DNA of 64,000 nucleotides from Motilibacter rhizosphaerae (GTDB lineage: Bacteria > Actinomycetota > Actinomycetes > Motilibacterales > Motilibacteraceae). The stretch spans positions 1 to 64,000 of the forward strand of contig NZ_SGXD01000005.1 of the NCBI RefSeq assembly GCF_004216915.1, written 5' to 3'. Below are positions 1-64,000 of this stretch, piece after piece. The notes beneath the pieces are model-generated. The model was not told where the DNA came from. It was given only the letters and a program-made list of their open reading frames with translations, and did not search any database. The stretch's first letter is position 1; each line of letters begins with the position of its first letter. Made by a program: the position numbers and the translations under genes.

Positions 1-133
1 CCAGCAACGTGTTCGCCCGGGACCGGGCGCCCACGAACTCGAGGTAGGCGTCGAGCAGCGGCTCACCCAACCGGACCGCCAGCCCCCCGGCCGGGCTCTG
101 CGAGCGGGTCAGGACAAGAGCGGGGACGGGCAT
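1..133 (-). CDS. Tyrosine recombinase / integrase, 5' end only (cut by window edge)
   Basis: The gene starts with ATG at 133 on the minus strand and runs off the left edge, so only about 44 residues are visible. They read MPVPALVLTRS, then LLDAYLEFVGARSRANTLL. This matches the start of the N-terminal SAM-like (core-binding) domain of tyrosine site-specific recombinases, where a helix of the form LLDxYLEFVxARxRPNT is typical. The catalytic domain is outside the window. If correct, it marks the edge of a mobile or integrated region. The identification rests on one helix, so confidence is moderate. Confidence 0.55.
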   Translation of the reverse strand, partial: MPVPALVLTRSQSPAGGLAVRLGEPLLDAYLEFVGARSRANTLL

Positions 134-181
134 GCGGAACCCTCCAACTCCGAGGACAGCAGGCCCGGACGGCCCACCGGA

Positions 182-826
182 ATGTCCACGAAGATCACCC
201 GCATATCAAGCAAGAGCGGACGTTCGCCGACCCCGCGCTCACCGCCGGCGAAACGGGCTGTAGCGAGCTCAGCCCGCCTGCCGGCAGCGGATGGGGAGGG
301 TCTTCGCGTGCCTGAAGCACCTGGCTCAGGTACCGCTGGTGGCCCTCCCACCCCTGATGCTGCTCGCATCGGCCAGCAGCTGCGTACGTTCGAGCTGGAC
401 GGGGACGGCGTCGTCCTCGACGCGGCGCTCTGGGTCCGCATGGCTGACAGTGGCGAGATCGGCTACATCGAGGGCAACGCTCTGCTCGGGCGGGGCCGGG
501 TGCACATCCCGGGCTCCGGCGCCTGCGAGGCGCTGATCGACCCGTACCGAGAGCTGAGCGAGCTGTCGCCGCTTGCGCAGGCGTGGCTCGACGGCTTCCT
601 CGCGGGCAGCGAACCGTCCATCTGGGAGTACCTCGGTGTGGGGCCCGATGCGTACGACTGCACGGACGAGGAGTGGGCCCGGTACGTGAGGTTCTGCGCG
701 AGAGCGCGTCAGCAGGGGTGGTACGACCACCTGGATCCCCGCCCCCGTCAGGGCCTTGGTCGTCACAGAGGCGGAGCGGGCGGATCTGGCCGCCGTGCTC
801 CAGCAGCTCTGGGCGTACGCCGGTGA
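182..826 (+). CDS. Hypothetical protein, possibly frameshifted near its 3' end
   Basis: This is an unrecognised protein. From about 375 to 745 the third codon positions are almost all G or C and the translation is well composed, with acidic, tryptophan-rich stretches such as WLDGFLAGSEPSIWEYLG and CTDEEWARYVRFC. The first ~65 codons (182-375) lack this bias, so the true start may be later; ATG at 440 is the first later in-frame ATG. The last ~30 codons are Arg/Gly-rich and look out of frame. The good coding signal moves to another frame at about 750 (the next entry), so one base may be missing or extra there. No domain is recognised. Confidence 0.4.
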   Translation: MSTKITRISSKSGRSPTPRSPPAKRAVASSARLPAADGEGLRVPEAPGSGTAGGPPTPDAARIGQQLRTFELDGDGVVLDAALWVRMADSGEIGYIEGNALLGRGRVHIPGSGACEALIDPYRELSELSPLAQAWLDGFLAGSEPSIWEYLGVGPDAYDCTDEEWARYVRFCARARQQGWYDHLDPRPRQGLGRHRGGAGGSGRRAPAALGVRR

Positions 827-1019
827 GGTCGTCTGGCTGCCGACAGAGGACGGGTGGGTCCAGGGGCAGCCTGAGCCCGACGTGATCGAGGGGGAGTGGC
901 GTGCTCAGTCACCCTGCCTCGAGCGCGAGCACCACGACATGATGCGGCTCGACGGCGATTGGATGGTCTGCGTGGACTGCGGCCGAACCAGTGACGAGAA
1001 CGCCCGAGCTGGCACTTAG
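756..1019 (+). CDS. Small hypothetical protein, or displaced 3' part of the preceding gene
   Basis: An 87-residue frame opens with TTG at 756 and overlaps the preceding frame by 71 bases. Its composition is good (AERADLAAVLQQLWAYAGE, then VWLPTEDGWVQGQ). It ends with a C-x2-C pair in MVCVDCGRTSDE, which might bind a metal. No convincing ribosome binding site precedes the TTG. It could be a separate gene or the C-terminus of the upstream ORF after a frameshift. Function is unknown. Confidence 0.4.
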   Translation: MVVTEAERADLAAVLQQLWAYAGEVVWLPTEDGWVQGQPEPDVIEGEWRAQSPCLEREHHDMMRLDGDWMVCVDCGRTSDENARAGT

Positions 1020-1181
1020 TCCGGGCCGCTCCGTGGGCGCGGCAAGAGTGGGCCTGAGGGGCACCGTCGAGAGCGTCCGGCAATCGCCCAAACGCGGACG
1101 TCAGGAGCGCGAACGCCCTGCCGATCGCGTGCGCGGGACGGTCGTGATGGACTGGCGGCAGACCGACGAGAGGGGCGGGCA

Positions 1182-2180
1182 GTGCGCGCAGTCCAGGTGG
1201 CGGAGCCGAACGGCGACTTCGAGCAGGTCGAGCGGGAGGTCCCGCAGCCGGGCCCGGGCGAGGTGCTCGTCCGGGTGGCGGCGTGCGGGGTCTGCCACAG
1301 CGACGTGATGGCCAAGGTCGGGATGTCGGCGGCGTACCCCCGCGTACCCGGCCATGAGGTCGCCGGTCGGGTCGAAGCCCTTGGCGAGGGCGTCAGCCGC
1401 TGGGAGGTCGGGCAGCGGGTCGGCATCGGCTGGTTCGGCGGCGCGTGCTTCGAGTGCACCGCCTGCCGCGAGGGCGACTTCATCTCCTGCGAGGTCGGCA
1501 AGGTGACCGGGCTGACCGCCGACGGCGGGTACGCCGACTACGTGGTCGCGCCGCACGACGCGCTCGCCGCGATCCCGGACGAGCTCTCCGACACCGAGGC
1601 CGCTCCGCTCATGTGCGCCGGGGTGACGACGTTCAACGGCCTGCGCAGCAGTGGCGCCAGGGCCGGCGACCTCGTCGCGGTCGTCGGACTGGGCGGCCTC
1701 GGGCACCTCGGCGTCCAGTTCGCCCGCGCCATGGGCTTCGAGGTCGTGGCGATCGCCCGCGGCCAGGAGAAGGGGGAGTTCGCGGACCGGCTCGGCGCGC
1801 ACCACTACCTCGACAGCACCACCCAGGACGTCGCTGCCGAGCTCAAGCGCCTGGGCGGCGCGCAGACCGTCCTGTCCACGGTCACCAGCGCGGACGCCGG
1901 CACAGCGACTCTCGGCGGCCTGCGCCACCGCGGTCGGCTCGTCGTCGTCGGTGCGCCGCAGGAGCCGCTGCAGGTGCCCGCCGTCGCCCTCATCGGCCCG
2001 AGCGCGATGGTCGCCGGGCACGCGTCGGGGTCGGCGAAGGACAGCGAGGACACGCTGCGGTTCGCAGCGTTGAGCGGTGTCCGGCCCATGGTGGAGACGG
2101 AGCCGCTCGAGCGGGCGACCGAGGCGTTCGACGCGATGATGGCCGGCAAGCCGCGCTTCCGCATGGTCCTCACGACCTGA
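1182..2180 (+). CDS. Zinc-dependent alcohol dehydrogenase (MDR family)
   Basis: This 332-residue cytosolic medium-chain dehydrogenase probably oxidises alcohols or reduces aldehydes with NAD(P). The catalytic zinc site is visible as CGVCHSD (Cys38, His39) and GHE (57-59). The structural zinc cysteines are at 89, 92, 95 and 103, and a GLGGLGHLG nucleotide-binding loop lies at 169-177. These fit the AdhP/AdhA class and the usual family length. GTG at 1182 follows GAGAGGGGCGGG. It is convergent with the DUF2256 gene and stands alone, so the substrate cannot be inferred. Confidence 0.9.
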   Translation: MRAVQVAEPNGDFEQVEREVPQPGPGEVLVRVAACGVCHSDVMAKVGMSAAYPRVPGHEVAGRVEALGEGVSRWEVGQRVGIGWFGGACFECTACREGDFISCEVGKVTGLTADGGYADYVVAPHDALAAIPDELSDTEAAPLMCAGVTTFNGLRSSGARAGDLVAVVGLGGLGHLGVQFARAMGFEVVAIARGQEKGEFADRLGAHHYLDSTTQDVAAELKRLGGAQTVLSTVTSADAGTATLGGLRHRGRLVVVGAPQEPLQVPAVALIGPSAMVAGHASGSAKDSEDTLRFAALSGVRPMVETEPLERATEAFDAMMAGKPRFRMVLTT

Positions 2181-2262
2181 CCCAGGGATCGGTGGACGCA
2201 CGGCCGGAGCCCGGCGCGGCTGCTCGAGGTGCTCGGCGGCGTCGAGAAGCGCTGTCCCAGCG

Positions 2263-2640
2263 CTACCCCGTACGCGTCCGCCGGATCCTGATCGGCCCCT
2301 TGGCGGTGGAGGGGTCGACCACCTTCCCGCCCTGCGTGATGACGACGTCGCCGGCCACGACGAGCCGTCGCGCCGCGGCGCGAGCGGGCTCCATGAGTCC
2401 TCGCCAGTCGTCGCCACCGACGGCCCGGGCCGCGTCGGACGGGCAGATCGTCGCGCCGTCGGCGCGGGTGGACAGCAACCGCAGGATGGTCTCCTCGAGG
2501 GCGCGGTCGGTGGTGGACACCTTGGTGCGCCTGCACTTCTCGGAGCAGTAGCGCACGGAGTCCCAGTCCCGCTCCCACTTCTTGCGCCAGGTGATGGTGC
2601 GCCCGCAGGCGGCGCACGGCTTCGTCTCGCCGGCGCTCAT
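2263..2640 (-). CDS. DUF2256 and DUF3253 domain protein
   Basis: This 125-residue protein joins two small domains. The N-terminus is a DUF2256 zinc-ribbon-like motif: [14 protein letters not shown], then YCSEKCR. The remainder, from about residue 45 (LEETILRLL) through [13 protein letters not shown] to [16 protein letters not shown], is DUF3253, a winged-helix-like domain. Its ATG overlaps the TGA of the photolyase-like gene by four bases (2637-2640), so translation is probably coupled. DUF2256 genes commonly sit beside cryptochrome/photolyase genes, and that association holds here. The biochemical role is unknown. Confidence 0.85.
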
Positions 2641-3824
2641 CGCGCCCACGCACTGAACGACTGCAGGGAGCCGGCACCCGGGCGGCGCAGCCAGGGCCAC
2701 GGGTACGTCGCGACGACCTCGAGGCGGCGGCTTCGTACCTTCCAGCCCGGCACGTACGTCCACGTGGTCGCGAGCCGCCTGCCTCGCAGCTCGACGACTG
2801 GATCCCCGAGCCTGACCTCTGCGCCGAGCTCGGCCAGCGCCTCGGCCAGGAAGACGAGCCGCTTCCCGGACAGGCGGAGCCTGGCGAGCAGCGGCTCGTC
2901 GAAGACGAACACCGACGGCAGGTCCGGGCGCGCGCGCCGGGCGGGGTCGCGGTCCCCGAGCGACTCTGCCGTCAGCCAGACGGCCTCCGCTCCGCCCGTG
3001 ACCACGGGCTCTACGGGACCGCCGTCGGTCAGCCCGTCGCGCAGGCCCTCGGGGGCGCTGACGCGCGGTCCCGACTGCGCGGTCGGCCAGTCCTGTACGG
3101 GGCAGGCCCGCTGGAGCGGGCACGACCGGCACAGCCCCGGCGCACGCTTCTCGACCTGCCAGCGGCTGAAGCCGTAGACCTTGCCGGTCCCGGTGCCGAC
3201 GGTCCACTGCCAGCCGAGCCGGTTCGCCGCCGGAGACCCGTCGAGCAGGTGGCGGTACATCTCCTGCGCGCCCTCCCGCCAGTCCCCTCCCGCGCGGACG
3301 GTGTACTGCGAGCTCAGCCACATGCGGGTCTGGTTGACCAGCCAGCCGTCCTCGCGCAGCTCGGCCGTCGTCGCCGCCATGCACGCCATCTCCTGCGGCC
3401 AGGGCTCTCTCGCCCACGGCTCGTCGACCCTCGGTGGCCCGAAGCGCAGGGGCTGTGCCGTCGCCCTGCCGATCCGGGCGTACAGGTGGCGGGCGTACTC
3501 CTGCCAGAGCAGCTCGTCCCGGAACTTCCCGCGGTCACGAGCAGGAGCGTGCTCGACCGCGTCCCACACCGTCGGGAGGTCGAGCAGCCCGTGGCGGATG
3601 TACGGCGAGAGCCCGCTCGCGCCGCGTGACCCGGCCGGCAGCACGGTGCTGCGCCGCGACGCGTACCCCGTCACGTCCAGCGCGGCCAGCGCGGCGTCCG
3701 CTGCCGCCTGCCCGCCGCGGATGCGCGAGGGGCGGACCTCGTCGCAGCTCAGGTGCCCCAGGTGCTCGCGCACCCAGTCGACGACGTCGTCGCGACCGGT
3801 GGGGGGAGCGGGCAGCAGGGGCAC
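2637..3824 (-). CDS. Photolyase/cryptochrome-like FAD-binding protein with C-terminal antenna-like segment
   Basis: This predicted flavoprotein has 395 residues from GTG 3824. Residues ~70-230 carry the FAD-binding helical domain of photolyases and cryptochromes: [17 protein letters not shown] (71-87), [15 protein letters not shown] (101-115), then [12 protein letters not shown] and [20 protein letters not shown] (195-214). The usual N-terminal Rossmann antenna domain is missing. Instead residues ~280-345 resemble part of that domain ([18 protein letters not shown]), giving a reversed order. A Cys-rich stretch, [10 protein letters not shown] (232-241), lies between. ATG at 3944 is an alternative start but would overlap the divergent protease promoter. 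The role is probably light- or DNA-repair-related; activity is uncertain. Confidence 0.75.
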
Positions 3825-3953
3825 TCCCGGATCGTCCCCGAGATCCTCCCGCTCAGCACCTCGACGGCCGCGAGGGGAGTCGAGCGGCCCCGAGCTGCGG
3901 AGTGGCTCGGACGGGCCATGGATCCCGTGCCTGCGCGGTGCCATGCTCCGCTC

Positions 3954-5303
3954 GTGAGATCCCGCTCGGGCGTCCTCGCGACCCTGGTCTGCGCCGTGGT
4001 CACGTCCGGCGGCGTCCAGGCGCTGCCCCACGCGGAGGCCGACGTGGCCCCGGTCCTCACCATCAGCTCGAGCGTGCCGCAGCTCGAGCGCCCGGCCAGC
4101 ACGGGTGACCCGTGGGGGTCGATCTCGCTGTCCGGGACCTACGACGACGGCAGCGGCGCGGACTACCGCCTCCAGCAGACGCTCACCATCACCGACGCCG
4201 ACGCGGACGGTCCGCTGACGAGCTTCGAGCCCCGGACGGTCGTCACGGACTCGACGGGCGCCTGGCAGCTCCGCGGCGTCTACCCGGCGAACCACGACGG
4301 CGGCCCGGGCATGGCCACGCAGACCTTCACCGTGAGCGGGCCCGGCGGCCTCAGCGCCTCGGTGGTCGTCCCGGTGCCCGCCGACCTCACCCGCGTCCTG
4401 CCCGGCGAGACGCACCCGCCCGCCGGCGCCCCCTTCGTCGCCACCGGAGCCGTGGAGGGGCCGACAGGCACCACGGTCACGGGCGAGGTGCCGGACGGGG
4501 CGGGTGGCTGGCGCGCGGTCAGCACGGGGCGCAGCGACTTCGCCTTCTCCTACCAGCTCCTCCCCGGCTACCGCCACGTCGCGGTGCCGTTCCCGACGCC
4601 CCGGCGCGGTCCCCTGGTCTACCGGCTCTCCTTCGCCGGCGACGCGCGGCACGGGCCGGCGGTGAGCCGCACGTTCTCCGTCCCCTTCGGCCCGAGCCGC
4701 CCGGCGGGCAGCCGCAGGTCGTACGCCCTCGCCGACGACTCGCGCGGGAAGCCGGTGCGGTTCGACCCGTGCCGGCCGGTGACCTGGGCGCTCAACGCGA
4801 AGGGGGCTCCGCCCGGCGCGAAGGCGCTGGTGGCGGAGGCCGTGCGCCGGGTCGCGACGGCCACCGGGGGCACCTTCAGGTTCGTGGGGCTGTCGACCGC
4901 CAGGCCGAGCAAGCGGGAGTCGCAAGGCCGCTTCGCCACGGGCCGGGGGCCGATGATCCTCGTGAAGTGGGTGGGGAGCAGGGAGTCCGACATCCAGGCC
5001 GAGGCCGACCGCGACGTCTGGGGGAGGGCGTACGTGATCGAGGGGACCGACGGGCGTGGGCGGGAGCACCCGGGGGGCGGCACGGTCCTGCTCTACCGCT
5101 CCGCCCAGCTGAGCCCCGACACCAGCGCCGACGGCTGGCTCCCCGTCCTCCTGCACGAGTTCGGGCACGTCATGGGACTGCAGCACGTCGCCGACCCGAC
5201 CCAGGTGATGTTCCCGCAGGACGTCGGCACCACGGCGTACGGCGCCGGCGACGTCGCGGGCCTGCGCCGGCTCGGCAAGGGCTCCGGGTGCGGTACGTCG
5301 TGA
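3954..5303 (+). CDS. Secreted matrixin-like zinc metalloprotease
   Basis: This predicted exported protein of about 449 residues has a short positively charged N-terminus and a hydrophobic signal (MRSRSGVLATLVCAVV). Next come about 250 residues of beta-rich, Ig-like sequence. The C-terminal catalytic domain carries the metzincin zinc motif HEFGHVMGLQH at about 401-411, followed by a Met-turn candidate in QVMFPQ. The order and spacing fit matrixin/astacin-like peptidases. GTG 3954 was chosen because the signal peptide begins there; ATG 3918 or GTG 3927 are possible. It is followed 44 bases later by another secreted protein. Substrate unknown. Confidence 0.8.
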   Translation: MRSRSGVLATLVCAVVTSGGVQALPHAEADVAPVLTISSSVPQLERPASTGDPWGSISLSGTYDDGSGADYRLQQTLTITDADADGPLTSFEPRTVVTDSTGAWQLRGVYPANHDGGPGMATQTFTVSGPGGLSASVVVPVPADLTRVLPGETHPPAGAPFVATGAVEGPTGTTVTGEVPDGAGGWRAVSTGRSDFAFSYQLLPGYRHVAVPFPTPRRGPLVYRLSFAGDARHGPAVSRTFSVPFGPSRPAGSRRSYALADDSRGKPVRFDPCRPVTWALNAKGAPPGAKALVAEAVRRVATATGGTFRFVGLSTARPSKRESQGRFATGRGPMILVKWVGSRESDIQAEADRDVWGRAYVIEGTDGRGREHPGGGTVLLYRSAQLSPDTSADGWLPVLLHEFGHVMGLQHVADPTQVMFPQDVGTTAYGAGDVAGLRRLGKGSGCGTS

Positions 5304-5347
5304 CCCGTCCCCAGCGTTCCCGTCCCCTCCAGCACAGGGAGCAGCCC

Positions 5348-5884
5348 ATGACCCGCACCGCCACCCGCCGTGGACGGACCATCCGCCCGCTCCTCGCCGC
5401 CGCCGCGCTGCTCGCGCCGGTCCTGCTCGCCCCGGCGCGAGCCGACGCGGCGCTGCCGAGCTGGGCGTCGTTCATCTCCCGGGGTTCGAGGTGCACCGCC
5501 GACGCGCACGGCCTCTACCACGTCACGAGCAAGGGCTACATGAAGGCGGAGAACGGCGCGCACGTCAACAGCACCGCGCGCCACTTCGTGCTCAAGATCA
5601 GGTTGGAGCACCCCTCGGACGCCGGCGCGATCCAGCCCGGTGCGTACGCGAGCCGGCAGTACCCCGCCGCAGGTGCACCCGCGCTGCTCTCGTCGCGCAC
5701 CTACCAGACGCTGATGGCGGTCACGTCGAGCGGCTACGACCCCGCGCAGGACTGGACCGTGCACGTCCAGGTGGTCTTCGACCGCTCGAAGCCCTTCCCC
5801 GACGTCGTCCGGGACATCCGGTTCCCGCTGGCGAACCTGAGCTGCCCGCCGACCAGCTCAGGGATCGGGATCGGGTCGGGCTGA
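5348..5884 (+). CDS. Secreted hypothetical protein
   Basis: This is a 178-residue exported protein with a clear signal peptide: basic MTRTATRRGR, then a hydrophobic stretch ending ARADA around residue 36. The mature part has two cysteines that could pair (CTADAHG and LSCPPTSS) and a Gly/Ser tail. An AGGGAGCAG ribosome binding site precedes ATG 5348. It lies 44 bases after the secreted protease, in the same direction, and is probably co-transcribed. No family was recognised. Confidence 0.75.
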   Translation: MTRTATRRGRTIRPLLAAAALLAPVLLAPARADAALPSWASFISRGSRCTADAHGLYHVTSKGYMKAENGAHVNSTARHFVLKIRLEHPSDAGAIQPGAYASRQYPAAGAPALLSSRTYQTLMAVTSSGYDPAQDWTVHVQVVFDRSKPFPDVVRDIRFPLANLSCPPTSSGIGIGSG

Positions 5885-5948
5885 TCCGACCCCTCGTCGC
5901 GCGACTGTCGGCCTGGGCCCAGCCGACCTGCCGGGCCGTACGGCCCGC

Positions 5949-6719
5949 TCAGGACTCCGGCTCCAGGGCGACGGCGGAGCGGGGGAGGTCCCCGCAGGTC
6001 CGGCCGCGGGCAGCGGCGACGCGCTGGTCGTCACCGCTGGCTGAGCGGACGACCGTCTGCGGCGTGCCGTTGCGCGCGGTCGACCCGTCGGCGGCGACGG
6101 TCACCGGCGTGCGCGTGACGGTCCAGCTGCCGCCCGTCTCCCGGGCGTCCTCGCCGTAGAGCACCCGGTCTCCCTCCGGCCCGTCGCAGGCCAGCCCGGT
6201 GCCGACGTCGGTGAAGCCGAAGCTGAAGGAGTACGGCCGCCCGTCCACGCCCGGGACCGGGACCAGCCGTCTCGCGCGGCCGCGGACGACGTAGGCGTAG
6301 AGCTGTGCCGAGCGGCCGGTGTCCAGCAGCACCACCGCTGCGCCGCCGACGAGCCGCGCGGACGAGGCCCGGGCAGAGATGGGCGAGGCACTGGTGAACG
6401 TCGTCGACGTGCCACCGTGCCCGCTGGTGCGGACCCCGAGCAGCCGGCGCCCGCCGTCGTCGGCCAGCCAAAGCGTGTCGGGACGACCGTCCCCGTCGAG
6501 GTCGACGCCGGTCGCCGTCCCAGCACCCGCGGGGATCGCGCCGCTGCTCTCCTCCGGGGCGGGCGTCGCTCCGGTCGAGGCCGGAGTGGAGGGGGCTGGC
6601 GCCGGCGCAGTGCCAGCCGCGCTCCTGGGACCGGCTGCTGGCGAGGAGGTGCCGCACCCCGCGAGCAGGGCGAGCAGCCCGAGGGTGACGACGGGGGCGA
6701 CGGGCGGACGGGTTCTCAT
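5949..6719 (-). CDS. Lipoprotein with VCBS/FG-GAP-like repeat motif
   Basis: This 256-residue predicted lipoprotein has lipobox LLAGC (Cys22) after a hydrophobic helix, then a Ser/Pro/Ala-rich linker to about residue 65. The motif DLDGDGRPDTLWL is the calcium-binding-like loop seen in VCBS/FG-GAP repeats, and the rest is predicted beta-rich. Two later cysteines (GLACDG, GRTCGD) may form a disulfide. It is likely tethered outside the membrane. It is divergent from the sigma-factor gene, with ~220 bases between them. Function unknown. Confidence 0.7.
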   Translation of the reverse strand: MRTRPPVAPVVTLGLLALLAGCGTSSPAAGPRSAAGTAPAPAPSTPASTGATPAPEESSGAIPAGAGTATGVDLDGDGRPDTLWLADDGGRRLLGVRTSGHGGTSTTFTSASPISARASSARLVGGAAVVLLDTGRSAQLYAYVVRGRARRLVPVPGVDGRPYSFSFGFTDVGTGLACDGPEGDRVLYGEDARETGGSWTVTRTPVTVAADGSTARNGTPQTVVRSASGDDQRVAAARGRTCGDLPRSAVALEPES

Positions 6720-6942
6720 CGGTGCTGCCTTCCTGCGGTGCGCTGTCGACCCGTACGACGCGCGACCCGCGTCCGGCGTTTACCCGGACCGGGCGGTGCC
6801 CTGCAGCCGGGGCGCGCGGGACTGCTGCCCGCACCCGGTCAACCCGGCGCCCGGCTCGCGCGTCTGGACGGGCGTGGAGACGACCCTGGTGCTGGTGGTG
6901 GTGCCGCGCGGTGGGACCGCCGTGCGCGGGGCCGGTGGCACG

Positions 6943-7470
6943 ATGGCCGCGATGCGGGACGACGGGCAGATCGAGGAGCTCTACCGCGCCCACGCGCCCG
7001 CTGCCCGCCGGCTCGCCCACCTGCTGGTGGGCGACCGGGAGGTGGCGGACGACCTCGTGCAGGACTGCTTCGTGCGGCTGCTCGCGCGGGGCGGCAGCGG
7101 GGTCGACGACCTGGACGCGTACCTGCGGCGGGCCGTGGTCAACGCGTCGCGCTCCTGGCTGCGGCGGCTCGCGGTGCGCCGGGCGCGGGCGCACGAGGCG
7201 GCCCTCGCGTACGGGCCCGGGGGCGTCGGGGACGCTGTCCAGGCGGACCGCGCGGACGCCGTGCTGGAGGACGCCGCCCTGCGCGCGGCGCTGCTCCAGC
7301 TGCCGCCGCGGCAGCGGACGGCCGTCGTGCTGCGCTACTGCCTGGACCTGCCGGAGGCCGAGTGCGCCGCGGTCATGGAGTGCGCGGTCGGCACGGTGAA
7401 GGCCTCGGCCGCGCGGGGGCGCGCCCGGCTCGCCGAGCTGCTGGCCGAGCCGGGCAGGGCCGGGTCGTGA
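6943..7470 (+). CDS. SigE-family ECF RNA polymerase sigma factor
   Basis: This small group-4 sigma factor of about 175 residues directs RNA polymerase to a specific promoter set. Region 2 is visible as IEELYRAHAPAARRL and DREVADDLVQDCFVRLL. Region 4 is visible as LPPRQRTAVVLRYCLDL, then a recognition helix ending VGTVKASAARGRARL. The sequence fits the streptomycete SigE-like group common in actinobacteria. ATG 6943 and ATG 6952 are equally possible starts. Its stop overlaps the next gene's GTG (GTGA at 7467), indicating coupling with a membrane-protein partner. Confidence 0.85.
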   Translation: MAAMRDDGQIEELYRAHAPAARRLAHLLVGDREVADDLVQDCFVRLLARGGSGVDDLDAYLRRAVVNASRSWLRRLAVRRARAHEAALAYGPGGVGDAVQADRADAVLEDAALRAALLQLPPRQRTAVVLRYCLDLPEAECAAVMECAVGTVKASAARGRARLAELLAEPGRAGS

Positions 7471-8126
7471 GCACCCCTCGACAGGACGGCCCGCAGCGGC
7501 CGCACGAGCCGGAGGACCCGCTGGTCGAGCGGCTGCGCGCGCTGGGGCTCGGCGCCGAGCCGGCTGCTGCCCCGCCGGGCCTCGCCCGGCGCGTGCGCCG
7601 CCGCCGCCACGTACGCCGCGGCGCCCAGGCGGGTGGGCTCGTCGCCGTAGCCGCCGCCGCGACCGGCGTGGTCCTCGGCGGCCTCCCGCTGCCGGCTCAC
7701 CACGGCGTGCCCGCGGCGCCTCCGGGGACCACCGCGTCGACGGCGGGACCTGCCTCTCCGGCACCTCCCGCCGCCGCTGCGTCGTGCGCCGCCGGCGACC
7801 TCGCGGCCGACCCGCCCACCGTGGCCGGTCCCTCTGTGCAGACGATCAGCGTCCACCGCAGTGCGGACGCGTCGGGGACCTGCCTGCTGCTGCCCGGGAG
7901 CGCGACCACCGCCCAGGGCCGGGTGCTGGCCGCCGCGGGCAGCCGGTCGGTCGCGCTCGCCCCCGGCGCGACCGTGGTGCTGCGGCTGTCCTGGACGGGG
8001 ACCTGCGCCGCTGAGCCGGTCCAGGTGACGGTCGGGGCGCGCGGGGGCCCCTTCCTCGCGGCCTCCGTGGCGCTCCCTACCTGTGGCACGGTCACCCTCG
8101 CGAGCACGGTCGACCCTGCGCGCTAG
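7467..8126 (+). CDS. Membrane-anchored protein coupled to the sigma factor (possible anti-sigma factor)
   Basis: This 219-residue protein has a cytoplasmic N-terminus of ~50 residues, containing EDPLVERLRALGLG and an Arg-rich stretch. One transmembrane helix follows at about 52-75. The rest is an Ala/Pro-rich external part with four cysteines (SCAAGD, TCLLLP, TCAAEP, TCGTV). Position and topology match the membrane partners of SigE-family sigma factors. No HxxxCxxC zinc motif of classical anti-sigma factors is present, so the anti-sigma role is inferred from operon context only. Confidence 0.7.
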   Translation: MSTPRQDGPQRPHEPEDPLVERLRALGLGAEPAAAPPGLARRVRRRRHVRRGAQAGGLVAVAAAATGVVLGGLPLPAHHGVPAAPPGTTASTAGPASPAPPAAAASCAAGDLAADPPTVAGPSVQTISVHRSADASGTCLLLPGSATTAQGRVLAAAGSRSVALAPGATVVLRLSWTGTCAAEPVQVTVGARGGPFLAASVALPTCGTVTLASTVDPAR

Positions 8127-8180
8127 GTGGCCCGCGCGAGTCCGGCCATTCCGCCCGAACCACTCACGCAGGCGCAGACC

Positions 8181-8215
8181 TTGACTTTGTTTGCTAGTCG
8201 GACTTAACGTCCGAC
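8181..8215 (+). promoter_or_regulatory. Promoter-like sequence with perfect inverted repeat upstream of the GH8 gene
   Basis: TTGACT at 8181-8186 is a good -35 candidate. About 18 bases on, TTAACG (8205-8210) could serve as -10. A perfect palindrome, GTCGGAC-TTAAC-GTCCGAC (8197-8215), covers the -10 region. This arrangement would let a repressor block the glycosidase promoter. The region is AT-richer than its surroundings. The binding protein is not evident here. Confidence 0.5.
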
Positions 8216-8258
8216 GGGCCGAGCCGAGGGCTCGATCGTCGACACAGAGGAGTGCCGC

Positions 8259-9566
8259 ATGCGCAGGACCGCTCGCATCGGGATGGCCGCGATCACCACC
8301 GCCGCCGTCCTGACCGGAACCGCCACAGCCCAGGCCGCGGGCCTGGCCGCCCAGGACGGTGCCCGTCCGAGCGGCCACCCCGTCAACGTGTTCGGGCAGG
8401 CGGGCTACTCGAACAAGGCGGTGAACGCCAAGATCGAGGCAGCGTGGGACCAGCTCTTCCACGGCGCCCCCGGCACGGCGCCCGACTACTACGACGGCCA
8501 GTCCATCTACTACCAGGTCGCCCCCGACAAGGCCTACGTCACGGATGTGGCGAACCACGACGTGCGCACCGAGGGCATGGGCTACGCGATGATGATCGCC
8601 GTGCAGCTCGGCAAGAAGACCGAGTTCGACTCGCTGTGGAACTTCGCGAAGACCAACATGCAGCTGCAGAGCGGCCCGACGAAGTCCTTCTTCGCCTGGC
8701 ACACGCGCACGGACGGCACCATCATCGACCGCGGCATCGCCCCCGACGGCGACCAGTGGATCGCCGCGGCGCTCACCTTCGCCGCGGGCCGGTGGGGGAA
8801 CGGCTCGGGCATCTACAGCTACGGCTCCGAGGCGCGGCAGATCCTGCACGCCATGTGGCACAACGCCGACAGCGGCGGCGTCAACATGTACGACGCGAAG
8901 ACCTACCTCCCGACGTTCTCCCCGCCCGGCGTCACCAACTTCAGCGACGCGTCGTACGCCCTGCCCGCCTTCTACCGCGTCTTCGCCAAGGCCGACCCTG
9001 CTGACAAGCAGCAGTGGGACAACGCGGTGACCGCAGGCGAGAAGCTGCTGCAGACGGCGCACAACCCGACCACCGGGCTCTCGCCGTGCTACTCGAACTT
9101 CGACGGGTCGCCGCACCTCGCGCCGTGGGAGTCGCCGACCAACCCGGAGACGTACTCCATCACCTTCCAGGAGGACGCCTGGCGGGTCATCGCGAACGCC
9201 AACCTCGACGCGTCGTGGTGGGGAGTCCAGCCGTGGCAGACGCAGTTCTCCAACACCCTGGAGGACTTCTTCGTCGGCCAGGGCGTCTCGACCTACGTCA
9301 GCCGCTACCAGCTGGACGGCACGCCGCTCAAGGGCGGCCAGAACACCTACGAGCCCGCGCACGCCGAGGGCCTCGTGGCGATGAACTCCACCTCGGCGAT
9401 CACGGCGACCGGCGACCAGCGGCTCGACTTCGTCCGTGACTTCTGGAACACCCCCGTGCCCTCCGGCCGGGCGCGCTACTACGACGGCATGCTCTACCTG
9501 CTGGGCCTGCTGTACGACAGCGGCCAGTTCCGCATGTACGGGACGGGCGCCGCCGTCAGGGGCTGA
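8259..9566 (+). CDS. Secreted glycoside hydrolase family 8 (Rex-like oligoxylanase/endoglucanase)
   Basis: This 435-residue exported enzyme has a signal peptide ending near TAQAAG (residue 28). The GH8 (alpha/alpha)6 barrel is recognised by RTEGMGYAMMIAVQL (general acid Glu105), GIAPDGDQW (around Asp163) and FSDASYALPAFY (candidate base Asp230). These resemble reducing-end xylose-releasing exo-oligoxylanase more than the BcsZ or chitosanase branches; substrate remains inference. An AGAGGAG site precedes ATG 8259. A palindromic operator-like site lies upstream and a strong hairpin downstream, so it is probably a single-gene unit induced by plant-polymer fragments. Confidence 0.9.
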   Translation: MRRTARIGMAAITTAAVLTGTATAQAAGLAAQDGARPSGHPVNVFGQAGYSNKAVNAKIEAAWDQLFHGAPGTAPDYYDGQSIYYQVAPDKAYVTDVANHDVRTEGMGYAMMIAVQLGKKTEFDSLWNFAKTNMQLQSGPTKSFFAWHTRTDGTIIDRGIAPDGDQWIAAALTFAAGRWGNGSGIYSYGSEARQILHAMWHNADSGGVNMYDAKTYLPTFSPPGVTNFSDASYALPAFYRVFAKADPADKQQWDNAVTAGEKLLQTAHNPTTGLSPCYSNFDGSPHLAPWESPTNPETYSITFQEDAWRVIANANLDASWWGVQPWQTQFSNTLEDFFVGQGVSTYVSRYQLDGTPLKGGQNTYEPAHAEGLVAMNSTSAITATGDQRLDFVRDFWNTPVPSGRARYYDGMLYLLGLLYDSGQFRMYGTGAAVRG

Positions 9567-9583
9567 CCGCACTGCGCGTCCGC

Positions 9584-9619
9584 ACGAGGGGGAGGGAGCC
9601 GCGGCTCCCTCCCCCTCGT
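9584..9619 (+). terminator. Strong GC-rich hairpin terminator after the GH8 gene
   Basis: A near-perfect palindrome has 17-base arms (ACGAGGGGGAGGGAGCC and its complement) around a 2-base GC loop. It begins 17 bases after the glycosidase stop. There is no downstream T-run, as is usual for actinobacterial hairpin terminators. It separates the GH8 unit from the RidA gene. Confidence 0.75.
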
Positions 9620-9678
9620 CGTGCGCGCCGCAAGTCCGTCCCAAGCCCTTCCCAAGTGCCGCGGGCGAAGGTCGAGCC

Positions 9679-10092
9679 ATGACCCACACCGCGCACGACA
9701 CCACCGTCCACATCAACCCGACCACGTGGAACGCCGGCTTCCACTACGACCAGGCGCAGCTGCGCCGCGCCCCGGAGATGCTGCTCACCCTGGCCGGCCA
9801 GGGACCGGTCGACGCTTCCGGGCAGCTGCTGCACCCCGGTGAGGTCGCGCCGCAGCTCGCCGCCGCCTTCGCCAACGTCGAGGAGCTGCTGGCCGCCGGC
9901 GGCATGGGGCTGCGCGACGTGCTCCGGATGACCGTCTTCACGACCGACGTCGACGGGACCCTGGCGGCGTACGGCGCGATCGTCTCCCGGCTGGCCGCGG
10001 CGGGCGCCACTCCGCCGGCGACGCTCGTCGGCGTCACCCGCCTGGCGATCCCGGGGATGACGGTCGAGATCGAGGTGACCGCCGGGCGCTGA
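9679..10092 (+). CDS. RidA family protein
   Basis: This 137-residue protein has the YjgF/YER057c/UK114 fold: LTLAGQGPVDASGQL, then AFANVEELLAAGG, LRDVLRMTVFTTDVD and a C-terminal GMTVEIEVTA strand. RidA enzymes hydrolyse reactive enamines/imines. The arginine that normally stands in the PxRSxV stretch appears to be replaced here (PPATLVGV), so classical imine deaminase activity is doubtful and a divergent Rid subgroup is likelier. ATG 9679 is about 60 bases after the upstream terminator. It converges with the YCII gene. Confidence 0.8.
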   Translation: MTHTAHDTTVHINPTTWNAGFHYDQAQLRRAPEMLLTLAGQGPVDASGQLLHPGEVAPQLAAAFANVEELLAAGGMGLRDVLRMTVFTTDVDGTLAAYGAIVSRLAAAGATPPATLVGVTRLAIPGMTVEIEVTAGR

Positions 10093-10096
10093 CGGC

Positions 10097-10486
10097 CTAG
10101 CGCTCGCGGGTGCTCGCGCCGCTGGCCCGCTGGACCGGGCCACCGCTGTGCACCGGTCGCACCTCGACGCCGCCCCCCTCGCGCAGCACCGGGTTGGTGC
10201 CGGCGATGGCCAGGGCGGCGTCGAGGTCGGGGGCCTCGATGACGTAGAAGCCGGCGACGATCTCACCAGCGTCGACGAAGGGGCCCTCGGTGACCGAGCC
10301 GGGTCGCAGCGACCTCGCCATGTCACGAGGGGTCAGCGCGTACGCCAGGACCATCGAGTCCGCCGCCCTCAGCTCGTCGGCGTGGTCGTCGCAGGACGCC
10401 GTGTCGGCCGCGGTGGCCGTAGGGGAGTGGGCGGAGTCCCCGGCGTAGATCAGCACGGCGTACTCGGGCACGGGAACCTCTTCCAC
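10097..10486 (-). CDS. YCII-related (DGPF domain) protein
   Basis: This small cytosolic protein of about 129 residues has the alpha/beta ferredoxin-like YCII fold. The signature is YAVLIYAGD near the start, then TEGPFVDAGEIVAGFYVIEAPDLD, the variant of the DGPF motif, and a C-terminal VEVRPV strand. Such proteins often accompany ECF sigma factors of the SigJ/ECF41 type, but none is adjacent. GTG 10471 (VPEYAV) is as plausible as ATG 10486. Its stop is five bases from the RidA stop, on the opposite strand. Confidence 0.85.
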   Translation of the reverse strand: MEEVPVPEYAVLIYAGDSAHSPTATAADTASCDDHADELRAADSMVLAYALTPRDMARSLRPGSVTEGPFVDAGEIVAGFYVIEAPDLDAALAIAGTNPVLREGGGVEVRPVHSGGPVQRASGASTRER

Positions 10487-10539
10487 GGTGCGAACCTCGG
10501 TAGGTCAGTCCTACCGCACGCGAACGGCCCTGCGCGAGG

Positions 10540-11253
10540 TCACCAGGGGACCTCCGTGCCGTCCCAGGAGAAGAAGCCGCCGGTGGGCCCGTCCTCCGGC
10601 AGGCGCGCGAGCCGGACGACGGCTGCGGCTGCTTCGGCGGGGTCGCCGCCGCTGCGGGCGGCGGCGGCGTTGAGCCCCGTGGCGCGGAGCCCCGGGGCCA
10701 GCGCGTTGACCTTGATGCCGTCGTCGGCGAGGGCCTGCGCGTAGAGCACGGTGAGGGCGTTGAGCGCCGTCTTCGACGACCGGTACGCCGCGGCCCAGGC
10801 GCCGCGGCCGTGGTCGAACTGCGGGTTGGGCCCGGTGCTCCACGCGATCGACCCGGTGCCGCTGGAGACGTTGACGATGCGCGCTGCAGGGGAGCGGAGG
10901 AGTGCTGGCAGGAAGGCGTTCGTCGCCGCGACGACGCCGAAGACGTTGGTCTCGTAGGTCCTCCTGAAGACGTCGATGCCCGTGGCCGTCAGCGGTCCGT
11001 CCTCCAGGGACACGCCCGCGTTGTTGACGAGGGCGTCGAGGTGCGGGACGCGCTCCGCTGCTGCGGCGATGCTCGCCGCGTCCGTGACGTCGAGAGCGAG
11101 GACGGTGCCGCCGACCTCAGCGGCAGCCGATGCGCCGCGATCCGGGTCCCGGGCGCCGACGAGCACCGTGGCGCCGGTGGCCGTGAGCTGCCGGGCGGTC
11201 TCGAGTCCGATGCCGCTGGTCGCGCCGGTGATGAGTACGGTGAAGGAGTCCAT
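10540..11253 (-). CDS. Short-chain dehydrogenase/reductase (SDR)
   Basis: This 237-residue classical SDR has TGATSGIG (NAD(P)-binding, ~10-17), NNAGVS, INVSSG-type catalytic Ser in VNVSSGTGS, and YRSSK active-site Tyr/Lys. It ends in GTEVPW, similar to the SDR at 45481-46218 (GIQPW), so the two look like paralogues. It is divergent from an XRE-family regulator with 65 bases between starts, which suggests that regulator controls it. The substrate is unknown. Confidence 0.9.
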   Translation of the reverse strand: MDSFTVLITGATSGIGLETARQLTATGATVLVGARDPDRGASAAAEVGGTVLALDVTDAASIAAAAERVPHLDALVNNAGVSLEDGPLTATGIDVFRRTYETNVFGVVAATNAFLPALLRSPAARIVNVSSGTGSIAWSTGPNPQFDHGRGAWAAAYRSSKTALNALTVLYAQALADDGIKVNALAPGLRATGLNAAAARSGGDPAEAAAAVVRLARLPEDGPTGGFFSWDGTEVPW

Positions 11254-11318
11254 GGGCCGAGCCTGCGCGGCGCGCGAGGCGCGAACCAGGCCCGAGGCGT
11301 ACCACCCAGGAGGTGCCC

Positions 11319-12128
11319 GTGCCCGGCACGGCCGTCCCGGCGCCGGTGTGGCGCCGCGAGCTCGCCCGCTTCCTGCGCGAGCGGCGCGCACGCGTGCGGC
11401 CGCCGCAGGGGGAGGGCCGCCGGCGTACGCCCGGGCTGCGGCGCGAGGAGGTCGCGGACGGCGCCCGGATGTCCGTCGAGTACTACGCCCGCCTCGAGCA
11501 GGGGCGTGGCGCGCGCCCGTCGCCGCGGATCCTCGACGGGCTCGCCCGCGCCCTCCAGCTCGACGAGGCCGAGCGCCAGCGGCTGTTCGCCCTCGCGCAC
11601 TCGGTGGCCCCGGTGCCGGACCGCGTGCCGAGCGAGGTGCGGCCGCACGTCGCCGCGCTGCTCCACCGGCTGCCGGGCACCGCCGCCTTCGTGACGTCAG
11701 CGGCGTACGACGTCGTGGCGAGCAACGCGCCGGCACGGGCGCTGCTGGGCCTCACCGACGAGCGCGCGAACCTCGCGCGGCGCCACTTCCTCGAGGGCCG
11801 GCACTGGAGCACGGCGAGCGTGGAGTTCGGCGAGGTGGCCGTCGCACGGCTGCGGGCCGCGGCCACCCGCTATCCCGCCGACCCGGAGCTCGCGGCGCTG
11901 GTCCAGGAGCTCGCCCAGGGCAGTACGCCCTTCCGCCGGCTGTGGGCCAGCGACCCGGCGCGGCTTCCCGGGCACCGCACCAAGCAGGTCGACCATCCCG
12001 TCCTCGGGCGGCTCACCGTCGACTGCGACGTCCTGCTGGTGCCCGAGGACGACCAGCAGGTCGTCATGGTCACCGCCGCCCCCGGCTCGGCGGAGGAGCG
12101 CTCCCTGCGCAGCCTCGCCCTCCGCTGA
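11319..12128 (+). CDS. XRE-family regulator with MmyB-like ligand-binding domain
   Basis: This 269-residue DNA-binding regulator has an N-terminal helix-turn-helix (RTPGLRREEVADGARMSVEYYARLEQGRG, ~residues 30-58). The C-terminal domain is of the MmyB type (from about residue 100, including HFLEGRHWSTASVEF and KQVDHPVLGRLTVDCDVLLV), a PAS-like fold that binds small lipophilic ligands in known members. GTG 11319 was chosen over GTG 11313 because AGGAGG sits at 11309-11313, correctly spaced. It is divergent from the SDR and upstream of the NmrA-like reductase, its likely targets. Confidence 0.9.
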   Translation: MPGTAVPAPVWRRELARFLRERRARVRPPQGEGRRRTPGLRREEVADGARMSVEYYARLEQGRGARPSPRILDGLARALQLDEAERQRLFALAHSVAPVPDRVPSEVRPHVAALLHRLPGTAAFVTSAAYDVVASNAPARALLGLTDERANLARRHFLEGRHWSTASVEFGEVAVARLRAAATRYPADPELAALVQELAQGSTPFRRLWASDPARLPGHRTKQVDHPVLGRLTVDCDVLLVPEDDQQVVMVTAAPGSAEERSLRSLALR

Positions 12129-12160
12129 CCGCCCCCACCTCTCTCGACCAGGAGCCCCGC

Positions 12161-13018
12161 ATGGCGCACGCCCCCTCGATCGCTGTCACCGGCGCGACCG
12201 GCCGGCTCGGCGGCCGGGTCGCCCGGCGCCTCGAAGCCGCTGGTGCGCAGCAGCTCCTCCTCGTCCGTGACCCCTCGCGCGCGCCGAAGCTGTCCGGCGC
12301 GGAGGTCGCGGAGGCGTCGTTCTCCGACCCCGCCGCGGTGACCGCAGCCCTCGAGGGCGTGCCCACGGTGCTCATGGTCTCGGCGTCCGAGGACCGCGAA
12401 CGCCTGGCGCAGCACACCACCTTCGTCGATGCTGCAGCCGCCGCCGGCGTCGAGCACCTGGTCTACATCTCGTTCTACGGCGCTGCGGAGGACTGCACCT
12501 TCACGCTCGGGCGCGACCACTGGGCGACCGAGCAGCACATCCGCGCGTCCGGTACGCGTCACACCTTCTTGCGCGACAACCTCTACGCCGACTTCATGCC
12601 GGCGCTGCTCGGCGACGACGGCGTCATCCGCGGCCCTGCGGGCGACGGTCGGGTGTCCGCCGTCGCGGTGGACGACATCGCCGACGCCGCAGCCGCTGTC
12701 CTCCTCGACCCCCGTGCCCATGCCGACGCGACGTACTCGCTGACGGGGCCGGAGGCGCTGAGCCTCGCCGAGGTCGCCGAGGTGCTCACCGCCCAGCTCG
12801 GCCGTCCCGCGCGCTACCAGCCCGAGACCCTCGAGGAGGCGTACGCGTCGCGAGCCTCCTACGGCGCGCCGGACTGGCAGGTGGACGCCTGGGTGTCGAC
12901 GTACACCGCGATCGCGAACGGGGAGGTGGCCGGCGTCACCGACGACGTCCCCCGGCTCACCGGGCACGCGGCGACCTCGCTCGCCGAGCTGCTGGCCCGG
13001 GGCGGATCGGCGTACTGA
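12161..13018 (+). CDS. NmrA-like NAD(P)H-binding protein (atypical SDR)
   Basis: This 285-residue protein begins with the dinucleotide-binding GATGRLGGRVARRL, then VEHLVYISFYGA, TFLRDNLYADFMP and VAVDDIADAAAAVLLD. That is the NmrA/QOR2-like extended SDR pattern; members act as NADPH-quinone reductases or redox sensors. An AGGAG site precedes ATG 12161. It starts 32 bases after the XRE regulator and is probably in its operon. Confidence 0.85.
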   Translation: MAHAPSIAVTGATGRLGGRVARRLEAAGAQQLLLVRDPSRAPKLSGAEVAEASFSDPAAVTAALEGVPTVLMVSASEDRERLAQHTTFVDAAAAAGVEHLVYISFYGAAEDCTFTLGRDHWATEQHIRASGTRHTFLRDNLYADFMPALLGDDGVIRGPAGDGRVSAVAVDDIADAAAAVLLDPRAHADATYSLTGPEALSLAEVAEVLTAQLGRPARYQPETLEEAYASRASYGAPDWQVDAWVSTYTAIANGEVAGVTDDVPRLTGHAATSLAELLARGGSAY

Positions 13019-13056
13019 CCGGTCGTCTGCGGCGCGAGGCGTGGTAGGAAGCCGGA

Positions 13057-13818
13057 GTGGACGAGACCCTGCCGTTCGTCGACCTCCTGCAGCTGATGGA
13101 CGAGCGTTCCGCCGCCTTCCGCGAGGCCGTCGGCGCGGCGCCCGACCTCGGCGTGCCCGTGCCGACGTGCCCCGGATGGTCGCTCGCGGACCTGGTGCAG
13201 CACCTCTGCGAGGGGCGCCGCAGGTGGGCCGCGACCGTCGCCGCCGGCCCCGCCGTCGCTCCTCCCGCGCTGCCCGACCCCGTGGTGCCGCAGGGGCGCG
13301 AGGCCCTCCTGTCCTGGTTCACCACGTCGACCGAGGACCTGCTGGACGCGCTGCGCGACGCCGGACCAGACCGCGGGTGCTGGACCTGGTGGGGGACCTC
13401 GCAGTCGCCGCCGACCGCTGGCGCCGTCGCCCGGCACCAGCTCCAGCAGGTCGCCGTGCACACCTACGACGCCCAGGTCGCGGTGGGGATGCCGCGAACG
13501 CTGCCGGAGGAGGTCGCACTGGACGGCGTCGACGAGTTCCTCAGCACGTGCGTCGCGACGACCACGCCCTGGCCGCACGACGCCGCGGTGCTCGACTACC
13601 ACGCCGTCGAGGGCCGTTCCTGGCGGACCGCCTTCTCCGCCGACGGCGCGCGGACCAGCCGGCTGGCCCCAGGGGCCCCGCCGGCCGACGCCTCCGTCGA
13701 AGGGACGGCGCACGAGCTGGTGATGCTCTGCTACGGCCGCATATCGGCGGACGCGCTCCGGCTCGAGGGCGACGGGCGCGTCCTCCAGCAGCTGATCGAG
13801 TGGGAACCCGACGACTAG
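13057..13818 (+). CDS. Maleylpyruvate isomerase/TIGR03083 family protein (mycothiol-type)
   Basis: This 253-residue DinB-like helical protein carries the family signature PTCPGWSLADLVQHL at about 46-60 (metal-ligand His in QHL) and VAVHTYDAQVA near 131-141 (second His/Asp set). These enzymes use mycothiol as cofactor, which fits an actinobacterium. The C-terminal ~80 residues form the MDMPI_C-like domain, ending with ISADALRLEGDGRVLQQLI. GTG 13057 is the start. The exact reaction cannot be told from sequence. Confidence 0.85.
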   Translation: MDETLPFVDLLQLMDERSAAFREAVGAAPDLGVPVPTCPGWSLADLVQHLCEGRRRWAATVAAGPAVAPPALPDPVVPQGREALLSWFTTSTEDLLDALRDAGPDRGCWTWWGTSQSPPTAGAVARHQLQQVAVHTYDAQVAVGMPRTLPEEVALDGVDEFLSTCVATTTPWPHDAAVLDYHAVEGRSWRTAFSADGARTSRLAPGAPPADASVEGTAHELVMLCYGRISADALRLEGDGRVLQQLIEWEPDD

Positions 13819-13827
13819 GCGCGGCGG

Positions 13828-14427
13828 CTACCCCACGGCGATCCGCGCAGCGAGCGCGAGCATCGCCGCGGCCGACACCACCGCGGTCGCCACGCGCACG
13901 CGGACTCCTGTGACGACCGCTGCCAGCGCCGCACCGGCACCCGCGAGGAGCGCCTGCCAGCTCGCGGAGGCCACGCCTGCGGCGACGACGAACGCGGCAC
14001 CGTCCGCCACCCCCGCCTCCGCCCGCGACTGCATGCCCAGCGCCACCGCCGCGAACGACATGACCGTCGCCGGGTTGGCGAGCGTGGTGGCGAGGAGCAC
14101 CGCGTACGCGCGCGCCGGGCGCCCGACCGGGCGCACACCCCGGTCCGCGCGGGGCGTGCGGAGCGCGGACCGCAGGACGCCGAGGGCGAGCAGGACGAGC
14201 ACCGCCACCGAGGCCCAGGCGAGCGGGCGGGCCACGACGGCGAGCGAGCGGGCCAGGGGAGCGCCGCCCAGGACGGCGACCGCGGCGTACGCGGTGTCGG
14301 CGGTCGCGACGCCGAGCCCGGCGGCCAGGCCGGCCCGCCACGAGGTGCGCGCCGAGAGCGCCACGACGTACGCGCCGACCGCTCCCAGCGGCACGGCCAC
14401 GGCGTAGCCCGCGAGCAGGCCCGCCAT
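13828..14427 (-). CDS. LysE/RhtB-type transporter
   Basis: This 199-residue inner-membrane protein has about six hydrophobic helices. The N-terminal GYAVAVPLGAVGAYVV and ATTLANPATVMSFAAV segments match the LysE-family exporter signatures (the latter to the NPK/NP motif). LysE proteins export amino acids or related metabolites. ATG 14427 was chosen because upstream codons are low-quality, Arg/Pro-rich sequence. It converges with the maleylpyruvate isomerase-like gene, 9 bases between stops. Confidence 0.85.
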   Translation of the reverse strand: MAGLLAGYAVAVPLGAVGAYVVALSARTSWRAGLAAGLGVATADTAYAAVAVLGGAPLARSLAVVARPLAWASVAVLVLLALGVLRSALRTPRADRGVRPVGRPARAYAVLLATTLANPATVMSFAAVALGMQSRAEAGVADGAAFVVAAGVASASWQALLAGAGAALAAVVTGVRVRVATAVVSAAAMLALAARIAVG

Positions 14428-14669
14428 GGCGCTGCTGCCGGCGCTCACGGTCGTCGCGGGTCGCACCTCCGGCGGGTGCCCGTCTGCTGCGTCGACGCGG
14501 GCGCGTCGACGGGCAGCGGGTGCAGCGGGTGCGCGGTCATGCGGACAGGGTGCGGTGCGGGGGCGGGTACCGGCAACCGGGTTCTTCCCGACACCGGGCC
14601 GGTCGAGCAGCCTGGAGATGAGCACGCGTGCTCAGGTGGACCCTCGGGCTCGCGGTCGAGAGTGGGGTC

Positions 14670-14819
14670 ATGGCCGAACACCAGCACCTGCCCCGCCTGC
14701 CCCAGCTGCCGCCGGAGGACCAGCCTCCCGCGCCCTGCCCGTTGCCGCAGGGGTGGGCGGCGCTGGCGCGGGCGGCGGGCCGCCCGACGGACGCGCCAGC
14801 CGGGTGGTGGCGCGCCTAG
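14670..14819 (+). CDS. Small proline-rich hypothetical protein
   Basis: This possible 49-residue protein (MAEHQHLPRLPQLPPEDQPP onward) has almost every third codon position G or C, the pattern of real genes here. It is Pro/Ala-rich and ends GWWRA. GAGAGTGGGG just upstream is a poor ribosome binding site. A longer frame from 14628 exists. No family is recognised. The region between it and the LysE start (14428-14669) shows nothing else I could support. Confidence 0.35.
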   Translation: MAEHQHLPRLPQLPPEDQPPAPCPLPQGWAALARAAGRPTDAPAGWWRA

Positions 14820-14873
14820 GGTGCTGGTGAGCGACGGACCCGTCGCGCCCAGCCGGCCCGAGGAGTGCAGCCC

Positions 14874-15851
14874 GTGCGCGCAGCGTGGTACGACCGCCAG
14901 GGAGAGCCCGCGGAGGTCCTGCAGGTCGGGGACCTGCCCGAGGCACCGGTGGGGCCCGGCGAGGTGCGCGTCGCCCTGACCCGTTCGGGGATCAGCCCCG
15001 GGGACGTGAAGAAGCGGCAGGCGTGGCTCGGCAGCACCATGGCGTACCCGCGGGTGGTGCCGCACAGCGACGGCGCCGGCACGGTCGTCGCGGTGGGGGA
15101 GGGCGTCGACAGGAGCAGGGTCGGTGAGCGCGTCTGGGTCTTCGGGGCCCAGTCGTACCGCGCGTTCGGCACGGCAGCCGAGAGCACCGTCGTCCCCGCC
15201 GACCGCGCCGTGGCCCTCCCCGACGGTGTCACCGACGAGATCGGCGCGTGCCTCGGCATCCCCGGGATCACCGCGCACCGCGCGGTCTTCGCCGATGGTC
15301 CCGTGGCGGGGCAGGTCGTCGTCGTGCAGGGCGTGCTCGGCAGCGTCGGGTCGTTGGCCGCAGCGCTGGCACGCCGGGCGGGAGCGACCGTCATCGGCAC
15401 CGTCGTGCGTTCCGCGGACGTCCCCCGCGTCGAGCCCGGTGCCGTCGACACGGTCGTGGCCCTCGACGCCGACCCGGCCGCCGCGATCCGCGCCGTGGCG
15501 CCGGACGGCGTGGACCGTGTCGTCGAAGTGGCCTTCTCCGCCAACGTCGAGCTCGACGCGCAGGTCCTGCGCAACGGCGGGGTGGTCGCGGCGTACGCGA
15601 GTCCCGACGGGACTCCCACCTTCCCGTTCTGGCCGATGCTGTTCGACAACCTCCTGATCCGGCTGCTGGGCAGCGACGACTTCCCCGAAGAGGCGCGCCG
15701 GCAGGCTGTCTCCGACCTGACGAGCGCAGCGGCGGAGGGGGCGCTCAGCATCCCGCTCGCGGAGGTCCTGCCGCTCGAGCAGATCGCGAGGGCCCACGAG
15801 CTGGTCGAGGGCGGCAGGGCGCACGGCCGCGTGCTGCTCGCCCTGTCCTGA
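14874..15851 (+). CDS. NADPH:quinone reductase-like zinc-free MDR oxidoreductase
   Basis: This 325-residue protein has an N-terminal GroES-like domain (GPGEVRVALTRSGISPGDVKKR) and a Rossmann domain whose nucleotide loop reads VQGVLGSVGSLAA, a variation of the usual GAAGGVG. There are no zinc-ligand cysteines, as in quinone oxidoreductases. The C-terminus has the family's GGRAHGRVLL. GTG 14874 follows GAGGAG with good spacing. It converges with the MFS gene. The likely reaction is NADPH-dependent reduction of quinones or enones. Confidence 0.9.
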   Translation: MRAAWYDRQGEPAEVLQVGDLPEAPVGPGEVRVALTRSGISPGDVKKRQAWLGSTMAYPRVVPHSDGAGTVVAVGEGVDRSRVGERVWVFGAQSYRAFGTAAESTVVPADRAVALPDGVTDEIGACLGIPGITAHRAVFADGPVAGQVVVVQGVLGSVGSLAAALARRAGATVIGTVVRSADVPRVEPGAVDTVVALDADPAAAIRAVAPDGVDRVVEVAFSANVELDAQVLRNGGVVAAYASPDGTPTFPFWPMLFDNLLIRLLGSDDFPEEARRQAVSDLTSAAAEGALSIPLAEVLPLEQIARAHELVEGGRAHGRVLLALS

Positions 15852-15876
15852 CCGTCCCGCCGACGGCTGCGGCGGT

Positions 15877-17109
15877 TCAGGGGGTGCGCGCCGGCTCGTC
15901 CCGGTGCAGCGCGCCGCTGACGACGAACGCCACCGCCATCAGCACGAGCACGAGCCACAGCGCGTCCAGCAGGCCGAACGCCTGGGACAGGGCGCCGACG
16001 ACCGGCGGACCGGCGAGGTTGGCGACGTAGCCGATGGAGGCGACGACGCTGACCCGGGCGGCGGGGTTCGGCCCGCTCTCCGCAGCAGCCGACATGCCGA
16101 GCGGGAAGCCCATCGAGACGCCGACCGCCCAGAGGACCGTGCCGATCAGGACGAGCCAGGCCGGGGCCGCGAGGATGAACAGCAGCATCCCGACGACGCC
16201 GGCAGCGGTGGTGGCGCGTACGGCGCGGACCCTCCCGACGCGGTCGACGAGCGGACCGCCGACGACGCGCGCGATGGTCTCGCCGGCGGCGAAGGCGACG
16301 AAGAACAGCGCAGCCACAGCCTCTCGCTGGTGGTGCTCGTCGCGCACGGCCAGCGTCAGCCAGTTGTTGGCCGAGCCCTCGCCGAGCTCCACGCCGAGCA
16401 TGACGAGGCCGATGAGGAGGAGCCGCAGGTCCGTCCAGCCGCTCGCCCAGGTGCGCAGGCGCTGTGCGAGCGGGAGTCGTTCTCCCGTCGCCTCAGCAGG
16501 AACCGCGTCCGGGACGGCCCGGGTGGCGATGCCGGCGGCCAGGGCGAGGAGCACCGCCTCGGCGAGGAACTGCGCCTGCAGCGACACTCCTAGCGCGGCG
16601 CACGCCGCTCCGGTCGCTGCGCCGACCACCGCACCGGCGGACCAGGCGGCGTGCATGAGCGGCATCAGCGTCGTGCCGTACGCGCGCTCCACCTCCGCAC
16701 CCTCGACGTTGATGGAGACGTCCAGGGCGCCGATGCCGAAGCCGACGGCGGCGAACCCCAGCACCACGAGGATGATCTCGTGCGCGATGCCTGCCCCTGC
16801 GCCGATGACCGCGAGGCCGAGCGCGACGAGGAGGAGCAGGCTGCGCAGCGCGCCGCGGCCGCCGAGCCGGGCGAGCAGGGTCGAGGCCGCACTGAGCCCG
16901 GTGATCGAGCCGACGGTGAAGGCGGAGAGGATGAGGCCGATCGCGGCGTCGCGGACGTGGAGGTCGGCGCGCAGGTCGGGCAGGCGCGGTCCCCACGTCG
17001 AGACGGTGATGCCCCCCAGGGCGAACGCCGCCGTCACCGCCCAACGCCAGCGGGCGAGGGAGGCCCTGTCAGCCGCCCTCGGGCTCGCCACGGTCTGGCC
17101 GGCGGTCAT
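15877..17109 (-). CDS. MFS transporter
   Basis: This 410-residue polytopic membrane protein has about 12 hydrophobic segments and a central cytoplasmic loop around residues 200-220. The conserved DVSINVEGAEVER and LMHAAWSAGAVVGA stretches are typical of the fucose-permease/YbjJ-like MFS branch. The start overlaps the end of the DeoR-type gene by four bases (ATGA at 17106-17109), so it is second in a two-gene operon. A sugar or sugar-alcohol substrate is a guess based on that regulator. Confidence 0.9.
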   Translation of the reverse strand: MTAGQTVASPRAADRASLARWRWAVTAAFALGGITVSTWGPRLPDLRADLHVRDAAIGLILSAFTVGSITGLSAASTLLARLGGRGALRSLLLLVALGLAVIGAGAGIAHEIILVVLGFAAVGFGIGALDVSINVEGAEVERAYGTTLMPLMHAAWSAGAVVGAATGAACAALGVSLQAQFLAEAVLLALAAGIATRAVPDAVPAEATGERLPLAQRLRTWASGWTDLRLLLIGLVMLGVELGEGSANNWLTLAVRDEHHQREAVAALFFVAFAAGETIARVVGGPLVDRVGRVRAVRATTAAGVVGMLLFILAAPAWLVLIGTVLWAVGVSMGFPLGMSAAAESGPNPAARVSVVASIGYVANLAGPPVVGALSQAFGLLDALWLVLVLMAVAFVVSGALHRDEPARTP

Positions 17110-17864
17110 GCCTGCACCACCTCGACGCCCGCCTCGCGGATCCGGTCCAGCGCGTCCGGGGGTGCGCTGGTGTCCGTCACGAGCACGTCGAGCTCGGCGA
17201 CGGGGCAGACCACGGCGAGGGCGGTACGCGCGAGCTTGGCGCCCTCCGCGACGAGGACCGTGCGCGCCGCCACCTGCGCGGCGGTGCGCTTCACCGCGGC
17301 GTCCTGCACGTCGTAGGCCATCACCCCGGCCTCGGCCGAGACGCCGCAGCAGGTGAGGACCGTCGTGTCGTAGCGCAGTCCGCGCAGCGCCGACTCCGCC
17401 ATTGGCCCGACGAGCGCGCCCTCGCCCGGCCGCGCCGTACCGCCCGGCAGCAGCACCTGCACGGTCGAGCTGGCCACGAGCGCGGCGGCCGCGTGGACGG
17501 AGAGCGGGGTGACCGTCAGCGAGCGGCCCACGAGCGCGCGGGCGACGGCGAGCCCGGTCGTCCCGCTGTCGACGACGACCGCCTCGCCGTCGCGGAGGAG
17601 CCCCGCGACGGCGGCGGCCATCCGCTCCTTCTCCCCGGAGGCACTGGTCTCGCGCAGCGCGAAGGGCAGCTCCTGGCCGCGGAGCAGCAGGCTGACCGCG
17701 CCACCGCGTACGCGCCGGAGGACGCCCGCTCCCGCGAGCAGGTCGAGGTCGCGCCGCACCGTCACCTCGGAGGTGTCGAGCTCGACGGCCAGCTCGCCGA
17801 CGTCCACGCGCCCGCTGGCGTGGAGGCGGTCGAGGATCACGGCGTGCCGTGAGGGACTGTCCAT
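17106..17864 (-). CDS. DeoR/GlpR-family transcriptional regulator
   Basis: This 252-residue regulator has an N-terminal DeoR HTH (VGELAVELDTSEVTVRRDLD, ~19-38). The C-terminal sugar-phosphate-binding DeoRC domain carries VVDSGTTGLAVARAL and AVVCPVAELDVLVTDT. Family members respond to phosphorylated sugars. It is the first gene of an operon with the MFS transporter, suggesting autoregulated transport of a carbohydrate. ATG 17864 is preceded by GGAACGTACATC-type leader sequence without a strong ribosome binding site. Confidence 0.9.
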   Translation of the reverse strand: MDSPSRHAVILDRLHASGRVDVGELAVELDTSEVTVRRDLDLLAGAGVLRRVRGGAVSLLLRGQELPFALRETSASGEKERMAAAVAGLLRDGEAVVVDSGTTGLAVARALVGRSLTVTPLSVHAAAALVASSTVQVLLPGGTARPGEGALVGPMAESALRGLRYDTTVLTCCGVSAEAGVMAYDVQDAAVKRTAAQVAARTVLVAEGAKLARTALAVVCPVAELDVLVTDTSAPPDALDRIREAGVEVVQA

Positions 17865-17926
17865 GCGAGGAACGTACATCACCGGCTTCCGATCGAAAGC
17901 CCGTGCTGATTGCACTAGCCCCTGGA

Positions 17927-17970
17927 CGTGATCATGCACGACCTGGAGACCCAGGTCGTGCATGATCACG
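17927..17970 (-). terminator. Perfect 20-bp-stem hairpin between the exoprotein gene and DeoR
   Basis: Arms CGTGATCATGCACGACCTGG and its exact complement flank a 4-base AGAC loop. It begins 14 bases past the stop of the minus-strand giant gene, so it most simply terminates that transcript and shields the downstream DeoR operon. There is no T-run. The AT-rich core (TGATCATGCA) is unlike a plain GC terminator and may be a dispersed hairpin element. Confidence 0.7.
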
Positions 17971-17983
17971 AGCAGGTGGAGGG

Positions 17984-20900
17984 CTAGAGGCCCAGCACCT
18001 TCTGCGCGGTGTCGGAGTAGCCGCTGAGCGCCTTGCGCTGCACCTCGTCGACCTGGCGGAGCGCCTTCGCCAGGGCGACCTCGGTGCGGTAGACCGCGAG
18101 GGTCGCCCGGGCCGGGGCCCGCTGCCCGGCCGCCGCCTGCACCGCGGCCTGCTCCAGCGTCACCCGCAGCGGGGCGGCGACGGCGGGGCTGACCTTCTGC
18201 GCCACGACGAGCGCGTCGAACCCGGTGAGCAGCTGCTGGGCCGGGGTGGTCCCGCTGCCCGGCACCGTCGCCTTCGCGGTGGCCGCGCCCGCCAGCGGCG
18301 CGCCTGCCGAGTCGACAGCAGTGGTCCCGACGGTGACCGTGAGCACGGTGCCGGCCTTCACCGGCACGCTCGAGGTGAACCGGTACGCCCGGCCCAGCGC
18401 CAGCCCACTCGGCGAGGTCGTGCCGTCCACCGCGACGACCGTGCCGGGGACCGGCTTGCCCGCCGCGTCCTTCACGCTCACCGCAGCGGAGACGGAGGCC
18501 GTCCGCATCCACCGGTCGAACCCGAGGTCGACGGTGACGGCGCCGTTCGAGCCCACACCGGCCGACGTGGACACCAGCGTGGGCGCACCCGTGCGGTGCA
18601 GGTCGACGTCGACCCCGAAGTGCTCGGGCAGGACCTGCATCGCCGCCGACTCAGCCGTGTCGTACCCGGGCTTGGTCCAGCGGATCTTCCACCAGCCCCT
18701 CGGCACGTCCCAGCCGTAGCTGCCGGTCGCGGTCGTGGTCTGCGGGTTGGTCTGGCCGTACGCCGCGCCGTCCCACGTGGTCCACGGGCCGGTCGCGCTC
18801 GGGCCGGTGAGCAGGGTCGCAGTGACGCCGGAGAGCGGGGCCGCGGCCACCGACTCGTACGCCGTGCCGCTCGGGTCGAAGATCCACGTCGGCGTGGCGA
18901 CCTTCTTCGGCGCGGGGTAGCGGAACCCCTTGGGCCTGAACTTGATGCGCGGGTCGCACTCCTTGAGACCGCCCTCCTTGACCCGCTTCACGTCCTCCAC
19001 GGCCCGGTCCACCGCGATCTGGTCGAGCTTCTTGATGCCGTACCCGATCGACTGGTCGATGAGGAACGACGTCGCCTTCCCCAGCTTCGTCCTGTCCAGC
19101 CCGACCGCCGTCTGCCAGCTGCTGGCGAGCAGGCTGATCCAGTCGCCGGCGTTGGTGGCGGCCTTGTTCACGAACAGCACACTGCGCGCGTCGTCGACGT
19201 CGTGGTGCAGCTCCGCCCCGATCTCCGGGTTGCAGGCGGTGACGTTGAGGTCGATCCAGTCGTCGAGGCCGTCGAGCTGCGGGGTGTTGCCCCCGTTGGT
19301 CAGCAGGTCGTAGAGCGTCTTGGCGTTCTTGTAGCCCTTGTAGACCTTGAGGATGTCCGTGACCTTGTCGAACTTGCCGGGGGCGTCGGCCGCCGCGCGG
19401 AGACCGGGTCGCGTGCCCTCGAGGTACTCGCTGGGCAGCGCGTAGGACGTCGTGATGACGAAGGCGTCCTTCGTCTCCTCGACCGTGGACGAGAAGTTCC
19501 GCAGCTGCAGGCCGGATGCGCTCTGCACCTGCTGCTCGTCGGCGGTCTGGGCCGGCAGGGTCGTGGGCGTACCGAACGTGCCCGTCACCTCGACCGGCAC
19601 CCCCGAGACCTTCTCCGTGCCCTTCCAGCTGGAGCCGTCGTCCGCGACCTGCACGTCGACGTCGCTCACAGCGTTGGCCGGCGACGGGATGCTCCCGACG
19701 AGCGAGTCGACCGGCGCAGGCGTCGTGTCGCCCACCGGCACCGGCAGTGCAGCAGTGTCGTAGCCGATGGAGATGTCGCCCATGTCCTCGGGGCCGGACG
19801 GGGTGACCACCGCGGTGCAGGTCGTGCCGCTGCACGAGCCCTTGGCCTCGAGCTCACCGACGTAGGCGCGGAAGTCGCTGACCCTGCTGGTGTCCGCGAA
19901 GGTCGCGGTGATCGTGACCGGCGCGCTCGGGACGTAGACCATCGTCGAGGACGGGACGCCCTTGCTCGGGTCGAAGGTGAACGACCGCTGGTTGTCCGAG
20001 GTCGAGTTGTCGACGGTGACGGAGATGGGGTCGACGGCGTCGTCGTCGTACGCCACCTCCGCGACCGCGCTGGAGCTCGTCCCGGCGACCGCGTGCAGCG
20101 GATAGCGCTGGCCCCCCAGAGGCTTCACGAGCTGGACCCGCGCGCTCCAGTGGCCGCCGGCACCGGCAGTCCCGGAGCCGACCACGCGACCCGCACCGTC
20201 GAGGACGCTCACGGCAGCCCCGGGCACGGCCAGCCCGGAGACCGGGAACGAGGAGCTGCCGGCCGTCGTCGGCGCGTCGAGCGTCAGCCGCTCGACCTGC
20301 GCCTCGGCGACCCCGAGGTCCTGGACGGACCCGTTCGCCAGGGCGACGGTGACCGGGGCCGCGAGCGGGCCGCCCGGGGTGGCGTCGCCGACCGTGAGCA
20401 GCACGCGGACGACGTGGGCGGCGGCGTCGGCGAGCGGCACGGTGACGACCCCGGCCGCGACCGTGGAGGACGCCGTACGCCCGTCGACCGTCGCCGTGCC
20501 GGCCGCGGCGCTCGCCCCGGCGGGCAGCGTGAGCCGCAGCGCCGTACGCGCCGCGGGCGACGCAGGGAGGTCGAGCCGGTAGGTGAGCAGACCACCCGGC
20601 AGCACCGGCGCGGGCAGCGCCTGCACCGTGAGCCCGGCCGGGGGAGCCGCGCTCGTGGACAGGGTGACGGTGCCCAGGGCGACTGCGGTCGACGAGGGGA
20701 CCGTCACCTTCGAGACGGCTACCGCACCGTCGGCGTCACGCCAGTGGACCTCGTAGTCACCCGTCGCGGGGACCCCGATGACGGCGTCAGCACCGCCACC
20801 GCGGAAGTGACCGGACCAGACCTGGCCGCCGTCGCCGGCGTGCACCACGTCCGCGCTCCACGAGGTCTCCGCGGTGCCCGCCGGGCCGGCGAGGTGCGCG

Positions 20901-22280
20901 GTGACGGAGCCCGCCTGCGCGAGGTGGAGCGTGACGTCGACGTCGGGGTCGCTGCCGAGCACGATGCTGGCGCAGCCCTTGCTGAGCCCGTCCTCCCGCC
21001 CGTCGGCGCAGAGGGTGACGGTGTCGCCCGCCTTGCCGTCGTACGCGACGGCGGGACCGACGGCCAGCGCCGTGCTGCCGGCTGTGAGCGTCTCGGCGAA
21101 GTGCAGCGCCGTGGCCGGGTCGACCGGCTGCTCGACCTCCGCGGCCCCGACCGAGCGGGTCATGACGTGCGGCCGGATCCGGTAGGTCGGCGCACGCAGC
21201 AGGTCGAGGGACACCGGTGTCGGCGCACCCGCGGCGAGCACGGCGCTCACCGTGGAGGGCACGGAGAACGGCGACTCCGCGTGCACGCCGGCAGCTCCGG
21301 CGAGGGCGTGGACGAGCGCCTTGCCGTCCGTGCCGGTGCGCGCGGACTGCGTGAAGGTGCGCCCGTCGAGGTGCTGGGTGACGACGACGGTGCCGCCCGC
21401 GGTGGCCGCGCCGGCCGTGGTGACGGTGACGGCGGCGTCGGCGGCCGGCATCAGCCTCTGCTGCAGCGTCACGGCAGCGGGTCCGCTCGCGGTCGTCAGC
21501 GCGGCGGTGGCCTGGGTGACCCGCGCCGTCTGGTCGTCGTGCCGCTCGGTGAGGACGAGCGCCGTCCCGGTCGGCAGGCCCTGCAGGTCGACCGCGGGCG
21601 TGAAGGCCGTCAGGTGCGCGGTCGCGAGGACCGTGCCGGTCGTGTCGGCGACCGTCAGCGTCCCGGCAGTGGGGTCGGCGCCCGCCGGCCCGGCCAGCGT
21701 CACGTCGAGCTCGGCGTGCCGCTGCGGGGTGAGCGCGAGCGGGACGACGCTGCCGCGGCCGACGACGAGGTCGTCACGGCGGGCGACCACGTCGTGGTCG
21801 GCCGTCTCGAGCGTGACGTCGTACGTGTCGGGCGCCAGGTCGACGGCCACCGCGGCGCCGGCGGTCACGCTGCGCGTCTCGTCGGTGCCCGCCCCCCGCA
21901 GGTGCAGGGTGAGGCCGGGCAGGTCGGCGGTGGACGCCGCGATGCTCACCTGCGCCCGGCCGCCGACGGGCCCGCCGTCGAGCAGCTGCGCGGTGTCGGT
22001 GCGCCCGCCCTTGGTGAGCACGACCTCGACCTTGCCCGCGGCGTGGAGCGCGGTGCCGTCGAGCCGGTAGGCCGCCGTCGCGTACGTGCCGGGAGCGGTC
22101 TCGCTGACCGGGAGCACGACCTGCGGGCTCCCGGTGCCGGCGCGGTCGTCCCAGATCCGGACCTCGCCGGTCATCCCGGGCTCGTCGGCGGCGCGGACGA
22201 CGAGGTCCCCGCCGAGCTGCAGGGCGCGCCCGCCCATGACCCGCGGCGCGTCGAGCGTGATGCCCTCGACGCCCTGCCGC
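17984..22280 (-). CDS. Giant secreted Ig-like repeat protein, C-terminal part (after apparent frameshift)
   Basis: This frame continues the gene starting at 24372. The two frames meet near 22278, where a one-base change would join them into ~2,130 residues. About 1,430 residues lie here. Many beta-sandwich-like units come first. A helical insert follows (FDKVTDILKVYKGYKNAKTL to IKKLDQIAVDRAVEDVKRV), with cysteines at CNPEIG and ECDPRI. Next is an Ig-like domain of the Big_5 kind (DLGFDRWMRTASVS, GTVLTVTVG), and last a helical tail of FIMAH-like character. It has no signal of its own, so it needs the upstream part. It is likely cell-surface or secreted; function unknown. Confidence 0.65.
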
Positions 22281-24372
22281 GGGTGGTGGCGGCGGTCGCG
22301 GTCGCCCAGCTGCGCACGGGCCATCCGGCTCCGAGCACGGCGGACACTCGCCAGGCGTAGGCGGTGCCGGGCGTGAGGGCGGTGTCGGCGTACGACGTGC
22401 GGCTCGCGTCGGAGAGCGAGGCGACGGTCGCCCAGGCTCCGCCCGAGTCCTGCCGCTCGACGCGCCACGCGGTGAGCGGCGTGCCGGCGGGAGCCGGCGG
22501 CCAGGTGACGGTGGCCGAGGTCGAGCCGACACCGCTGACCAGGACCGGCACCGCGTCAGGCAGGTCGGTGCGCTCGACCGTGCTCTCGCTCAGCGGGCTG
22601 GTGCTGCCGTCCGCGTGGAGGGCGTCGACGCGGTAGCCGTAGTAGGTGAGGGCGGCGAGCCCCGTGTCGTCGTAGGAGGTGGCGGTGGCGGGGAGGTCGG
22701 CGACCTTCGCGTACGACGCCGGGTCGACGGCCGGGTGGTCGGCCTGCTGGCCGCCGGGCGCGCGCAGCACCCGGAGGCCCGTGATCCCCGTCGTGCCGGC
22801 GGGCAGCGGGAACGCCAGGTGCAGCGTGCCGGCGGCACCGCGCGTGACGGCGAGCGGGGCGAGGGCCCGGGCGTCGGCGGACAGCGCGGTGCCGCGTGCG
22901 CCGCTCGTGCTGACCGCGGTGACGGCGTACGTGTGCGGTGCTGTCGCGTCCGGAGCTGTCACCGTGGTGGAGCGCTTGTCGGGGGCGACCGTCGCGACGA
23001 CCGTGCCGTCCACACTGACCTCGTAGCCCTTGAGGTCGCCCGCCGCGGCGGGCCAGTCGAGCTGCACCGCGGTCGAGCTGCGCGGGGTCGCGCTGAGCGA
23101 GGCGCCGCCGGGCCAGGTGGGCGCACCCGCACTGGTGCTGCTGCGGGTCGCGGAGACGATGCTGCCGTCGAGCCAGAGCGTCACCGCGCTGCCGTCGGCG
23201 GACAGGGACCCGGCGTACGCCCCGGTGCCCGTCGCGCCGCCGTCCGGGTCGCCGCCCGCGACGAGCTGCGTGGCGCCACCGGGCAGGTCGACCGCGTACG
23301 CCGCGCTGGGGATGCTGCCACCGTCCGACGGTGCCGCGGTCAGCAGCAGCCGGCTGCCGTCGGCGCTCACCACCGGACCGGTCGGACGCAGGCCCACCGG
23401 GGCGAGGACCTCGGTCCCCGCGTCAGCCGGGTGGGTGCGGTCCCAGACGAGGAAGCGCGCCGGGCCGAACCAGCCGCCGGGCGGGACCGGGCCCTCACCG
23501 GCGCGGTAGACGACGCGGGTGCCGGTCCGGTCGACCTGCGGGCCGTCCCCCGACCACTCCGGCAGGGACGCGACCACGGTGCCCGAGGCGACGTCGACGA
23601 CCTGGAGCGCACTGGTCCCGTCTGCGGTGGCGCCGTAGACCACGGTCCGGCCGTCACCGCTCAGCCGCACGCTGCGCGTCGCGTAGTCCCCGTCGTAGCG
23701 GTACAGCGTCGCGCCCGTGGCGACGGCGACGACGAGGACGGAGACGCCCTCGGCGTGCCCCACGACCATGGCGAGGCGCGAGCCGTCCGCCGACAGGGAC
23801 ACCTCGCGCACGTCGCGGTCCGGTACGCCCGGGTGGGCGACCGCGCGCACCGCGCCGCCGTGCGCGTCGGTGACGTAGACGTCGGCGCCGTTCGGCACGT
23901 CGGTGCCGAGCAGGTCACCCGCGCGGCTGGTGAAGGCGACGGTGCTGCCGTCACCGGAGAGCGCGAACGTCTCCGCTTCCTGGTCGGCCGTGGTCGCCAG
24001 ACCGTGCGCGTGGTCGACGAGGGTCGTGGTGCCGGCGCGGGTGTCGCGGAGGAGCAGGCTCGCGTCGGAGCCGCCGTCGACGCGCGCCTGGTAGAGCACG
24101 ACGCTGCCGTCGTCGCTGGTCGCGGTGGCCTCGAGGGGCGCCTCCTCGCTCGGGAGGTAGCCGCTGACCGTGCGGTACGCCCAGCTGGGGGCGGCGACGC
24201 CCGCCGTCGCCGTCACGCGAGCGGCGGGGCCGGAGGCCAGGGCGGGAGTGGTGCCGGCGGCGAGCAGCGCGGTCGCGACCAGGCCGACGGCGACGGCGCC
24301 GCGGAAGCGGCCCGGTGGGGGGAGCGGGGACTGCACACCACGGGCTGTGGCGCGCGTACGGATCGAGGGCAC
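22171..24372 (-). CDS. Giant secreted beta-propeller/FN3 protein, N-terminal part (frameshifted)
   Basis: The frame opens with ATG 24372 and a long basic, then hydrophobic, signal region (GAVAVGLVATALLAAG, cleavage near ALASG). Residues ~60-400 contain PD40/WD40-like propeller blades with repeated LSGDGSTVAF, LSADGSRLAM, LSGDGRTVVY and VSADGSRLLL motifs. Two to three fibronectin type III domains follow, ending WRVSAVLGAGWPVRSWATATAATTR. After that (near 22278) the translation turns Arg/Ser-rich, while the next frame becomes perfect coding. The final ~36 codons to 22171 are therefore probably an artefact of a frameshift. The break may be a real mutation or an assembly error. Confidence 0.7.
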   Translation of the reverse strand: MPSIRTRATARGVQSPLPPPGRFRGAVAVGLVATALLAAGTTPALASGPAARVTATAGVAAPSWAYRTVSGYLPSEEAPLEATATSDDGSVVLYQARVDGGSDASLLLRDTRAGTTTLVDHAHGLATTADQEAETFALSGDGSTVAFTSRAGDLLGTDVPNGADVYVTDAHGGAVRAVAHPGVPDRDVREVSLSADGSRLAMVVGHAEGVSVLVVAVATGATLYRYDGDYATRSVRLSGDGRTVVYGATADGTSALQVVDVASGTVVASLPEWSGDGPQVDRTGTRVVYRAGEGPVPPGGWFGPARFLVWDRTHPADAGTEVLAPVGLRPTGPVVSADGSRLLLTAAPSDGGSIPSAAYAVDLPGGATQLVAGGDPDGGATGTGAYAGSLSADGSAVTLWLDGSIVSATRSSTSAGAPTWPGGASLSATPRSSTAVQLDWPAAAGDLKGYEVSVDGTVVATVAPDKRSTTVTAPDATAPHTYAVTAVSTSGARGTALSADARALAPLAVTRGAAGTLHLAFPLPAGTTGITGLRVLRAPGGQQADHPAVDPASYAKVADLPATATSYDDTGLAALTYYGYRVDALHADGSTSPLSESTVERTDLPDAVPVLVSGVGSTSATVTWPPAPAGTPLTAWRVERQDSGGAWATVASLSDASRTSYADTALTPGTAYAWRVSAVLGAGWPVRSWATATAATTRGRASRASRSTRRGSWAGAPCSSAGTSSSAPPTSPG

Positions 24373-24492
24373 AGAGGTCTCCAGAGGACGGGGAGGGGCG
24401 AGGGGGGAGGAGCGGTCGGAGCCTGGTCGGGGGGGCTTGGCGCGTGCTTGGCGCGACCTTGGCCCCGGTCGCGACGCAGGCGAGGGCGGGTC

Positions 24493-25254
24493 TCAGGGCG
24501 TGGGGGTGCCGTGCACCTGGCGGGCCCGCCGCGCGTAGACCCGTGGGGCGAGCCGGGGCATGAGGAGCCGCACCGGTGCCGGTGCCTCGTGCAGCATCTC
24601 GGCGAGGACCGCCGGGTCGCCCTCGTACGCGAACATGCCGAAGGCGAGGGCGAGGTCCGGCTTCGACATGGACGCCGCGCCGCGGGCGCCGATGGCCGCC
24701 CACTCCTCGGGTCGCAGGACGGCCGCGGCGACGGGCAGGACGTCGCGCTCCTCGAGGTCGAGGTGGTCGCGCAGCAGCCCCGAGAGGGTCTCGAGCCGGG
24801 CGGCCAGCGCGTCGCGCCGCCCGGCGTCCGGCGCGGCCGCCCACGCGTCGCGCAGCCGGGCGACGTCGGTGAGCGCGAGGTCGAGCGCGGCGTGCTGGGC
24901 CTCGCCGTCGGCGAGCAGACGGGCGCGGTCCGGTGCCCGCTCGACGAGCAGCGGCCAGAGCAGCTCGTCCTCGCCCTCGTGGTGGTGGTGCAGCATGTCG
25001 CCGACGAAGCGCAGGTGCCCGGCGACGGCGCGGGCCTGCCGGCGGTCGCCGTCCGGCGTGCGCGAGACGGCCGCGGGCGCGAGCCGGAACTCGCGCAGCA
25101 GGGCGGTGTGCACGACGAGCATGTCGCGCACGTCGACCAGCGGAGGCTCCGGTGGCGAGGGGGTGCAGACCCACCGCGCCTCGGCGGGGCTCCACCAGCA
25201 GGCGGAGGTGTGGGCGTGCGGGGCGGTGAGGAAGTCCAGCGGCGGAGTCGTCAT
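24493..25254 (-). CDS. Hemerythrin-like (HHE) domain protein
   Basis: This 253-residue cytosolic protein has a four-helix HHE cation-binding domain. Candidate iron ligands are in VVHTALLREFR, MLHHHHEGEDELLWP, GEAQHAALD and DHLDLEERDVLP, the usual H...HxxxE...H...HxxxE order. Such proteins bind oxygen, NO or iron. A further ~50-residue tail follows. The gene lies divergently next to a LuxR regulator. A 28-bp motif (25286-25313), also found upstream of two other loci, ends 31 bases before its ATG. Confidence 0.9.
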   Translation of the reverse strand: MTTPPLDFLTAPHAHTSACWWSPAEARWVCTPSPPEPPLVDVRDMLVVHTALLREFRLAPAAVSRTPDGDRRQARAVAGHLRFVGDMLHHHHEGEDELLWPLLVERAPDRARLLADGEAQHAALDLALTDVARLRDAWAAAPDAGRRDALAARLETLSGLLRDHLDLEERDVLPVAAAVLRPEEWAAIGARGAASMSKPDLALAFGMFAYEGDPAVLAEMLHEAPAPVRLLMPRLAPRVYARRARQVHGTPTP

Positions 25255-25285
25255 GTCGACGAGAGTCGTCCGCCCAGCACCCCGG

Positions 25286-25313
25286 TCCCATCCCAGCTTC
25301 CTGGGGTCTTCGC
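25286..25313. promoter_or_regulatory. Recurrent 28-bp motif, copy A
   Basis: The plus strand reads TCCCATCCCA-gctt-CCTGGGG-tctt-CGC. Capitals are identical in the copies at 34153-34180 and 40861-40888 (the last inverted). The core CCCAG-CTTC-CTGGG is a small palindrome. It lies in the gap between the hemerythrin-like gene (minus, 31 nt away) and the LuxR gene (plus, 43 nt away). Confidence 0.65.
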
Positions 25314-25356
25314 GCTAGCGCCCCTCCTCCCCGCGGCCGTGGGGCACGATGGCCCC

Positions 25357-26397
25357 ATGCCGACGCCGATGCCCGCGCCCCAGGCCCTCGCCGAGCGGGT
25401 GGCCCGGACCGGCGCCTCCGCCGGGACCGTCCAGGACCTGGCGCGGGCGGTCTTCGTCGCGCTGTCCCCAGCGGTGCCCTTCGCCTTCGCCTGCCTCGCG
25501 ACGACGGACCCGGCGACGGGGCTCATCACGGGAGCGGTGAAGTCGCACGACCTCCCGCTCGGGGACCAGGAGTTCGCGGCCGCGGAGTACGGCGCCCCGG
25601 ACATCAACCTCTTCGCCGAGATCGCCGAGCGGCCCGTACCGGTCGGGGTGCTGTCGCTCGACACCGGCGGGCAGCCGGAGACGTGCTTGCGGCTGCGCGA
25701 CTACATGACGCCCCAGTTCGGGTTCGTCGACGAGATCCGCCTCGCGTGCCGCTCGCGCGGTGCGGTGTGGGGCGCGGTGGCCGTCTACCGCCGCGCCGGA
25801 GAGCCTGCCTTCACCGCTGCGGAGGGCGAGCTGCTCGCGGCTCTGGCGGAGCCGGTCGCCGAAGCGCTGCAGCGCATCCTGTTCGCCGGGCCGCGGGCTG
25901 CTGCCGCTGGAGTCCCGGCGGTGCTCGTGGTCGACGCCGAGGACCGCGTGACGGACGCGACCGCCGCGGTGGAGGACCGCATCAGCGACCTCGGGGGCTG
26001 GGAGCACGGCGCCCTCCCCGCGAGCATCCTCGCCGTCGTCGCCACCGCTCGGCGCACCGGCGCCCCGGTGCGCACGATCGTGCCCTCCGGGCAGGGCGCA
26101 TGGACGGCGCTGCAGGCACTTCCGCTCGAGGGCGCCGGTGGCGTGCGCTCGGTCGTCGTCACGGTCGAGGCCGCGGCCGCAGCAGCAGTCGGCCAGCTCA
26201 CCCTGGCCGCCCGCGGACTCACCGGACGGGAGCAGGACGTCACGCAGCTGGTGCTCCAAGGGGCGTCCACCAAGGACATCGCCAGCGCCCTGCACCTCTC
26301 ACCGCACACGGTCCAGGACCACCTGAAGGCGGTCTTCGCCAAGCTCGGGGTGAGCAGTCGCCGCGAGATGATCGGGCGGCTCGTCGCGGAGGGGTGA
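25357..26397 (+). CDS. LuxR-family regulator with GAF-like sensor domain
   Basis: This 346-residue one-component regulator has a GAF-like domain at about 20-185 (LARAVFVALSPAVPFAFACL, then LRLRDYMTPQFGFVDEIRL and WGAVAVYRRAGEPAF). The C-terminal LuxR HTH starts at ~288 (LTGREQDVTQLVLQG, KDIASALHLSPHTVQDHL). ATG 25357 is in frame; the ATG at 25349 is not. The recurrent 28-bp motif is in its promoter region, making it the first candidate to bind that motif. The epoxide hydrolase follows immediately and may be co-transcribed. Confidence 0.9.
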   Translation: MPTPMPAPQALAERVARTGASAGTVQDLARAVFVALSPAVPFAFACLATTDPATGLITGAVKSHDLPLGDQEFAAAEYGAPDINLFAEIAERPVPVGVLSLDTGGQPETCLRLRDYMTPQFGFVDEIRLACRSRGAVWGAVAVYRRAGEPAFTAAEGELLAALAEPVAEALQRILFAGPRAAAAGVPAVLVVDAEDRVTDATAAVEDRISDLGGWEHGALPASILAVVATARRTGAPVRTIVPSGQGAWTALQALPLEGAGGVRSVVVTVEAAAAAAVGQLTLAARGLTGREQDVTQLVLQGASTKDIASALHLSPHTVQDHLKAVFAKLGVSSRREMIGRLVAEG

Positions 26398-26402
26398 GGG
26401 CT

Positions 26403-27539
26403 GTGGGCACGTCGCCGCTGGTCGAACCGTTCACCGTCCACGTGGACGAGGAAGCCTTGGAGGGCCTGCGATCTCGCCTGCGCGCCACGCGCTGGCCCGA
26501 CCTCCCGGCCGACCCCGCGTGGAGCCTGGGCGCGGACCCGGCGTACCTGCGGGAGCTCGTGGACCACTGGAGCGAGGAGTTCGACTGGCGTGCGCAGGAG
26601 GCCGCGCTCGCCGCTCACCCACGGGTCCTCGTGCACCTCGGGAACCTGCGCGTGCACGCCGTCCACGTCCGTGCGGCGTCGGGTGCCCCCGCCCTGCCGC
26701 TCGTGCTCTGCCACGGCTGGCCGGACTCCTCCTGGCGCTTCGAGAAGGTGCTCGACCTCCTCACCGATCCGGCGGACCCGGCCGACGCCTTCGACGTCGT
26801 GGTGCCGGACATGCCGGGCTACGGGTGGTCCGACGCACCGCGTACGCCGCTTGACTCGATCACGGTCGCCGGCCTCTGGGCGCAGCTGATGCCGGCGCTC
26901 GGCTACGAGCGGTTCGGCGCCGCGGGTGGGGACATCGGCAGCGGGGTCTGCCGCTTCCTGGCCCTCGACCACCCGGACCGCGTCGTGGCGGTGCACCGCA
27001 CCGACGCAGGACTGCCTGTCGCCGCGGCGTTCCCTGACCTCTCCGAGGAGGAGCGGCAGTGGGTCCAGCTGGTCACGGCCTGGGGCGCGAGCGAGGGCGC
27101 GTACGCCGCTATGCACCGCACCCGCCCCAACACCGCGGCGGCCGGGCTGACCGACTCGCCCGTCGGGCTCGCGGCGTGGATCGTCGAGAAGCTGCGCGCC
27201 TGGAGCGACTGCAGCGGCGACGTCGAGTCCCGCTTCACCAAGGACGAGATCCTCACCAACGTCTCGACCTACTGGCACACCAGGACGATCGGCCCCTCGA
27301 TGCGGATGTACGCCGCCAACGCCGCGATCCCGGTCGCGCAGCACGCGCGACGGGTGGAGGTGCCGTCAGGGTTCGCGCTGTTCCCCGCCGACCTCTCCCG
27401 CCCGCCGCGCGCGTGGCTCGAGCGCACCACCAACCTGGTCCGCGTCACAGAACCCCCTGCTGGCGGGCACTTCGCGCCCTTCGAGGAGCCCGAGGCCTAC
27501 GCCCAGGAGCTGCGGGAGTTCTTCCGCCCCTACCGGTAG
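26403..27539 (+). CDS. Epoxide hydrolase (alpha/beta hydrolase with EHN domain)
   Basis: This 378-residue enzyme probably opens epoxides to diols. The N-terminal EHN segment (VDEEALEGLRSRLRATRWP) leads into the hydrolase core, with oxyanion motif HGWPDSSW (104-111), nucleophile Asp177 in GGDIGSG, and catalytic His356 in GGHFAPFEEP. This pattern is typical of microsomal-type bacterial epoxide hydrolases. GTG 26403 has GGAGGGG 8 bases upstream; GTG 26394, overlapping the LuxR stop, is an alternative. A second, incomplete homologue is at the right end of the window. Confidence 0.9.
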   Translation: MGTSPLVEPFTVHVDEEALEGLRSRLRATRWPDLPADPAWSLGADPAYLRELVDHWSEEFDWRAQEAALAAHPRVLVHLGNLRVHAVHVRAASGAPALPLVLCHGWPDSSWRFEKVLDLLTDPADPADAFDVVVPDMPGYGWSDAPRTPLDSITVAGLWAQLMPALGYERFGAAGGDIGSGVCRFLALDHPDRVVAVHRTDAGLPVAAAFPDLSEEERQWVQLVTAWGASEGAYAAMHRTRPNTAAAGLTDSPVGLAAWIVEKLRAWSDCSGDVESRFTKDEILTNVSTYWHTRTIGPSMRMYAANAAIPVAQHARRVEVPSGFALFPADLSRPPRAWLERTTNLVRVTEPPAGGHFAPFEEPEAYAQELREFFRPYR

Positions 27540-27543
27540 CCGC

Positions 27544-28077
27544 TCACGACGCCTCTGCCGGTCGCAGGAGCAGGCGCAGGGCGCCCGTCGAGTACGCCCG
27601 GCTCTCGACGAGCTCGAAGGCCAGCAGCCCCGACGATCCGTCAAAGATGCGGCGGCCCTGCCCCACGACCACCGGCGTCACGTTGAGCAGCACCTCGTCG
27701 ACGAGCCCGTCGCGCACGAGGTCGCGGGCGAGCCCGCCGCACCCGTACGAGAGCAGGTCGTGCTGCTCGCGCAGGCCGGCGATCTCGTCGTAGCCGACGC
27801 CGGTCGAGGAGGCCCAGTCGTCGAAGGACGTGAGCGTCGAGGTGACGACGTACTTCGGCATGGAGTTGAGCCGGTCGGCCATCGGGCCGGACTGGTCGCG
27901 CCACGCCACGGCGAGGTGCTGCCAGGTCACCCGGCCCAGCAGGAGGGCGTCGGAGGCGAGCGCGAGGTCCAGGGTGGCCTGCCGCCCCTCGTCGGTCATG
28001 TAGGGGAACATCGCCTCGGGTGGCGTCTCGATGACGCCGTCGAGAGTGGCGACCGTCTGGACGGTGATCCGGCTCAT
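27544..28077 (-). CDS. Dihydrofolate reductase-family (RibD C-terminal-like) protein
   Basis: This 177-residue NADPH-binding-type protein has VATLDGVIETP near the start, ALLLGRVTWQHLA, PKYVVTSTL and YGCGGLARDLVRDGLVDEVLLNVTPVVVGQGRRIF. That is the RibD_C/DHFR-like pattern seen in many actinobacterial reductases of unknown substrate. It converges with the epoxide hydrolase gene (4 bases between stops). A distant paralogue lies at 50563-51171. Confidence 0.85.
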   Translation of the reverse strand: MSRITVQTVATLDGVIETPPEAMFPYMTDEGRQATLDLALASDALLLGRVTWQHLAVAWRDQSGPMADRLNSMPKYVVTSTLTSFDDWASSTGVGYDEIAGLREQHDLLSYGCGGLARDLVRDGLVDEVLLNVTPVVVGQGRRIFDGSSGLLAFELVESRAYSTGALRLLLRPAEAS

Positions 28078-28225
28078 GGACGTGCAGACGGCGCCCGGTG
28101 CCGATGCTCATCGGCGCGCGGGCAGCGCGCGCACGCGGGCGGCCAGCGCCGCGTCGTCCAGCCCCTGCGCCGCGGCCCGGGCCGCCGGGCGCTGAGCGCG
28201 TGGGGTCGCGCCGTAGATTGCCGGG

Positions 28226-30172
28226 ATGACGACCACCCTGCCGTACGGCGCCTGGCCCTCGCCCCTCTCCGCCGAGCAGGTGGCCCGGGCGGGGACCAGG
28301 CTGGGCGAGATCGCGCTGGACCAGGACGGGCGCCGGCTCTGGTGGTCCGAGGGCCGCCCGGACGAGGGCGGGCGCACGGCACTGGTCCGTGCGGCGCTCG
28401 GACCGGACGGCGGCGTGGGGTCGACGGAAGAGCTGCTGCCGCGGGACTTCAACGCGCGTACGCGGGTGCACGAGTACGGCGGGGGCTCCTGGGCCCCGGC
28501 CGGTGACGGGGTCGTCGCGGCTCGGTGGGACGACCAGCGGCTGTGGCTCGTGCCCGCCCCGGGGGTGGAGCCGCGCCCGCTCACGCCCGATTCCGGCGGC
28601 GAGGTGCGCTACGCCGACCTCACGGTCGTCGGCGATGCCGTGGTCTGCGTGCAGGAGGACGTCAGCGGCGGCGACGTGCGCCGCGCCCTCGTGAGCGTCC
28701 CGCTCGCGGGCGGCCCGGTCGTGGAGCTGCACAGCGGGCCTCGCTTCCTCTCGACCCCGCGGCTCTCGCCCGACGGCACGACGCTCGCCTGGCTCTCGTG
28801 GGAGCACCCGCGCATGCCGTGGGACGGCACCGAGCTCTGGACCGGGACGGTCACCGGCGGAGGCCTCGAGGGCGTGCGACGGATCGCCGGCGGCGCCGAG
28901 GAGTCGCTCGTGCAACCCGGGTGGACCCATGACGGGGCGCTGCTGGTGGTGAGCGACCGCAGCGGCTGGTGGCGGCTGTGCGCGGTCGACGGCCCCGAGG
29001 GCGCCGAGCCCGTGCTCCGCCCGCTGCTGCCCGATGGCCCGGAGGAGCACGCCTTCCCGCAGTGGGTGTTCGGGCAGGCGTCGTACCAGCCGCTCGACGA
29101 CGGGCGCGTCGCGCTCGTGCACGGCAGCGACGCGTACGCGCTGGACCTGCTCGACCCGGCGACGGGCGAGCTCGTGCCCCTCGACCTGCCGTGGACGGCG
29201 TACCGCACGGTCGTGGCGTCCGGCGGCACGCTCGCAACGGTCGCTGGATCGCCGACCGCGCCGCACGCCGTGGTGACGGTCGACGTCGCGACGGGCGGGT
29301 CGCACGTCGCGCGGCTCTCGCTGGACTCGGCGCCGGACCCCGCGTGGCTGCCGGTGCCCCGCTCGGTCGTCGTGCCGTCGGCGCACGGGCGCGAGACGCA
29401 TGCCCACCTCTACCCGCCGACCAGCCCGGACGCGGTCGGGCCCGAGGGGGAGCGGCCGCCCTGGGTGCTGTTCGTGCACGGTGGCCCGACGGCGCAGTCG
29501 CTCGCGGTCTACAGCCCGGAGGTCGCGTACTTCACCTCGCGGGGCATCGGGGTCGCCGACGTCAACTACGGCGGGTCCACGGGCTACGGGCGGGCCTACC
29601 GCCAGCTCCTGCAGGGCGCGTGGGGGATCGTCGACGTCGAGGACTGCGTCGCGGTCGCCCGGTGGCTGGGGGAGTCGGGGCACGCGGACCCGTCACGGGT
29701 GGCGATCCGGGGCGGCAGCGCCGGAGGGTTCACCGTGCTGGCCTGCCTCACGGGGACCGACGCCTTCGGTGCAGGGGCGTCCTACTACGGCGTGGCCGAC
29801 CTCCGCGCCCTCGCGGAGGACACGCACGACTTCGAGTCGCGCTACCTCGACGGCCTGGTCGGTCCGTTGCCGGAGGCGGCCGCGACGTACGCCGAGCGCG
29901 CGCCGCTCTCGCACGTCGACGGGCTGTCGTGCCCGGTGCTGCTCCTGCAGGGCGACGAGGACAGGATCGTGCCGCCGGAGCAGGCCGAGGCCTTCGCGGA
30001 AGCGCTGCGGCGCAAGGGGTTGCCGCACGCACTGGTGGTCTTCGCCGGCGAGCAGCACGGCTTCCGCAAGGCCGAGAGCATCGTGCGCGCGCTGGAGTCG
30101 GAGCTCTCGTTCTACGGCCAGGCGCTCGGCTTCGACCCTCCAGGTGTGCCGGAGCTGCCCCTCACCCGCTGA
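28226..30172 (+). CDS. Prolyl oligopeptidase-family (S9) serine peptidase
   Basis: This 648-residue cytosolic peptidase has an N-terminal beta-propeller (blades with LSPDGTTLAWLSW and similar) and a C-terminal alpha/beta hydrolase domain from about residue 410. The oxyanion region is LFVHGGPT. The nucleophile is Ser498 in GGSAGGF, the acid near Asp577-579 in GDEDRIVPPEQ, and His611 in HGFRK. It resembles the S9C acylaminoacyl/dipeptidyl peptidase group. ATG 28226 is preceded by a weak ribosome binding site. It stands alone. Confidence 0.95.
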   Translation: MTTTLPYGAWPSPLSAEQVARAGTRLGEIALDQDGRRLWWSEGRPDEGGRTALVRAALGPDGGVGSTEELLPRDFNARTRVHEYGGGSWAPAGDGVVAARWDDQRLWLVPAPGVEPRPLTPDSGGEVRYADLTVVGDAVVCVQEDVSGGDVRRALVSVPLAGGPVVELHSGPRFLSTPRLSPDGTTLAWLSWEHPRMPWDGTELWTGTVTGGGLEGVRRIAGGAEESLVQPGWTHDGALLVVSDRSGWWRLCAVDGPEGAEPVLRPLLPDGPEEHAFPQWVFGQASYQPLDDGRVALVHGSDAYALDLLDPATGELVPLDLPWTAYRTVVASGGTLATVAGSPTAPHAVVTVDVATGGSHVARLSLDSAPDPAWLPVPRSVVVPSAHGRETHAHLYPPTSPDAVGPEGERPPWVLFVHGGPTAQSLAVYSPEVAYFTSRGIGVADVNYGGSTGYGRAYRQLLQGAWGIVDVEDCVAVARWLGESGHADPSRVAIRGGSAGGFTVLACLTGTDAFGAGASYYGVADLRALAEDTHDFESRYLDGLVGPLPEAAATYAERAPLSHVDGLSCPVLLLQGDEDRIVPPEQAEAFAEALRRKGLPHALVVFAGEQHGFRKAESIVRALESELSFYGQALGFDPPGVPELPLTR

Positions 30173-30275
30173 CGCGCGACCGGGCTGGAGTACGACCTGA
30201 CCGCGTGGGGGACGACAGCCCCAGGTGGGGCAGGGCGATCTCGTCCGACGTGCGGCGAGCGGGAGGGGACACGGG

Positions 30276-31772
30276 ATGAAGGAGGGCTTCGGCCGGGTGC
30301 CGGCGGAGGATGCCGTCGGGCCGCTGGTCCTCGCGCTCGACGTGGGCTCGACCGCGAGCCGGGGCGACGTCTTCGACGCCACGGGACGCCCGGTCGAGGG
30401 CGGGCGGGTCAAGAAGCCGCACGCGTTCACCACCGCGGCGGACGGGACGTCGCAGATCGACCCGGACCAGGTGGTGGCCGAGCTGCGCGACATCATCAGC
30501 GAGCTCGCCGGGCGGCGTAGGCACGCGGAGATCGGCGGCGTCGCGCTCGACACCTTCGCCTCCTCCCTCGTCGGCGTCGCGGAGGACGGCTCGGCGCTCA
30601 CGCCCTGCTACACGTACGCCGACTCCCGCTGCTCCGCGCAGGCGACGCAGATCCGGCGCGAGCTCGACGAGGCGGAGGTGCAGCAGCGGACCGGGTGCCG
30701 CATCCACACCAGCTACCTCGCACCGCGGCTGCGCTGGCTGAAGGAGACGGACGCGGCGACGTTCGGTCGCGTGCGGTGGTGGATGTCGCTGGGGGAGTAC
30801 GCGTACCTCTCCCTGATCGGGGCCACCGCGGCGGGCACGTCGACCGCGGCCTGGACCGGGATGCTGGACCGGCGGACGGGGGCGTGGGACGCCGAGCTGC
30901 TCGCGGCCGCGGGCATCGCGGCCGACCACCTGTCCGAGGTACGCGACCCCGACCGCCCGCTGACGACGGCGGGCGGCGCGACGGGCGCGTGGCCGGCGCT
31001 GGCCGAGGCCCGGTGGTTCCCGCCGATCACGGACGGCTTCGCGAGCAACCTCGGAGCGGGGGCGGACGACGAGGACTCCGCCGCAGTCGCTGCCGCCACC
31101 AGCGGTGCCATCCGCGTGCTGGTGCACCAGGTCCCCGAGCGGATCCCGTCGGGCCTCTGGTGCTACCGGGTCGATGCGCGCCGCTCGCTCCTCGGTGGAG
31201 CGGTGAACGACGTCGGCCGCGTGGTCAGCTGGCTGGAGAGCACCGTGCAGCTCGGCGGGGCGGACCCCGACCAGGTGCTGGCCGCGGAGCCGGACCCGGC
31301 CACACCGCTGGTCCTGCCGTACCTCTCCGGCGAGCGGGCCACGGGCTGGGTCGCAGACGCGCGGGCGACGTTCGCCGGGGTCTCGGCCGCGACCACGGGC
31401 GCGCAGCTCTTCCGTGGCGCGATGGAGGGCGTGGCGATCTCGTACGCCCGCATCGCTGATCAGCTGCGCACCGTCGCCAGGCCCGGTCGCATCCTCGCCA
31501 GCGGGCGGGTGACGCAAGATGTGCCTGCGTGGCAGCAGATCCTCGCCGATGTGCTGGAGGCGCCGGTCGAGCCGGTCACCATCAAGCGCACGACGCTGCA
31601 CGGGACCGCGCTGCACGCCCTGGAAGTCCTCGCGCCCGATACGGAGCGGACTCCTCCCTCGACAGGCCCGACCTTCACGCCCTCGCACGAGCGCGCGGAC
31701 TACTACCGGGGCCGGGCAGCGGCGTACGACAGCCTGTACGCCGCGGTCACCGCGCACGGCTCGTCGACGTGA
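30276..31772 (+). CDS. FGGY-family carbohydrate kinase (gluconokinase-like)
   Basis: This 498-residue sugar kinase of the actin-like ATPase fold begins LVLALDVGSTASRGDVFD (phosphate loop 1). It has the substrate-side DTFASSLVGV and the C-terminal ATP-side stretches FRGAMEGVAISYARI and RILASGRVTQDVPAWQQILADVL. The last is the usual FGGY_C signature with Gly-rich turns. Gluconate or a related polyol acid is the probable substrate. GGGAGGGG lies 8 bases before ATG 30276. No partner transporter is adjacent. Confidence 0.9.
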   Translation: MKEGFGRVPAEDAVGPLVLALDVGSTASRGDVFDATGRPVEGGRVKKPHAFTTAADGTSQIDPDQVVAELRDIISELAGRRRHAEIGGVALDTFASSLVGVAEDGSALTPCYTYADSRCSAQATQIRRELDEAEVQQRTGCRIHTSYLAPRLRWLKETDAATFGRVRWWMSLGEYAYLSLIGATAAGTSTAAWTGMLDRRTGAWDAELLAAAGIAADHLSEVRDPDRPLTTAGGATGAWPALAEARWFPPITDGFASNLGAGADDEDSAAVAAATSGAIRVLVHQVPERIPSGLWCYRVDARRSLLGGAVNDVGRVVSWLESTVQLGGADPDQVLAAEPDPATPLVLPYLSGERATGWVADARATFAGVSAATTGAQLFRGAMEGVAISYARIADQLRTVARPGRILASGRVTQDVPAWQQILADVLEAPVEPVTIKRTTLHGTALHALEVLAPDTERTPPSTGPTFTPSHERADYYRGRAAAYDSLYAAVTAHGSST

Positions 31773-31788
31773 GCAGGTTGGGGGCCCT

Positions 31789-32151
31789 TCAGCCCGTGGG
31801 TGTCTCCGGGCAGCCGGGCCCGCGGAGGTAGACCGCCGCCGTGCCACCGCCGCCGGTCGCCGTCCTGGTGAGCCTGCCGTCGGCGTAGACCTCGGTCTCC
31901 CTCCCGCTCGGCACTGGTGCCTCGAACACCCCGCCCGCGGGGACGGAGCCCGCCGCGACCCGCACGCCCTGCTGGCGGAAGTCGAGCTCGACCTGCTCGT
32001 CTGCGGGGATGCCCTGGCGCGGGGAGACGCAGACGGCTACGCGGTACGTGTGCGGCGGGTGCGAGGGCGCGCTGCACCCGGCCAGCAGGACCAGCGCCGC
32101 CGCAGCAGCAGGTGCGGCGCTGCGCAGGCACGCCCGGAGCCGTCGCTGCAC
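31789..32151 (-). CDS. Small lipoprotein, unknown function
   Basis: This predicted lipoprotein has 120 residues from GTG 32151 (basic QRRLRACLRSAA, hydrophobic AAAAALVLLAGC, Cys26). ATG 32187 would add 12 residues. The mature part is beta-rich (YRVAVCVSPRQG, VELDFRQQGVRV, TEVYADGRLTRTA) with a terminal CPETPTG. It is convergent with the kinase gene and divergent from the DUF4396 gene, with the hairpin-rich interval between them. No family recognised. Confidence 0.65.
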   Translation of the reverse strand: MQRRLRACLRSAAPAAAAALVLLAGCSAPSHPPHTYRVAVCVSPRQGIPADEQVELDFRQQGVRVAAGSVPAGGVFEAPVPSGRETEVYADGRLTRTATGGGGTAAVYLRGPGCPETPTG

Positions 32152-32224
32152 GACGACATCCCACCACGATGCCCGCGCGCTGCGCATGTCCCTGCTGATC
32201 GGGGGGTGCCAGCGCACGACGGGA

Positions 32225-32385
32225 AGCAACCCGCCGCCACGAGGACGTACTGGCATGGGCGTCGCGGCGGGTTGCTCTGCGTGGTGGCGGTGGCTGTGGC
32301 GACACTCGCCGAGGGGAGCAGGACCGGGCCGCGGGGAGCACGCGCGTTCCCCGCAGCAGGGGTCTGCTCCCCTCGGCGCGTGTCG
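32225..32385. repeat. Nested inverted repeats upstream of the DUF4396 gene
   Basis: Two large hairpins are visible. The first has 13-bp perfect arms (32225-32237 and 32264-32276). The second has 22-bp arms with one mismatch (32300-32321 and 32364-32385) enclosing a smaller stem (32331-32337 with 32348-32354) around ACGCGCGT. There is no coding signal in 32188-32466. They may terminate transcription coming from either side or form an RNA structure. Confidence 0.75.
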
Positions 32386-32440
32386 CGGAGGGTCGTCGGC
32401 GCGAGGACTCAGCGGGCGGGCCCCTCGACACTGCCCCCCG

Positions 32441-32460
32441 ATACCCCCCAGGGGTACACT
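32441..32460 (+). promoter_or_regulatory. CsoR-like operator overlapping a -10 box
   Basis: ATACCCCCCAGGGGTAC (32441-32457) has the A/T-flanked C-tract/G-tract form of CsoR-family operators. TACACT (32455-32460) is a -10 candidate placed so that transcription would begin at or next to the ATG at 32467. A repressor on this site would cover the promoter. The CsoR gene itself is not in the window. Confidence 0.6.
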
Positions 32461-32466
32461 AACGGC

Positions 32467-32982
32467 ATGTTCGAACAGCGACCGACCGGCTCCCCGTCCG
32501 CTCACCACCACGAGGGTCATGCGGGGACGGCGCCCACCAGCCCCACCGAGCTCACCCGTCTCGCGGTGTCGGCGACCCTGCACTGCCTCACCGGCTGCGC
32601 CATCGGCGAGGTGCTCGGAATGGTCCTGTCCACGTGGTGGGGCTGGGGCAACGCCGCGAACATCGCCCTGTCGGTCGTTCTCGCCTTCGTGTTCGGGTAC
32701 TCCCTGACGATCGCCCCGGTGCTGCGCTCGGGGCTGCCGTTCCGGCAGGCCGTGAAGGTAGCCCTCGCGGCCGACACCCTCTCGATCGTCACGATGGAGG
32801 TCATGGACAACCTCGTCATCATCGCCGTCCCGAGCGCTCTCGACGCGGGGCTCTCCGACCTGCTGTTCTGGGCGTCCCTGGCGGCCTCGCTCGTCGTCGC
32901 GTTCGCGGTCACGGTCCCGGTGAACCGGGCGCTCATCGCTCGGGGCAAGGGACACGCGCTCGTCCACGAGTACCACCACTGA
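32467..32982 (+). CDS. DUF4396 integral membrane protein, possibly metal-responsive
   Basis: This 171-residue protein has a His-rich N-terminus (SAHHHEGHAG), about four transmembrane helices, and a His-rich C-terminus (HALVHEYHH). The first helix contains HCLTGCAIGEVLGM, with His/Cys residues able to bind metal, as in DUF4396 proteins. The start has no ribosome binding site and lies 6 bases after a -10-like box, so the mRNA may be leaderless. The CsoR-like operator upstream and the His clusters suggest a copper or related metal role. That is inference; the family has no established function that I know of. Confidence 0.8.
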   Translation: MFEQRPTGSPSAHHHEGHAGTAPTSPTELTRLAVSATLHCLTGCAIGEVLGMVLSTWWGWGNAANIALSVVLAFVFGYSLTIAPVLRSGLPFRQAVKVALAADTLSIVTMEVMDNLVIIAVPSALDAGLSDLLFWASLAASLVVAFAVTVPVNRALIARGKGHALVHEYHH

Positions 32983-33027
32983 CCGCCCCACAGGAGGGCG
33001 ACGTGGCAGTCCCCTGGTGCCGAGGGC

Positions 33028-33990
33028 TCAGCGTGCCGCGGGCGACCAGTCGGGGGAGTGGCCGCCGGGGATCGCCAGGACTCCCTGGTGCGCCCCGCAT
33101 TCGGCCACGTCGGTAGTGATCCAGATGCCGCCCTGCGCCTCCCAGGCCAGCGACGAGGAGTCCGGCGACCAGGTGGGGCTGGACTTCCCGGCCTGCTGAC
33201 CCGTCAGGCACACGGGCGACGGGACCCCGGGCGCCGACCCGTGGCGGGCGTCGCCGGCCACGTCGTACCAGATGATGCTGGTGGTGTCGCCGTAGCCGCG
33301 GACGGCGACGAGGTGGCGGCCGTCCGGGCTCAGCTCGGTGTCGGCCAGGTCCGTGTCCTTCATCCCGGCGTAGTCGCGGTCGTCGAACCAGTACTGCGGC
33401 GCCGACCGCATGTCCTGCAGCTGGACCTGCGACCCGTAGCCCCCGTTCTGCAAGGTGCGGGTGCTCGTCACCCAGGACGGGTCGTGGAAGTACGTGCTCA
33501 CGCCGACGGACCGGTAGCGGTTGGCCGCCGTGTAGCCGGTCGCCGCGCGGAAGAGGCAGTCGCCGCCGATGGGACAGCCGGCCCGCACGTAGGTCCAGGC
33601 GATCGTCCTGCCGTCAGGGCTGAGGGCGACCTGCGAGACCGGGCCGTCCATCGACTCGCCGGCGGAGTCCTTCAGCGCTGGGGGGTCGATCCGGTCCAGC
33701 ACCTTGCCCGTGTGCGACAGGCGGACGATCGCGGCACCACGCGCGGCGGCGATGGTGCCGTCGTCGGCCTCGGACGGGGACCAGTACGGGTCGCTCCGCG
33801 TCCCGTCGTGGGTGACCTGGCGCTTGCCCGCCCCGTCACCGCGGGCGATCCACACGTTGGCACCGCGGATGTAGACGATCGAGCCGAGGCTCGTACGGGC
33901 CGGAGCCGGCTGCGCACCGGCAGCCGCGGTCGCGGGCACGAGGGCTGCGAGCGCCAGGACGGTCGTGAGGGCGGCGGAGGGGGAGGGCAT
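33028..33990 (-). CDS. Secreted PD40-type beta-propeller protein
   Basis: This 320-residue exported protein has a signal peptide (LTTVLALAALVPATAAAGAQ) and TolB/PD40-like blades: YIRGANVWIARGDGAG, LSPDGRTIAWTYVRAG, LSPDGRHLVAVRGYG and WSPDSSSLAWEAQGG. Cysteines at CPIGGDC and CLTGQ/ECGAHQ may pair. It is related in design to the propeller parts at 22171-24372 and 55553-57469. The 5' leader is long if the 28-bp motif at 34153-34180 marks its promoter. Extracellular binding role assumed. Confidence 0.8.
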   Translation of the reverse strand: MPSPSAALTTVLALAALVPATAAAGAQPAPARTSLGSIVYIRGANVWIARGDGAGKRQVTHDGTRSDPYWSPSEADDGTIAAARGAAIVRLSHTGKVLDRIDPPALKDSAGESMDGPVSQVALSPDGRTIAWTYVRAGCPIGGDCLFRAATGYTAANRYRSVGVSTYFHDPSWVTSTRTLQNGGYGSQVQLQDMRSAPQYWFDDRDYAGMKDTDLADTELSPDGRHLVAVRGYGDTTSIIWYDVAGDARHGSAPGVPSPVCLTGQQAGKSSPTWSPDSSSLAWEAQGGIWITTDVAECGAHQGVLAIPGGHSPDWSPAAR

Positions 33991-34152
33991 GGGGGTTCCT
34001 CGGGTTGTGGCGACCGCCTCGTGCGGCCGGCTGGTGACGACTGTGGCCGCGGCTCCTCGCGGATTCCTTGCCGCGACCTTGCGAGGTGCGGCCGCGTGAG
34101 GTGCAGCGGTCGAGTCGTCTTCGCCACCAGGGTCCGGCGCGGGGCGGTGTGC

Positions 34153-34180
34153 TCCCATCCCATGTTCCTGGGGTCTTCGC
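34153..34180. promoter_or_regulatory. Recurrent 28-bp motif, copy B
   Basis: The plus strand reads TCCCATCCCA-tgtt-CCTGGGG-tctt-CGC, in the same orientation as copy A. It lies between the propeller gene (minus, start 33990, 162 nt away) and the GNAT gene (plus, start 34236, 55 nt away). Which of the two it serves cannot be told from position alone. Confidence 0.6.
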
Positions 34181-34235
34181 CGGTCCCGACCACGAGGCGC
34201 TGTGCAGGAGGGGCAGCCAGCGCGACACTCGGCGG

Positions 34236-34763
34236 GTGAGCCCCGCGACTCCACCTCACCTCGCGGCCCAGCCGATCCGTACCTCGCGGCTCCTGCTGGA
34301 CCCCCTACGGGTCGAGCACGCCGTGGAGGCGGCGCCGGCATTCGACGACGAGGCGCTGCACACGTACATCGGCGGGAGCCCGGCCACTGTCGACCAGCTG
34401 CGCGCACGCTACGAGCGCCAGGTCGTCGGCCGCTCCGCGGACTCCGCGCAGAGCTGGCTCAACTGGATGCTCCGTCGCCTCGACACCGGGGAGCTCGTCG
34501 GCACCGTCCAGGCCACGGTCTCCGTCGCGAACGGACGACCGACGGCTGAGGTCGCCTGGGTCGTCAGCACCGGGCACCAGGGGCAGGGGTACGCACGTGA
34601 GGCGTCCGCCGGGATGGTCGTCTGGCTGCGGGAGCAGGGGGTGGACACGCTCGTCGCCCACGTCCACCCCGAGCACGCGGCCTCCGCGGGCGTCGCGCGG
34701 GCGCTCGGCCTGCGCCCGACCGCGGACGTGGTGGACGGGGAGGTCCGCTGGTCCAGCTCGTGA
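34236..34763 (+). CDS. GNAT-family N-acetyltransferase
   Basis: This 175-residue acetyltransferase of the RimJ/RimL-like type starts with LAAQPIRTSRLLLDPLRVEHA. It then has the acetyl-CoA pyrophosphate loop STGHQGQGYAREA and the C-terminal HVHPEHAASAGVARALGL. GTG 34236 was chosen; a GGGCAGCC leader is weak. The substrate may be a small molecule or an N-terminus. The recurrent 28-bp motif is upstream. Confidence 0.85.
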   Translation: MSPATPPHLAAQPIRTSRLLLDPLRVEHAVEAAPAFDDEALHTYIGGSPATVDQLRARYERQVVGRSADSAQSWLNWMLRRLDTGELVGTVQATVSVANGRPTAEVAWVVSTGHQGQGYAREASAGMVVWLREQGVDTLVAHVHPEHAASAGVARALGLRPTADVVDGEVRWSSS

Positions 34764-34924
34764 CCGCGGTACGCGTCGGTGTGGGGGCAGGCTGGCGCGG
34801 GAATGGGGCGCGTGCAGTCGTTGAGCAGGTGGCGTCTGGGTGCGTGCCGGTCTGCCGGCGACGCCCGCGCGACCCCCTGCGAGCCGAGCCGTCGACAGTG
34901 GGGATGAGCGACTAGGGGCGCGTC

Positions 34925-36484
34925 GTGGTGGTGGGGGTGGAGCCGGAGCGGCTCCTGGGCCTGGTCTCGCACGTGGCCGGGGCCCTGGCGCAGCGCGCCG
35001 ACCCGGGCGAGGTCATCCGCAGCGTGCTGCCCGTGGTGGCCGAGGTGCTGCAGGCCGAGGTCGCGACCCTCGCGCTGCAGTCGCAGGACGGCACGCTGCA
35101 CGTCCTGGCGGCGACCGGGATGCACCTGTCGGTGGTGGAGCCCTGGCGCGAGTTCGACCCGAGCGCGGCGGTGCCCCTGGCGGCGAGCGTGCGCGAGGAC
35201 CGCCCGCTGTGGGTCTCGGACGTCGCGGCCGCGCGGGCCACGTACCCCGCCCTGCCGGAGAACCCCGACAACGCGAGCCTCTGCGCGCTCCCCCTGCACG
35301 CCGATGGCCGCGTCATCGGGGTCCTCGGCCTGGGCTGGCACGACCGCCACGAGTTCGGGGAGCCCGAGCGGCACGCCCTCGTCAGCGTGTCCGAGCTGGT
35401 GGCGGCGGCGTGCGCGCACTGGTCCCCCCCGCCGCGTGCCCGGCTCGGCTTCCAGGAGCACCCAGCTCCTGAGGGCGTGAGCATCTGCTCGCTCACCCAG
35501 CCCGGCGGAGCCCGAGTCGCGGTCCTCCAGCACCGGGTGGGCTCGCCGCCAGGCAGCTCCTCGGTCTTCGCCTCGCTGCTGGACTCCGACCCCCACGTCG
35601 CCGCTACCACGCTGGACTCCGTCAGCGGGGTCCTCGCCCTCGCGCGCCGCCAGGGGGTCCCCCCTGCGCTGGTCGGCCAGTCGATCTCCGTCATGGCCGT
35701 CGACCTGGACGGCCCCATCACCGGCGCGCACATCGAGGTCTCACCGGCATCCGGCTGGATCGCGGTCGCCCCGCTGGACGGGGACATCCTCCTGCTGAGC
35801 ACCTCCCAGGGCGACGGCAGTCCGACGCCGCCCCACGACGGCCGGCTGGCGGGGGAGCGGCTCGTCATGACGACCCAGGGGGGCGCGGCCGTCGTCGCCG
35901 TCGCGCTCGACCCGCACGTCGCCCCCGCGGAGCGGGAGGCCGTCCGCGCCGCGCTCGCTCCCCTACTCGACGAGGAGCACGACCACAGCTCCGCCCGCCA
36001 CCTCCTCCACGAGGTCGAGTCCGCGCTCCGTGCGGCAGAGCTGGAGCCGTGCGTGCGCGGCGTCCTCGCGGTGGCCGTGCCGCCCGGCAGACCGGTGCGG
36101 CGGTCCCGTACGCTCCCCGCCTGGCCGGTCGCGACCGTCCTCGCCCGCCGCTTCGCTGTCGCTGCCCTCCCACCAGCCGCGGACGACGAGACCCGTCACG
36201 CGGTCGAGCTGGTGACCAACGAGCTCGTGTCCAACGCGGTGCGCCATGCCGACCACGAGGTCGAGGTCAGCGTCGTCGCCGAGGAGTCGGGCACGCTGAT
36301 CGCCGTCACCGACGACGACGACCGGACCCCTGACGTGCTCGCGCCCACGACGGGCCTCGAGCACGGGCGCGGGATGACCCTGGTCACCGCACTGGCCGAC
36401 GAGGTGGGCATCGAGCTGCGGCGACGCGGGGGCAAGTCCGTCTGGGCGCGCGTGCGCTGGCGCGGCGAACGGCCCGCTGACTAG
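34925..36484 (+). CDS. GAF - degenerate PP2C-like - HATPase signalling protein
   Basis: This 519-residue cytosolic protein has three parts. Residues ~10-165 form a GAF domain (VLPVVAEVLQAEVATLAL, LCALPLHADGRVIGVLGLGW). Residues ~175-340 look like a SpoIIE/PP2C phosphatase core, but I see no paired metal-binding Asp residues. Residues ~390-519 are an RsbW-type ATPase domain with N-box ELVTNELVSNAVRHA, VTDDDD and HGRGMTLV. It resembles actinobacterial anti-anti-sigma control proteins; kinase activity on an STAS partner is possible. No partner gene is adjacent. Confidence 0.8.
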   Translation: MVVGVEPERLLGLVSHVAGALAQRADPGEVIRSVLPVVAEVLQAEVATLALQSQDGTLHVLAATGMHLSVVEPWREFDPSAAVPLAASVREDRPLWVSDVAAARATYPALPENPDNASLCALPLHADGRVIGVLGLGWHDRHEFGEPERHALVSVSELVAAACAHWSPPPRARLGFQEHPAPEGVSICSLTQPGGARVAVLQHRVGSPPGSSSVFASLLDSDPHVAATTLDSVSGVLALARRQGVPPALVGQSISVMAVDLDGPITGAHIEVSPASGWIAVAPLDGDILLLSTSQGDGSPTPPHDGRLAGERLVMTTQGGAAVVAVALDPHVAPAEREAVRAALAPLLDEEHDHSSARHLLHEVESALRAAELEPCVRGVLAVAVPPGRPVRRSRTLPAWPVATVLARRFAVAALPPAADDETRHAVELVTNELVSNAVRHADHEVEVSVVAEESGTLIAVTDDDDRTPDVLAPTTGLEHGRGMTLVTALADEVGIELRRRGGKSVWARVRWRGERPAD

Positions 36485-36517
36485 AGCCTGAGCTGCTGCT
36501 CGGGCCCTCGTGGATCC

Positions 36518-37102
36518 TCAGCCGCTGGAGAGGCGGTGCCGCAGGCCGTCCACGAGCAGCGCGACCATCCGCTCGGACCGGGGCGCTCCGTGGCTGAGGT
36601 CCGCGACAGCCCGCAGCAGGTCGCCGGCATCGAGGTCGGGCGGGAGCCCGGCGCGCGCCAGCAGGTCCTCGAGGGCCGGCCGGAAGCGCTGGTCGAAGTA
36701 CGCGGGGAGCGCGTCGTACGCCGGGTCGCCCGAGTGCAGCGCCGCCGCCAGGCCCTGCTTGGTGGCGATGAAGCCCGCGTAGCGCTGCAGCCAGCGCTCG
36801 AGCGCGTCGATCGGCGCGAACCGGGCCGCCAGGGTCGCTGCCTCGTCGGCGCACGCGTCGACCTCGCGGCGGAAGACCGCGGCGATGAGGTCCGAGCGCT
36901 GCGGGAAGTTGCGGTAGACCGTGCCCACGCCCACGCCGGCGGCCTGGGCGATCTGCCGCACCGGCGCGTCGACGCCGGAGGAGGCGAAGACGGCGGCGGC
37001 CGCCTCCAGCACGGCGTCCTCGTTGCGGCGGGCGTCGACCCGACGGCGGCGCCCGGCGGGCGTACTGGGCTCCTCGTCGTCGCTGACCGGCACCACGGCC
37101 AC
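36518..37102 (-). CDS. TetR-family transcriptional regulator
   Basis: This 194-residue repressor-type protein has an N-terminal HTH (VRQIAQAAGVGVGTVYRNFPQRSDL) and a ligand-binding helical domain with C-terminal GAPRSERMVALLVDGLRHRL, as in the TetR_C-type subgroup beside oxidoreductases. GTG 37102 follows AGGGAGG. It is divergent from the aldo/keto reductase and almost certainly controls it through the palindrome at 37149-37176. Confidence 0.9.
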   Translation of the reverse strand: MAVVPVSDDEEPSTPAGRRRRVDARRNEDAVLEAAAAVFASSGVDAPVRQIAQAAGVGVGTVYRNFPQRSDLIAAVFRREVDACADEAATLAARFAPIDALERWLQRYAGFIATKQGLAAALHSGDPAYDALPAYFDQRFRPALEDLLARAGLPPDLDAGDLLRAVADLSHGAPRSERMVALLVDGLRHRLSSG

Positions 37103-37148
37103 GGGCACCTCCCTTCCGCCACCGGTCCGGTGACGCTCGTCTTGCTTT

Positions 37149-37176
37149 CCGGAACAGTCGTCCGGTACTGTTCTGG
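37149..37176. promoter_or_regulatory. TetR operator candidate
   Basis: CCGGAACAGT-cgtccggt-ACTGTTCTGG is a 10-bp inverted repeat with one mismatch and an 8-base spacer. It lies in the interval between the TetR and aldo/keto reductase starts. Size and position are those of a TetR-family operator. Confidence 0.7.
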
Positions 37177-37317
37177 AAGGACGTTCCGCTACAGAGCGTA
37201 CGGCACCGCCGTCGCCCCGCGCGCGCCTCCCGCTCCGAGGGCGGCGGCCCACCCGCGCCACCGCCCGACCCACTCGCTGGTCGAACGCCGCCTCCTGGCG
37301 GCGGAAGGAGAACCCCC

Positions 37318-38337
37318 GTGCAGTACCGCACTCTCGGCGCCACCGGCGTCCAGGTGAGCGCACTCGCCCTCGGCGCCATGAACTTCGGCGCGATCGGCCG
37401 GACGACGCAGGAGGAGGCGACCGCCATGGTCTCCGCCGCGCTCGATGCCGGCATCAACCTCATCGACACGGCCGACGCGTACAGCGCCGGTCAGTCCGAG
37501 GAGATGGTCGGCAAGGCGATCGCCGGCCGCCGTGACGACGTCGTGCTCGCGACGAAGGCAGGGCTGCCCATGGGTGAGCAGCGCAACCACCGCGGCAGCT
37601 CCCGCTCCTGGCTCACGGTCGCGCTCGAGGACAGCCTGCGGCGTCTGGACGTCGACCACGTCGACCTCTACCAGGTGCACCGGTGGGACCCGGAGACCAG
37701 TGACGAGGAGACCCTGTCCGCACTGACGGACCTGCAGCGCGCGGGGAAGATCCGCTACTTCGGGTCCTCGACGTTCCCGGCGCACCGCATCGTCGAGGCC
37801 CAGTGGGCCGCCCGGGAGCACCACCTGAGCCGCTACGTCGTCGAGCAGCCGAGCTACTCCATCCTGCAGCGCGGGATCGAGGCCCACGTCCTGCCAGTGA
37901 CCCAGCAGTACGGGATGGGAGTGCTGGCCTGGAGCCCGTTGGCCTCGGGCTGGCTGTCCGGCGCGGTCCGCGCCGGCAAGGAGGTCACGACCAGCCGCTC
38001 CGCCTTCATGGCCGACCGGTTCGACCTCACCCGCGAGACGAACCAGCGCCGGCTCGCCGCCGTGGAGGAGCTGGCCCGGGTCGCCGAGGAGGCCGGCCTG
38101 ACCCTCGTCCAGCTGGCTCTCGGCTTCGTCACCGCGCACCCCGGCGTGACGAGCGCGCTCATCGGACCCCGCACGGCCGAGCACCTGGAGTCCCAGCTCG
38201 CGGCCGCCGACACCATCCTCCCGGCCGATGTCCTGGACGCCATCGACGCGATCGTCGCGCCGGGTGTCGACCTCGCCCCCGAGGAGAAGTACGACGCCCC
38301 GCCGGCTCTGCTCACGCCGGCACTCCGGCGCCGCTGA
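37318..38337 (+). CDS. Aldo/keto reductase
   Basis: This 339-residue NADPH-dependent (beta/alpha)8 oxidoreductase has LGAMNFGA near the start, DTADAYSAGQSEEMVGKAI with the catalytic Asp/Tyr pair, LATKAG with the catalytic Lys, and VDLYQVHRWDP with the catalytic His. The C-terminal GVTSALIGPRTAEHLESQL binds cofactor phosphate. GTG 37318 follows GGAAGGAG. It is divergent from its TetR-type regulator and probably detoxifies aldehydes or ketones. Confidence 0.95.
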   Translation: MQYRTLGATGVQVSALALGAMNFGAIGRTTQEEATAMVSAALDAGINLIDTADAYSAGQSEEMVGKAIAGRRDDVVLATKAGLPMGEQRNHRGSSRSWLTVALEDSLRRLDVDHVDLYQVHRWDPETSDEETLSALTDLQRAGKIRYFGSSTFPAHRIVEAQWAAREHHLSRYVVEQPSYSILQRGIEAHVLPVTQQYGMGVLAWSPLASGWLSGAVRAGKEVTTSRSAFMADRFDLTRETNQRRLAAVEELARVAEEAGLTLVQLALGFVTAHPGVTSALIGPRTAEHLESQLAAADTILPADVLDAIDAIVAPGVDLAPEEKYDAPPALLTPALRRR

Positions 38338-38457
38338 GGCGGGCGAGCGCGCCCAGGAGGCTGCGGCCGACCCGGTCCCTACGATGGGGCCCGAGGAGGT
38401 CCGGCAGGACCGTCCTCCCGAGGAGTCGGGACCCGACGGGCAGGCTGGAGACGGCGC

Positions 38458-40842
38458 ATGGCGCGCGTGCTGCACCGCCTCCCTTCGCGCCAGCCGCCGT
38501 TCGCCAGGGCCTCGGAGGAGCCGTACCGCCGGCGCGTGACCGACGCCGTGCGCGTGGTCCTGGCGGTGGCGGCGGTGCTCTGGCTCTCGCGGCACTCGAC
38601 CCGCAACTCGACCCTGTCGCTGGATGTCTTCCACGCCGTCAACGGGCTGCCCGGCAACCTCCGGCCGGTCTTCCAGCTGGTCTACCGCCTTGCCGCGCTG
38701 TGGGCCGTCGGGCTCGTCGTCGCCGCCGCGCTCGCCGCTCGGCGGTGGCGGCTGGCCCGCGACCTGCTGCTCGCCGGGCTCCTCGGGTGGCTGCTGGCGC
38801 GCGGGCTGGGGCTGGTGCTCGCCGAGGGCTTCCGGCCCGGCCTGCGTGCCGTCGTCCGCTCGCGGGTGTCCCCGAACTTCCCGACGGTCTCGCTCTCCCT
38901 GGTGGTCGCGGTCGTCGCGGCCGCCGGTCCGTACCTCACCCGGAAGGTGCGCTGGCTCGGCGTCGTCCTCGCGACCCTGCTGGCGCCGGCCGCGCTCTAC
39001 CTCGGTGTGGCGCTCCCTCGGTCGCTGATGTGCGCCGCGGTGGTCGGGTGGGGTGCTGCTGCGGCCATCCACCTGCTGTTCGGGTCGCCCGGCGGGCGTC
39101 CGACACCGGCGCAGGTGCGGACCGCCCTCCACGACCTCGGCGCGATCGCGGTGTCGCACGTCGAGCTCGCGCCCGAGCAGCCGCGCGAGAACACCCTCAT
39201 GCACGCGACGGACGGGACCGCCCGCCTCGTCGTCAAGGTCCTCGGCCGCGACGAGCGCGACGCCCAGCTCCTCGCCAAGCTCGCTCGGTTCGTCTACTAC
39301 AAGGACTCCGGCCCCACGCTCTTCCTGACGCGCACGCAGGAGGTCGAGCACCAGGCCTACGTCAGCCTGCTCGCGAGCCAGGGCGGCGTCCGCGTCCCGC
39401 CGCTGGTCGTCGCCGGCACCGGTGGCCCGGGCACGGTGCTGCTGGCCGAGCGCGACGTCGGCGGCCGGCCCGTCTCGGACCTGCCGGCCGAGGAGCTCGA
39501 CGACGCCTTGCTGCAGGACGTCTGGGAGCAGGTCGCCCAGCTGCACCACCTGCGCATCGCGCACGGCCGGCTCAACACCGGTCAGCTCGTCGCCACCGAC
39601 CAGGGTGTCGTCATCGTGGGCTTCGGCCAGGCGAGCGCGGCGGCGCCCGAGGAGGCGCGTGCCGCCGACACCGCAGAACTGCTGGTGACGACGGCTCATC
39701 TCGTGGGTCCCGACCGTGCCGTACGCGCGGCGGTCGCTGCGCTCGGCGCCGACGCGGTCGGCGCCGCACTGCCGCTGCTGCAGGCCGGCGTGCTCAGCAG
39801 GGCGGCCCGCCGCATCGTCGGGCTCCCGCGCCGCCAGCTCGGGGAGCGGCTCGAGGAGCTGCGGGCGACGGTCGCCGCCGCCGTCGGCACGGACGTGCCC
39901 GAACTGCTGCAGCTCCAGCGCGTACGCGGTTCCAGCCTGGCTCTCGCGCTCGGCACCGTCGTCGGCGTCGGGGCCCTGCTCAGCGCGGTCGGTGACCCCG
40001 AGATCCTCGCGCGCGAGACCGCGCGTGCGCACCCGCTGCCGCTGCTGCTCGGGTTCGCCCTGGTGCTGTCCACGAACGTCGGCTTCGCCCTCGCCCTCGC
40101 CGGCTCGGTCCGCCAGCGGCTTCCCCTGTGGCCCAACGTGAAGCTGCAGGCGGCAGGGGCGTTCTGCAACCTCGCCCTGCCGTTCGGCAGCCAGGCGATG
40201 CAGGTGCGTTTCCTGCAGAAGCAGGGCGTGGACGCCGCCACCGCCATTGCCGGGGGAGGCGTCGTCAACCTCGTCGCGGCGACGGGCACGCAGGTCGCGC
40301 TGTTCTTCGTCGCCGCGCAGGCCTCTCCGGAGCGGATCGACCTGGGTCAGATCCCGACGGGCGCGATCACGGCCCTGCTGGAGATCGGGACAGCGGCTGT
40401 CGTCGCGGCGTCGCTGCTCGTCCTCGCGGTGCCGTACGTCCGTCGACGCGTCCTCCCGCCCGTGCACCAGGGGGCGCGCAGCGTGCTCGACGTGATGCGC
40501 AGCCCACGGCAGATCACGCTGCTGCTGAGCGGGTTCGTCCTCGCGTACGTGCTGTACGGCCTGGCGCTGTCCGCTGCGCTGAGGGCGGTCGGCAGCTCAC
40601 CGCCGATCTGGACGCTCATCGCTGCCAACCTCGGCGTGACCATCATCTCGGCCCTCGTGCCCTTCCCCGGCGGGGGAGCCGCCGTGGCCACCGTCGGCCT
40701 GTCCGGGGCCCTGCTCGCCCTCGGCGTGCCCAAGAGCGCGGCGATCGGCGGAGTCCTGCTCTACCAGCTGATCTCCCAGTACCTCCCGGCCGTGCCGGGC
40801 TGGCTCGCCTTCCGATCGCTGCTGCGGGAAGACGACCTCTGA
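38458..40842 (+). CDS. Membrane protein: N-terminal PAP2-like helices, pseudokinase, LPG-synthase-type TM domain
   Basis: This large, 794-residue membrane protein has an N-terminal helical bundle (~30-215) that resembles PAP2-type phosphatase membrane regions. A soluble protein-kinase-like domain (~225-400) follows, then the lysylphosphatidylglycerol-synthase-type TM domain (UPF0104) at ~440-790 (LPFGSQAMQVRFLQKQGVDAATA, VPFPGGGAAVATVGLSGALLAL). In the kinase part Lys260 (LVVKVL) is kept, but the catalytic loop is HGRLN (Arg371 in place of Asp) and the metal loop is GFG (388-390) in place of DFG. It is thus probably catalytically dead. A role in envelope lipid flipping or modification is inferred. 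Confidence 0.8.
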   Translation: MARVLHRLPSRQPPFARASEEPYRRRVTDAVRVVLAVAAVLWLSRHSTRNSTLSLDVFHAVNGLPGNLRPVFQLVYRLAALWAVGLVVAAALAARRWRLARDLLLAGLLGWLLARGLGLVLAEGFRPGLRAVVRSRVSPNFPTVSLSLVVAVVAAAGPYLTRKVRWLGVVLATLLAPAALYLGVALPRSLMCAAVVGWGAAAAIHLLFGSPGGRPTPAQVRTALHDLGAIAVSHVELAPEQPRENTLMHATDGTARLVVKVLGRDERDAQLLAKLARFVYYKDSGPTLFLTRTQEVEHQAYVSLLASQGGVRVPPLVVAGTGGPGTVLLAERDVGGRPVSDLPAEELDDALLQDVWEQVAQLHHLRIAHGRLNTGQLVATDQGVVIVGFGQASAAAPEEARAADTAELLVTTAHLVGPDRAVRAAVAALGADAVGAALPLLQAGVLSRAARRIVGLPRRQLGERLEELRATVAAAVGTDVPELLQLQRVRGSSLALALGTVVGVGALLSAVGDPEILARETARAHPLPLLLGFALVLSTNVGFALALAGSVRQRLPLWPNVKLQAAGAFCNLALPFGSQAMQVRFLQKQGVDAATAIAGGGVVNLVAATGTQVALFFVAAQASPERIDLGQIPTGAITALLEIGTAAVVAASLLVLAVPYVRRRVLPPVHQGARSVLDVMRSPRQITLLLSGFVLAYVLYGLALSAALRAVGSSPPIWTLIAANLGVTIISALVPFPGGGAAVATVGLSGALLALGVPKSAAIGGVLLYQLISQYLPAVPGWLAFRSLLREDDL

Positions 40843-40860
40843 GCGGGTCCGGGCCTCGTG

Positions 40861-40888
40861 GCGAGAACCCCAGGTTCCTGGGATGGGA
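40861..40888. promoter_or_regulatory. Recurrent 28-bp motif, copy C (inverted)
   Basis: The plus strand reads GCG-agaa-CCCCAGG-ttcc-TGGGATGGGA, the reverse complement of copies A and B. The centre CCCAGGTTCCTGGG is nearly a perfect palindrome. It ends 30 nt before the ATG of the SnoaL-like gene, the same orientation and spacing as copy A before the hemerythrin-like gene. Confidence 0.65.
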
Positions 40889-40918
40889 AGCGGCTCCCGC
40901 GCCCGGCACGGTGGTCCC

Positions 40919-41326
40919 ATGACGATCACGCAGACCACCACCACCCACCACGACACCCCGCACACGCTGAACCGCGCCTGGGGTGAGGCCTTCAACGCCG
41001 GTGACCTCGCCCGGCTGATGACGATGTACGAGGACGACGCCGTCCTCGTCCCGGGTCCCGGGGCCGAGCCCATCGCCGGCACCGAGGCGATCGCTGCTGC
41101 CCTGCGCGGCTTCCTCGGCCTCGGTGGGCAGCTCGACTTCACCCCGCGCCACTGGCTCGTCAGCGGTGACCTCGCGCTCTCGAGTGTCGCCTTCAGCATG
41201 TCGGGCGGCACCGACCCGGACGGCAACCCCGTGCCGCTGGCCGGCGTCACCTCCGAGCTCCTCCGCCGCCAGGCCGACGGCTCGTGGAAGTACGTCATCG
41301 ACCACCCGTTCGGCGGGAGCGCCTGA
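40919..41326 (+). CDS. SnoaL-like/DUF4440 (NTF2-fold) protein
   Basis: This 135-residue protein of the NTF2-like fold has the N-terminal helix LNRAWGEAFNAGDLARLMTMYEDDAVLVPGPG, then AGTEAIAAALRGFLGLGG and beta-strands ending WKYVIDHPFG. Family members act as small isomerases, hydrolases or as ligand-binding proteins. The 28-bp motif precedes it by 30 nt, linking it to the hemerythrin-like gene. It is followed 52 bases later by the ArsR gene. Confidence 0.85.
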   Translation: MTITQTTTTHHDTPHTLNRAWGEAFNAGDLARLMTMYEDDAVLVPGPGAEPIAGTEAIAAALRGFLGLGGQLDFTPRHWLVSGDLALSSVAFSMSGGTDPDGNPVPLAGVTSELLRRQADGSWKYVIDHPFGGSA

Positions 41327-41349
41327 ACCTCCTGCTCGGGGCTTGCTGT

Positions 41350-41365
41350 TTCGGCACTAGCCGAA
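41350..41365. promoter_or_regulatory. ArsR autoregulatory operator candidate
   Basis: TTCGGC-ACTA-GCCGAA is a perfect 6-bp inverted repeat with a 4-base spacer, 13 bases before the ArsR start at 41379. The position fits self-repression of the ArsR-VOC operon. Confidence 0.6.
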
Positions 41366-41378
41366 GTATCGTCGGGAC

Positions 41379-41687
41379 GTGCCCGAGGGGAAGTCCCGCC
41401 CGATGGGTGACGACGAGCTCGACGAGTGCCTGCGCGCGCTGGCGCACCCGGCGCGACGCGAGATCCTCCGTCTGACAGCTGCGCGCGAGCTGCCGGCGGG
41501 CGAGATCGCCGCAGCGCTCGGGGTCGCGCCGGCGACGGCGTCGGAGCACCTGAAGGTGCTGCGGAAGACCGGGTTCGTCGTGCTCACCGCCGAGGGGACG
41601 TGGCGGCGCTACCGCGCGGACCTCACCGTCGTGGAGCGCGTCCGCGACGCCCTGTCGGCCCACCTCGGCCCTCGACCAGAGCAGTGA
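41379..41687 (+). CDS. ArsR-family transcriptional regulator
   Basis: This 102-residue winged-helix regulator carries LRALAHPARREILRLTAARELPAG, then IAAALGVAPATASEHLKVLRKTGFV and a wing with GTWRRYRADL. No metal-binding cysteines are present, so it does not sense arsenite in the classical way. GTG 41379 is a possible start, ATG 41403 an alternative. It is the first gene of an operon with the VOC protein. Confidence 0.9.
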   Translation: MPEGKSRPMGDDELDECLRALAHPARREILRLTAARELPAGEIAAALGVAPATASEHLKVLRKTGFVVLTAEGTWRRYRADLTVVERVRDALSAHLGPRPEQ

Positions 41688-41711
41688 CCACCGAGACAGC
41701 AGGAGGAACCC

Positions 41712-42047
41712 GTGTCCGCCCAGGTCGCCCACTTCGACATCGCCGGCCCGTCCGAGGGTCTGGCCCGCTTCTACGGTGTCCTGCTGGGCTGGCAGGTGGA
41801 CGAGCGCGGTCCGGGATACGCCCTGCTGCGCCCGGAGAACGGACCCGGCGGTGCGGTCGTGGACGCGGAGGAGCCGCGCGTGACCCTCGGCGTGACCGTC
41901 GCCGACCTCACGGCGACGGTCGCCGCGGTCGAGGGGCTCGGCGGCCAGGTCCTCATGCCACCGACCGACAACGGGTGGGTCACGAAGGCGCTGGTGCAGG
42001 ACCCCGCCGGCAACGTCGTGAGCCTCATCCAGGACGCGCCGCGCTGA
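41712..42047 (+). CDS. VOC-family (glyoxalase-like) protein
   Basis: This 111-residue protein has the paired beta-alpha-beta-beta-beta fold: VAHFDIAGPSEGLARFYGVLLGWQ, and later GWVTKALVQDPAGNVVSLIQD. Members include glyoxalases, dioxygenases and antibiotic-binding proteins. GTG 41712 follows AGGAGG. It lies 24 bases after ArsR, pairing a sensor with a small detoxification enzyme. Confidence 0.85.
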   Translation: MSAQVAHFDIAGPSEGLARFYGVLLGWQVDERGPGYALLRPENGPGGAVVDAEEPRVTLGVTVADLTATVAAVEGLGGQVLMPPTDNGWVTKALVQDPAGNVVSLIQDAPR

Positions 42048-42051
42048 GCTG

Positions 42052-42999
42052 CTAGCGCGCCCGCGCGAGCAGCCCGTCGAGCAGCCGCAGGCCGGGCCGG
42101 TCCAGCGTCCCCGTCCCGCTGTCCCACAGGGCGCGGCCGCGGCACCGGTCCAGGGCGACGTAGACGATGTCGCCCTGCGGCTCGCCGAGCACGACGAACG
42201 TCCGCCCCGTCGAGCGGCACACCGGACCGCCCGCGTGGAGGTGCTGCACGACGGCCTCCACCTGCTCCCGTGCCGCAGGAGCAGCGGCCACCAGCACGGG
42301 ATCCCCTGCCGAGCCGTTCGGCGCGCGGTCGTGGTACACGCAGACCCGCTGGCGTCCCTGGAGAGGTCGTGGCTGCAGCGTGGCCGCGGCGCGGGTGCGC
42401 TCGACCACGAGCATGTCCTTCCACTGCTCGGCGCAGCCGCTGTCCACGGCTCGCTGGGACTCCACCTGCCGCCCCCAGACGGAGCGGATCCGCTGGAGAC
42501 GCAGCGAGGCGTACGCGTGCACCGCCTCCTCGACCGGCTCGTTGCAGTGACCCCGTGGCTCGCGCGCCTCGATGTCGCCGTCGCGGGCCGTCGTGAACGT
42601 GACGAGGAGGGGGACGTACCCGACCGCGCTGCAGATCCCGGTCCCGGCCGGGCCGTCCGGACGCTGGTAGGTGCGGACGAGCGCGTCGAGTCCGCCGACC
42701 ACGGCGTACGTCACGGTCTGCTGCCACGTCCCTCGCCCTGGCCGCGGCACGACCAGCTGTCGGCAGAGCCGTGCGCCCGTCACGGTGACGCCGCCGGGGA
42801 GCGGCGCGTACGTCGTCGTGGCGGGTCCTGGGTCGGCGGCCGGATCCGCGCTGCAGCTCACGGTCATCGCCGGGAGTCGGGTGTCGCTCGGGGCTGGCGC
42901 CGGTGCCGCCGACGTGACGACGCCGGCACCCGTGCCGGCTGCCGGCGCGCACCCGGCGACCAGGGCCGCGGTCAGCACGGCCACGTACGCGACTCTCAT
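42052..42999 (-). CDS. Lipoprotein, unknown function
   Basis: This 315-residue predicted lipoprotein has lipobox LVAGC (Cys17), an Ala/Pro-rich linker and at least seven further cysteines (SCSADP, LCRQL, GICSAV, HCNEP, GCAEQ, VCVYH, VCRSTG, RCRG) spread through the mature part, so several disulfides are likely. An external sensor or binding role is possible, but no family was recognised. Its stop is 5 bases from the VOC stop on the other strand. Confidence 0.7.
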   Translation of the reverse strand: MRVAYVAVLTAALVAGCAPAAGTGAGVVTSAAPAPAPSDTRLPAMTVSCSADPAADPGPATTTYAPLPGGVTVTGARLCRQLVVPRPGRGTWQQTVTYAVVGGLDALVRTYQRPDGPAGTGICSAVGYVPLLVTFTTARDGDIEAREPRGHCNEPVEEAVHAYASLRLQRIRSVWGRQVESQRAVDSGCAEQWKDMLVVERTRAAATLQPRPLQGRQRVCVYHDRAPNGSAGDPVLVAAAPAAREQVEAVVQHLHAGGPVCRSTGRTFVVLGEPQGDIVYVALDRCRGRALWDSGTGTLDRPGLRLLDGLLARAR

Positions 43000-43073
43000 C
43001 GGTCGACCTCCTCCGGTCGACCGCTGGGACGCGCCGCGCGGCCGGCCGGTTCCCGCGAGGCTGCAGCAGGTTC

Positions 43074-43838
43074 TCACGTCCGCGTGCTGGTGATCCCTCC
43101 GTCGACGGCGATCTCTGCCCCGTGCAGGTACGCCGCGGCGTCCGACATCACCCAGGTGACCGCGGCGGCGACCTCCTCGGGGGTGCCCGTCCGGCCGGCG
43201 GGCAGGTCGCGGGTCAGCTGGTCGAGGACGTCGCCAGCATCGGCGTTGATCGGGGTACGCGTCGCGCCTGGGGACACGGAGTTCACCCGCACGCCGCGGG
43301 CGCCGAACTCCGCCGCCCAGCTGCGCGCGAGCTGCAGCTCGGCCGCCTTGGTCGCGGAGTAGAGCCCGACGAAGGGCGAGCCGACGTGCGCCATCCACGA
43401 GCCGATGACGACGACGGTGCCGTGTCCGCGCTCGGCCATGGCGGGAGCGAGCGCAGCGGTGAGGACGTGCGGGGCGCGGATGTTGACGGCGAGCGTGGCC
43501 TCGAGGTCGGCGTCCGACAGGGACGGGGTGTCCACCGGCGGGCAGAGGGCGGCGTTGTGGACGAGGGCGTCGAGCCGGCCGCCGGCAGCAGCGGTGGCGG
43601 CCCGGGCGAAGGCCCGCAGCTCCTCGGCTCCGGCGGCGAGGTCCGAGGGCACGAAGACAGCGGAGCCCCCGTCGTCCTCGATGGCACGGACGACCTCGGC
43701 GCCGCGGGCGCTGTCGCGGCCCGTGACGACGACGGCCCAGCCGGCGGCGGCGAGGCTGAGTGCGGTGGCGGCGCCGATGCCGCTCGTGGAGCCGGTGACG
43801 AGGACGGTGGGCAGGGTCTCGGGGAAGGTCATGCCCAT
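43074..43838 (-). CDS. Short-chain dehydrogenase/reductase (SDR)
   Basis: This 254-residue classical SDR has VTGSTSGIGAATAL (coenzyme site), HNAALCPP (variant NNAG), VVIGSWMAHVG with the catalytic Ser, and YSATK with Tyr/Lys. C-terminal AEIAVDGGITS is typical of FabG-like members. ATG 43838 or ATG 43832 may be used. It is divergent from an XRE/MmyB-like regulator, repeating the arrangement at 10.5-12.1 kb. Confidence 0.9.
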   Translation of the reverse strand: MGMTFPETLPTVLVTGSTSGIGAATALSLAAAGWAVVVTGRDSARGAEVVRAIEDDGGSAVFVPSDLAAGAEELRAFARAATAAAGGRLDALVHNAALCPPVDTPSLSDADLEATLAVNIRAPHVLTAALAPAMAERGHGTVVVIGSWMAHVGSPFVGLYSATKAAELQLARSWAAEFGARGVRVNSVSPGATRTPINADAGDVLDQLTRDLPAGRTGTPEEVAAAVTWVMSDAAAYLHGAEIAVDGGITSTRT

Positions 43839-43883
43839 CACCGTGGAGGGGTGACGACAGGGGCGCCAGAGCGGTCCGTGCCG

Positions 43884-43898
43884 GGTCACGGCATGACC
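43884..43898. promoter_or_regulatory. Palindrome between SDR and XRE regulator
   Basis: GGTCA-CGGCA-TGACC is a perfect 5-bp inverted repeat with a 5-base spacer in the 95-base gap between the two divergent genes. It could be the operator for the XRE regulator. The evidence is position and symmetry only. Confidence 0.45.
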
Positions 43899-43933
43899 AG
43901 GCTCATCCGTCCGCCGGTCCGTACGCTGGTCGG

Positions 43934-44800
43934 GTGCCGACCGACCGATCCGCGCTGGGGGCGTTCCTGCGCTCGCGCCGTGACGGACTGACCCCGGCGC
44001 AGGCGGGCATCGCACCCTTCCCCGGCGCACGAAGGGTTCCCGGCCTGCGCAAGGAGGAGCTCGCCGTCCTCGCGGGGATGAGCGCCGAGCACTACAGCCG
44101 GCTCGAGCAGGGCCGCCAGCACGCGGTCTCCGACGATGTCGTGGAGGCGCTGGCGCGGGCGCTGCAGCTGGACGACCTCGAGCGTGCGCACCTGCGCGCG
44201 CTCGCGGCTCCGCGCCGGGCACGCGCCACCGCTGCCGAGCCACCGCAGCAGCCGCAGCGCGGCCTGCTGCGCCTGATGACGGCGCTCGACCACCTCCCGG
44301 TGCTGCTGCTGGGGCGGCGCTCGGACGTCCTCTCGACCAACGCCCTGCTCGCCGCTGTCCTCGGTCCCGAGGTGCGGCCGGGGAGGTCCTTCGTGCGCTG
44401 GCTCTTCCTGCACGAGGATGCCCGCTCCCGGCTGACGAACTGGGCGGAGTTCGCCGCGGCGGCCATGGGATCCCTGCGCTACGAGGCGGGTCTGCACCCC
44501 GATGACAGCAGGCTGGCGGCGCTCGTCGAGGAGCTCTGCCGCCGCGACGCCGATGCCGCCGCCTGGTGGGCCGACCAGCGCGTCACGTTCCGCACCTCGC
44601 TGCAGAAGCGCATCGCGCATCCCGTCGCCGGTCCGCTGGAGTTCGGCATCGAGGTGGTCGCCGGCCCGCACGACCCGGACCAGCGCCTCGTCGTCTACAC
44701 CGTCGAGCCGGACTCCTCGACCGCGAAGACCCTGCCGCTGCTCGCGAGCTGGGCTCCGGAACCCACGGTGGGTGACGGCTCGCTAGGGTCGCAGGCGTGA
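43934..44800 (+). CDS. XRE-family regulator with MmyB-like domain
   Basis: This 288-residue paralogue of the regulator at 11319-12128 has an N-terminal HTH (VPGLRKEELAVLAGMSAEHYSRLEQG). The C-terminal ligand domain has LGRRSDVLSTNALLAAVLGP, FLHEDARSRLTNW and LQKRIAHPVAGPLEFGIEVV. It ends GTGA-overlapped with the ANTAR gene, so the two are coupled. It faces an SDR that it likely controls. Confidence 0.9.
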   Translation: MPTDRSALGAFLRSRRDGLTPAQAGIAPFPGARRVPGLRKEELAVLAGMSAEHYSRLEQGRQHAVSDDVVEALARALQLDDLERAHLRALAAPRRARATAAEPPQQPQRGLLRLMTALDHLPVLLLGRRSDVLSTNALLAAVLGPEVRPGRSFVRWLFLHEDARSRLTNWAEFAAAAMGSLRYEAGLHPDDSRLAALVEELCRRDADAAAWWADQRVTFRTSLQKRIAHPVAGPLEFGIEVVAGPHDPDQRLVVYTVEPDSSTAKTLPLLASWAPEPTVGDGSLGSQA

Positions 44801-45471
44801 GCCGGCCGAATGAGGGGGAGTCCGAGGTGCTGTCCTGGGAACAGCGCCTCGGCAGGCTCGATGCCGACCTCTCCGACCGTGAAGCCGCCGCGGCGGATGC
44901 GGGGGACTGGACCGCGCACGAGCTCGCTGCCCTGGCCAAGGAGCGCGACGCCCTGGCCGCCCAGTGGGACGAGCTCGCGGAGGCCCGCGATGCGGTGGCG
45001 ACCGAGCGGGACGTCGCCGCTGAGGCTCGGGAGGGCGTGGCGAGCGCCCGCGACCGGCGCGCCCGCCGACGCAGCGGGGACTCCGACCGGGGCTTCGCCG
45101 ACCGCTACCTCTCGGCCCGCGACCGGGACGAGGCCGCCGCGGACCGCGGCGACTCCCGCACCGAGCGCGCTGCCGCCGCAGCGGACCGGGGTCGGGCTGC
45201 CGCGGACCGGGAGCGCGCCTCGGCCGACCGGGAGCAGGCGGCGCAGCGCGGCGAGGCCGCCGAGGCGGAGAGCGCCGACCTGCGGGCCGCGCTCGAGGCC
45301 CGCCACGTCGTCGGCCTCGCGCAGGGCGTTCTCATGGAGCGCTACGACGTCGACGTCGACCGCGCCTTCGAGATGCTGGTCAGCCTGGCCCTCCGCACCG
45401 AGCGCGAGCTGCCCGACGTGGCCGCGGCGATCGCGCTCACCCCGAAGCGCGCGCTCGACGAGGAGCCCTGA
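44797..45471 (+). CDS. Coiled-coil ANTAR-domain protein (putative RNA-binding antiterminator)
   Basis: This 224-residue protein has residues ~20-165 almost entirely Ala/Arg/Glu/Asp helix, with repeating AADR/AxxRDxxA units (EAAAADRGDSR-like, AAADRERASADRE) predicted to form a long coiled coil. Residues ~165-215 are an ANTAR domain (RHVVGLAQGVLMERYDVDVDRAFEMLV), which binds tandem hairpins in mRNA leaders to prevent termination. There is no GAF or PAS sensor, so the signal probably comes through partner binding. It is coupled to the XRE gene. Confidence 0.8.
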   Translation: MSRPNEGESEVLSWEQRLGRLDADLSDREAAAADAGDWTAHELAALAKERDALAAQWDELAEARDAVATERDVAAEAREGVASARDRRARRRSGDSDRGFADRYLSARDRDEAAADRGDSRTERAAAAADRGRAAADRERASADREQAAQRGEAAEAESADLRAALEARHVVGLAQGVLMERYDVDVDRAFEMLVSLALRTERELPDVAAAIALTPKRALDEEP

Positions 45472-45480
45472 CCGCGTCGG

Positions 45481-46218
45481 TCACCAGGGCTGGATGCCGG
45501 TCTCGTCTCGGAAGGTGCCGCTCGGCCCGCCGTCGGGCAGCGTGGCCAGCTCGAGGAAGACGGCGGCGCCCTGCTCCGGCGTACGCGTCCCCTGGTGGCC
45601 GTTGAGGTCCGTCGCGACGTAGCCCGGGCAGCCGGCGTTGACGAGGATCCCCGTGCCTGCCAGCTCCTTCGCGTACTGCACGGTGACGGCGTTGAGGTAC
45701 GTCTTGGTGGGGGAGTACGCCGCGGAGACCGGCCCGACCGCGTCCGCCTGCGCGGTCTGCAGTCCTAGCGAGCCCACGGTGCTGGACACGTTGACGATGC
45801 GCGGCGACTCCGCTCGGCGCAGCAGCGGGAGCACCGCGTTGGTCACGCGGATGACGCCGATGACGTTGGTGTCGACGACCTGCAGCACCTGCGCGGCGCT
45901 GACCCTGCTCGGCTCCTGCGGCATCCCTCCGGTGATCGCCGCGTTGTTGACGAGCACGTCGAGGCCACCCTGGGCCTCGAGCTGCTCGGCCGCCGCCGCG
46001 ACGCTCGCGTCGTCGGTCACGTCGAGGGCGACGCCGAAGACGTCGAGCCCCTCGGCCCGCAGCTCCTCGACCGCGGCCTCCCGGCGTCCTGCGTCGCGCG
46101 CCCCGACGCCGACCCGGAACCCGAGCCGCGCCAGACCGGCGGCGATCTCGTAGCCGATCCCCTTGTTCGCGCCCGTGACGAGCGCGGTCCTCTTGTGCTG
46201 CATGGTGTTCTCGGTCAT
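45481..46218 (-). CDS. Short-chain dehydrogenase/reductase (SDR)
   Basis: This 245-residue classical SDR has VTGANKGIGYEIAAGL, NNAAITGG, VNVSSTVGS and YSPTK. It ends ETGIQPW, similar to the SDR at 10540-11253. It resembles carbonyl reductase-like SDRs. ATG 46218 or ATG 46203 may be used. It is divergent from a LysR regulator with a T/A-type palindrome between them. Its stop is 10 bases from the ANTAR stop on the opposite strand. Confidence 0.9.
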   Translation of the reverse strand: MTENTMQHKRTALVTGANKGIGYEIAAGLARLGFRVGVGARDAGRREAAVEELRAEGLDVFGVALDVTDDASVAAAAEQLEAQGGLDVLVNNAAITGGMPQEPSRVSAAQVLQVVDTNVIGVIRVTNAVLPLLRRAESPRIVNVSSTVGSLGLQTAQADAVGPVSAAYSPTKTYLNAVTVQYAKELAGTGILVNAGCPGYVATDLNGHQGTRTPEQGAAVFLELATLPDGGPSGTFRDETGIQPW

Positions 46219-46275
46219 GGCTCGATCGTGCTGGCCCCATCGCCATGGACGCCAAGACCGATCGGGTCGCGGGCG

Positions 46276-46290
46276 ATACCGCGAGGGTAT
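46276..46290. promoter_or_regulatory. LysR-type binding site candidate
   Basis: ATACC-GCGAG-GGTAT is a perfect inverted repeat with the T-N11-A outline of LysR-type sites. It ends 21 bases before the LysR start and 57 bases from the SDR start, where a bidirectional LysR regulator would bind. Confidence 0.65.
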
Positions 46291-46311
46291 GGCGCGACGT
46301 ACGCTGCCCGG

Positions 46312-47181
46312 GTGGAGATCCGCGAGCTGCGCTACTTCATCGCTGTCGCCGAAGAGGCGCACGTGGGCCGCGCTGCGCAGCGGCTCGGCATGGCCCAGCC
46401 CCCGCTGTCGCGGGCGATCGCGCAGCTGGAGCGCCGGATCGGGGCCGAGCTGTTCGTCCGCTCGCCGCGCGGCATGACCCTCACGAGCGCCGGCGAGACC
46501 CTGCTGCAGGAGGGCAGGGCGGCCGTCGCGGCGGTCGAGGCTGCGGAGCGGCGTACGCGCCGAGCCGTCCAGGCGGGCGGCCGCGCGCCGGTCGTCCTCA
46601 CCGCGAAGGCGGGGGCGTCCGGCGGGCTCATGGCTGAGCTGCTCGAGGCGTACGCCGCGGAGCCGGGCGCCGTCGAGGTCGACGTGGTGCTCAGCGCGCC
46701 CGGCCACCAGGCGCTCATGCTGCGCGACGGCCGGGCGGACGTCGCGCTCCTGCACGAGCCCTTCGACGACCTCCGCGGCTTCGACACGGACACCTTGCGG
46801 GTGGAGGACCAGGTCGTCGTCGTGCCGGCCGCGCACCCGCTCAGCCGGGAGAGCTCGCTCACCATGGCGCAGGTGAGGTCCATCCCCGACCTCCCGCTGC
46901 CGCGCTGGCCCGAGCTCGACGGCTCCTACCGCGACGGGCCGGGGCCGGAGCTGCGCGACCTGACCCAGGTGCTGCAGCTCGTCCGGCTCGGCCGCTGCGC
47001 GATCGTGCTGCCCGAGTCGTCGCGCGCCGGCGCCGGTGACGGCCTGGCGGTCGTCCCGCTCGCGGACGCGCCCCGGGTCAGGACCGTCATCGCGTGGCCG
47101 CCGCACAGCACCTCACCCGGCGTGGCTGGTCTGGTACGGACCGCGTCGCGGCTGTTCGCCCCGCTGCCGGCCGCGCGCTGA
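46312..47181 (+). CDS. LysR-family transcriptional regulator
   Basis: This 289-residue regulator has N-terminal HTH RELRYFIAVAEEAHVGRAAQRLGMAQPPLSR and an effector-binding domain from about residue 90. GTG 46312 follows a short leader with no clear Shine-Dalgarno site. The palindrome at 46276-46290 and the divergent SDR define its likely target. It lies close upstream of the convergent response-regulator gene (stops 8 bases apart). Confidence 0.9.
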   Translation: MEIRELRYFIAVAEEAHVGRAAQRLGMAQPPLSRAIAQLERRIGAELFVRSPRGMTLTSAGETLLQEGRAAVAAVEAAERRTRRAVQAGGRAPVVLTAKAGASGGLMAELLEAYAAEPGAVEVDVVLSAPGHQALMLRDGRADVALLHEPFDDLRGFDTDTLRVEDQVVVVPAAHPLSRESSLTMAQVRSIPDLPLPRWPELDGSYRDGPGPELRDLTQVLQLVRLGRCAIVLPESSRAGAGDGLAVVPLADAPRVRTVIAWPPHSTSPGVAGLVRTASRLFAPLPAAR

Positions 47182-47188
47182 CCGGCCT

Positions 47189-47806
47189 TCACGGCGCCAG
47201 GTGCTCCCGGGTCCAGAGCGCCGCGGAGGTGCGGTCGGCCACGCCGATGCGGCGGAAGGCACTGCCGGCGTGGGCCTTCACCGTCGCCTCGCTGATGCCG
47301 AGGGCACGGCCGATCTGCTTGTTGGCCAGACCCTTCGCGATCAGCAGCAGGACCTCGCGCTCGCGGGCGCTGAGCGCGTCCTGCGGTCGCGGAGCCGCTG
47401 AGGGCAGCAGCGACCGCGCCACGCGGGGATCGATCGGAGCGTGGCCCTGCGCCGCGGAGCGCACGGCTGCGAGCAGGTCGCGCGGCTCCGAGTCCTTCAG
47501 CAGGTAGCCCACCGCTCCGGCGGCCAGCGCCTCACCGACGCGCTCGCGGTCGGAGAACGACGTCAGCACGACGACGTGCGTCTCCGGCCGAGCCGCGAGG
47601 ATCATCTGCGTGGCAGCGACTTCGTCGAGGACGGGCATCGAGAGGTCCATGAGCACGACGTCGGGCGCGAGCTCGCGGGCACGCTCCACGGCCTGCGCGC
47701 CGTCCGCGGCCTCGCCCAGCACCTGCATGTCGTCGGTGGCCGCGAGCAGTCCCGCGAGCCCGGAGCGGACGAGGGCGTGGTCGTCGACCAGCAGCACGCC
47801 GATCAT
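47189..47806 (-). CDS. NarL/FixJ-type response regulator
   Basis: This 205-residue regulator has a receiver domain with acidic pocket Asp8/Asp9, phosphoacceptor Asp54 (VLMDLSMP), Thr82 and Lys104. The C-terminal LuxR HTH reads LSAREREVLLLIAKGLANKQIGRAL. The residue after MPVL is D, not the usual DG, a small departure. Its ATG overlaps the histidine kinase stop (ATGA, 47803-47806), so the two form an operon. The output genes are unknown. Confidence 0.95.
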   Translation of the reverse strand: MIGVLLVDDHALVRSGLAGLLAATDDMQVLGEAADGAQAVERARELAPDVVLMDLSMPVLDEVAATQMILAARPETHVVVLTSFSDRERVGEALAAGAVGYLLKDSEPRDLLAAVRSAAQGHAPIDPRVARSLLPSAAPRPQDALSAREREVLLLIAKGLANKQIGRALGISEATVKAHAGSAFRRIGVADRTSAALWTREHLAP

Positions 47807-49185
47807 CGCGCGGGCACCTCCAACCTCCACGTCGTCCCCTGCCCCTCGGCGCTGCGCACCGCGAGGGTGGCGCCGGCGGCACGCGCCAGGTCGATCATCA
47901 CCCGGAGCCCGAAGTGCCCGGCCTCGGGGCCGCGCAGGACCTCGCCCGGGTCGAAGCCGCGGCCGTCGTCCCGCACCTCGAGCACTGCCGCCGCCCCGGG
48001 CGCGGGAGACAGCAGGACCGAGACCTCCGTGGCCGCGGCGTGCTTCCCCGTGTTGCGCAGGCACTCCTGCGCCACCCGGTACACCAGAGCAGCCTCGTCC
48101 GGCGCCAGCCGGTCGGCCGCCTGCCCGTCGACCTCGACGAGGACGGCCGTCCCCCGGGCGCGCAGCCCCGGCACGAGGTCGCCCAGGGCCGGGGCCAGGC
48201 CCGCCTGCTCCAAGGTCGGTGGGTAGATGTCGACGAGCAGCGAGCGCAGGCTGCCGATGCCGCTGCGCACCGTCCCCGCCACGCGGTCCAGCTCCGTGGC
48301 GAGCTCCGGCCGGCCCGCCGACGCGGCGCGCTGGGCGGCGCCGGCAACCGCGTACGAGGAGGCGGCGAGCTCCTGCACCAGCCCGTCGTGGAGCGTGCCG
48401 GCGATGCGCCGCCGCTCCTCGTCCGAGGCGTCGACCGCGCGCTGCAACAGCCCCTCCCGCTGGGCGTGCGCCGCGCGCAGCCGGTCGAGCAGCCGCCACA
48501 TCACCGGGAGGAGCAGCACGGCGAGGAAGAGCAGGCTCGAGGCCGTGATGCCCGCGAACGCTCGCCACAGGTCGTGCGCGCGCCGGGTGACCGAGCCGTA
48601 CGGCGTGTAGGTCTCGAACAGCAGCGGTGTCCCGCCGGGGGTCCAGACCGGTCGGTAGACCTCGAGCAGCTTGCCGCGTCCCCGCTCGTAGCGGTTCTCC
48701 GGCTGGCTGAGGTCGGACACCTCGGCGCGCGTCCGCGGGTGCGCGAGGGCGTCGCGCTCCTCCTGACCGAGGGCGAACCGCTCGCCCACGAGGCGGGGCT
48801 CGTCGGAGTAGACGATGCGCCCGTCGGCCGCCCACAGCTTGACGCGCAGGATCCCGGGACCGAGCACGTGCGAGCGGACCGCCTGGTCGACCCGTGCCAG
48901 GGCCTGGTGGTCACGGGCGACGAGGCCGTCGCTCAGCGACTGCGACACGACGACCTCGGCCAGCAGGTCAGCCGTACGCGCCGCCTCGGCGACCGCCTCG
49001 CGCTCGGCGACGCGGCGGCTCGCCCACGTACCCCCGAGGACGACGACGAGGAGCACGAGGGCGATGCCCGCGGCGACCGGCAGGAGGATCGAGCGCGCCC
49101 CCGGCGGCTCCTCGCGGTGGCGCCGTTCGGTCGGGCCGGTCAGCACCAGCCAGGCCGCTGCACCTGCGTCGTCGGGAGGGCTCAC
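47803..49185 (-). CDS. Sensor histidine kinase (NarX/DesK-like HisKA_3)
   Basis: This 460-residue membrane kinase has TM helices at about 32-52 and 212-230. Between them is an external sensor domain of ~155 residues with RVKLWAADGRIVYSDEPRLVG, a PDC/Cache-like pattern. The dimerisation/phosphoacceptor helix has DEERRRIAGTLHDGLVQEL (His266), and the HATPase has ECLRNTGKHA, VRDDGRGFDP and HFGLRVM. Thr/Gly substitutions near the N-box (normally N-x3-H) leave the Asn. It phosphorylates the downstream NarL-type regulator; the ligand is unknown. Confidence 0.95.
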   Translation of the reverse strand: MSPPDDAGAAAWLVLTGPTERRHREEPPGARSILLPVAAGIALVLLVVVLGGTWASRRVAEREAVAEAARTADLLAEVVVSQSLSDGLVARDHQALARVDQAVRSHVLGPGILRVKLWAADGRIVYSDEPRLVGERFALGQEERDALAHPRTRAEVSDLSQPENRYERGRGKLLEVYRPVWTPGGTPLLFETYTPYGSVTRRAHDLWRAFAGITASSLLFLAVLLLPVMWRLLDRLRAAHAQREGLLQRAVDASDEERRRIAGTLHDGLVQELAASSYAVAGAAQRAASAGRPELATELDRVAGTVRSGIGSLRSLLVDIYPPTLEQAGLAPALGDLVPGLRARGTAVLVEVDGQAADRLAPDEAALVYRVAQECLRNTGKHAAATEVSVLLSPAPGAAAVLEVRDDGRGFDPGEVLRGPEAGHFGLRVMIDLARAAGATLAVRSAEGQGTTWRLEVPAR

Positions 49186-49197
49186 GCGGCAAGGGTC

Positions 49198-49512
49198 TCA
49201 GTCGTCCGCGCCGTGACCCCCGCCGTGGCGGCTGCGCTGGCGCGAGTCGTCCGAAGCCTCGGGCCCGTGTCGCCGGTCGTCGGCGCGGGTCGCCGTCGGG
49301 CGGGGGGAGGGACGGTTCGACGAGCGGGTCGTGGCGGTACGCGGCCGGTCCTCCGCGCGGTGGTGGGTCGCGCTGGGCGCCGGCGACGGGGAGGCGGTGC
49401 TGGTCGCGCGCAGGGGGACGGCCTGCGCGAGCGATGCACCGCCGCTCAGGCCGAGGACGGCGGGGACCGCGGCGATGCCGGCGGCGGCGGTGAGGACGAG
49501 GAGGCGCTTCAC
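49198..49512 (-). CDS. Small exported Ser/Thr/Pro/Arg-rich protein
   Basis: This 104-residue predicted exported protein starts with GTG 49512 (KRLLVLTAAAGIAAVPAVLG signal). The mature part is low-complexity: Pro/Ser/Thr, then Arg/Asp, then His/Gly (RHGGGHGADD). It stops 12 bases before the histidine kinase start and may be co-transcribed with that system. No family recognised. Confidence 0.6.
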   Translation of the reverse strand: MKRLLVLTAAAGIAAVPAVLGLSGGASLAQAVPLRATSTASPSPAPSATHHRAEDRPRTATTRSSNRPSPRPTATRADDRRHGPEASDDSRQRSRHGGGHGADD

Positions 49513-49681
49513 GGGCGTGCCCTTCGAGGAGGAGGAGTGGTACCCCTCCATGAGGCGGCACGCCGCGTCGCGCCCACCAGTGGCCGATGGTCGTAAGACC
49601 CCTGGTCGGCGGGCCTGCGGGAAGGGCCGATCGGGCAGGTGGACGTGCGCGCCCGGCGCCGGACCCGGTAGGAACAGCGGC

Positions 49682-50119
49682 ATGAGGAACTCCCGCTCCC
49701 GTGCCGCCGTGCTCGTCCTGCTCGCCGCCGGAGTGACCGGTGCGGCCGCGCCCGCCACGGCTCGCGCGGCGACGGTCCCGCGCAGCTTCCAGACGCCGTC
49801 GCACAACATCTACTGCGTCGCCGCGCACGACCGCTCGTGGGGGCTGCGCTGCGACATCCTCGCCGTCGCGCACGAGCCGGCCCGTCCGCGTTCGTGCGAC
49901 CTCGACTACGGCCACGCGTACCTCCTCGCGACGCGCGGCAGGGGCGTACGCGGCTGCGCGGGCGACACGGTCGCCGACCCGGCGATGCCGGTGGCGGCGT
50001 ACGGCTCGACGCGGCACCTCGGGCCGTTCTCCTGCCTGGTGACGCAGGGCGGGGTCACCTGCACCAACGGCCAGGGGCACGGGTTCTCGTTGAGCAAGGC
50101 GCGCCAGCGGGTGTTCTGA
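49682..50119 (+). CDS. Secreted DUF6636-like protein
   Basis: This 145-residue exported protein has a signal peptide ending at about ATARAAT. The mature part carries FQTPSHNIYCVAAHD and WGLRCDIL, the DUF6636 signature with two Cys, then CDLDYG, GCAGDT, FSCLV and VTCTNGQGHGFSLSKARQRVF. These cysteines probably form three disulfides. Function is not known. GGAACAGCGGC precedes ATG 49682. Confidence 0.8.
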   Translation: MRNSRSRAAVLVLLAAGVTGAAAPATARAATVPRSFQTPSHNIYCVAAHDRSWGLRCDILAVAHEPARPRSCDLDYGHAYLLATRGRGVRGCAGDTVADPAMPVAAYGSTRHLGPFSCLVTQGGVTCTNGQGHGFSLSKARQRVF

Positions 50120-50145
50120 GCGGGTCGGCGGGCTAGGTTCGGCGG

Positions 50146-50550
50146 GTGTCCAGCGCGTACCGCAGCTCGCTCACGATCCACCCTCCGGGGCAGTCGCCGC
50201 CGCCCAGGGCGAGCTCCGGCGAGCGCACGGACGCCAGTGACCCGGGACTGCGGCGCTGGCGCAGGGTCGTGGTCGACCCCGTCGTCGCGTCCCTGCTCAC
50301 CCCGGAGGAGGTCGAGGCGGTCGCGGTCAGGGACGGGGTGCACGGCCACCCGGACGACGTCTGGGTCTGCGTCACGGCGTGCGGCGAGCAGTACGTCGCC
50401 ATGCTGCTGAGCGGCGAGTGGGCGCAGACGGGGCCGAGCGACGAGGAGGTCGCGGCGGGCTTCGCCGACCAGCTGCAGGACTGGGTCGCGGAGTCGCGCT
50501 TCGGCTGGGGGCAGCTGCGGGAGCCGGCGTACGACCTCGGGGAGCCCTGA
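50146..50550 (+). CDS. Hypothetical protein
   Basis: This 134-residue frame begins with GTG 50146 (SSAYRSSLTIHPPGQ). The first 35 residues are polar and unstructured. The rest is more ordered: VVVDPVVASLLTPEEVEAVAVRDG, VWVCVTACGEQYVAMLLSGEW, AAGFADQLQDWVAESRFGWGQLREP. It is probably cytosolic. No family was recognised. The coding signal is good, and it starts 26 bases after the DUF6636-like gene. Confidence 0.65.
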   Translation: MSSAYRSSLTIHPPGQSPPPRASSGERTDASDPGLRRWRRVVVDPVVASLLTPEEVEAVAVRDGVHGHPDDVWVCVTACGEQYVAMLLSGEWAQTGPSDEEVAAGFADQLQDWVAESRFGWGQLREPAYDLGEP

Positions 50551-50562
50551 GCCGGTCAGGCC

Positions 50563-51171
50563 TCAGCCCGCGGTCCGGCGGACCGCGTAGCGCACGTGCG
50601 TCGCGTACGGCGAGCTGACCACCCTGCGGACCTCGAGGTCGAGGTCGTGCGCGAACCCCTCGAACAGCCGCTTGCCGGCACCGAGGATGACCGGCGCGGT
50701 GGAGATGACGAGCTCGTCGACCAGGCCGGCGGCGAGCGCCTGGCGGATGACGTCCGCGCCCCCGCCCACCGAGACGTCACCGTCGCCGGCGGCTCGCCGC
50801 GCCTGGTCGACGGCCTCGTGGAGGTCGCCGACGAAGCGGAAACCGCTCTCGGGAGCGGGCTGGTCCTGCAGGCGGTGCGTGAGGACGACGAGCGGCCCCG
50901 GGAACGGGTTCGTTCCGCCCCAGGCACCGGAGGCGTCGTACATGCCCCGCCCCACGACCCCGGCGGCGACGCCGCTCACGAGCTCGTCGAAGAACTCCTT
51001 GTCAGGGCCGTGCATGGCGAAGTCGTGACCACCCTCATAGGTCCAGGGGCCGCCCATGACCCAGTAGTGCAGCCGCTCGCCGCCCCTGCCGAGTCCGAGT
51101 CCGGGACCGTCGTCGGGGCCGGTGACGCGGCCGTCGACGGAGGTGGTGATGGAGGCGAGGACCTTGCCCAC
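50563..51171 (-). CDS. Dihydrofolate reductase-family protein
   Basis: This 202-residue RibD_C/DHFR-like protein has VLASITTSVDGRVTGPDDGPG at the start, GVVGRGMYDAS, PLVVLTHRL, VSVGGGADVIRQALAAGLVDELVI and APVILGAGKRLFEG. It belongs to the same broad family as 27544-28077, but the two are not close. GTG 51171 was taken as the start because the family begins at K-V-L-A-S. It probably uses NADPH; substrate unknown. Confidence 0.85.
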   Translation of the reverse strand: MGKVLASITTSVDGRVTGPDDGPGLGLGRGGERLHYWVMGGPWTYEGGHDFAMHGPDKEFFDELVSGVAAGVVGRGMYDASGAWGGTNPFPGPLVVLTHRLQDQPAPESGFRFVGDLHEAVDQARRAAGDGDVSVGGGADVIRQALAAGLVDELVISTAPVILGAGKRLFEGFAHDLDLEVRRVVSSPYATHVRYAVRRTAG

Positions 51172-51284
51172 GGGGTGCTCCTTGGTCGCGGTGCCGGGGT
51201 CGGAGGGGGGACGGGGCCGAGGTCCGCAGTTCATCGCTGGGCGACGAGAAGGGCCTTCCCCCGCACGACCAGAGGAGGTAGGCT

Positions 51285-51300
51285 TCGAACATGCGTTCGA
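51285..51300. promoter_or_regulatory. Actinobacterial LexA SOS box over the HNH gene start
   Basis: TCGAAC-ATGC-GTTCGA exactly matches the actinobacterial SOS consensus TCGAAC(N4)GTTCGA. The initiator ATG (51291) forms the first three bases of the spacer. Upstream, TAGGCT (51279-51284) could be a -10 element, and AGAGGAGG lies at 51271-51278. DNA damage would relieve LexA repression. Confidence 0.85.
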
Positions 51301-52718
51301 GCGATCAGGTGCGGCAGCCGTCGGCGCACCTGCCGTTCGAGGACGCGTTGACGGGGATCGAAGCGGGTGTGCTGCCGGGGGTGCTGGCGGAGCTGGTGCG
51401 GGACCCGGCGTTGTTGGCGGCCTGGGTGCACCCCTTCTCGGACCCGGGGGACCCGGATCCGGGCCTGGGACGGCGCGAGCGGGAGGCGTCGGCGCGGGTG
51501 GCGCTGGCGCGGTCGTTCGACCGGGTGGTGGCGTGGGCATCGGCGCACCGGGCGGTGGCGCTGGCGGAGGCGGAGGCGCTGCTCGGGGAGCGGGCGCGGG
51601 AGCTTGGGCACGCGAAGCACGGGGTGGAGCCCTCGGTGCACGCGCAGCTGGGGCTGGAGCTGCGGCTGCCCTCGGCGGTGGCGGCGCTGCAGGCAGGCGA
51701 GGCGGCCGCGCTGGTGGGCCGCCACCCGGGGACGTGGTGGCTGCTGGCGGAAGGGGAGATCAGCCCGCGGCACGCGGCGGCGGTGGTGGAGGCGTGCGAG
51801 CCGCTCGACCTGGCGGGCTGCGCGGCGGTGGAGGCGCGGGTGCTGCGCCGCGCGCCGGAGCAGACGGTGGCGCAGCTGCGCCGGCGGCTGCGGACGGCGG
51901 TCGCGGTGGCGGACCCGCGTGGCGCGTCCGAGCGGCACGCGGACGCGGTGCGGCGCGACCGCGGGGTGTTCATGCGGCCGCTGCCGGACGCGATGGCCGA
52001 GGTGGTGGCGGTGGTATCCGCGACGGAGGCGTTCGGCGTGATGGGCGCGCTCGACGCCGTGGTGGACGCGCTGCCGGAGGCAGGTGCCGCGGGGTCGGGT
52101 CCGGGTGCGGGTGCTGGTCCTGCGGGTCGTCGGTCCCTCTCGCAGCGCCGGGCCGACGCCCTGGTGCTCGTGGCGTCGGCGGTGGTGGGGGATCTGGAGG
52201 CGCTGCCGGGGCTGGTGCGGACGGTGCCGGCACGCCCGGCGGTCTCGGTGGTGGTGTCGCTGGCGACGGTGGCCGGGCTGGCGGAGGACCCGGCGCACCT
52301 GGAGGGCTACGGCCCGGTCCCGGCGGAGCTCGGGCGGGCGGTGGCGGCGGACGCGGAGTGGGCGCTGCGGGTGACCGGACCGGAGGGGGAGCTGCTCGCG
52401 ACGGCGCCGCTGCGGCACCAGCCCTCGGCACGGCTCCGGGCGTTCGTCGTGGCGCGGGAGCAGACGTGCGGGCACCCGACGTGCGACCGGGCGGCGCGCG
52501 AGCTGCAGCTGGACCACCGGGAGGCGTTCGACCACGAGCACCCGGCGCGTGGGGGGCCGACGACGGGGGCGAACCTCGACCCGAAGTGCCAGCGGGACCA
52601 CAACCTCAAGACGTGGCACGGGTGGGGCGCGTGGCGCGACCGCGACGGCACCCTCGTCACCCGCACGCCGTTCGGCCGGCACTACCTCACCGAGCGCGAG
52701 CCCCAACCCTGCACCTGA
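51291..52718 (+). CDS. DUF222 / HNH endonuclease (13E12-type)
   Basis: This 475-residue protein has the DUF222 region (~20-330) and a C-terminal HNH nuclease domain: CGHPTCD (Cys393, Cys398), LQLDHREAFDH (His409), TTGANLDPKCQRDHN (Cys433, His437). The pattern fits 13E12-repeat nucleases, abundant in actinobacteria; some mycobacterial members are in the LexA regulon. A perfect LexA box over the start indicates DNA-damage induction. A Gly/Ala/Ser linker (AGAAGSGPGAGAGPAG) lies near 265. Confidence 0.9.
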   Translation: MRSSDQVRQPSAHLPFEDALTGIEAGVLPGVLAELVRDPALLAAWVHPFSDPGDPDPGLGRREREASARVALARSFDRVVAWASAHRAVALAEAEALLGERARELGHAKHGVEPSVHAQLGLELRLPSAVAALQAGEAAALVGRHPGTWWLLAEGEISPRHAAAVVEACEPLDLAGCAAVEARVLRRAPEQTVAQLRRRLRTAVAVADPRGASERHADAVRRDRGVFMRPLPDAMAEVVAVVSATEAFGVMGALDAVVDALPEAGAAGSGPGAGAGPAGRRSLSQRRADALVLVASAVVGDLEALPGLVRTVPARPAVSVVVSLATVAGLAEDPAHLEGYGPVPAELGRAVAADAEWALRVTGPEGELLATAPLRHQPSARLRAFVVAREQTCGHPTCDRAARELQLDHREAFDHEHPARGGPTTGANLDPKCQRDHNLKTWHGWGAWRDRDGTLVTRTPFGRHYLTEREPQPCT

Positions 52719-52737
52719 CGACCACCACGGCGACACC

Positions 52738-53631
52738 TCACACGGCAGGCGCATGTCCTCGCGCGACGCGCTCGAACGCCGTGACCATCGGGCGCCTCTC
52801 GCCGGCCCGGTGCACCAGGGCCACCTCGCTCGTGACGCGCGCCTCGGGCAGGGCGAGGCAGCGGACGTCGGGCGAGGCGATCGAGCGCACGCACTCCGGC
52901 GCGATCGTCACCCCGAGCCCCACGCCGACGAGCCGCATGATGGTCAGCCAGTGCGACGCCTGGTGCGCGACCGTCGGCCGGAAGCCCTGCTCCTCGCAGA
53001 TGCTCAAGGGCTTCTCGTAGGCCCGGGTGCCCGCCGCCGGGATCGGCGAGATGAAGGCGTCGTCCCGCAGGGCGCGGGCGGAGGTCGCGTCCCCGCGCGC
53101 GGCGGCGTGGTCCGCCGGGACGACGGCGACGAAGGGCTCGAGCAGCAGCGGCGTGGCGACGAGGTCGTCGACCGGGTCGCGGTCGCGGACGACGCCCGCG
53201 TCGATGCTGCCGTCGCGAAGGCCCTCGACGACGCGCGAGGTGAAGGACTCGTGCAGCCGCAGCTGCACCCCGGGGAACTCAGCGAGGTGGTCGCGCAGGA
53301 TCCCCGGCAGCAGCGTCATCATCACCGAGCCGACGTAGCCGAGGTTCAGCACGCCGGTCTCGCCCCGACCGATGCTCCGTGCCTCCTCGACGTCGCGGCC
53401 GACGTTGCGCAGCGTGCGACGAGCGCGGTCGAGGAACGCCTCGCCCGCCGGCGTCAGCAGGACCGAGCGCGAGCTGCGGGTGAGCAACGGGTGTCCGACG
53501 ATCTCCTCGAGCTGCCGGATGGCCTGCGACAGCGGCGGCTGGGCCATGTGCAGGCGAGCGGCGGCGCGACCGAAGTGCAGCTCCTCCGCGACGGCGACGA
53601 AGTAGCGCAGGTGACGGAGCTCGACGTCCAT
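52738..53631 (-). CDS. LysR-family transcriptional regulator
   Basis: This 297-residue regulator has HTH RHLRYFVAVAEELHFGRAAARLHMAQPPLSQ, then an effector domain from residue ~90 (GVLNLGYVGSVMMTLLPGILRDH) resembling the BenM/CatM/AlsR-like group. ATG 53631 is the start. It is divergent from a GNAT gene, 69 bases apart. Its stop is 19 bases from the HNH gene stop on the opposite strand. Target not identifiable here. Confidence 0.9.
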   Translation of the reverse strand: MDVELRHLRYFVAVAEELHFGRAAARLHMAQPPLSQAIRQLEEIVGHPLLTRSSRSVLLTPAGEAFLDRARRTLRNVGRDVEEARSIGRGETGVLNLGYVGSVMMTLLPGILRDHLAEFPGVQLRLHESFTSRVVEGLRDGSIDAGVVRDRDPVDDLVATPLLLEPFVAVVPADHAAARGDATSARALRDDAFISPIPAAGTRAYEKPLSICEEQGFRPTVAHQASHWLTIMRLVGVGLGVTIAPECVRSIASPDVRCLALPEARVTSEVALVHRAGERRPMVTAFERVARGHAPAV

Positions 53632-53700
53632 ATCTGCAGCGTCTCACTCAGGACGAACGAGATGTTGGACGTCCCGCCACGGACGGGCTGCAATGGACGC

Positions 53701-54189
53701 ATGGAGCTCACCTTCCGGCCCATGGCCACCGCTGAGGACGCCGCCGCCTTCCGCTCGCTCAACGAGGAGTGGATCCGGCTGCACTTCACCCTCGAGGACG
53801 AGGACCGCCGCCAGCTCGAGGACCCCTTCACCTCCATCGTCGCGCCCGGGGGCGAGGTCCTCCTCGCCGAGCTCGACGGGGAGGTCGTCGGCTGCGTCGC
53901 CCTCCGTCCCGAGGGCGACGGCGTCTACGAGCTGTCGAAGATGACGGTGGCGCCCGCGCACCGCGGCGCCGGGCTCGGCCGCCAGATCCTGCTCGCGGCC
54001 ATCGAGCGCGCACGCGAGCGGGGCGCGGCCACGCTGTTCCTCGGCAGCTCCACGAAGCTCGCCCCCGCGGTGCACCTGTACGAGTCGGTCGGCTTCGAGC
54101 ACGTCGCGCCGGAGAGCATCCACATGCCGTACGCCCGCGCCGACGTGTTCATGACGATGGCGCTGGCGCAGCCCGCCGCCAGCCGCTGA
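53701..54189 (+). CDS. GNAT-family N-acetyltransferase
   Basis: This 162-residue acetyltransferase has LLAELDGEVVGCVAL, LSKMTVAPAHRGAGLGRQIL (acetyl-CoA loop R-x-x-G-x-G) and HLYESVGFEHV. It is of the MarR-linked/PhnO-like kind that acetylates small molecules. ATG 53701 is the start. It is divergent from the LysR gene, which may control it. Confidence 0.9.
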   Translation: MELTFRPMATAEDAAAFRSLNEEWIRLHFTLEDEDRRQLEDPFTSIVAPGGEVLLAELDGEVVGCVALRPEGDGVYELSKMTVAPAHRGAGLGRQILLAAIERARERGAATLFLGSSTKLAPAVHLYESVGFEHVAPESIHMPYARADVFMTMALAQPAASR

Positions 54190-54266
54190 CCGCAAAAGGA
54201 CTGGACGGCACCGAGGACCGTCGGGCTAACCTGGACCCGTCCGAACGGCTCGAGGAGGTGGCACCC

Positions 54267-54326
54267 GTGCACGCATCCCCCACGCGGGTGCTCCGGCTCG
54301 CCGTCCCGGCCGAGCCAGCGGCCTAG
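54267..54326 (+). CDS. Possible 19-residue leader peptide
   Basis: A tiny frame (VHASPTRVLRLAVPAEPAA) follows a strong, well-placed AGGAGG (54253-54258) with GTG at 54267. It ends 49 bases before the ATG of the alpha/beta hydrolase gene. A -10-like TAACCT (54226-54231) lies upstream. It might be a regulatory leader, but 20 codons are too few to prove coding. Confidence 0.3.
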   Translation: MHASPTRVLRLAVPAEPAA

Positions 54327-54375
54327 GAGCCGCCGAGGAGCACCGCGTCCCGGTCCTCCTCGAAGGGTTCCTGCC

Positions 54376-55140
54376 ATGGACTCTCTGCTCCTCACCAGCT
54401 CCACCACCACCGACGGCGTCACCGAGCGCCGCTTCCACCTGGGCGACGTCCCGGGCATCCTCTGGACCCCTGAGGGGGCGACGGGTCCGCGCCCGCTCGT
54501 GCTGCTCGGGCACGGCGGAGGGATGCGCATGGACGTCCCGCGCCTGGTGGCCAGCGCCCGCGCGACCGTGAGCGCCCACGGCTTCGCGGTCGCCGCCATC
54601 GACGCCCCCGGCCACGGAGCGCGGCCTCGCCTTCCCCGTGACGACGCGGCGCGTGCCGAGATCCGGGCGGCGCGTACGGCCGACGACTCCGCGCGCTTCG
54701 CCGCGGTCAGCACCCGCTACATGGCCGAGCTCGCCGAGCAGGCCGTGCCCGAGTGGCAGGCCGTCATCGACGCGCTGCAGGCCCTGCCCGAGGTCGGGGC
54801 GGACGCCCCGGTCGGCTACGGCGGGAGCATCTCGCTGGGCAGCGCCATCGGCATCCCGCTGACCGCAGCGGAACCCCGGATCCGCGCCGCGGTCTTCGGC
54901 GGCGGCTTCTTCGTCAGTGCTGCCGTCGTCGAGGCGGCGCGCAGGATCCGCGTACCCGTGCAGTTCCTCCTGCCCTGGGACGACGAGCACGCGTCGCGCG
55001 CCGACTCGCTCGCCCTCTTCGACGCGTTCGGCTCGGAGGAGAAGACGCTGCACGCCAACCCGGGTGACCACCGGCGACCTCGGTGGCTCGGTCTGGACGA
55101 GGACTTCCTCGCCCGCCACCTGACGGCGGTGGCCGCGTGA
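54376..55140 (+). CDS. Alpha/beta hydrolase (dienelactone hydrolase-like)
   Basis: This 254-residue hydrolase has an oxyanion region LVLLGHGGGM, AAIDAPGHGARP, a presumed nucleophile in GYGGSISLGS (Ser in GGS), an acid near WDDEHA and His in NPGDHRRP. The nucleophile elbow (G-G-S-I-S) departs from the usual G-x-S-x-G. It may cleave esters or act on acyl substrates. GGTTCCTGCC precedes ATG 54376. The next gene's GTG overlaps its stop, so the two are coupled. Confidence 0.8.
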   Translation: MDSLLLTSSTTTDGVTERRFHLGDVPGILWTPEGATGPRPLVLLGHGGGMRMDVPRLVASARATVSAHGFAVAAIDAPGHGARPRLPRDDAARAEIRAARTADDSARFAAVSTRYMAELAEQAVPEWQAVIDALQALPEVGADAPVGYGGSISLGSAIGIPLTAAEPRIRAAVFGGGFFVSAAVVEAARRIRVPVQFLLPWDDEHASRADSLALFDAFGSEEKTLHANPGDHRRPRWLGLDEDFLARHLTAVAA

Positions 55141-55556
55141 GGCTGGAGCTCGGCACGGTGCTCGCCGTCGACGAGGAGGTCTGCCGGCTCGTCGACGGCG
55201 GGCGGATCCGCGACGTGCCCTGGGCCGCCGCGTTCCCGCGGCCCCGCGCCGAGCGGGTGGCGCCGGGCAACCTCGTCGCCACCGCTGGCGGCCGCGTGGT
55301 GTGGCGGTGGTACGACGCGGTGGTGACCGGCGCCGAGGGCGGGTTCGTCGAGCTCTGGGAGCCCGGCCACGGCAGGGTCCTCGCTCGGCCGCGTGCAGTG
55401 CCGGCGGTGGGCACCCGGGCGTACCTCTCTGCCGGGCTGCCCGGCGCGGAGTGGTGGGTCGCCGGCCCCGTCGTCCCCTCTGCGCAGGACGCGGACGTCG
55501 AGCTCGCCGAGGTGGAGCGCTTCGTAGTGGTCCACGGGATCGTGGAGGTGGGCTAG
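55137..55556 (+). CDS. Hypothetical protein coupled to the hydrolase
   Basis: This 139-residue, beta-rich cytosolic protein starts with GTG 55137 (GTGA overlap with the hydrolase stop). It has LGTVLAVDEEVCRLVDGGRIRDVPW, GRVVWRWYDAVVTGAEGGFVELWEP and VAVP-type strands. No family was recognised. Its TAG stop (55554-55556) overlaps the stop of the convergent propeller gene (55553-55555) within one CTAG. It is a possible accessory factor to the hydrolase. Confidence 0.65.
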   Translation: MRLELGTVLAVDEEVCRLVDGGRIRDVPWAAAFPRPRAERVAPGNLVATAGGRVVWRWYDAVVTGAEGGFVELWEPGHGRVLARPRAVPAVGTRAYLSAGLPGAEWWVAGPVVPSAQDADVELAEVERFVVVHGIVEVG

Positions 55557-57469
55557 CTCGCGGGCAGGGGCGAGCGCACGGCGAAGCCGTCCACCGCCAC
55601 GCGCGTACGCGGCCCGGCGAGCGCGACGAGGCGCAGGGTGTGCCGGCCGGCGCGCTGCCACCCGGGTCCCTGCCAGAGGACGGCCTGCTCCGCGGTCCTC
55701 GGCGCTCGCGTGTCGACGACGGCGGTGCGCCGGCCGTCGACGAGCACGGCGAAGCGTCCTCCGCGGGGGGAGCGCTCGCCGAGCACGGAGAGCACCCGCC
55801 CGCCTGCGGCCGGGTACGCCACCGCGAGCTGGGCGCTGGCTCCGGCCGAGGTGGTGACGGCGAGCGTGCCGCCCGCGGCCCGCCGCACGCGCGCGGACGT
55901 CCAGCTCCCGCGGTAGGCCGCGCCCCGCTCGTCCTCCGCCACGACCATCGAGGCCACCGTCGTCGGCCCGCGGTTGCCGTACTCGTCGAGCGGGACGAGC
56001 TCGGCGGCGTACGTGTGCTCCTCGAGCAGCGGTCCCGTCGCGGCACCGCCCGGGCGCAGCGTGACGGCGGTGACCCCGGCGCTCCACGGGCGCCAGGCCG
56101 GGTGCTCGCCGGCAGCACCCGAGGACTCGACCCACCGGGTCGCCACCGAGGCCGTCCCGCTGGTCCTCGCGAGGTGCAGCGCCCACGGCCGCGATCCGGA
56201 CGGGGTGGCGCTGACCAGCCGAGGTGCGGTGACCGCCACGGCCCCCAGCGGGTGCACGGTCACGCTGCTGGCCGGGTGCTCGACCCCGTCGCTCGTCACC
56301 GCGCTGACGCTGAGCGTCGTCACACCGGTCGCCGCGCCGGTCCACGTCGTCCCGGGTGCCCAGACCGCTGCCGCCGTGCTGGCCGCGGGCCCGGTGCCCG
56401 GAGCGGTGCGGACGCGCCACCCCGTCACGCCCGGAGCGCCCTTCCAGCGGAGGGTGACGCTCGAGGCGGTGGACGTCGCCGTCAGCCCGATCGGGCGGGC
56501 CGCGTCGGTCCCTGCTGCGGCGCGCAGACCGAGCACCTCGAGCGACAGGGTGGGCGAGGCGGCGACCTGCTGCGCGGGCCCGCCGTCGAGCGGGCTGCGC
56601 CACACCGAGCGCGGAGCACCCGGCACGGTGGTGGTGCTGTAGAACACCGCGCTGCCGTCCGGTGCGACCTGCAGCCCGGTGAGGGCGCTGCCGGCCGCAG
56701 CCAGCGTGCGGGGGGCGCCGCCGTCGCGCGGCAGCAGCACGAGCTCGGGCCGCTGCGCGCCGCCGGGGACCTCGCGCGCGACGAGCACGACGAGGGCCGA
56801 GCCGTCGGGTGTCGGCGCGAGCGCCCCCACCGTCGCCCCGGCGGGGTCGGGGAGGTGCAGGTCGGTGGTCGCACCGGTCGCGGTGTCCACGAGCCGCACG
56901 ACGCTGCGGCCGTACGCGCCGGCGACGAGGTCCGTGCCCGGGACGAACACGGGACAGGCGAGCGGCGTGGCGCCGGGCAGCGGCGTCACGGCACCGGTCG
57001 CGACGTCCACGAGCTCGACCTGCCAACTGCTGCCGAGGAACGCCGGGACCGCCACCCGGGTCCCGTCAGGTGACCAGGCGAGCCCGGTGCCGGCACCGGG
57101 CAGGGCGGCGACGCGGCGGACGCCCCCACTGCCACCGACCTCCAGCTCGAGCGGCGCCCGCGGGCCGGAGGCGACCGTCCACGCCCACGAGCGGCCCGTG
57201 GCGTCAGGGACCGCGTACGCCGGCACGGGCACGTCGAGCAGCGTGCGCGCGTCCGCGGCGTCGGCCGGCACCGAGTAGAGGTGGGACGGCGCACCCGGGC
57301 GCCACGGCGAGCTGGCCCGGACGCCGGGTGCCGTGCCCTGGACGACGAGCTCGACCCCCATGAGAGCAGCGGCGTGCGCGTCAGGCACCGGCAGGGCCGT
57401 GACGGCGACGGCGCACGAGGCACCCAGAGCGGCGACGGTCAGGGCGGCGGGCAGCGGGCGGAGGCGCAT
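55553..57469 (-). CDS. Secreted PD40 beta-propeller/FN3 protein
   Basis: This 638-residue exported protein has a signal peptide (PLPAALTVAALGASCAVAVTA). The propeller blades span ~70-330 (WSPDGTRVAVPA, PTPDGSALVVLVA, VAPDGSAVFYSTT). One or two fibronectin-III-like domains follow (ATSTASSVTLRWKGAPGVTGWRV), then a C-terminal beta-sandwich with GRRTAVVDTRAPRTAEQ and GRHTLRLVAL, probably carbohydrate-binding-like. It shares design with the giant gene at 18-24 kb. It is convergent and stop-overlapping with the preceding gene. Extracellular function unknown. Confidence 0.8.
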   Translation of the reverse strand: MRLRPLPAALTVAALGASCAVAVTALPVPDAHAAALMGVELVVQGTAPGVRASSPWRPGAPSHLYSVPADAADARTLLDVPVPAYAVPDATGRSWAWTVASGPRAPLELEVGGSGGVRRVAALPGAGTGLAWSPDGTRVAVPAFLGSSWQVELVDVATGAVTPLPGATPLACPVFVPGTDLVAGAYGRSVVRLVDTATGATTDLHLPDPAGATVGALAPTPDGSALVVLVAREVPGGAQRPELVLLPRDGGAPRTLAAAGSALTGLQVAPDGSAVFYSTTTVPGAPRSVWRSPLDGGPAQQVAASPTLSLEVLGLRAAAGTDAARPIGLTATSTASSVTLRWKGAPGVTGWRVRTAPGTGPAASTAAAVWAPGTTWTGAATGVTTLSVSAVTSDGVEHPASSVTVHPLGAVAVTAPRLVSATPSGSRPWALHLARTSGTASVATRWVESSGAAGEHPAWRPWSAGVTAVTLRPGGAATGPLLEEHTYAAELVPLDEYGNRGPTTVASMVVAEDERGAAYRGSWTSARVRRAAGGTLAVTTSAGASAQLAVAYPAAGGRVLSVLGERSPRGGRFAVLVDGRRTAVVDTRAPRTAEQAVLWQGPGWQRAGRHTLRLVALAGPRTRVAVDGFAVRSPLPAS

Positions 57470-57552
57470 GCCCGGTAGAGCACCGCGGCCGGCCCGGAGG
57501 TTGTGCCGACGGCCGATGAACCTGACGCACGGAGCAGTGGCTCCTCCTGGGC

Positions 57553-58317
57553 GTGAAGCGCACCCTCGCCGCCCTGGTCGCGTGCCCGGCCCTGTCCACC
57601 GGGCTCGTCGGAGCGCGCGCCGCGTCCGCCGCGTCCGCCCACGCCCTGACGGTGCGGGTGACGACGACGAGCCGACCCAGCCTCCCGTCGCGGCTGCCCG
57701 CCGGGACGTACGTCCTGGACGTGACCGGCGGCTCCCGGCTCCAGGTGGCCGTCCCCGCTGAGGGCTACACGCTGCAGCAGTACGCCCGCGACGACCGGGT
57801 AGGCGCCCCGACCCGCGTGACCCTGCTCGGGGGCGCGCCCTCCGGGGGCTCGGTCGCGGTGGCGCTGACCGCGGGGAGGTACTGGTTCTACGACCCGTTC
57901 TCGTCGCGGGGGCACGTGGCGCGGATGCGCCAGGTGGTCGTGACGGGCGTCGGACGCGGGGCCCTCCCGCGCGCGAGCCGCGTCCTGGTCGGCCTGCGCC
58001 AGCCGGAGCCGGACGTGCTCCCGCACGCAGTGGTGGCCCGTGCCTGGTGGACGGTCGAGGACGTGGACACGCTCGGGCCTGCGCGCTCCGTCGAGGTCTA
58101 CCGCGTACCCGCGGGCACGTCGGACCGCGAGCTGGAGGAGGAGCTGCGGGCATGGACGCTCCCCCCGCGGGTGCTGGCCCTGCCCGCCCTCGCCGGTGGC
58201 GCCCGCGTGGAGGTGCGGCTCGGGCTCCCTCCCGGCGAGTACCTCGCGGTCTCGCGCTACCCCTACGCGCCGGGGCCCGACCTGCAGGCGCTGACCCGGG
58301 TGACCGTCCGCGCCTGA
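57553..58317 (+). CDS. Exported hypothetical protein
   Basis: This 254-residue protein has a signal peptide (KRTLAALVACPALSTG, cleavage near AASA). The mature part is beta-rich with VLDVTGGSRLQVAVPAEGY, AVALTAGRYWFYDPF and VEVRLGLPPGEYLAVSRYP. ATG is absent; GTG 57553 follows CTCCTGGGC without a good ribosome binding site. No family recognised. It is divergent from the propeller protein, 83 bases apart, so they may share regulation. Confidence 0.65.
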   Translation: MKRTLAALVACPALSTGLVGARAASAASAHALTVRVTTTSRPSLPSRLPAGTYVLDVTGGSRLQVAVPAEGYTLQQYARDDRVGAPTRVTLLGGAPSGGSVAVALTAGRYWFYDPFSSRGHVARMRQVVVTGVGRGALPRASRVLVGLRQPEPDVLPHAVVARAWWTVEDVDTLGPARSVEVYRVPAGTSDRELEEELRAWTLPPRVLALPALAGGARVEVRLGLPPGEYLAVSRYPYAPGPDLQALTRVTVRA

Positions 58318-58392
58318 GTGCCGGGAATCCGCCCGGCCTCCCGCCCGTTGGTCGCAGCAGACTGCCGCGAGCTCAAGCAGGAGGAGGCGGGC

Positions 58393-59433
58393 ATGGTCCA
58401 GCGGATCGGGTTCCTGACGTTCGGGCACTGGCAGGCGGTGCCGGGGTCGCGCGTGCGCACGGCCCGGGACGCCCTCGTCCAGACGGTCGAGCTCGCGCAG
58501 GCCGCCGAGGAGCTCGGGCTGGACGGCGGCTTCGTCCGCGTCCACCACTTCGCCCGCCAGCTCGCCTCGCCGTTCCCGCTGCTCAGCGCGATGGCCGCGC
58601 GGACGTCGCGGCTGGAGCTCGGCACGGGCGTGATCGACATGCGCTACGAGAACCCGCTCTACATGGCCGAGGAGGCCGCGGCCACGGACCTGCTCAGCGA
58701 CGGCCGGCTGCAGCTGGGCATCAGCCGGGGCTCACCCGAGACGGCGCTGCGCGGCTCCGAGGCGTTCGGCTACGTGCCCACCACCAGTGACGCCGACCTC
58801 GCCCGCGAGAAGACCGCGCTGTTCCTCGCCGCGCTGGAGGGCGCGTCCCTCGTCGACGCCGACCCCAGGATGACGGGGGTCGCGGGCCGGCTCGCCCTGC
58901 AGCCGCAGTCTCCCGGGCTCCGCGAGCGCATCTGGTGGGGCTCGGGCACCCGCTCGACCGCGGTCTGGACGGCGCAGCAGGGGCTCAACCTCATGAGCTC
59001 GACGCTGCTCAGCGAGGACACCGGCGTGCCGTTCGACGAGCTGCAGGCCGAGCAGATCGCGCTCTACCGCGCCGCGTTCGCCGACGCGGGCTGGGGCCGC
59101 GAGCCGCGGGTCTCGGTCAGCCGCAGCGTGCTGCCCGTGACCACCGCGATGGACCGCCACTACTTCGGCGACCGGACCGGCGAGGACTCCGTCGGGCTGC
59201 TCGAGGGCGTCCGCTCGCGCTTCGGCAAGAACTACGCCGGCGAGCCCGACCAGCTCGCCGAGGAGCTCGCGAAGGACGCGGCGGTGCGCGACGCCGACAC
59301 CCTGCTGCTCACCGTGCCCAACATGCTCGGCGCCGACTACTGCGCCCGCCTGCTCGAGACGGTCGCGCGCGACATCGCGCCCGCCCTCGGCTGGACGCCC
59401 GCTCCGGCTCGCGGCCCGCTCGCGGAGGGCTGA
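58393..59433 (+). CDS. LLM-class flavin-dependent oxidoreductase
   Basis: This 346-residue (beta/alpha)8 flavoprotein of the luciferase-like family has IGFLTFGHWQ near the start, RVHHFARQLASPFPLL, LELGTGVIDMRYENPLYMAEEAAATDLLSDGRLQLGISRG and RIWWGSGTRSTAVW. It may use FMN or F420; the sequence does not decide. AGGAGGAGG precedes ATG 58393. It is followed 10 bases after its stop by the MpaB-like gene, so they form an operon. Confidence 0.9.
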   Translation: MVQRIGFLTFGHWQAVPGSRVRTARDALVQTVELAQAAEELGLDGGFVRVHHFARQLASPFPLLSAMAARTSRLELGTGVIDMRYENPLYMAEEAAATDLLSDGRLQLGISRGSPETALRGSEAFGYVPTTSDADLAREKTALFLAALEGASLVDADPRMTGVAGRLALQPQSPGLRERIWWGSGTRSTAVWTAQQGLNLMSSTLLSEDTGVPFDELQAEQIALYRAAFADAGWGREPRVSVSRSVLPVTTAMDRHYFGDRTGEDSVGLLEGVRSRFGKNYAGEPDQLAEELAKDAAVRDADTLLLTVPNMLGADYCARLLETVARDIAPALGWTPAPARGPLAEG

Positions 59434-59443
59434 GGGTGGGGGA

Positions 59444-60361
59444 GTGACGTCGCTGCTCCCGCCCGCCGTCGCGGGCCTGCCGGCGGCGACCCGCCGGCGG
59501 TTCCGCACCCGGATCTCGGGCCACCCCGAGGGCACTCCGCGCTGGGTGCAGGACATCGCGGTCGTCGGGGACGACGAGGGCTGGTTCGAGCCGGGCGGGG
59601 TGGTGTGGCGGGTCCACGGCGACGTCGCGACCCTCGTCGGCGGCATCACGGCGCTGCTCGGCCAGGGCGCCCACCCGCTCGCGCTGGCCGGCGTGCGCGG
59701 CCACTCGAACTACGAGCAGGACCCCTGGGCCCGGCTCGCCGGCACCGCGCGCTGGCTCGTCGTGAGCACCTTCGGCTCCTCCGCGCTGGCGGAGCGGGAG
59801 GCGGCCCGCGTGCGCGGCATGCACCGCCGGGTCGTCGGCACCGACGGGCAGGGCCGGCCCTACGCCGCGGGCGACCCCGAGCTGCTCCGCTGGGTGCACC
59901 TGGCCTTCACCGACGCCTTCCTCGCCGGCCAGCTCGCCGTCGGCGACGACCTCACCGCGCGCTTCGGGCGCCGGTGGCCCGACACGTACGTCGCGGAGTG
60001 GCGCCGCACGGCGGAGGCGCTGGGCGCGACCGACCTGCCGTCCTCGCAGGCCGAGCTCGCGGAGGCCCTCGCGGCGTACGCGCCGGTGCTCGAACCCGTC
60101 CCCGCCGACCTCCGCTCGTTCCTCGCCGCTCCGCCCGGGCTCTCCCGCGCGGAGCACATGTTCTACCGCGGACTCTCGTCGGCCGCGCTGCTCCTCGTCT
60201 CGCCGACGGTCGCGCCCTTCGCCGGGGTGCCGGGCCGCGATGCCCGCAGCCCGCGCGAGCGCGCGGTGCTGCGCCGCACGAGGCTCCAGCTGCTCGCTCT
60301 CAAGGTCGTCCTCGGGAAGCGCAGCCCGTCCGAGGAGGCAGCGCGCTCGCGCCTGGCCTGA
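59444..60361 (+). CDS. MpaB-like (DUF2236) oxygenase
   Basis: This 305-residue protein resembles the ER-bound oxygenase MpaB/rubber oxygenase (latex-clearing) family. It has VVWRVHGDVATLVGGITALL, GHSNYEQDPWARLAGT, DPELLRWVHLAFTDAFL (conserved His, heme-side) and a C-terminal PPGLSRAEHMFYRGL. It probably binds heme and cleaves or oxidises an unsaturated compound. GTG 59444 starts 10 bases after the LLM gene. It is convergent with the BrkB gene, stops 3 bases apart. Confidence 0.85.
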   Translation: MTSLLPPAVAGLPAATRRRFRTRISGHPEGTPRWVQDIAVVGDDEGWFEPGGVVWRVHGDVATLVGGITALLGQGAHPLALAGVRGHSNYEQDPWARLAGTARWLVVSTFGSSALAEREAARVRGMHRRVVGTDGQGRPYAAGDPELLRWVHLAFTDAFLAGQLAVGDDLTARFGRRWPDTYVAEWRRTAEALGATDLPSSQAELAEALAAYAPVLEPVPADLRSFLAAPPGLSRAEHMFYRGLSSAALLLVSPTVAPFAGVPGRDARSPRERAVLRRTRLQLLALKVVLGKRSPSEEAARSRLA

Positions 60362-60364
60362 GAG

Positions 60365-61324
60365 TCAGTCGCGGTCCGGGCGGGGTCCGTCGAAGTCGAC
60401 GTCGACGCGCTCGAACCCCTTCGTGCGCTGGGCCTTCGCCGCGCCCGCGTAGACGCGCTCGTCGCCTGAGGTGAGCTGGACGTCGTCGGTGAACGGCGTG
60501 AGCAGCGCCCGCGGGTGCAGGCGGTCCACGCGGACGACGTCGACCTCGACGCAGACCACGAGCGCCAGCGCGGCGAGGTAGAGGAAGGCCAGCAGGCCGA
60601 GCACGACGGCGAAGACGCTGTTGGTGGCGCTGGCGTGGCGCACCACGCCGGCGACGTACGCGGTGGCGGAGGACTGGAGGACCTGCCAGACGACGGCCGT
60701 CCCCACCGCTCCCGGCGCCACGTCGGTCCAGCTGACGTGACGTGCCGTTCCCGTACGGAAGACGACGAGGAGCACGGCCGCGTTGAGGGTCACAGAAGCC
60801 AGCAGCAGCAGGCTCGTCAGCAGCCCGCCCGACTGCGCGACGACCGACAGCGCCGTGGTCCCGACGACGGAGACGGCGGCGACCGCCAGCAGCACGAGGC
60901 CGCGCAGCCGGGCGCGGACCGGGTTCGGCCGCTCGTTGCGCGGGACGGCCCAGGCGGTGTTCATGGCGTTCTGCACGACCTGCGTGACCCCGAGCGCGCC
61001 GTAGAGCGCCACCAGCGTCCCGATGACGAGACCGGCGACACCGCCCCCGAGGTGGCCCGGGTGCTGCAGCTGCGCCCCGACCACGGGGAAGTCGTGCAGG
61101 GCGGAGTGGAGGATCTCCTGCTGGCGCTCGGGATGGCCGACCAGGACGTACTGCAGCACCGTGGAGACCAGCAGCAGCAGGGGGATGAGCGAGACGAAGC
61201 TGTAGTACGCGATGAGCGCCGCGAGGTAGTTGCCCTGGTCGTCGAAGAACTTGTACGCGACGGCTATCGGCAGGCCGAGGGCGGGGTGGCGGCGCTGCAG
61301 CCGGTCCAGCCGCTCGGTGAGCAC
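60365..61324 (-). CDS. YihY/BrkB-family inner membrane protein
   Basis: This 319-residue polytopic membrane protein has six hydrophobic segments. It carries YKFFDDQGNYLAALIAYYSFVSLIPLLLL, the YihY family signature, and GVTQVVQNAMNTAWAVPRNERPN. Its last ~45 residues are a soluble tail. The family was once called ribonuclease BN but is a membrane protein of unclear transport role. ATG 61324 overlaps nothing; the next upstream minus gene stops 29 bases away. Confidence 0.9.
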   Translation of the reverse strand: MLTERLDRLQRRHPALGLPIAVAYKFFDDQGNYLAALIAYYSFVSLIPLLLLVSTVLQYVLVGHPERQQEILHSALHDFPVVGAQLQHPGHLGGGVAGLVIGTLVALYGALGVTQVVQNAMNTAWAVPRNERPNPVRARLRGLVLLAVAAVSVVGTTALSVVAQSGGLLTSLLLLASVTLNAAVLLVVFRTGTARHVSWTDVAPGAVGTAVVWQVLQSSATAYVAGVVRHASATNSVFAVVLGLLAFLYLAALALVVCVEVDVVRVDRLHPRALLTPFTDDVQLTSGDERVYAGAAKAQRTKGFERVDVDFDGPRPDRD

Positions 61325-61353
61325 GGCGAGGGCCTACCCGCCGGTGATCGCCC

Positions 61354-61827
61354 TCAGTCCAGCGCGAGGGTGAAGAACGAGCTGTTCACGCTGGGCGCGT
61401 AGTCCGCGAAGGGCTCGCACGCCACGAACCCCGCCGAGGCGTAGAGCGCCCGTGCGGGCGCGAAGGCCTCCATCGATCCGGTCTCGAGGTAGACGCGCCG
61501 GTAGCCGCGGGACCGCGCGATGGCGAGCAGGTCGGTGAGGACCGTGCGTGCCACACCCCTCCCGCGCGCCGCGGCCGCGGTGTGCATCGACTTCAGCTCC
61601 GCGGTCTCCGCGTCCAGGTGGCGCAGCGCGCCGACGCCGAGCAGCCGGCCGTCCTCGCGCGCGCAGCGGAACGTCACGTCCTCCGCGGCGAGGCGCGGAG
61701 CGGCCAGCACGTGCACGTCCTCCGGCGGGCTGTGCTGCGCGCAGAAGCCCGCGTGCGCCTCGAGCAGCGCGGCCACGTCGGGCTCGCTCGGGTGCCCGGG
61801 GAGGACGACGACGGTCTGCGCGCTCAT
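61354..61827 (-). CDS. GNAT-family N-acetyltransferase
   Basis: This 157-residue acetyltransferase has LLGVGALRHLDAETAELKSMHTAAAARGRGVARTVL, with acetyl-CoA loop A-R-G-R-G-V-A, then GYRRVYLETGSMEAFAPARALYASAGFVACEPF. This is the typical YjgM/PhnO-type pattern. It starts 21 bases after the stop of the next minus gene upstream. Likely substrate: a small amine. Confidence 0.9.
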   Translation of the reverse strand: MSAQTVVVLPGHPSEPDVAALLEAHAGFCAQHSPPEDVHVLAAPRLAAEDVTFRCAREDGRLLGVGALRHLDAETAELKSMHTAAAARGRGVARTVLTDLLAIARSRGYRRVYLETGSMEAFAPARALYASAGFVACEPFADYAPSVNSSFFTLALD

Positions 61828-61848
61828 GGTGCCGCGAGGATATCCGGG

Positions 61849-62478
61849 TCAGCGCAGCCAGATCCGCAGCGGTCCCAGCGCCTGAGCGCCGGCGTGGAGC
61901 GCAGCGGCGAGCGCCTCCCCGTGCTCGTAGCCGACGACGGGGACCCCGGGATGCCGTCGTGCTGCCTCGCCCACGACGGCCGGCCAGAGGTCGTCGTCCA
62001 CGACGACGTTGCTCACGCCCACCGCGCTGCCGTCGTCGTGCAACGCGAAGCGGGCGGAGCCCCTGGACAGCAGGCGCACGGTCGGGTCCCCGAGCAGGGT
62101 CTCTCCGAACGGTGGGGAGTCGGGATGGCCGGCGACCCAGTCCTCGACGCCGACCTCGTCCCACGGCTCCCGAGCGGCGCGCGGTGCGGTCCACGCGATC
62201 CACGTGGCCTCGACCAGCACCGCGAACCCCGCGCCCTGCAGGTCGAGCGAGCAGAAGCTGTCCTTGACGCTCGCCCCCGGCGAGGAGTCGATCGCGCCGA
62301 GCACGTCGAGCTCACCGGTCGCCGGGTCCAGGGTCACCGCGTCCGGGTAGAGCGGCGGCGTGCGGGCGGCGCTCGCCCAGAGTCCCGGCCGGATCGACCC
62401 CTCGACCCCGACCGAACGGCAGACGGTGTCGCACCACGTCGCGTTCTCACGTGCTGCCAGCAGGATCAGCGGGTCCAC
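61849..62478 (-). CDS. Hypothetical protein with GNAT-like C-terminus
   Basis: This protein has ~209 residues from GTG 62478 (DPLILLAARENATWCDTVC); GTG 62496 would add six residues. There are several cysteines (WCDTVC, SFCSLD). The C-terminal half, ALHDDGSAVGVSNVVVDDDLWPAVVGEA then VPVVGYEHGEALAAALHAGAQALGPLRIWLR, is laid out like the end of a GNAT fold but lacks a clear acetyl-CoA loop. Function unknown; in a run of minus genes. Confidence 0.65.
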   Translation of the reverse strand: MDPLILLAARENATWCDTVCRSVGVEGSIRPGLWASAARTPPLYPDAVTLDPATGELDVLGAIDSSPGASVKDSFCSLDLQGAGFAVLVEATWIAWTAPRAAREPWDEVGVEDWVAGHPDSPPFGETLLGDPTVRLLSRGSARFALHDDGSAVGVSNVVVDDDLWPAVVGEAARRHPGVPVVGYEHGEALAAALHAGAQALGPLRIWLR

Positions 62479-62497
62479 GCGCCCAGCCAAGCACACG

Positions 62498-62989
62498 TCA
62501 CCAGCCGGTCGTGCCCGGTGCCCCCTTGAACGGCCCCACCACGCGCGAGGTGATCCAGCCGCCGTAGAACCCGCCCTCCTGCGGCACGACGCGCTCCCCG
62601 TCCACCAGCACGAGGTCCATGCGGCCGGGGTAGAGCGCGACGTGGTCCACGAGCTCCTCGTAGCCGGGCGAGGGGTGCGGGTAGGTCCACGCCGCCGCCT
62701 CGGCCCGCCGCCCGCCGCCCACGACCGTGAGGTACGCCGCCCGCCCCTTGAACTCGCACCACGACGACCCCGGGGCGGGCTCCAGCGCGCCGGGGGAGAA
62801 GTCAGTACGCGGCAGGTAGTACGTCGGCGGGTGGCTGGTCTCCAGGACGCGCAGCGCGGCACGGCTGCGCGCCACGACCTCCCCACCGAGCTGCACCACC
62901 ACCGGCTCGTCGCTCGGGACGACGACCGGCGGGCGGGGGTAGTCCCACACCGACTCCTGGCCCGGCCCGGGCTGCACGCGCTCCACCAT
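62498..62989 (-). CDS. DUF427 domain protein
   Basis: This 163-residue protein has VERVQPGPGQESVWDYPRPP, then VSSPT-type VLETSHPPTYYLPRTDF, WCEFKGRAAYLTVVGG and AAWTYPHPSPGYEELVDHVALYPGRMD. It is the DUF427 beta-tunnel fold seen in many actinobacteria. GTG 63025 would be a longer start. It lies downstream of the epoxide hydrolase (stop 63028) and upstream of the previous entry. No confirmed activity. Confidence 0.85.
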   Translation of the reverse strand: MVERVQPGPGQESVWDYPRPPVVVPSDEPVVVQLGGEVVARSRAALRVLETSHPPTYYLPRTDFSPGALEPAPGSSWCEFKGRAAYLTVVGGGRRAEAAAWTYPHPSPGYEELVDHVALYPGRMDLVLVDGERVVPQEGGFYGGWITSRVVGPFKGAPGTTGW

Positions 62990-63027
62990 GACCTCGATGG
63001 TGCTGCGACTGCGCCGGTCCCGCACGC

Positions 63028-64000
63028 TCAGCGCAGCGGGCGGAGGGCGGCGCGCACCTCGTCGACGAAGAGCGCCGGCTGCTCCAGCGCCGGGAAGTGC
63101 CCGCCGCGCGCCGGCGTGCTCCACGAGACGATCCGGCTGAAGCGGCGCTCCGCCCAGCGGCGCGACGGGCGGATCGTCTCGCCCGGGAAGACGATGCCCG
63201 CCACTGGGACCTGCACCGGCGACGCGCCGACCGTGCCGAGCACCTCGCGCACGTGGGGCAGGCTCTCGCGGTAGAGCCGGGCCGACGAGGCCGCCGTGCC
63301 GGTCATCCAGTACGTCGTCACGAGGTCGAGGACGCGGTCGCGGGGCACCACGGCGTACAGGTCGCCGGGGTGGTCGCACCAGGACCAGAGCTTCTCGAGG
63401 ATCCAGGCGCACAGCCCGGCGGGGGAGTCGAGCAGCGCGTACCCGACGGTCTGCGGCCGCGTCTCGTGCAGCAGGCCGTACGCCCCGTCCCGCGCGCCCT
63501 CGTCCAGCGCCGCCAGGGCCGCGCGCTCCTGCCCCGTGAGGTCGGCGAACGTCTCCGGGTCCGGCGCCGCGAGCGGCGGGACGAGGCAGAGCCCGAGAAC
63601 CCGCTCCGGGTGGCGGGCGCCGATCAGCGCGCTCACCGAGGTGCCCCAGTCGCCGCCCTGCGCGGCGAAGCGGTCGTAGCCGAGCAGCGTCATCAGCCCT
63701 GCCCACGCGTCCGCCGTCCGCTCGACGCCCCAGCCGGGCTCGCTGGGCTTCGCGCTCCAGCCGTAGCCCGGCAGCGACGGGCAGACGACCGAGAAGGCGT
63801 CGGCGGCGTTCCCGCCGTACGCCGGCGGGTCCGCGAGCGGGCCGAGGACGTCGAGCAGCTCGACCACCGACCCGGGCCAGCCGTGGGTGAGGACCAGCGG
63901 CATCGCCCCGGGATGCGGAGACGGCAGGTGGAGCGCGTGCACGTCGAGCCCGTCGACGGTCGCGAGCACCTGCGGCACGGCGTCGAGCCGCGCCTCGAGG
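63028..64000 (-). CDS. Epoxide hydrolase, N-terminus beyond the window
   Basis: This partial gene reads from the right edge (LEARLDAVPQVLATVDGLDVHALHL) to the stop at 63028. It shows oxyanion HGWPGSVVEL, the nucleophile Asp in GGDWGTSV, SAKPSEPGWG, YWMTGTAASSARLYRE (lid Tyr) and the catalytic His in RGGHFPALEQP. It is a homologue of 26403-27539. The missing N-terminal EHN domain should lie just outside. It is the first visible gene of the minus-strand run ending at 60365. Confidence 0.85.
   Translation of the reverse strand, partial: LEARLDAVPQVLATVDGLDVHALHLPSPHPGAMPLVLTHGWPGSVVELLDVLGPLADPPAYGGNAADAFSVVCPSLPGYGWSAKPSEPGWGVERTADAWAGLMTLLGYDRFAAQGGDWGTSVSALIGARHPERVLGLCLVPPLAAPDPETFADLTGQERAALAALDEGARDGAYGLLHETRPQTVGYALLDSPAGLCAWILEKLWSWCDHPGDLYAVVPRDRVLDLVTTYWMTGTAASSARLYRESLPHVREVLGTVGASPVQVPVAGIVFPGETIRPSRRWAERRFSRIVSWSTPARGGHFPALEQPALFVDEVRAALRPLR

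Follow-up and report, generated by a model that had tools for sequence, protein, structure and literature searches.

The window, a 64-kb stretch of DNA, carries a stand-alone gene for a membrane protein of the DUF4396 family, and control of this gene by copper (Cu(I)/Ag(I)) through CsoR is highly likely. We consider its product probably to be a CsoR-controlled copper-handling membrane protein, and DUF4396 has very probably been overlooked as a component of toxic-copper handling in these bacteria. Two independent regulatory signatures, CsoR operators in actinobacteria and putative CueR/HmrR promoters in proteobacteria, give this unassigned membrane family a testable role in copper homeostasis.

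A type-2 CsoR operator overlaps the promoter of the DUF4396 gene

The initial annotation had assigned positions 32441-32982 to a CsoR-like operator overlapping the -10 box TACACT, which stands six bases ahead of an ATG with no ribosome binding site between, and to a DUF4396 membrane protein behind it. The coordinates are correct and each of these elements was recovered (Table 1). The operator is a perfect one, as its core, TAC CCCCCAGGG GTA, follows exactly the type-2 rule of an inverted repeat flanking G/C tracts. The -10 hexamer ends six nucleotides (AACGGC) before the start codon at 32467, a gap into which no Shine-Dalgarno sequence fits. This is the geometry of a leaderless gene, and the ATG is predicted to be the transcription start.

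The gene ends with a TGA codon at 32980-32982. Its 171-amino-acid product matched PF14342 at profile positions 5-141 of 141, scoring 139.9 bits where the curated cut-off is 27, which bears out the family assignment, and this was the sole DUF4396 match in the genome. The neighbouring genes encode an FGGY kinase, a short unassigned ORF, a WD40-like PD40 protein and a GNAT acetyltransferase. A long ORF that runs through the promoter (31519-32982) was also considered as the gene and was rejected because no orthologue match extends upstream of the HCLTGC domain and its tail.

Table 1. Features of the DUF4396 gene and its promoter in the window
Feature	Position	Strand	Remarks
Possible weak -35 element CTGCCC	32431-32436	+	18-bp spacer; 3 of 6 consensus bases; a sequence reading only
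Type-2 CsoR operator ATACCCCCCAGGGGTAC	32441-32457	.	TAC-X9-GTA core at 32442-32456
-10 element TACACT	32455-32460	+	Shares bases with the 3' arm of the operator
DUF4396 gene, HCLTGC subfamily, 171 aa, predicted leaderless	32467-32982	+	PF14342 match; -10-to-ATG spacing
His-rich N-terminal tail AHHHEGHAG	32500-32526	+	Predicted cytoplasmic
TM1 motif H39-C40-L-T-G-C44-A-I-G-E48	32581-32610	+	Candidate intramembrane Cu(I) ligands
TM3 motif D103-T-L-S106-I-V-T-M110-E111-V-M-D114-N115	32773-32811	+	Helix 92-120, alignment A2
C-terminal His cluster GKGHALVHEYHH	32944-32979	+	Predicted cytoplasmic

The genome encodes one CsoR, in an operon with copZ and copA

Genome-wide operator counts were obtained by pattern searches. 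The exact sequence TACCCC-N4-GGGTA occurs once within the 64-kb window, and TACCC-N5-GGGTA occurs exactly twice in the 4.3-Mb genome, in the promoters of the DUF4396 gene and of csoR. The latter is the only gene of the CsoR family (PF02583) in the whole genome (C1:893998), and its own operator lies at C1:893937-893951. The csoR promoter (ATACCCCCAGGGGGTAC, -10 TACGCT, six nucleotides, GTG) is identical in architecture and spacing to the DUF4396 promoter, and the operator is followed by csoR, copZ and copA, the last encoding a Cu-type P1B ATPase. The initial annotation had suggested looking for csoR, copZ and copA nearby; in this genome none of them stands beside the DUF4396 gene, as all are located on another contig, and it is in other genomes that they were found adjacent (see below).

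The CsoR protein, encoded at L018:8963-9256, contains TYCIDV and HLHHC and thereby the copper Cys/His/Cys ligand pattern (C..HxxxC). Among NCBIfam models it came closest to RicR, with 144 bits, which is below the cut-off of 175. PF02583 also includes RcnR, InrS, CstR, FrmR and NreA (PMC12724321), and the operator could be real while the sensor is another CsoR-family type responding to nickel or cobalt, persulfide or formaldehyde. We regard this as very unlikely, because the one PF02583 gene in the genome has the copper ligand pattern, shares an operon with copZ and copA, and scores far above FrmR (36 bits) and RcnR (22 bits) with the RicR model. HMA-domain matches were found only twice in the genome, both inside the csoR-copZ-copA operon. 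Since there are two exact operators, one CsoR gene and no HMA match in the genome outside this operon, the visible CsoR regulon of the organism, as read from its genome, is csoR-copZ-copA plus the DUF4396 gene.

Genes for the cobalt transporter components CbtB and CbtA were also seen directly upstream of the csoR-copZ-copA operon (L018:7538-8631, contig C1).

The operator is conserved upstream of many DUF4396 genes

We examined three samples. The first comprised the best 80 related genes from 84,980 species genomes, chosen by similarity to the query, and an operator was scored where an exact TACCC-N4..6-GGGTA lay between -330 and +60 relative to the start of the tblastn match. An operator was present upstream of 59 of these 80 genes, in more than 20 genera, and 21 had none of their own; among the hosts are Streptomyces, Kitasatospora, Lentzea, Saccharopolyspora, Actinokineospora, Micromonospora, Actinoplanes, Nocardioides, Cellulomonas and Phycicoccus. 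The remainder of these loci, 879 kb in all, held 20 such sites, and several of these head copper genes. In the second sample, drawn for kinship of the genomes, 10 of 14 HCLTGC-subfamily genes (the window gene included) had the operator upstream. The link between DUF4396 and CsoR had been an inference of the initial annotation, which named absence of the operator from orthologues as the result that would speak against it; we looked for such absence, and in both samples most genes carry the operator.

The third sample consisted of every TACCCC-N4-GGGTA in 13 of the kin-sampled genomes. Nine of the 44 sites precede a DUF4396 match by at most 400 bp, where 0.003 would be expected (binomial P ~3e-29, a value that ignores phylogenetic non-independence), and 12 of the 44 adjoin a CsoR-family gene. 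The reversed pattern, used as a control, yielded 0-2 sites per strand and genome. These numbers bear on the reading that the operator is a chance palindrome in G+C-rich DNA. Base composition predicts a few such 15-mers in a 4-Mb genome, so that location and conservation in orthologues carry weight rather than the count. Chance is nevertheless scarcely credible as an explanation, given that both genomic copies are equally spaced from a start codon, one of them that of csoR, that the operator is conserved in many genera, and that sites fall before DUF4396 genes far more often than expected.

The position of the operator relative to the promoter is also conserved. Of 67 DUF4396 loci with an operator, 48 have a TANNNT hexamer that shares bases with the operator's GTA, as against 15 of 203 TA positions taken at random. 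An in-frame ATG or GTG follows the -10 element after 5-7 nt in 15 loci, including the window, compared with 3 for the other two frames combined. Many other operator-bearing loci, Streptomyces among them, have a leader of ~20-50 nt.

In Streptomyces-type leaders (L078, L081 and L093 before the DUF4396 match at 6001; L019 on the reverse strand, again upstream of its DUF4396 match), the operator is followed immediately by an inverted repeat of 8-10 bp. This repeat (GGTTCCTGC..GCAGGAACC) would give a 5'-terminal hairpin; four of them, folded alone, gave -15 to -20 kcal/mol with z of -1.5 to -3.4. It may act as an mRNA stabiliser or as a second operator.

Copper control of DUF4396 appears to be common and not fixed, gained or lost over time, because a genome of the same genus (G001) and another family member (G002) have HCLTGC-subfamily DUF4396 genes without the operator, despite a csoR with the operator in each. 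In the kinship sample, the operator is missing from all three genes that belong to a second subfamily (HCGAGC or divergent). These genes (L023, L033 and L032; HCGAGC...ADVLSLTAFEVG or further diverged) keep the H-C core, and the second subfamily may bind another metal or may not be regulated by copper. Two further variants were observed. At L030 (G051:C1, ~1308236-1308631), a DUF4396 gene lies behind an operator and then a second near-match, and its product has a longer C-terminal extension that resembles an added membrane helix. At L035/L036 (G016:C1:5067677-5068025), a second DUF4396 copy is in two pieces with a TGA and has apparently decayed.

Copper genes and CueR/HmrR-type promoters accompany DUF4396 in other genomes

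Among the best 80 loci, copA lies within 6 kb of DUF4396 in 15, copZ in 13 and csoR in 10. Of the 21 loci that have no operator of their own, 8 (L038, L041, L044, L045, L085, L090, L100 and L110) have one or more of csoR, copZ and copA close by. On the Kineococcus radiotolerans plasmid pKRAD01 the gene order is DUF305, csoR, copZ, copA, DUF4396 and F510_1955 glycosylhydrolase, with tandem operators before csoR. On the Streptomyces plasmid pFRL5 the order is DUF6153, DUF305, F510_1955 and DUF4396, and an operator precedes DUF4396. A Streptomyces clavifer plasmid carries DUF4396 followed by a gene for a four-helix-bundle copper-binding protein, and a more distant DUF4396 gene on a haloarchaeal plasmid has HMA, azurin-type and DUF302 genes in its vicinity. 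A term search of the Kineococcus copper proteomics paper turned up none of the plasmid genes around DUF4396.

DUF305 and the F510_1955 glycosylhydrolase thus recur beside DUF4396 on the unrelated plasmids pKRAD01 and pFRL5, one of which also has csoR-copZ-copA. The recurrence of this set suggests a mobile copper-tolerance module.

A different arrangement was found in proteobacteria. On an Ensifer plasmid the order is copZ, DUF4396 and copA, and each gene is preceded by a MerR-type promoter with a 19-bp spacer (TTGACCTTCCAACGGTGGGAAACCTCATGTT; TTGACCCTACAACGGTGGGAAGCTCTAGCTT; TTGACCTTCCCATCGTTGGAAGCCCCATCTT). Promoters of the same form (-35 TTGACC, a dyad-bearing 19-bp spacer, then -10) precede DUF4396 in two genomes (L132 and L133) from the class and phylum of the Paracoccus genome (TTGACCTTCTAGTCTTGGGAAGGTTCATCCT and TTGACCTTCCCATCATGGGAATGTCTAAGCT). 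Judged by their form, as established in work on CueR, we take these boxes to be of the CueR/HmrR type. As an independent regulatory signature tying the subfamily to copper, these putative promoters point the same way as the CsoR operators. In Paracoccus itself (L126) we found no CsoR operator, no CsoR and no CueR-type box, and at L127 neither a CsoR operator nor a CueR-type box.

The protein has His-rich tails and a conserved intramembrane motif pair

The His clusters SAHHHEGHAG and HALVHEYHH and the HCLTGC motif that the initial annotation had singled out are all present, and HCLTGC falls, as it had said, within the first predicted helix. AlphaFold2, run on an alignment of 72 sequences (A2), gave four long helices (26-58, 62-87, 92-120 and 132-160) with a mean pLDDT of 85. 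Both tails should be cytoplasmic (N-in, C-in), because the N tail, the 2-3 loop and the C tail carry positive charges (subfamily means of 1.7, 2.3 and 2.2), which the 1-2 and 3-4 loops lack (0.0 and 0.03). The N tails of the subfamily contain 19% His on average versus 0.8% in the core, and in the C tail H163, H167 and H170 are kept in 70, 67 and 68 of the 72 sequences.

Conservation is highest within the membrane. In TM1, H39 and C40 are invariant (72/72), and C44 (71/72) and E48 (69/72) are nearly so; C40, C44 and E48 share one face of the helix. In TM3 the corresponding values are 71/72 for D103, 72/72 for S106, 70/72 for M110, 71/72 for E111, 69/72 for D114 and 68/72 for N115. Together the TM1 and TM3 residues look like a candidate Cu(I)-capable intramembrane site, with TM1 at the inner half and TM3 towards the outer half.

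An alternative use of these residues would be redox chemistry. The two conserved cysteines lie four residues apart next to a histidine, and copper stress damages thiols, so that a copper-induced membrane redox or repair enzyme, in which a redox-active C-x3-C supports thiol or quinone chemistry protecting respiratory proteins, is conceivable. It is nonetheless improbable: C-x3-C places the cysteines one helical turn apart inside a helix, unlike the CxxC arrangement of DsbB and VKOR, and, as weak additional evidence, no DsbB or VKOR fold was among the matches listed.

Structure comparisons did not narrow the function. The protein had no sequence relatives in the PDB at E<=1 and no Foldseek matches at E<=0.001, and the best VIA-align hit (Z 7.5) was chain 8q3v_C of a methyltransferase complex, which is within the background for helical bundles. 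The matches from both programs were weak helical-bundle ones and were not used as functional clues.

Proposed mechanism and role

In the mechanism that we propose, apo-CsoR made from the csoR-copZ-copA operon would bind TAC-X9-GTA across the -10 element at low copper and block RNA polymerase. Cu(I) bound by CsoR would cause its release from the DUF4396 operator, and a leaderless mRNA would then be made from the AUG, coordinately with transcription from the csoR-copZ-copA promoter of the same design. The DUF4396 gene would thus be a single-gene unit of the CsoR regulon. Its product would be a four-helix inner-membrane protein with both termini inside, whose His-rich cytoplasmic tails may collect surplus copper. 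HCxxGC of TM1 and D..S...ME..DN of TM3 would form a thiol/His/acidic intramembrane site for the onward passage of Cu(I), most likely to the outside, with DUF4396 serving as an accessory to CopA.

That the biochemical activity is transport or efflux is plausible, and we hold it with a little less than even confidence. Fold comparisons gave no match supporting a transporter, and a protein of 171 amino acids with four helices is small for one, so that it would probably need to oligomerise. We propose only tentatively that proteins of the HCLTGC subfamily export or transfer Cu(I)/Ag(I) at the inner membrane and constitute a new class, without sequence relationship to P1B ATPases and the known copper permeases, that came under CsoR in actinobacteria and, independently, under CueR/HmrR in proteobacteria.

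The protein could instead be a copper-controlled membrane store or chaperone, in which the His tails and HCxxGC bind Cu(I) at the cytoplasmic face and hand it to CopA or hold it. The predicted cytoplasmic side of the tails, the partnership with copZ and copA in some genomes and the small four-helix size all fit such a protein. We think it less likely, because the most conserved residues (H39, C40, C44, E48, D103, S106, M110, E111, D114 and N115) are intramembrane and spread over two helices, which exceeds what binding by the tails would need.

Comparison with known systems

The operator is of the type described for CsoR of S. lividans, a TAC-X9-GTA inverted repeat flanking G/C tracts, and the regulation of CsoR, CopZ and CopA is common to both (PMC3902906). 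Three sites were reported there, at csoR (csoR-4375), copZA1 and copZA2, none of them before DUF4396 (PMC3902906), whereas here a stand-alone DUF4396 gene is the predicted second target. Further putative CsoR genes were named later in a paper on S. coelicolor. Neither this paper nor the S. lividans one lists DUF4396 as a CsoR target, and those strains may themselves lack a DUF4396 gene.

The promoter type is already known, because leaderless cases of the CsoR family have been mapped in Bradyrhizobium and Mesorhizobium. In the csoR-cueA divergon of Bradyrhizobium liaoningense, a CsoR box lies over the -10 element as in the window, and csoR mRNA is leaderless, with a start that was mapped to the A of AUG there and is predicted here; the genes in that divergon are csoR and a P1B ATPase, and here DUF4396 is added (PMC5057107). 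The leaderless Mesorhizobium nreAXY genes are under NreA, a nickel repressor of the CsoR/RcnR family (PMC12724321). Their operator between -35 and -10, leaderless transcript and metal induction have predicted counterparts here, and they differ in the nickel sensor and in having efflux genes of other families.

Pfam lists PF14342 (DUF4396), which matches the window protein over its whole length, as a family without assigned function. In the literature searched, DUF4396 is named in one paper only, as flanking an Acidihalobacter metal-resistance cluster (PMC7760498); the search found no prior tie of the family to copper and no paper naming PF14342. Many actinobacteria would gain a second target of the CsoR regulon, and a one-gene, leaderless, copper-switched unit would make a clean reporter of CsoR control. 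The regulatory circuit is of a known kind, and what is new, within the literature searched, is the placement of the DUF4396 family in the CsoR regulon and in copper handling.
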